Source: Pavlovales sp. CCMP2436 (lineage: Eukaryota; Haptophyta; Pavlovophyceae; Pavlovales). Taken from it: DNA of 16,828 nt. The stretch lies in the NCBI GenBank assembly GCA_026770615.1, contig MU631546.1, forward strand, positions 189,936 to 206,763. Direction: 5' to 3'. The notes beneath the pieces are model-generated. The model did not search any database, was not told the DNA's origin, and was given only the letters and a program-made list of their open reading frames with translations. This document shows, piece after piece, positions 1 through 16,828 of this stretch. The first letter of the stretch is position 1; the number at the start of each line of letters is the position of its first letter. The translations under genes were made by a program, and so were the position numbers.

Positions 1-2
1 GC

Positions 3-33
<31 letters not shown>

Positions 34-92
34 TGGCAGTCTCGGCAGGTAAGGAGGCCGAGGCGGCGGCGGCGGCGGCGGCGGCGACGGCG
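1..92. repeat. GGC trinucleotide repeats, possible exon end
   Basis: Two pure GCG/GGC runs lie at about 1-27 and 62-86. Between them is a consensus splice donor, CAG|GTAAGG, with GT at 49-50. The first run could therefore be the alanine- or glycine-coding end of an exon that starts outside the window. No upstream sequence is available to test this, and the short ORFs across the repeat are low complexity, so I call the repeat only. Confidence 0.6.
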
Positions 93-183
93 CGTGGCGG
101 CAATGGAGGCTGCGGAGGCGATGGCGACGGAGACGGAGTGTGGCTTTGGACGAGAACGTGGGCTCGTTCGACAAGTCAAAGGA

Positions 184-310
184 TTTTTTTTTGTCAGTGG
201 TGGGCCTCCAGCTTGCGCTGAAGGTACCTCCTGGCACGGCGGATTCACTCGCGAGAGTGACGTCGTTATGAACCGACGGCGTTGAGAGACGCGGGCGGAA
301 TAAATTATTA
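184..310 (+). repeat. Dispersed repeat family A, copy 1
   Basis: First of three copies in the window; the others are at 6374-6516 (reverse) and 16326-16427. Shared blocks, in order: TTTTTGTCAGTG, GGTACCTSCTGG, CGGATTCAC, CGTTATGAACCGAC and GCGGAATAAATTA. The middle can form small hairpins: 245-260 is a 6-bp stem closed by a GCGA tetraloop, and 262-277 is a GTCG/CGAC stem. The copy ends in an AATAAA-containing block. The family is unidentified; it may be a short non-autonomous mobile element or a conserved structured RNA segment. Confidence 0.7.
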
Positions 311-344
311 GTTAGCATTTCCAGTTAGCTCTCGGGTTCAGTTT

Positions 345-405
345 GGAACTGAAACTGAAAAAAAGAAATTAGCTAAGATTCTTTCAGTTTCAGTTTCAGT
401 TTCAG
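345..405. repeat. GAAACT tandem and inverted repeat
   Basis: The unit GAAACT (or its complement AGTTTC) is repeated on both sides of a short A-rich loop. The left arm (345-359) and right arm (383-405) are complementary over about 14 bp, so the segment can form a hairpin. It lies directly after repeat A copy 1. No gene is associated with it. Confidence 0.6.
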
Positions 406-477
406 CGTTCAGTAAGGAATTTACGTGGTAGAATGGGCCTGAATGGCCAATGGCGAGCGATTCGATACTTCAGCGTG

Positions 478-1183
478 GAAGTGCCCTCCGCGCCTGCCTT
501 GGACAACAGCCAGAGAAGGAATGGGCCACAGGGCAGAAGGGCTGGATGCCCAGGTGCACAACTCAGTGGCGCACAATACTCTGAGCAGGTTCCCGCCTGT
601 TTACTCGTCTCGTTTGCGAAGGAAGTGAGGCTGACCGGACGCCCCAAAGGCAAAAGGGCGTCCTGCGGCGCGCGCACTCCGCGCTCGCAGCGCATGCGCC
701 TCTCGGCGCTCGCGCGCTCGCGCGAGCGCAAGCGCGGGCTCGGTAGGGACCTACTCGACGACTTGCAACGGGCCGACAGGGCCGTCGTGGCAAAGTCGCG
801 GCAGGGTCACACTCCGAGCATCAGTCGAAGAACGCTCTGCTGTCTGCATGCATGCATACATGCACTGTGCACGGCCGCTACATGCATGTCGTCAAGAAGA
901 GGGCGACACCCTGTTGGCCCGCGGCAAATCATCCCGAGCCCGTGCTTACGCGAGCGCGAGCGCGCTAGCGCTGAGAGGCGCATGCGCTGCGAGCGCGGAG
1001 TGCGAGCGCGCAGGACGTCCTCCCTTCAGTCAAGCTTCCTTCGCGAACATGACGAGTATGTAAAGAGGCGCAAGCCCGCTCAAAATGTCGCGCGCCACAG
1101 AGTTGAAAACCGGGGCATCTAGCCTGTCTGCCCTGCGGCCCCTCCCTTCTCTGGCTGCGGTCCAAGGCGCGGAGGGGACTTTT
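478..1183. mobile_element. Foldback element, ~0.7 kb imperfect palindrome
   Basis: The reverse complement of about 478-795 aligns with about 880-1183. Matching blocks include GAGAGGCGCATGCGCTGCGA, CTTCCTTCGC, TCTGCCCTG and CCTTCTCTGGCTG. The centre, near 845-865, is an alternating TGCATGCATGCATACATGCA stretch. Similarity stops just outside 478 and 1183. The long open frames here on both strands are by-products of the GC-rich palindrome and resemble each other because the arms do. The structure fits a foldback or long-TIR transposable element without a coding region. I see no clear target site duplication. Confidence 0.65.
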
Positions 1184-1506
1184 AAGGGGTAATTTTTTTA
1201 TTTATTTTTTAAGTCTTGGAGAAAAATGGGACAGCAACCGGTGGGTGGTAGACGTGAACGCTCAGGCAAATTGCATAGGCGTACACGAACAAATTCACGT
1301 CGAGTTCCCCGCCCATCATTTTTATTCACGGCTTGAATTTTGTAAACCGCTCGTTCGTGAAACCGCGTCACTTCATCACTGCGCCGATACTTTTGGGGCC
1401 ACGGACGGGTGCTAGCACTTCGTCACCGGGCTCTGCGCAGGCGCACACCGCCGTGCGGACTAGCTGCGTCGTCCGAGCATCTCCCCACCCGGCAGCGGCA
1501 GACCGC

Positions 1507-2790
1507 ATGGCTGACGTGGACTTTTCGGAAGGCCGCCGCCGCGGAAGCCGCGGAACCGGCAGCTGGATCGCCGCCCTCGTCCGGCAGGTGTCGGGCACGA
1601 AGGAAGCGAAGGACGACGGTAGCAACAGCCGCGGCCTGGGCCGCGCCTGCTGGATTTGTCTAGACGATGATGTGGAGGAGGGCGATCTGCTGCTGTACCA
1701 TATCTGCGACTGCAAAGGGGGCGGCGTCCACCGCTCGTGCCTCGAGCAGCTGACCAATTCGAACCGGCGGCGACATCTGCCTCTCGAGCAGCGACTCACG
1801 TGCGATATGTGCCTCCACCCGTACGCAGTCGTGCACCAAACGACATTCCTCGAGCCGACGGGCCCCGAAGCGGAGCCGCCCGTATTCCGGCAGCCGCTGT
1901 ACGTGCGCAAGCAGGAGGTCGCGATGCTCATCGCGTGGAGTTTTGCATACCTGGTCTACATCGTCAACTCTTTCTCCGGGGGCAGGCTGACCTTCGTCGC
2001 GATCGGAGGAGTTCTCCTGCTCGCGATCATCTGTATGATCCACTCCTCAACCCGCAAGCACACTGTGCGTCTCCTCCTCCCCACAGACCCCTCGGTACCG
2101 GCGACTACCGACCCGCTGACGCTGGACGACAAGGCGTTTTACGAGCAGGTCTTCGTCACGGACAGGTCAGTGTACGAGGCGCAAGCGCGCGCGCCGGGAG
2201 AGCGGGCGGTGCCCTCGGCGCGCGCGAGGATGATCATCATGATCTCGAACGACCAGGTACCATACTTTTTCTTCTTCTTCTTTTTATCGTACCTCTGCAG
2301 CTCCAGCGATACATCAACCCTTACCCGTAGTTCACACATCTGACCGCAACCCCCTCTTCTATTCTGTGATGTATTATTATAGATCGCGGGAACGCACAGG
2401 TTGGACCACGCGACCATTACGACTGAGCGCACACGACGCGCCCAGCCAGTTAACCAGCGCTACGCTCCGCTCATGCCCGCGCTGTGGCACCACGAATCGG
2501 GCAGCATCAGCCTCTCGCCGTCGGACTTAGCACTAACGCAGGTCATCCAGGACAAGGACTCCTCCCCGCAGAGCACGCTCAACTCGCCCGCTGGGCTCGC
2601 GAGCGAGTTGTTCTTGCTCTCAGCAGGCCCGCCCGGCCTGACGCACTGCGTCTCAGCGCCCCTCTTGGGCGGCGCCACCAGCAGCAGCCGACCCAGGGGC
2701 GCCATTCCGCTCTCACTCTCAGACAGTCACAGCCGGCACCACCGATCCGTCAGCCTCGAACTCGCGCCCGTCCAAGGCAAGAAGCTGTGA
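1507..2790 (+). CDS. RING-CH (MARCH-like) membrane E3 ubiquitin ligase
   Basis: Residues 48-102 form a RING-CH (RINGv) zinc finger with ligands C48, C51, C67, C69, H75, C78, C99 and C102 (C4HC3, with Trp after the first Cys). Two hydrophobic segments follow at about 138-154 and 161-178. This is the MARCH-type layout: a cytosolic E2-binding finger plus a membrane hairpin, acting in ubiquitination of membrane proteins. I start at the ATG at 1507 because the upstream in-frame residues lack protein character. Exon 1 is 1507-2256. The preferred model joins it to 2383-2790 (donor CAG|GTACC, acceptor TTATAG) and gives 385 aa with a Ser-rich tail. Alternatively the acceptor CTGCAG at 2300 gives a 44-nt intron and a stop at 2328-2330 (259 aa). 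Substrate unknown. The family is secure; the 3' structure is not. Confidence 0.85.
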
Positions 2791-2945
2791 CCTGGCGCTC
2801 ACTGACACTCCCAACCGGAGTCTGAATCTCTGATGCTGTAGTTTATTATATGTCCACACTTGGCCCGCTAACTAGGTATCAACTGTCAGTGACGAGCAAG
2901 AGCTGCACTAAGTAAATTATTAGCTATTTAAGCTAGGGAAAAGTC

Positions 2946-3390
2946 GGGTCGAAATCCGAATTAGTGGCGCGATTCCGCACTGGAGAGGGGGGGAAATGGT
3001 GGCCGGAACGAAGTAGTAGACATTGGTCACCCCGGCGCGCCAAGTGTCGATAGTTGATGTCGAATAGAGCCCTCCTCGACGGTCGGATTCCACCTCGTGT
3101 GCCTCTCAGGTGCCTCTAGGGTCGACAACATACTTCGTGTAACTAACATTCCCGATTCTCAGCGTTTGGAAGCGATAAGAAAGTCATCGCTCCCGAAGTG
3201 GTGCCGAGGAGTTAGTTGCAGATTCGTGAATGGGGCACCAGTTGCACATTCGTGAATGGGGCACCGCCCCATTCACGAATCTGCAACAAACTCCCCGGCA
3301 CCACCTCCGGTTCCTGACTTGCTCCGGAGGATTTTCGCGGAACTTTTTCGATGTTCCCCCGGACTGGCCACTAATTCGGATTTTGACCCA
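2946..3390. mobile_element. MITE-like element with terminal inverted repeats (family C)
   Basis: The left end GGGTCGAAATCCGAATTAG (from 2946) is matched inverted by CTAATTCGGATTTTGACCC at the right (to about 3389), giving ~23-bp terminal inverted repeats around 445 bp with no ORF. The same end sequence recurs at 10675. Inside lies the three-copy palindrome annotated separately. I could not find a convincing target site duplication. Size, TIRs and lack of coding capacity suggest a non-autonomous DNA transposon. Confidence 0.65.
3200..3302. repeat. Two direct and one inverted copy of a 25-bp unit
   Basis: A unit resembling GATTCGTGAATGGGGCACC occurs directly at 3215-3239 and 3241-3265, then inverted from 3266. 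The outer arms, 3200-3236 and 3266-3302, are complementary over 37 nt with few mismatches, giving a strong cruciform or hairpin. It sits in the middle of the family C element and may be its internal stem. Confidence 0.75.
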
Positions 3391-3508
3391 GTCAGTTATT
3401 TAGTTCAGTCACTATGTCTGCCTAGATGACTAACTCACTCAAGCTAGACGCTAGTGATTATACTTTATATTATTTATGTATGCCTCCTAGTCCTATGGGG
3501 GGTACCAT

Positions 3509-3969
3509 GGCTGGCGGTGTGACAAATCACCAAGCTGATCTTAGTACTTCTTAGCGCTCCGACGCAGGCTCCGACGCGCTACGCCCGAAGTGGGAAACAT
3601 GTACACACCTTTCAGGACAGTCAGACGATCGCATCCCTTGCATCAGTAATTCTTCCAAAAAGTTCGAATTGAGTAGTAGCTAACTTACTTAGTGAGTGAG
3701 AAACGCACCCTGAGGCTGAGTAAGTATATATTAACATGTATTCAAAACCACCTCGCTTCCCAGCGATATGTCACCGCTGGGATCACCAATGGACTCGCTT
3801 GCTCGCGCACTGTCGGGCGGCCCCGCGTTGCGCAGCGACTCCAGCGCTTTGTTTTCGGCTTCCTCATCATCCACCACTTCTACCAGCTCCCCACTTCGGC
3901 GTAGCGCGTAGGAGCCTGCGTCAGAGCGCTAAGATCAGCCTGACTTGAACTTGAAACGTACCGCCAGCC
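3509..3969. mobile_element. Inverted pair of family B repeats bounding 460 bp
   Basis: The block GGCTGGCGGT...GCTGATCTTAG...CGACGCAGGCTCC...GAAGTGG is present forward at about 3509-3595 and reversed at about 3858-3969. The interval is therefore bounded by ~90-bp imperfect inverted repeats starting with GGCTGGCGGT. A third copy lies at 15806-15922. It could be a transposable element or two independent inverted insertions. The right arm continues inward into an exon-like ORF on the minus strand. Confidence 0.55.
3731..3928 (-). pseudogene. Exon-like coding fragment inside repeat B
   Basis: On the minus strand an open frame of 65 codons, without ATG, runs from just after GCTGATCTTAG (a branch-site-like motif plus AG acceptor) to a TAA. 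The peptide looks genuine: an acidic stretch (LVEVVDDEEAENKALESLRN) followed by a Ser/Gly/Asp-rich part. The other two family B copies keep the acceptor-like AG and the start of the frame, then diverge or shift frame. I read this as the 3' exon of a duplicated gene, or of a transposon gene, spread as fragments. No homology recognised. If the last exon of an intact gene, its upstream exons are not identifiable here. Confidence 0.35.
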
Positions 3970-3990
3970 CGAACCTCCCTACATTCATAT

Positions 3991-3993
<3 letters not shown>

Positions 3994-4025
<32 letters not shown>
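3994..4025. repeat. (AT)n microsatellite
   Basis: About 16 uninterrupted AT units lie directly before the open exon at 4026. There is no AG acceptor between the repeat and that exon, so the repeat may have replaced the original splice site or promoter. Confidence 0.95.
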
Positions 4026-4028
<3 letters not shown>

Positions 4029-4450
4029 GGCGCGCGCACGGCCGGCGGGGCCGCGGAGGCCAAGGAAGCAGGCGCGGCACCGGCCGGGCAGGACGACTGG
4101 GACTCTCAGCCGCTGCCCGTAAATAAGGGCGGCCGCTCCAGCGGCTGGGATGCCGACGGCGAAGCGCCGCCTCCCGCCGACGGCTGGGGCACGGATGACG
4201 CGGCGCCCGGCGCCGAGGCCGACGGCTCCGCCCCGCGCGTGGGCAAGGCGCGCAACTCGACGCCAAAGTCGGCCTGGCAAGGCGGGCGCGCCGGCGGCAA
4301 GCGTGGCCCGGCGAGGCTTGCTGCGGGCGGCAGCGAGGCGGAAGCGCCGGCCGCGCCAGCCCAGGTTGTCGTTACGCGCGCCGACCAGCCGGCCGACGAG
4401 AAAGGAAGCGCTTTCTTGTCCGAAGCACTGCAGAAGGACAAGGACACGGA
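4026..4450 (+). pseudogene. Orphan exon, Trp/Asp/Gly-rich protein
   Basis: One frame is open from the AT repeat to a TAA at 4456-4458 and reads as real protein. It has repeated Trp-Asp/Gly clusters (DDWDSQP, SGWDADG, DGWGTDD), then a Lys/Arg/Gly region and ...SEALQKDKDTE. GAG|GTGCGT at 4450 is a good splice donor, so the two codons beyond it are probably intronic. There is no in-frame ATG near the start, no acceptor in front, and no continuing exon downstream. It may be one exon of a larger gene with unusual boundaries, or a displaced fragment. Trp/Asp tails like this occur in SCY1-like kinases, but that link is only suggestive. Confidence 0.4.
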
Positions 4451-4659
4451 GGTGCGTTAAAGAGGACGGACTGAAGTGACTCGCTCGCTCGGCACTCTGT
4501 GCCCGGTCTCGCTCGCGGCTCGGCAAAGCTTGCGACACCCTCTCTCGGTCCTCTGCGGGTCCACTCTCTGGCCGACTCTGCGACTGGCTGCTGACGTTAG
4601 CTGGCGCGCGCCGAGTAGTTATGTTCAATCAATAACTATCACAGCGGCCTGGTATAATC

Positions 4660-4737
4660 ATGGCCGATATGTTAGATTTGTTGTTACAGGTCGGGTTCGA
4701 TCAGGAGGCGTACGATCGAGCATTCAGTCGTTACTAG
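4660..4737 (+). CDS. Possible 25-aa small ORF
   Basis: ATG to TAG, encoding MADMLDLLLQ followed by an amphipathic, acidic stretch ending in Tyr. It is preceded by TATAAT and overlaps the end of the 4724-5143 minus-strand ORF by 14 nt, tail to tail. It lies in the same compositional island. It may be a micropeptide, an exon or chance. No homology recognised. Confidence 0.2.
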   Translation: MADMLDLLLQVGFDQEAYDRAFSRY

Positions 4738-5143
4738 CGATATCAATCAAGCGGGGTCTACCGTGACGATCGAGGAGACGATGGTAGCGCCGGTGGTATA
4801 AGGACGCATAGTTGCCCCGGTTGTAATAGGCAATGCGGATATCACCGCCTATAGTGTCTCGCGTAATACTAGCGATATAGCATCGAGATGATTTATCGTA
4901 ATCCTCGTTAAAATGCGTTCTCAATATGCGTGCAAGTGGGAACAGCGACTCCGTGCTCGCGTCAATGTCGATTTCAACGTGGCCGTCCGAGTAGACCCAG
5001 GCCGTTACCCTCAAATCATTATAATAGTCCATACGGCCGAAAATACGCATAGATGCTGCGAGCGCGTTGACCGTGCACACGCGCCTCGCTCCGAAGCGCC
5101 TAAAGGCGCGCTGGACCATTAACACTGCCGTTTCGCGTTGCAT
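4724..5143 (-). CDS. Hypothetical 139-aa protein in a compositional island
   Basis: An intact intronless ORF from ATG at 5143. The product is Tyr-, Asp- and Arg-rich. The N-terminal helix has an IQ-like pattern (VQRAFRRFGARR, residues 10-21), followed by alternating polar and hydrophobic segments (AWVYSDGHVEIDIDAST) that look like beta strands, and a basic Tyr/His/Arg-rich C-terminus. Codon third positions are mixed, unlike the strongly GC-ending codons of the Rab11, RING-CH and IQ genes, and the surrounding 4620-5340 is also AT-richer. Lack of introns and different codon use suggest acquired DNA, for example from a virus or mobile element; this is inference. I do not recognise the family. 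Confidence 0.5.
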   Translation of the reverse strand: MQRETAVLMVQRAFRRFGARRVCTVNALAASMRIFGRMDYYNDLRVTAWVYSDGHVEIDIDASTESLFPLARILRTHFNEDYDKSSRCYIASITRDTIGGDIRIAYYNRGNYASLYHRRYHRLLDRHGRPRLIDIASND

Positions 5144-5398
5144 GTTTCCGACGTCAAGTTGGAAGGTAGTACGGCGAGTAGTATGCGCTCTCTCTCCATA
5201 GGCTCTACTATATCAGGGTTGCCTTATTCCAAATAGACGTATCGGTAGAACCAAATTGAATCGAGGCGGTTGGCATTCGGCGACACGGTTCATCTTTAAA
5301 CCGTCTTATCGAGGTGATACTATTAGCGGCATGTTCCTAGGGCGCGGCCTATTGCTACTCCTCAGGCCCGACCTGAGCGGTCCTATACTGAGTCTAGG

Positions 5399-5449
5399 TA
5401 GGACGTGGCCTCGGTGCGGTGTCTAGGACGCGGCCTAGACGGCTTAGGC
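5399..5449 (+). repeat. 51-bp inverted repeat, left copy (family F)
   Basis: Matches the reverse complement of 7131-7181 at 50 of 51 positions. It contains the motif TAGGRCGYGGCCT twice and a self-complementary GTCTAGG...GCCTAGAC stem. A third motif copy lies just upstream near 5337. Together the two copies bound about 1.8 kb holding the 5664-6236 gene. Confidence 0.85.
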
Positions 5450-5663
5450 ACCTTCCATATATAGCTACGCATTACGAACGGTGCGTACCCGGCAAGGCGG
5501 CACGTGTAACTATAACGGCCCAGCTGTCAGGCAGCCAGCGCCCTGAGCAGGCAGCACTCACGGCCTCGGCTCACGGCAGGGAGGACGAGGTGTCGCGATG
5601 GCATGGTACCCGGACTGACGAGTCAGAGCTTCGACGAGCGCAAAGTGTGTGTGGCGGAGGGGC

Positions 5664-6236
5664 CTACGCGCTAGTCTCCACCTCGTCAAGTGTGAGCTGC
5701 GAAGCCAAGGCCTCGATGCTGTCGTTTGCCGGTGTGGCGATTGCAGCCTCGTTGTGCGCTTGCGCTGCCTCGGGCGACGGGCTGGGCTCTTGGACTTCGG
5801 AGGCCTCCTGCGTGTCCTGGGAGTCGTCGGGGGGAACCGACAGGGAAGCGACAGCGACTCCGGACTGGGAGTAGGCCTCGAGCAATGTGACGAGATCGGC
5901 AATGTGCCCAGAAAACGCTGTCGCTAGCATTTTGCGCGGGGTACCGTCGTTGGCTGTGTCGAGCACCATCTGCATGCAGTTGCTCACCTCCTTGAAGTGG
6001 AGTATAAGAGCCCTTGCGGTCTCGGCGCGGAATGAGTCGACCTCAAAGTAGTGGTCGGCAAGCTTGGCTTCATCGTAGCTCTGGAGGGCCGAGCCATTGA
6101 CCGAGTCGAGGTACTGCCCGCCGTTCGGGCCGATGAACACGCGCAGGACTTTGGTGTCCAAGTCGGGCGTCGAGTGCTTGATGCAGCCGAGGAAGAGCTT
6201 CCTGATGTCCCCCCCGCCTACGACGAAGACAGACAT
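5664..6236 (-). CDS. Conserved-looking hypothetical protein, 190 aa
   Basis: I start at the ATG at 6236 (MSVFVVGGGDIRKLF) rather than at the in-frame ATG 24 codons upstream, because that extension falls in a low-complexity segment shared with repeat DNA. Residues 1-130 look like one compact domain: a glycine-rich start (VVGGGD), strand-like LRVFIGPNGGQYLD, then amphipathic helices to about residue 130. Residues 130-190 are acidic and Pro/Ser/Ala-rich, probably disordered. There is no signal peptide or membrane segment. No intron is needed. I do not recognise the family. It is the only intact gene between the two family F inverted repeats. Confidence 0.7.
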   Translation of the reverse strand: MSVFVVGGGDIRKLFLGCIKHSTPDLDTKVLRVFIGPNGGQYLDSVNGSALQSYDEAKLADHYFEVDSFRAETARALILHFKEVSNCMQMVLDTANDGTPRKMLATAFSGHIADLVTLLEAYSQSGVAVASLSVPPDDSQDTQEASEVQEPSPSPEAAQAHNEAAIATPANDSIEALASQLTLDEVETSA

Positions 6237-6307
6237 GCTATAATGTAGCAGACGGAACGATTTACGTTCCGTTCCGCTTCGCTTTTTTTGACCCGCTTGA
6301 AGCGACA

Positions 6308-6390
6308 CAAACCTCTTCCCGCTTTAATTTTATAATTTATTCCGCGAAGCGGCAAACCTCTTCCCGCTTTAATTTTATAATTTATTCCGC
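6308..6390. repeat. Tandem duplication, 38-bp unit with 45-bp period
   Basis: An identical 38-bp unit ending TTTATTCCGC occurs at 6308-6345 and 6353-6390, separated by GAAGCGG. The second copy runs straight into the reverse-oriented family A repeat, whose 3' block (GCGGAATAAATTA) forms part of the unit. The duplication therefore involves the tail of repeat A. It lies about 70 nt upstream of the 5664-6236 gene and could be part of its promoter. Confidence 0.9.
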
Positions 6391-6516
6391 TCGAGACTCC
6401 GTCACAACTGCTCCGTCATCGTCGGTTCATAACGTCGTCACTTACTCCGAGAGGTGAATCCGCCGTGCCAGCAGGTACCTCCAGCGCGTTCGCTGAAGAG
6501 CCATCACTGACAAAAA
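6374..6516 (-). repeat. Dispersed repeat family A, copy 2 (reverse)
   Basis: The reverse complement carries the same block order as 184-310: TTTTTGTCAGTG, GGTACCTGCTGG, CGGATTCAC, CGTTATGAACCGAC and GCGGAATAAATTA. The first hairpin differs in sequence but keeps TCAC...GTGA at its base. Confidence 0.7.
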
Positions 6517-6813
6517 TCACGTCGTTGAGTTGTCGATCACGCCCATGTCCTTGCCACTGTCGCCGTCGCCGCCGTCGTCATTGCCCCGTCTCCGTTGCGG
6601 CTGCCGCCGCCCGCTCACTGCCGCCCACGCCTGCAGCACCCTCGAAACCAAAGCCTTGCCACCATTCAGCAACGGCATACTGACTGATGGAAAGGCGTCG
6701 CTCGCGAGGCGCTTCAAACTGTGCAGCAGCAGTGGCATGTGCGGGGGCGAGAGCAGCGCCTGCGGCAAGTCCAGCGGTGCCGCGGTGCCGAATGAGCGAT
6801 GCTTCGCAAAGCG
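6517..6813 (-). pseudogene. Possible exon or decayed gene fragment
   Basis: On the minus strand a frame is open from just after a TGA at 6814-6816. It reads RFAKHRSFGTAAPLDLPQ and then a Leu/Pro/Ser-rich stretch (PPHMPLLLHSLKRLASDAF) that looks like real protein, then becomes Arg/Gly/Asp-rich. Upstream in another frame is a second plausible stretch (FLLGWRLQPYDALRSIAHS), as if a frameshift or intron separates them. No family recognised. All six frames are partly open here, so the call is weak. Confidence 0.2.
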
Positions 6814-6952
6814 TCATAGGGCTGTAACCTCCAGCCCAGCAGAAATTTAGAAATAAACATCGCGCGCCTCGGAGTCGGCGCCGATGCTCGCCCTGGAGCG
6901 CCGCCGCCCGTGCACGCGCACGCGAACGTGGAGCTAGGAGGTGCGATCGCCT

Positions 6953-7072
6953 TCAAACTCCTCCTCCTCCGGGATCGTTGCGGAGCGCATCGAGCTCGTT
7001 CTCGTTGTCGTCTGACGAGCCACCGTCACTCGAGCCGTCGTCGTCGCCCACGACGTTGACGGGTGCTCCCCT
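6953..7072 (-). pseudogene. Acidic coding-like fragment, probably frameshifted
   Basis: A 39-codon frame between two stops encodes an acidic peptide (VVGDDDGSSDGGSSDDNENE, then LDALRNDP). A one-base change of frame at a GGAGGAGGAG run would continue it as PEEEEFEGDRTS and stop, also acidic. This fits a decayed acidic C-terminal tail on the same strand as the neighbouring fragment at 6517-6813, but low complexity makes it uncertain. Confidence 0.2.
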
Positions 7073-7080
7073 TTAATCGG

Positions 7081-7094
7081 CCTAACCCTAACCC
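7081..7094. repeat. Short interstitial telomere-like repeat
   Basis: CCTAACCCTAACCC, just over two units of the TTAGGG-type repeat read on the minus strand. Such a short run can arise by chance or mark an old end-joining event. Confidence 0.5.
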
Positions 7095-7130
7095 GGGTCC
7101 TAAGCCACATGGGGAAAAAACCTGAGGAGC

Positions 7131-7181
7131 GCCTAAGCCGTCTAGGCCGCGTCCTAGACACCGCACCTAGGCCACGTCCTA
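7131..7181 (-). repeat. 51-bp inverted repeat, right copy (family F)
   Basis: Reverse-complement partner of 5399-5449 with a single mismatch. Contains two copies of AGGCCRCGTCCTA. The near identity suggests recent duplication or active gene conversion. Confidence 0.85.
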
Positions 7182-7204
7182 TGACCCAGACCTGTTGCAA
7201 ACGC

Positions 7205-7248
7205 TGAGCCGCTTATATATTACTGATGGGGATGAGCCGCTTATATAT
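7205..7248. repeat. Two copies of TGAGCCGCTTATATAT
   Basis: An exact 16-bp direct repeat with a 28-bp period (7205-7220 and 7233-7248). The rest of 7182-7430 is AT-rich, with a G-run near 7287-7296 and no gene I can support. Confidence 0.85.
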
Positions 7249-7752
7249 ATACCTAGAGGGGGGTGAGTGAGTGATGGTAGGCGAGGGGGGGGGGGAAGCC
7301 TGTGGGCCGGCTAGTAATAATAGTCTATTTCATTTTATTTTTAGACTATGTTAATTAGGGTCAATAGGATCAGGGGTGGGACCGTTCAAGACTTCAGAAT
7401 TTCAAATAAGAAACTAGTCATATTCATTCAATATTATTTCTCAAATGAACAGGGGCTGGCCCGGTGAGAGTCATGCGTTTGACTGCTGGGTGCAGCATCG
7501 GCTTCGACAGCCTCAGATTGTTACTCCGAACCCCACGGACACGGCACCGGCACGCGTGGCAGACACTGACAGCCGTCGCGGCGGAATTGCGAGGTTGGCC
7601 ATTCGAGGCCGAGCCGCTAGCCGCGGCGCACGAATAAACGCGGCCGGAGGTGAGTGATGGGTAGGTTTGTGTGGTCCCCCGGGCTCGATGTAACGACAAC
7701 CTACAGTGCCTCCCCCATGCACCTGCGGCGCCTCGGCGGGGGCGGTGCGTGC
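7249..7752. other. Intergenic, 3' flank of the Rab11 gene
   Basis: 7249-7440 is AT-rich with no protein-like frame. 7441-7752 is GC-rich, with short open frames on both strands that lack recognisable protein character. This stretch probably includes the 3' UTR of the minus-strand Rab11 gene. Confidence 0.5.
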
Positions 7753-9057
<1,305 letters not shown>

Positions 9058-9983
9058 ATGGGCTACCTCGTGGCGCAGCGCCGCGTAACCAAGCGCGCCT
9101 CTCGCGCGGTATGCATGCGCGAGTGCCCGCGTGCCTTCTACTCGCGCCTCAGCCGGAGCGCGCTACTTTACCTCGCGAAGAAGGAGGGGCTCGCCCCGGG
9201 CGACGTTGGCGGACCCGAGGCGGTCCCTGAGAACCCGAAGGCGCTGATCAGCGTGCTGCGCAAGCACTTCAAGGGAACCCACCTCAAGAAGAACACAGTA
9301 CGTGCGCAGCCCCCCCCCCCTCCCTTCCCCCCCCCCACGCACACACGCACGCGCGCGCACACAAAAATCCCAACTCCAACTCTGACCCGGAACCTCTACC
9401 CTCGCACAGTACAAGGCGGTGAACACGGAGGCTGGTAAGCGCCTGCGCGTGCGCATGTCGGACTGGAAGTGCAGCCTCGCCTCCGTGCAGCCGCTGCTGG
9501 CCAACGGCGTCCCGCTCGATCTGGCGGCGCTCAGTAAACTCTCGCCGGCGGACGGGTCGGTTATGACGGGCTGCTTGCAGTCAATGCTGCGCAACGCCAT
9601 GTGCGGGTGAGTGCAACCCGGAGCTATCTGTGTAAATATCTATAAATACGTCCGTCCCGTGACAGGTCTCCACCGGACCAAAGTGTTGAGAAAACGCTCG
9701 GATCAAGGGACCTTTGCAGAGCACACGGATACCGTCCCCACCGCTGAGGCTGATCAGACACATGTCTCCCTGATACTTCTAATACGTTGCACTGCGCGCG
9801 AGCGGACGGTTCTGCGCGCGGGTAATTGTTAGTAATTGGTAGGAGTTAGTTATTGTTAGTGGACTGTTCTGCATGCTGCTCTGCTCTGCTCACGCTGGTA
9901 ACAATAACTAATTAAATACTAATATTACTACTACACCTCCACCAACTACAACTACTACTTCTAATGCTACTACTGCTACCACC

Positions 9984-10014
<31 letters not shown>

Positions 10015-10142
10015 TTACTAATGCTTGCTGCTCTGCCCACGCTGCTCTGCCCTGCCTGAACAGGCTGGTGGCGACAATCCCGCTCGCGGTCGGCGCCGGC
10101 GTGTACGCTGCGAGTGCGTTCGTCGGCACGTACCAATCCTGA
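9058..10142 (+). CDS. Hypothetical three-exon protein, C-terminal membrane segment
   Basis: Exons 9058-9297, 9410-9606 and 10064-10142 join in frame to 171 aa. Donors are ACA|GTACGT and CGG|GTGAGT; acceptors are GCACAG and GAACAG. Residues 1-80 are basic (MGYLVAQRRVTKRASRAV, LRKHFKGTHLKKNT). Residues 81-145 include RVRMSDWKCSL and a helical Leu/Ala region. The last exon encodes a hydrophobic segment, LVATIPLAVGAGVYAASAFV (about 147-166), followed by GTYQS. That layout suits a tail-anchored or single-pass membrane protein, perhaps of an organelle. I do not recognise the family. All exons share strong G/C-ending codons, which supports the model. Intron 2 carries a family D repeat and a long ACT/ACC microsatellite. 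Confidence 0.7.
9632..9752 (+). repeat. Intronic repeat family D, copy 2
   Basis: Shares the start TAAATATCTATAAA and then ACGTCCG, CCCGT, AGGTCTCC and GAGCACACGGATA, in the same order, with the element forming the intron at 13257-13421. It lies 25 nt inside intron 2 of the 9058 gene, in the same orientation as transcription. No target duplication is visible around this copy. Confidence 0.7.
9928..10022. repeat. ACT/ACC trinucleotide microsatellite
   Basis: Imperfect runs of ACT, ACC and CTA units within intron 2 of the 9058-10142 gene. The reverse-strand poly-Val and poly-Ser frames over it are artefacts. Confidence 0.9.
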
Positions 10143-10674
10143 CCAGAGGCAGAGGAACCAGTCTGAAGCAGCACATGTGTCATTAAGTGAGCGAGCACGC
10201 ATCCTGCATTTCCGCGCTGCCGTGGCTATGGCTGGCGCGGCTGCTGCCACCGCCGTCCCAGCCGGCTCTAATTCAAAGCGTCTACGGCCGATATTTGCAC
10301 ATCATTGATCGTAAAATAATAGCCTAAAGCAGCTGCCGGAATAATGCAAGCTTTACTTGAATAAATCACCTACTTACATTTAACTTATATTACTGATCGT
10401 TTTAAAGGAATTTAAGCTGGCGTCTGACTGTCCTACTACCCCTGGAAGTTAAGCATGCCGTTCAGAGCGCTGCGTCGCCAACTGCCTGCTGCGACGTTTA
10501 AGTCTGTTTGGCCGCGGCCGCAGGCTCTCTGAGTAACCACGCTCAGATGGGGCAGATATCTGTGTGCTCAGGGAGTGGTCCTAGATTCACGTCGGGGTGA
10601 CCATCTTCAGGGGACGACGTCCTAATCAGAAATCCTTTCCGTTATACATTCACCGAAAATGCATGCAAATCGGG
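10143..10674. other. Intergenic; weak 5S-rRNA-like boxes
   Basis: No protein-coding region supported. GGAAGTTAAGCATGCC at about 10445 resembles the 5S rRNA A-box, and GGGGTGACCATCTTCAGG at about 10596 resembles the C-box. They are ~150 nt apart instead of the ~30 nt in a real 5S gene, so this is not an intact 5S rRNA; at most it is a disrupted or 5S-derived repeat. Confidence 0.2.
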
Positions 10675-10752
10675 TCGAATAAATTCGAATTAGTGGCGCG
10701 CGCGCGATTCCGCACTGGTTAGTTAGTTAGTTAGTTGGTTAGTATGACCCTT
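10675..10752 (+). repeat. Family C fragment
   Basis: Repeats the left end of the 2946-3390 element: GGGTCGAA, then TTCGAATTAGTGGCGCG, then GATTCCGCACTGG, with a GC expansion inside. It is followed by tandem TTAG units (10717-10744) and GACCC, which would be the minimal inverted terminus. It looks like a deleted or solo-end copy. Confidence 0.6.
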
Positions 10753-11210
10753 CAACACACCCGCAAACGCCCTAGGCGTTGAGGGAAGTAGCTTACATGA
10801 TATCTGCACTGGGAGGAGGCGCTCAGCCCCCCTGAGCAGCATTTAGCCTTGATGAAGATGGCTACACTGTGTCTGTGTGTGTGCTCGACTGGTAGCCACA
10901 CGAAGACGCAGCCCACGATGCGCCGCCTGTCAGTGAGTGATATGGAAGAGATGCGACCCCCGTTTGATGCACCTGAATGCGATCCCCAAGTCCCGCGACT
11001 TGCCTGAGTCATGTGCGTGATAAACTTCTCGACCCCTGGAATAAAAAGAAGGAACTTCTTTGTGATACAAGAGAAGATCTCTGACAGATGAGTCATGCGA
11101 GAGCCTTAAAGCTCTCGACCCCTGGGCTGTCCTATATCGCAAATAGGGCAATGAGCCACGTAGCTAAATAGTAATCTCCTTGAGTGCATAGTTACAATCT
11201 TAGAATGACG
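10753..11210. other. Intergenic, no supported gene
   Basis: A 114-codon minus-strand frame (11096-10752) has no recognisable protein character and ends in the repeat next to family C. TCTCGACCCCTGG occurs twice (about 11026 and 11115). GAGAGCCTTAAAGCTCTC (11099-11116) is a perfect hairpin. Nothing else supported. Confidence 0.4.
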
Positions 11211-11361
11211 TGTCCTATGGCAGCTCGCCTAGAGACGACGATCTTTTCAGTCCGAAGTCTCAATCGCCTCCCCGGCGCTCAACCAGACGCCGGGAAGGGA
11301 GGTGCGGGGCCAAACCGACTTAACCAAAGGGTGTCCACCTAAAGGGGCCAAAGGCGTAAAG

Positions 11362-11437
11362 GACCAATAATTGGATTTGAACCCCCAACTTCGCCCCAAA
11401 GGGCTGGGGTCCTAAACCATTATAGACTAGGAATCAC
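11362..11437 (-). repeat. tRNA-like sequence, probable SINE head or tRNA pseudogene
   Basis: On the minus strand, TAGTCTATAATGGTTTAGGA (11429-11410) matches a pol III A-box/D-arm and GGTTCAAATCC (11383-11373) is an exact B-box. Together they span 57 nt, normal tRNA spacing. Between them is a CCCCA...TGGGG anticodon-like stem with a loop of 6 nt rather than 7. The T-stem and acceptor stem do not pair properly, so it is not a working tRNA. The flank down to about 11265 on the minus side has a strong hairpin (CCCGGCG...CGCCGGG, around 11273-11297) and could be the SINE body. It lies just upstream of the IQ-protein gene, in opposite orientation. Confidence 0.55.
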
Positions 11438-11485
11438 CATTAGTGCTCCAAAGCCGTCAAATGCCAGGCCCTCCAATACCGACGG

Positions 11486-14400
11486 ATGGAGCGGGTCGGC
11501 CTCATCTCAACGGCCCGACTGGAGCCCGGCCCTACTGCAACGCCAGACAGGCTGCAGCCGCCGGTCAGTCCGCTGCAGCCGCCGACCAGGGTGCAGCTCG
11601 GCATCCTCCGGCCGCTGCGGCCTGCGGCGCGCAGCGGCGGCGGCGGATGGTCCATCGACCTACAGGTCGACACGCCCAAGGGGCGCTCGACCTCGCCGCT
11701 TGCCGGGCTCGGACCTGGTTACTACCAGCTCGGAGGCCTTTCGCGCCGGGCAAACCGCGCCGGCGCCGCGATCGAGGTCGCCGCCCGGGTGCTCGAGCGG
11801 CCGGCGACCGCCTCGGCCGAACTGGCGAGTGGCAGGCCAAGCCGACCGAGGCCCGGCAGCCTCGATGCGGCGGGAGGTCCGCCGCACGACGCCAGGGAGA
11901 CCAAGGCTCTCCGCCTTCGCCGACCGGCGAGTGCGCAGACATTGGCGGCCGCGCCGCCCGCGCTGCGCGCCGGCGGGCTCACCCTGACTGAGGCGGGCAG
12001 GCGCAGGCGTGTGATCGGCTGGCGACCCAACGCGGTCAAGGGGGGGGGGGGGGGGGGGGGGGGGGAGGGGTCAGTCAGATCGCAGACGGTGGGGGGCGTG
12101 CAGTGTGCGAGAGCAAGGAAGCAGAGAAACAGACCGAGAAGTGGGCAGCAAGCAGCTCCGCGTTTTTATAATACATTATTATTATATATTACATTATTAG
12201 GTCAACGTGCGACTGCAGATGCTACGCGAGGACTCGCAGGCTCGCCAAGCTTTCCGAGACGAGCTGCAGGAGACAGAGCGCGTGAGAAAAGCCGCAAAGA
12301 CCCAGGCGACTTTGCAGGCCAATATCCACTCGGCCTGGCTCACACCGTCACCCTCGCAGCTCGCGCCGATGCGCGCGCAGCAGCTGGAGGCGGCACACAC
12401 AGCCGTGGCCGAGCGGCTGTCTGAGCTCCGCCTGTTCGAGGAAGAAGCGCGGCTGCGCACAATCGCGCGGGCGAAAAGGCTGCAGCAGCAGCAGGCCGAT
12501 CGTGCGACCCAGGCGACGCGCGCCCCCGCGGTGAGGGCCTGGCTCACCGTCGTGGCCGTGGCCGCGTGGACCTCGCGGCTACGCACCGCCCTCGTCCAGG
12601 CGCGCCGGCGCAAGCTTCGGCTGCGGCTGCAACGGCGGCTGAGCGACGCTGCCCAGCAAGCACTCGGGGCACAGGCGGCCGGTCTGCTGATCGGGCGCTC
12701 GCTGTACCTCGCGCAGAAGTACGTGGCAAGATTCCGCTACCGAGTCGGGCTGATGCGCCGGCGGCGGGCAGCCCCTGTGCTACGGGAGTTCCTGTGGGCA
12801 GCGCGCAAATCCCCTCTCGCGGCCGTGGTGCTAACGCGCCTGCGTAAGGCGGTAATCAGATTGCAGCGCTGGTGGCGCGGCGTGCTACTCGTTCTACAGG
12901 TTATAATTCTTAGATTTGATGTTATTATCTCTTTGAAAGTATATCGATGTTTTTTTTGCTGGCATAGTTTGCAATGTTTCTAACAAATCTAGCACTCATT
13001 CAGTGTCCGCTTCTATAACAAATCCTGCAGGCGCGTGTTGATGTGCTGATGATGCAGCTTCTCGCCCTAGAGCGGCAGATGCACCGCGGCCTCTCCTCGG
13101 CTGCGATGCGAGGGGGAGGTCGCGCTGCCCCCACCGCCCCCGCCGGGCAGGGCACGGGCGCGCGCGCGCACCCGACGCCGGGCCCACTGGTCGGAGCGCA
13201 GTCTTTGCGCCTGGGTCAGCGAATCGCCGGGCTCGGCATCAATAACGCAGCAGAGGGTGCGCGTAAATATCTATAAAAACGTCCGGCCCCGTAAAGGTCT
13301 CCCAGTCTCCCAGTGGTGCAGCAACAACACACTGTTCCTGAGCACACGGATAGCGTCATCATCCCCTCGTCGTCATCTGAGCTTATCCCCCCTCCCTGCT
13401 TGCCGGACTAATTCTACTAAGGTGCGCGGCTCACGTGGTGCCGCAAGACCTTGCGGAGAGTAACGGTGAAGCACCGCACGCGGGAGGCCATCGTACGCGC
13501 CGAGGTCCAGCGGCGTGTGCGCACGCACCACTTCCACCTGCAGCTGTTCCGCGCGCAGCTCGAGGCGTGCGAGCTGGTGCGGAGAGAGCAGGTCCTTTTT
13601 TGTAATAGTTCTTTTACGTCCCCCAACTTGCAGCCCGAAGGCGCACGGCCACGAGGTCCACAAAATCGTGGCCGGGGGAAGGAGATATCAGCCGCCTCCG
13701 TGAAAAGGGGCTGGTTTGGCGAGCTGCGCACACAGCGCACGTCATTCCAATTTTATGCCGTGTCTCGCTTATGAACACAGATGGTTTTTTTGTGTGTTTT
13801 TTTCGGGGAGTAGTACGCGCGAGCCCTTGGCTGTTAACTTAATATAGTTCAACGTTTATTTCAATCTCGGAGGGAGCAGGTCCTCGTCTCAGATCTCAGC
13901 GAGGAATTGCGCGTCCGGAGCATGCGCAGCGGAGCAATCTCGCAATTCCTTACCTCGCCCGCCGAAGTTCCCGCGGTCCAAGGCGATGTGGGTGGGTCCG
14001 ACCCACGCGACCCACAGCCATTGGGTCGCAACATGCACGCAGGCGACGCGAAGCAGGACAGCGCAGGTCAGCCGCTCTTCACTAATTTGGAAATGTGGTG
14101 TAAATGCGTGTCATCGTACAGACCTTCGTCAGAACACTTGAATTATGATAAAGAGTACAAAACATGCTGCTGGATTACTCTTATAAAATCTTATAAAATT
14201 CTAATAGTTTTGATTCCAAGCGCGAAGGCTTTATTTTTATACTAAGCTTGGGTAACACTCGATGGATTATTTGACACGTTTTACACACGGAGACTCTCGA
14301 GCCGCAACACAATAGTGAGACCAGAGCTGTTTTCATATTATTGCATCTAGTAGTAGTATTAGTCCTGGTGGTGATGTTGTTTAAAATCCTGGTGTTATTG

Positions 14401-15745
14401 TTGGTGCAGGCGACGCTGGCGCTCCGCACACGCAGGCAGTGGAGGCGGTGCGGCGCGGCTCTGGCGTTCCGCACGCGCAGGCAGGGGAGGCGGCAGCAGT
14501 GCGGCGCGGCTCGCGCGTGCTACTACGGGCGCTGCCACCGCGGGAGGCTCGCGCCCCCGGCGAGGTGTTTGGCATCGTTGCTAGTGGGGGGGCTGCGGCT
14601 GTGCAGCTGCCGCCCAACGCAAGCGACCCCTTTGGCGTGAGGGGTCGCGCTGCACTCGTGGTGAGCATCCCCCCCTTCTTTTCTTTTTCTTTTCGCATTT
14701 TGCATACTGCCCGCTGCCTACCCCGCGCCTTGCCGCACGCCGCGCTCACACGCACGTGCCCACCCCCTCCCTGCCCGCTCCGTAGGTCCAAAAGCTGTGG
14801 AGCGGTCGGCGCGCGCGCACACAGGTGCGCACGTACACCGAGTCCGTGGACGCGTCAAATTTGCGCGCGCTCGCTTGCCTCTCGAAGCTGCACTCGCTCA
14901 CCCTCGCCTCCATCGCGCGCGGGGCGAGGCCCTCCACGCAGACGGCGCACGCGCGGCGCGCACGAAGCCGCGTGGCCTCCGGGCAGCGGCTTGAGGCCAG
15001 CCTGCTCCCGCGCGAGCGCCTCACGCCGCGCTCCTCAGCACGGCCGACGTCCGGGGCGGCGGCTGTCGACGCAGGCGCGGCGGCGGCCGGCGTAGACACG
15101 GTGCCGCTTCTTCTTTTTTTTTAAGTTCTTTTAACGTCCCCCGACTTGCAATCTGAAGGCGTGCGTGCATGACATTGGAAGGTCAGCGCATTGTTTGTCT
15201 CGTGCGCGGAGGTGCAGTTCGATGTAATCATAATAACTCTCATTGCTATGAACAAAGATTTGATTCTAATGATGGTTATAATTGTCGTTATTACAACTAC
15301 GCAGCCCGTCCTCAGCAAGGCCGAGCAAGTGGCCTCGGCCGACAAGCGCGCGCAAGAGGTGGCCGTCGCCTTCGCCGAGTCGCGCGACGACGCGGAATAT
15401 CACGCGCGCGCGCGCCGAATGCTGGCGCTCGCGCGCGCGCGCGATCGCTCTCCCGATTCGAACATCGCGCTCATCCAAGCCTCCGTCAGGGGGCGGAAGC
15501 GGCAGCTCGTCGCGGGGGTCGCGCTGGCCGAGCTGGCCAGGCCGCAGCGGCCGACGCTCAGCCTCAAGCTCAACGAGCTTGGCGCGCTGCGCCTCATCCA
15601 CCGCGTGCTGATCCGCACACTTGCGGCGGACGCGGAGGGGAGCGTGCAGGACGAGTCCGGGGGGGCCTCAGCGGCCGCAGCGTCCTCGCGACGCAAGGAT
15701 GCACGGCTCGCATCAGAGCAAGCGTGGGCTCGCATGTACCAGTGA
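11486..15745 (+). CDS. Large basic IQ-motif protein, eight exons
   Basis: Exons 11486-12034, 12201-12899, 13031-13256, 13422-13591, 13880-14066, 14410-14660, 14786-15100 and 15305-15745 join in frame to 945 aa. Every junction is GT..AG and phases are consistent. The N-terminal ~180 residues are Pro/Arg/Ala-rich, with a GPGYYQ motif (76-81) like those of sperm-tail PG-rich ciliary proteins. Residues 184-300 are coiled-coil-like (LREDSQARQAFRDELQETER, EEEARLRTIARAKRLQQQQ). Residues ~310-416 are Arg-rich helices ending in an IQ-like calmodulin-binding motif, LQRWWRGVLLVLQ. Exon 4 is again basic and helical; exon 6 contains a short tandem repeat. The C-terminal exon is helical (SKAEQVASADKRAQEVAVAF, LSLKLNELGALRLIHRVLIR). 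A cytoskeletal or axonemal role is an inference. The start could lie further upstream. Confidence 0.75.
12034..12207 (+). mobile_element. Intron 1 with target-site-like flanking repeats
   Basis: GGTCAA occurs at 12034-12039 and 12200-12205 (GGTCAAGG against GGTCAACG, 7 of 8). The exon ends after the first G of the left copy and resumes after the first G of the right copy, so removing 12035-12200 (166 nt) restores a single uninterrupted site. The left copy supplies the donor GT. The insert's last base plus the duplicated G supply the acceptor AG. The insert starts with a 26-nt G-run and ends in an AT-rich tract. Confidence 0.55.
12040..12065 (+). repeat. Poly-G run next to a splice donor
   Basis: Twenty-six consecutive G, beginning five bases after the intron 1 donor GT. 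Further G-runs follow (GGGG, GGGGGG). In the transcript it could form a G-quadruplex and affect donor use; it is also prone to length change and sequencing error. Confidence 0.9.
13256..13428 (+). mobile_element. Introner-like intron 3 (family D) with 8-bp TSD
   Basis: GGTGCGCG lies at 13256-13263 and again, exactly, at 13421-13428. The intron (13257-13421, 165 nt) begins after the first G of the left copy and ends with the first G of the right copy, so splicing restores the sequence of one copy. The inserted DNA (13264-13420) is a family D repeat, also found in an intron of the neighbouring gene (9632-9752). The element's last base A plus the duplicated G form the acceptor, and the duplicated GT is the donor. 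This fits the mechanism known for introner transposons. Confidence 0.7.
13580..13883 (+). mobile_element. Introner-like intron 4 (family E) with 16-bp flanking repeat
   Basis: CGGAGAGAGCAGGTCC at 13580-13595 recurs as CGGAGGGAGCAGGTCC at 13868-13883, 15 of 16 identical. The exon ends after CAG in the left copy (13591) and resumes after CAG in the right copy (13880), the same offset, so splicing leaves one copy. Both splice sites lie inside the duplicated CAG|GT. The 288-nt intron contains AGTTCTTTTACGTCCCCCAA and about 40 nt in all that are shared with intron 7. Confidence 0.6.
14418..14513 (+). repeat. Tandem coding repeat in exon 6
   Basis: Two in-frame units, 45 and 51 nt, encode G-A/V-PH-T/A-QA...EA...VRRGS. 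They differ by a six-base GCA-type insertion and a few substitutions. It is a recent tandem duplication within the IQ-protein gene that keeps the frame. Confidence 0.7.
15106..15166 (+). repeat. Intronic repeat family E, copy 2
   Basis: Within intron 7 (15101-15304). From about 15123, AGTTCTTTTAACGTCCCCCG followed by ACTTGCA..CTGAAGGCG matches 13607-13648 in intron 4 of the same gene, in the same orientation and near the donor in both cases. The similarity fades beyond about 45 nt. No flanking duplication remains at this intron, so it may be older or inserted into an existing intron. Confidence 0.6.
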
Positions 15746-15805
15746 CCTTGACCGGGCTGGCGGATGGTACTGTCCCGCGTTTATATTAGTGAATAAGGGG
15801 TTTAA

Positions 15806-15922
15806 TTGGCTGGCGGTGTTTCAAGTTCAAGTCATAAGCTGATCTAGCGCTCCGACGCAGGCTCCTACGCGCCACGCCGAAGTGGTGAAGTGGCTGGTAG
15901 AAGTGGTGGATGATGAGAAAGT
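15806..15922 (+). repeat. Dispersed repeat family B, copy 3
   Basis: Aligns with the reverse complement of about 3858-3969 from GGCTGGCGGT through CAAGTTCAAGTC, GCTGATC, CGACGCAGGCTCCTACGCG and on to GTAGAAGTGGTGGATGATGAG. A 5-nt length difference shifts the frame relative to the coding-like fragment at 3731-3928. The 65-aa frame at 15882-16079 is therefore not supported as a gene. Confidence 0.7.
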
Positions 15923-16325
15923 TTATATGGTCGGGCTCTTACCGGGCTACCCCCCTAGCAGCGTAACACATGTGTACATTTATCGTTTTTCTTTACACAC
16001 TGAACTAGCACAGCTGCCAACTGGTGCGCGGGCACCACGGCACCACCATGTACTGGCGCTAGTCCGACGAGTCCAGTAATATATTAATAGGCTGTGTCGT
16101 GCCGGCTAGACAGCAAGCCAGAGTCCTCAACATTAACATGTACCTGTTGCCGAAATATTACGAGCTATTCATAAACATAACATACATGTACACGACTTTC
16201 TAAAATAAATAAGGCGGCGATGACGGACCGCGCGTATACTGGCGCGTTAGCTCGACAAGTCATCAATGACTAGCCTAGCTGGAGGTTTGATGCTATGAAT
16301 GCTTGGACTTCAAGCAGCAGAGGCG
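15923..16325. other. Intergenic, no gene seen
   Basis: Mixed-composition DNA with short palindromes (for example around ACACATGTGT near 15967) and AT-rich patches. No protein-like frame or structured RNA recognised. Confidence 0.5.
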
Positions 16326-16427
16326 CAGCTGAAGACCTGCTGGAACGGTGGATTCACTCGCAAAAGTGACCGGTCGTTATGAACCGACGAGAGATCTCAT
16401 GAGAGGACTCAAGCGGAATAAATTATA
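16326..16427 (+). repeat. Dispersed repeat family A, copy 3
   Basis: More diverged than the other two copies but keeps GTGGATTCACTCGC, GTCGTTATGAACCGAC and AAGCGGAATAAATTA in order. The first hairpin keeps its TCACT/AGTGA stem while its loop sequence is GCAA instead of GCGA, both GNRA-type. It lies about 110 nt beyond the stop of the zinc-finger gene on the opposite strand. Confidence 0.65.
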
Positions 16428-16537
16428 TACTAATGAGAATAAGACAATGAGAGTGCGCGCAACTCTTGAGTATTGCCCCAGCTCCAAGCACCTCCAACAG
16501 TCCTGCGTGATCGCGGACAGGGATCATCGTCGCACGA

Positions 16538-16828
16538 TTACAGGCGCTCGCCGCTGTGCGTGCGCTTGCGCCTTGTGAGTTTGCCCGCCTCTGCAGCCCG
16601 GTATTGGCAGCCGGGCTCATCGCACGCGTACGGCCGCTCGCCGCTGTGCGTGCGCTTGTGCGCCTCGAGGTTGCCCGCCTCCGTGGCTGCGTACTCGCAG
16701 CCCGGCTCGTCGCACGGGAACGGCCGCTCGCCACTGTGCGTGCGCTTGTGCGCCTTGAGGTTACTTGCGGTAGTGGCCCCATACTCGCAGCCCGGCTCGT
16801 CGCACGCGTACTGCCACTCGCCGCTGTG
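16538..16828 (-). CDS. C2H2 zinc-finger protein, 3' part, array cut by a stop
   Basis: The frame enters from the right edge and ends at TAA 16540-16538 (96 codons visible). Three fingers follow the pattern CDEPGC...HKRTH joined by SGERP linkers, in 84-nt units that are nearly identical at DNA level. Such tandem fingers usually bind DNA, one finger per 3-4 bp. The last finger is damaged: the first zinc-binding His is Arg (TRRKRTH instead of AHKRTH). The stop follows GERL, where earlier units have GERPY; TAA replaces a Tyr TAC codon. Directly after the stop a CDDDPC remnant of a fourth finger can be read. The gene may be truncated or a pseudogene; its 5' part is outside the window. Confidence 0.85.
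   Translation of the reverse strand, partial: HSGEWQYACDEPGCEYGATTASNLKAHKRTHSGERPFPCDEPGCEYAATEAGNLEAHKRTHSGERPYACDEPGCQYRAAEAGKLTRRKRTHSGERL

Follow-up and report, generated by a model that had tools for sequence, protein, structure and literature searches.

A probable spliceosomal intron, likely derived from the truncated 3' UTR of a LINE inserted antisense in a coding exon of Pavlovales sp. CCMP2436

The origin of new spliceosomal introns is a long-standing question, and introners are a leading large-scale source. For the introner-like elements of fungi, propagation by reverse splicing has been proposed. LINEs, which integrate by target-primed reverse transcription, encode a reverse transcriptase (RT) and leave copies with one-sided truncation, target duplications of varying length and a short simple tail. 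A 2025 study on the origin of introns from diverse transposons reportedly counts retrotransposons among the sources of introners. In the available part of the survey by Gozashti et al. 2022 (PMC9860276), most introner families are consistent with DNA transposition; a term search of its text found "truncat" nowhere and "retrotransposon" once. We found no LINE-derived introners among the literature matches listed, which cover the journals in part. We do not claim that such introners are unheard of, and their novelty is limited because the 2025 study is said to include retrotransposon sources. The present analysis adds a resolved route, with its polarity, its duplications and a linked RT, in one genome.

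We analyzed a 16.8-kb stretch of DNA (the window) from a 119-Mb assembly of 703 contigs. Thirteen Chloroa_b-bind matches indicate a photosynthetic eukaryote; comparison with the PDB favored no single lineage. It contains a gene for an IQ protein whose intron 3 is, we think it likely, a 5'-truncated LINE 3' UTR that was inserted in a coding exon antisense to the gene and would be spliced out of the RNA. The family of this insert is like the surveyed introners in forming repeated introns through exonic insertion of a mobile element, with splice sites that the duplicated target supplies in whole or in part; as far as the available part of PMC9860276 goes, it differs in its LINE source and in its varying truncation and duplications. 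The introners of Micromonas and Aureococcus likewise receive a splice site from the duplicated target, but the accessible portions of PMC9860276 and PMC7789003 describe constant-length direct repeats and terminal inverted repeats for them, and the window family has neither. Direct repeats at the intron edges are also shared with the introner elements of Amoebophrya, which, in the part of PMC7789003 available, have inverted repeats and direct repeats of 3-5 nt, unlike the window family. Fungal introner-like elements resemble it in spreading similar introns across a genome, possibly through an RNA step. According to the same portion of PMC9860276, ascomycete introner families have no target duplications or inverted repeats, whereas duplications are frequent in the window family and its RNA would be antisense to the intron. 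Compared with non-LTR retrotransposons, the window family is alike in its RT, one-sided truncation, varying duplications and short simple tail; it differs in that the complement of its 3' UTR would serve as an intron.

The features of the insertion site are as follows.

13030..13256, + strand: exon preceding the insertion (left end predicted)
13256..13263, + strand: left copy of the 8-bp target duplication, GGTGCGCG; donor GT at 13257-13258
13257..13421, + strand: predicted intron 3 of the IQ-protein gene (GTGCGC...CTAAG), placed by frame and duplication
13263..13268, + strand: alternative donor GTAAAT, which also keeps the frame and gains two codons (+6 nt)
13264..13420, - strand: probable 5'-truncated LINE 3' UTR copy (157 bp); the RNA sense of the element is the - strand, antisense to the gene
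13387..13399, + strand: pyrimidine tract CCCCCCTCCCTGC, recognized by eye
13408-13412, + strand: possible branch site CTAAT, recognized by eye
13421..13428, + strand: right copy of the target duplication, GGTGCGCG; its first G is the final intron base
13422..13591, + strand: exon following the insertion (right end predicted)

Joining 13256 to 13422 yields a single open frame across both exons (...INNAAEGARLTWCRK...), and an unspliced reading in the same frame meets stop codons within the insert. Element and duplication together account for the whole of intron 3, and the frame is open to either side of it. These positions bear out an earlier note on this DNA, which had claimed that the intron is bounded by an exact 8-bp duplication, that cuts at the same offset in both copies give back the pre-insertion exon, and that the duplication provides the donor GT while the insert provides the acceptor A. 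Its label "introner-like" suits an apparently insertion-born intron whose removal restores the exon. Splicing at 13257 is our prediction, the GTAAAT at 13263 being equally frame-keeping. Relative to a consensus built by eye, the 157-bp insert has two 14-nt gaps. The exon pair of the gene is present once in the assembly, where it is interrupted; a search of the assembly for an empty allele or a paralogue found none, the sole two matches being the gene's own two exons. A search of Rfam for the identity of the insert returned two matches, both far under the gathering score, and these were rejected.

We wondered how the insert is distributed in the genome. A looser exact signature, common to a sister subfamily, matched 427 times genome-wide and its reversed-pattern control 0 times, confirming the claim of the earlier note that the insert belongs to a repeat family. 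The 36-nt left edge, with ≤3 mismatches, was found in 87 places in the assembly (reversed control, 0), and querying the assembly with the entire region yielded at least 41 matches when 40 of 351 candidates were scored. The signature had no match in the viral contigs searched. In prokaryote genomes it had two matches, about the two expected by chance for its 19 fixed bases, and their flanks were unlike the element; we rejected them.

We gathered 110 loci from the organism's own genome and reduced 150 alignments to 105 unique copies of the window's subfamily, keeping those that start within 4 nt, have at least 80% identity and exceed 30 nt in length, and removing copies fetched twice. All 105 share their start, within 4 nt of TAAATAT, as the selection rule demands; their far ends are scattered over positions 37-191 of the 191-nt consensus. 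Twenty of these start-selected copies (20/105) extend to position 182 or more, and 14/105 stop at position 191, which is a CTGTAG after a branch-like TTCTACTAC and a pyrimidine tract. When 22 loci were instead selected by their right (3') end, 16 contained a copy with the left edge; the one at L041 is a different copy, so the figure is 15/22. Both sets were picked by pattern and overlap, and they are to be read as a comparison, not as a census. Comparing the 25 nt at either end of the consensus showed no terminal inverted repeat: their longest common word is 6 nt and does not lie at the tips. L004, L014 and L020 carry the element at the same site with near-identical left flanks, and the gene there was probably duplicated after insertion. 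The gene at L028 reads like a SET-domain protein by eye, with no Pfam match, and appears to contain the element twice, both copies being oriented alike.

The longer copies connect the family to a LINE. Position 191 adjoins the end of an open reading frame (ORF), and four copies (L025, L052, L106 and L109) run beyond it; their opposite strand encodes an ORF end that is 65-84% identical to the ORF preceding the 3' UTR in L114, with a stop codon in the ORF part of L052. A further copy, in L009, matches the LINE ORF end over 21 residues. L114 encodes RVT_1 (8.1e-15) on the same RNA strand, ∼3.6 kb upstream of the same 3' UTR, with several frame breaks; the RT has a single weak PDB match, 8gh6 (E 0.0042). 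L114 matches L111 and L112 at ∼94.5% each, and these match one another over ∼1.05 kb at 95%. In L113, an RT that is 87% identical to that of L114 over 208 aa precedes the same 3' UTR and shares its orientation, the intervening part missing, and by coordinates the spacing between RVT_1 and the UTR is similar in C642. The window's own subfamily would thus be tied to the RT through its ORF end and through the sister subfamily, the two not being seen joined in one stretch. The last LINE ORF had no Pfam match, even at E 10; to our eye its GDGNC motif is reminiscent of OTU proteases, and we give it no name.

One could suppose instead that the short copies form a SINE-like family that has a transcript of its own and is mobilized by the LINE, not truncated from it, the remaining mechanism being the same. 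The 14/105 copies that stop at position 191 are what a transcription start could yield, and few longer copies of the window's subfamily are seen. Against this, the copy ends are spread across 37-191, and four copies run past position 191, which borders the ORF end, into coding sequence. We regard a SINE-like family as unlikely. The ends at position 191 could stem from selection for well-spliced insertions.

We scored the 105 copies for target duplications, with 1260 mismatched pairs as controls. In a narrower search, 17/105 true pairs scored 8 or more, versus 0.5% of the 1260 controls; the window copy scored 3 there, since the searched region stopped before its right duplication. In a wider region the window pair scored 8, and scores of at least 8 were reached by 19/105 true pairs versus 14/1260 mismatched pairs. 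At a score of at least 6, and after a filter against C-rich matches, the wider region gave 44/105 true pairs versus 171/1260 in the matching control; chance may account for about 14 of the 44. The other 61/105 copies fall short, so the expectation of the earlier note that genome copies would be flanked by duplications holds for part of the family only. The match is exact in 33 of the 44, and exact duplications span 6 to 18 bp without a constant length (18 bp at L058, 15 bp at L082, 14 bp at L010, 8 bp in the window). Between the duplication and TAAATAT, TG, GTG, TGTG or GTGTG is frequent and resembles a short tail of varying length. Taken together, the common left edge, the scattered far ends, the varying duplications and the short tail suggest target-primed reverse transcription from the left edge, which in turn implies that the element RNA is antisense to the gene.

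We then asked whether sister copies look like introns. In 13/44 copies with a putative duplication, an AG immediately precedes, in the right duplication, the offset at which the left one has its GT, versus 10.9% of re-paired controls; 31/44 lack AG/GT at matching offsets. The 13 are placed for exact splicing, and many of the other copies may not be introns. The longest frame spanning the site lies on the intron-sense strand at 30/44 sites, and at 10/10 sites where a spanning frame reaches 180 aa, once frames with five or more unknown residues are excluded, which drops the long frame of L058. Ten of the 44 junctions, picked by eye for long or recognizable frames and so not a random sample, were collapsed and submitted to Pfam. 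A domain spans the collapsed junction in 3/10: PseudoU_synth_2 at L011 (1.1e-17), TPGS1_C at L016 (1.3e-9) and RNR_Alpha at L010 (3.3e-5, slightly below the curated cut-off). The domain is confined to one side at L009, L018 and L041, it stops at or just beyond the junction at L058, and none was found at the collapsed junctions of L005, L028 and L080. At L009, L011 and L016, no GT ahead of the element other than that of the duplication keeps the frame. Some copies do not make introns: L026 is at the end of an opposite-strand gene that reads like elongin C by eye, and L058 may have struck a splice junction that already existed.

These sites bear on whether the repeat merely entered a pre-existing intron or an existing splice junction, in which case no intron was gained. 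L058 may qualify, for its homology to aspartate-semialdehyde dehydrogenase ends a few residues from the junction and its 18-bp duplication contains AAG/GTACG. A related repeat in the window also lies within a longer intron:

9633..9765, - strand: family B (sister subfamily) copy within the intron of another gene; right end approximate, no duplication seen by eye

The earlier note had taken this for the same repeat as the insert. The relationship is real, but the copy belongs to a different subfamily, with 85% identity over 40 nt followed by divergence. Among 23 family B copies in the genome, 4 have a duplication score of at least 6, and 1 of those has AG/GT, so this subfamily contributes little. 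Entry into an existing intron is nonetheless improbable for intron 3, which is wholly element plus duplication between open frames, and at L010, L011 and L016 the domain continues through the collapsed site.

The earlier note had likened intron 3 to the introners of Micromonas and Aureococcus, which are DNA transposons; such a model calls for an 8-bp duplication of fixed length and for terminal inverted repeats. The window duplication is indeed exactly 8 bp, with the donor in the duplication and the acceptor partly in the element. Across the family, however, the duplications vary in length, truncation falls on one side, the consensus has no terminal inverted repeat and long members encode an RT. 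We abandoned this model as very improbable.

Equally hard to credit is an excised intron that was reverse-spliced into new sites and then reverse-transcribed: some copies do span from the GTG-type edge to CTGTAG and show hardly any target duplication, or none, but several others have long duplications, the truncation polarity demands an RNA antisense to the intron, and four copies extend beyond the intron end into the LINE ORF. Several copies that stop at CTGTAG (L019, L031, L036, L038/L039 and L045) have little or no duplication there, and insertion of a LINE accounts for them only via very short duplications or as selected survivors.

We therefore return to LINE insertion as the likely origin of intron 3. 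A LINE (non-LTR retrotransposon) would have inserted at a nick in the coding exon by having its RNA copied there. The sense strand of the gene would have been the primer, with synthesis beginning at the RNA 3' end (the complement of TAAATAT...). Reverse transcription would have halted within the 3' UTR, and second-strand cleavage upstream would have created the 8-bp target duplication. The complement of the 3' UTR would then provide the body of the intron, with the pyrimidine tract, a putative branch site and the acceptor A, and the GT of the duplicated target would act as the donor in the left copy and as the restart of the exon in the right copy. Splicing would restore the original exon because this GT sits in both copies of the duplication. 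We infer the order of these steps, as well as any present activity of the element.

Truncation polarity, varying duplications and a linked RT make this a concrete route from LINE to intron. The route also suggests why antisense copies of unequal length can work: an AG/GT target, once duplicated, brings both splice sites, and the complement of the UTR brings the pyrimidine tract. Because one genome holds hundreds of copies, 105 of them measured and of graded length, the minimum for a new intron is directly testable. The genome illustrates one way in which new introns may arise. The element may be an intron-prone LINE and not a dedicated introner, since only 13/44 copies with a putative duplication have a matching AG/GT. 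A bolder possibility, which we hold tentatively and with more doubt than belief, is that the LINE lineage evolved a 3' UTR that reads, on its complement, as an intron ready for splicing (a GTG-type edge, a branch-like TTCTACTA, a long pyrimidine tract and an AG beside the ORF end), together with integration that favors AG/GT sites. Antisense exonic insertions would then be spliced out at many truncation points, making the element a self-concealing retrotransposon and a continuing genome-wide source of introns.

Intron 4 of the IQ-protein gene also has a duplication at its edges:

13586..13596, + strand: left copy of the intron 4 duplication, 11 bp, GAGCAG/GTCCT, exact
13874..13884, + strand: right copy of the intron 4 duplication, GAGCAG/GTCCT, exact

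The intron would be 13592-13879, with AG/GT in mid-duplication, and is a candidate for a second insertion-born intron, from a different repeat family. Within it, ∼95 nt (13664-13759) are a high-copy repeat with 776 candidates in the assembly, 40 of which were scored. The first intron of the gene shows by eye a possible 6-bp duplication, GGTCAA, at 12034-12039 and 12200-12205, with AG/GT placement, which could be chance.

Other repeats lie elsewhere in the window. An inverted repeat at 496-604 and 1060-1168, with 109-nt arms of 79% complementarity and, nested within, a 76-nt pair of 91%, is a possible foldback element. Arms of 51 nt at 5399-5449 and 7131-7181, 98% complementary and 1.7 kb apart, are possibly the ends of another mobile element. 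A dispersed repeat occurs in three places (215-248, 6454-6487 and 16335-16370), one of them inverted.
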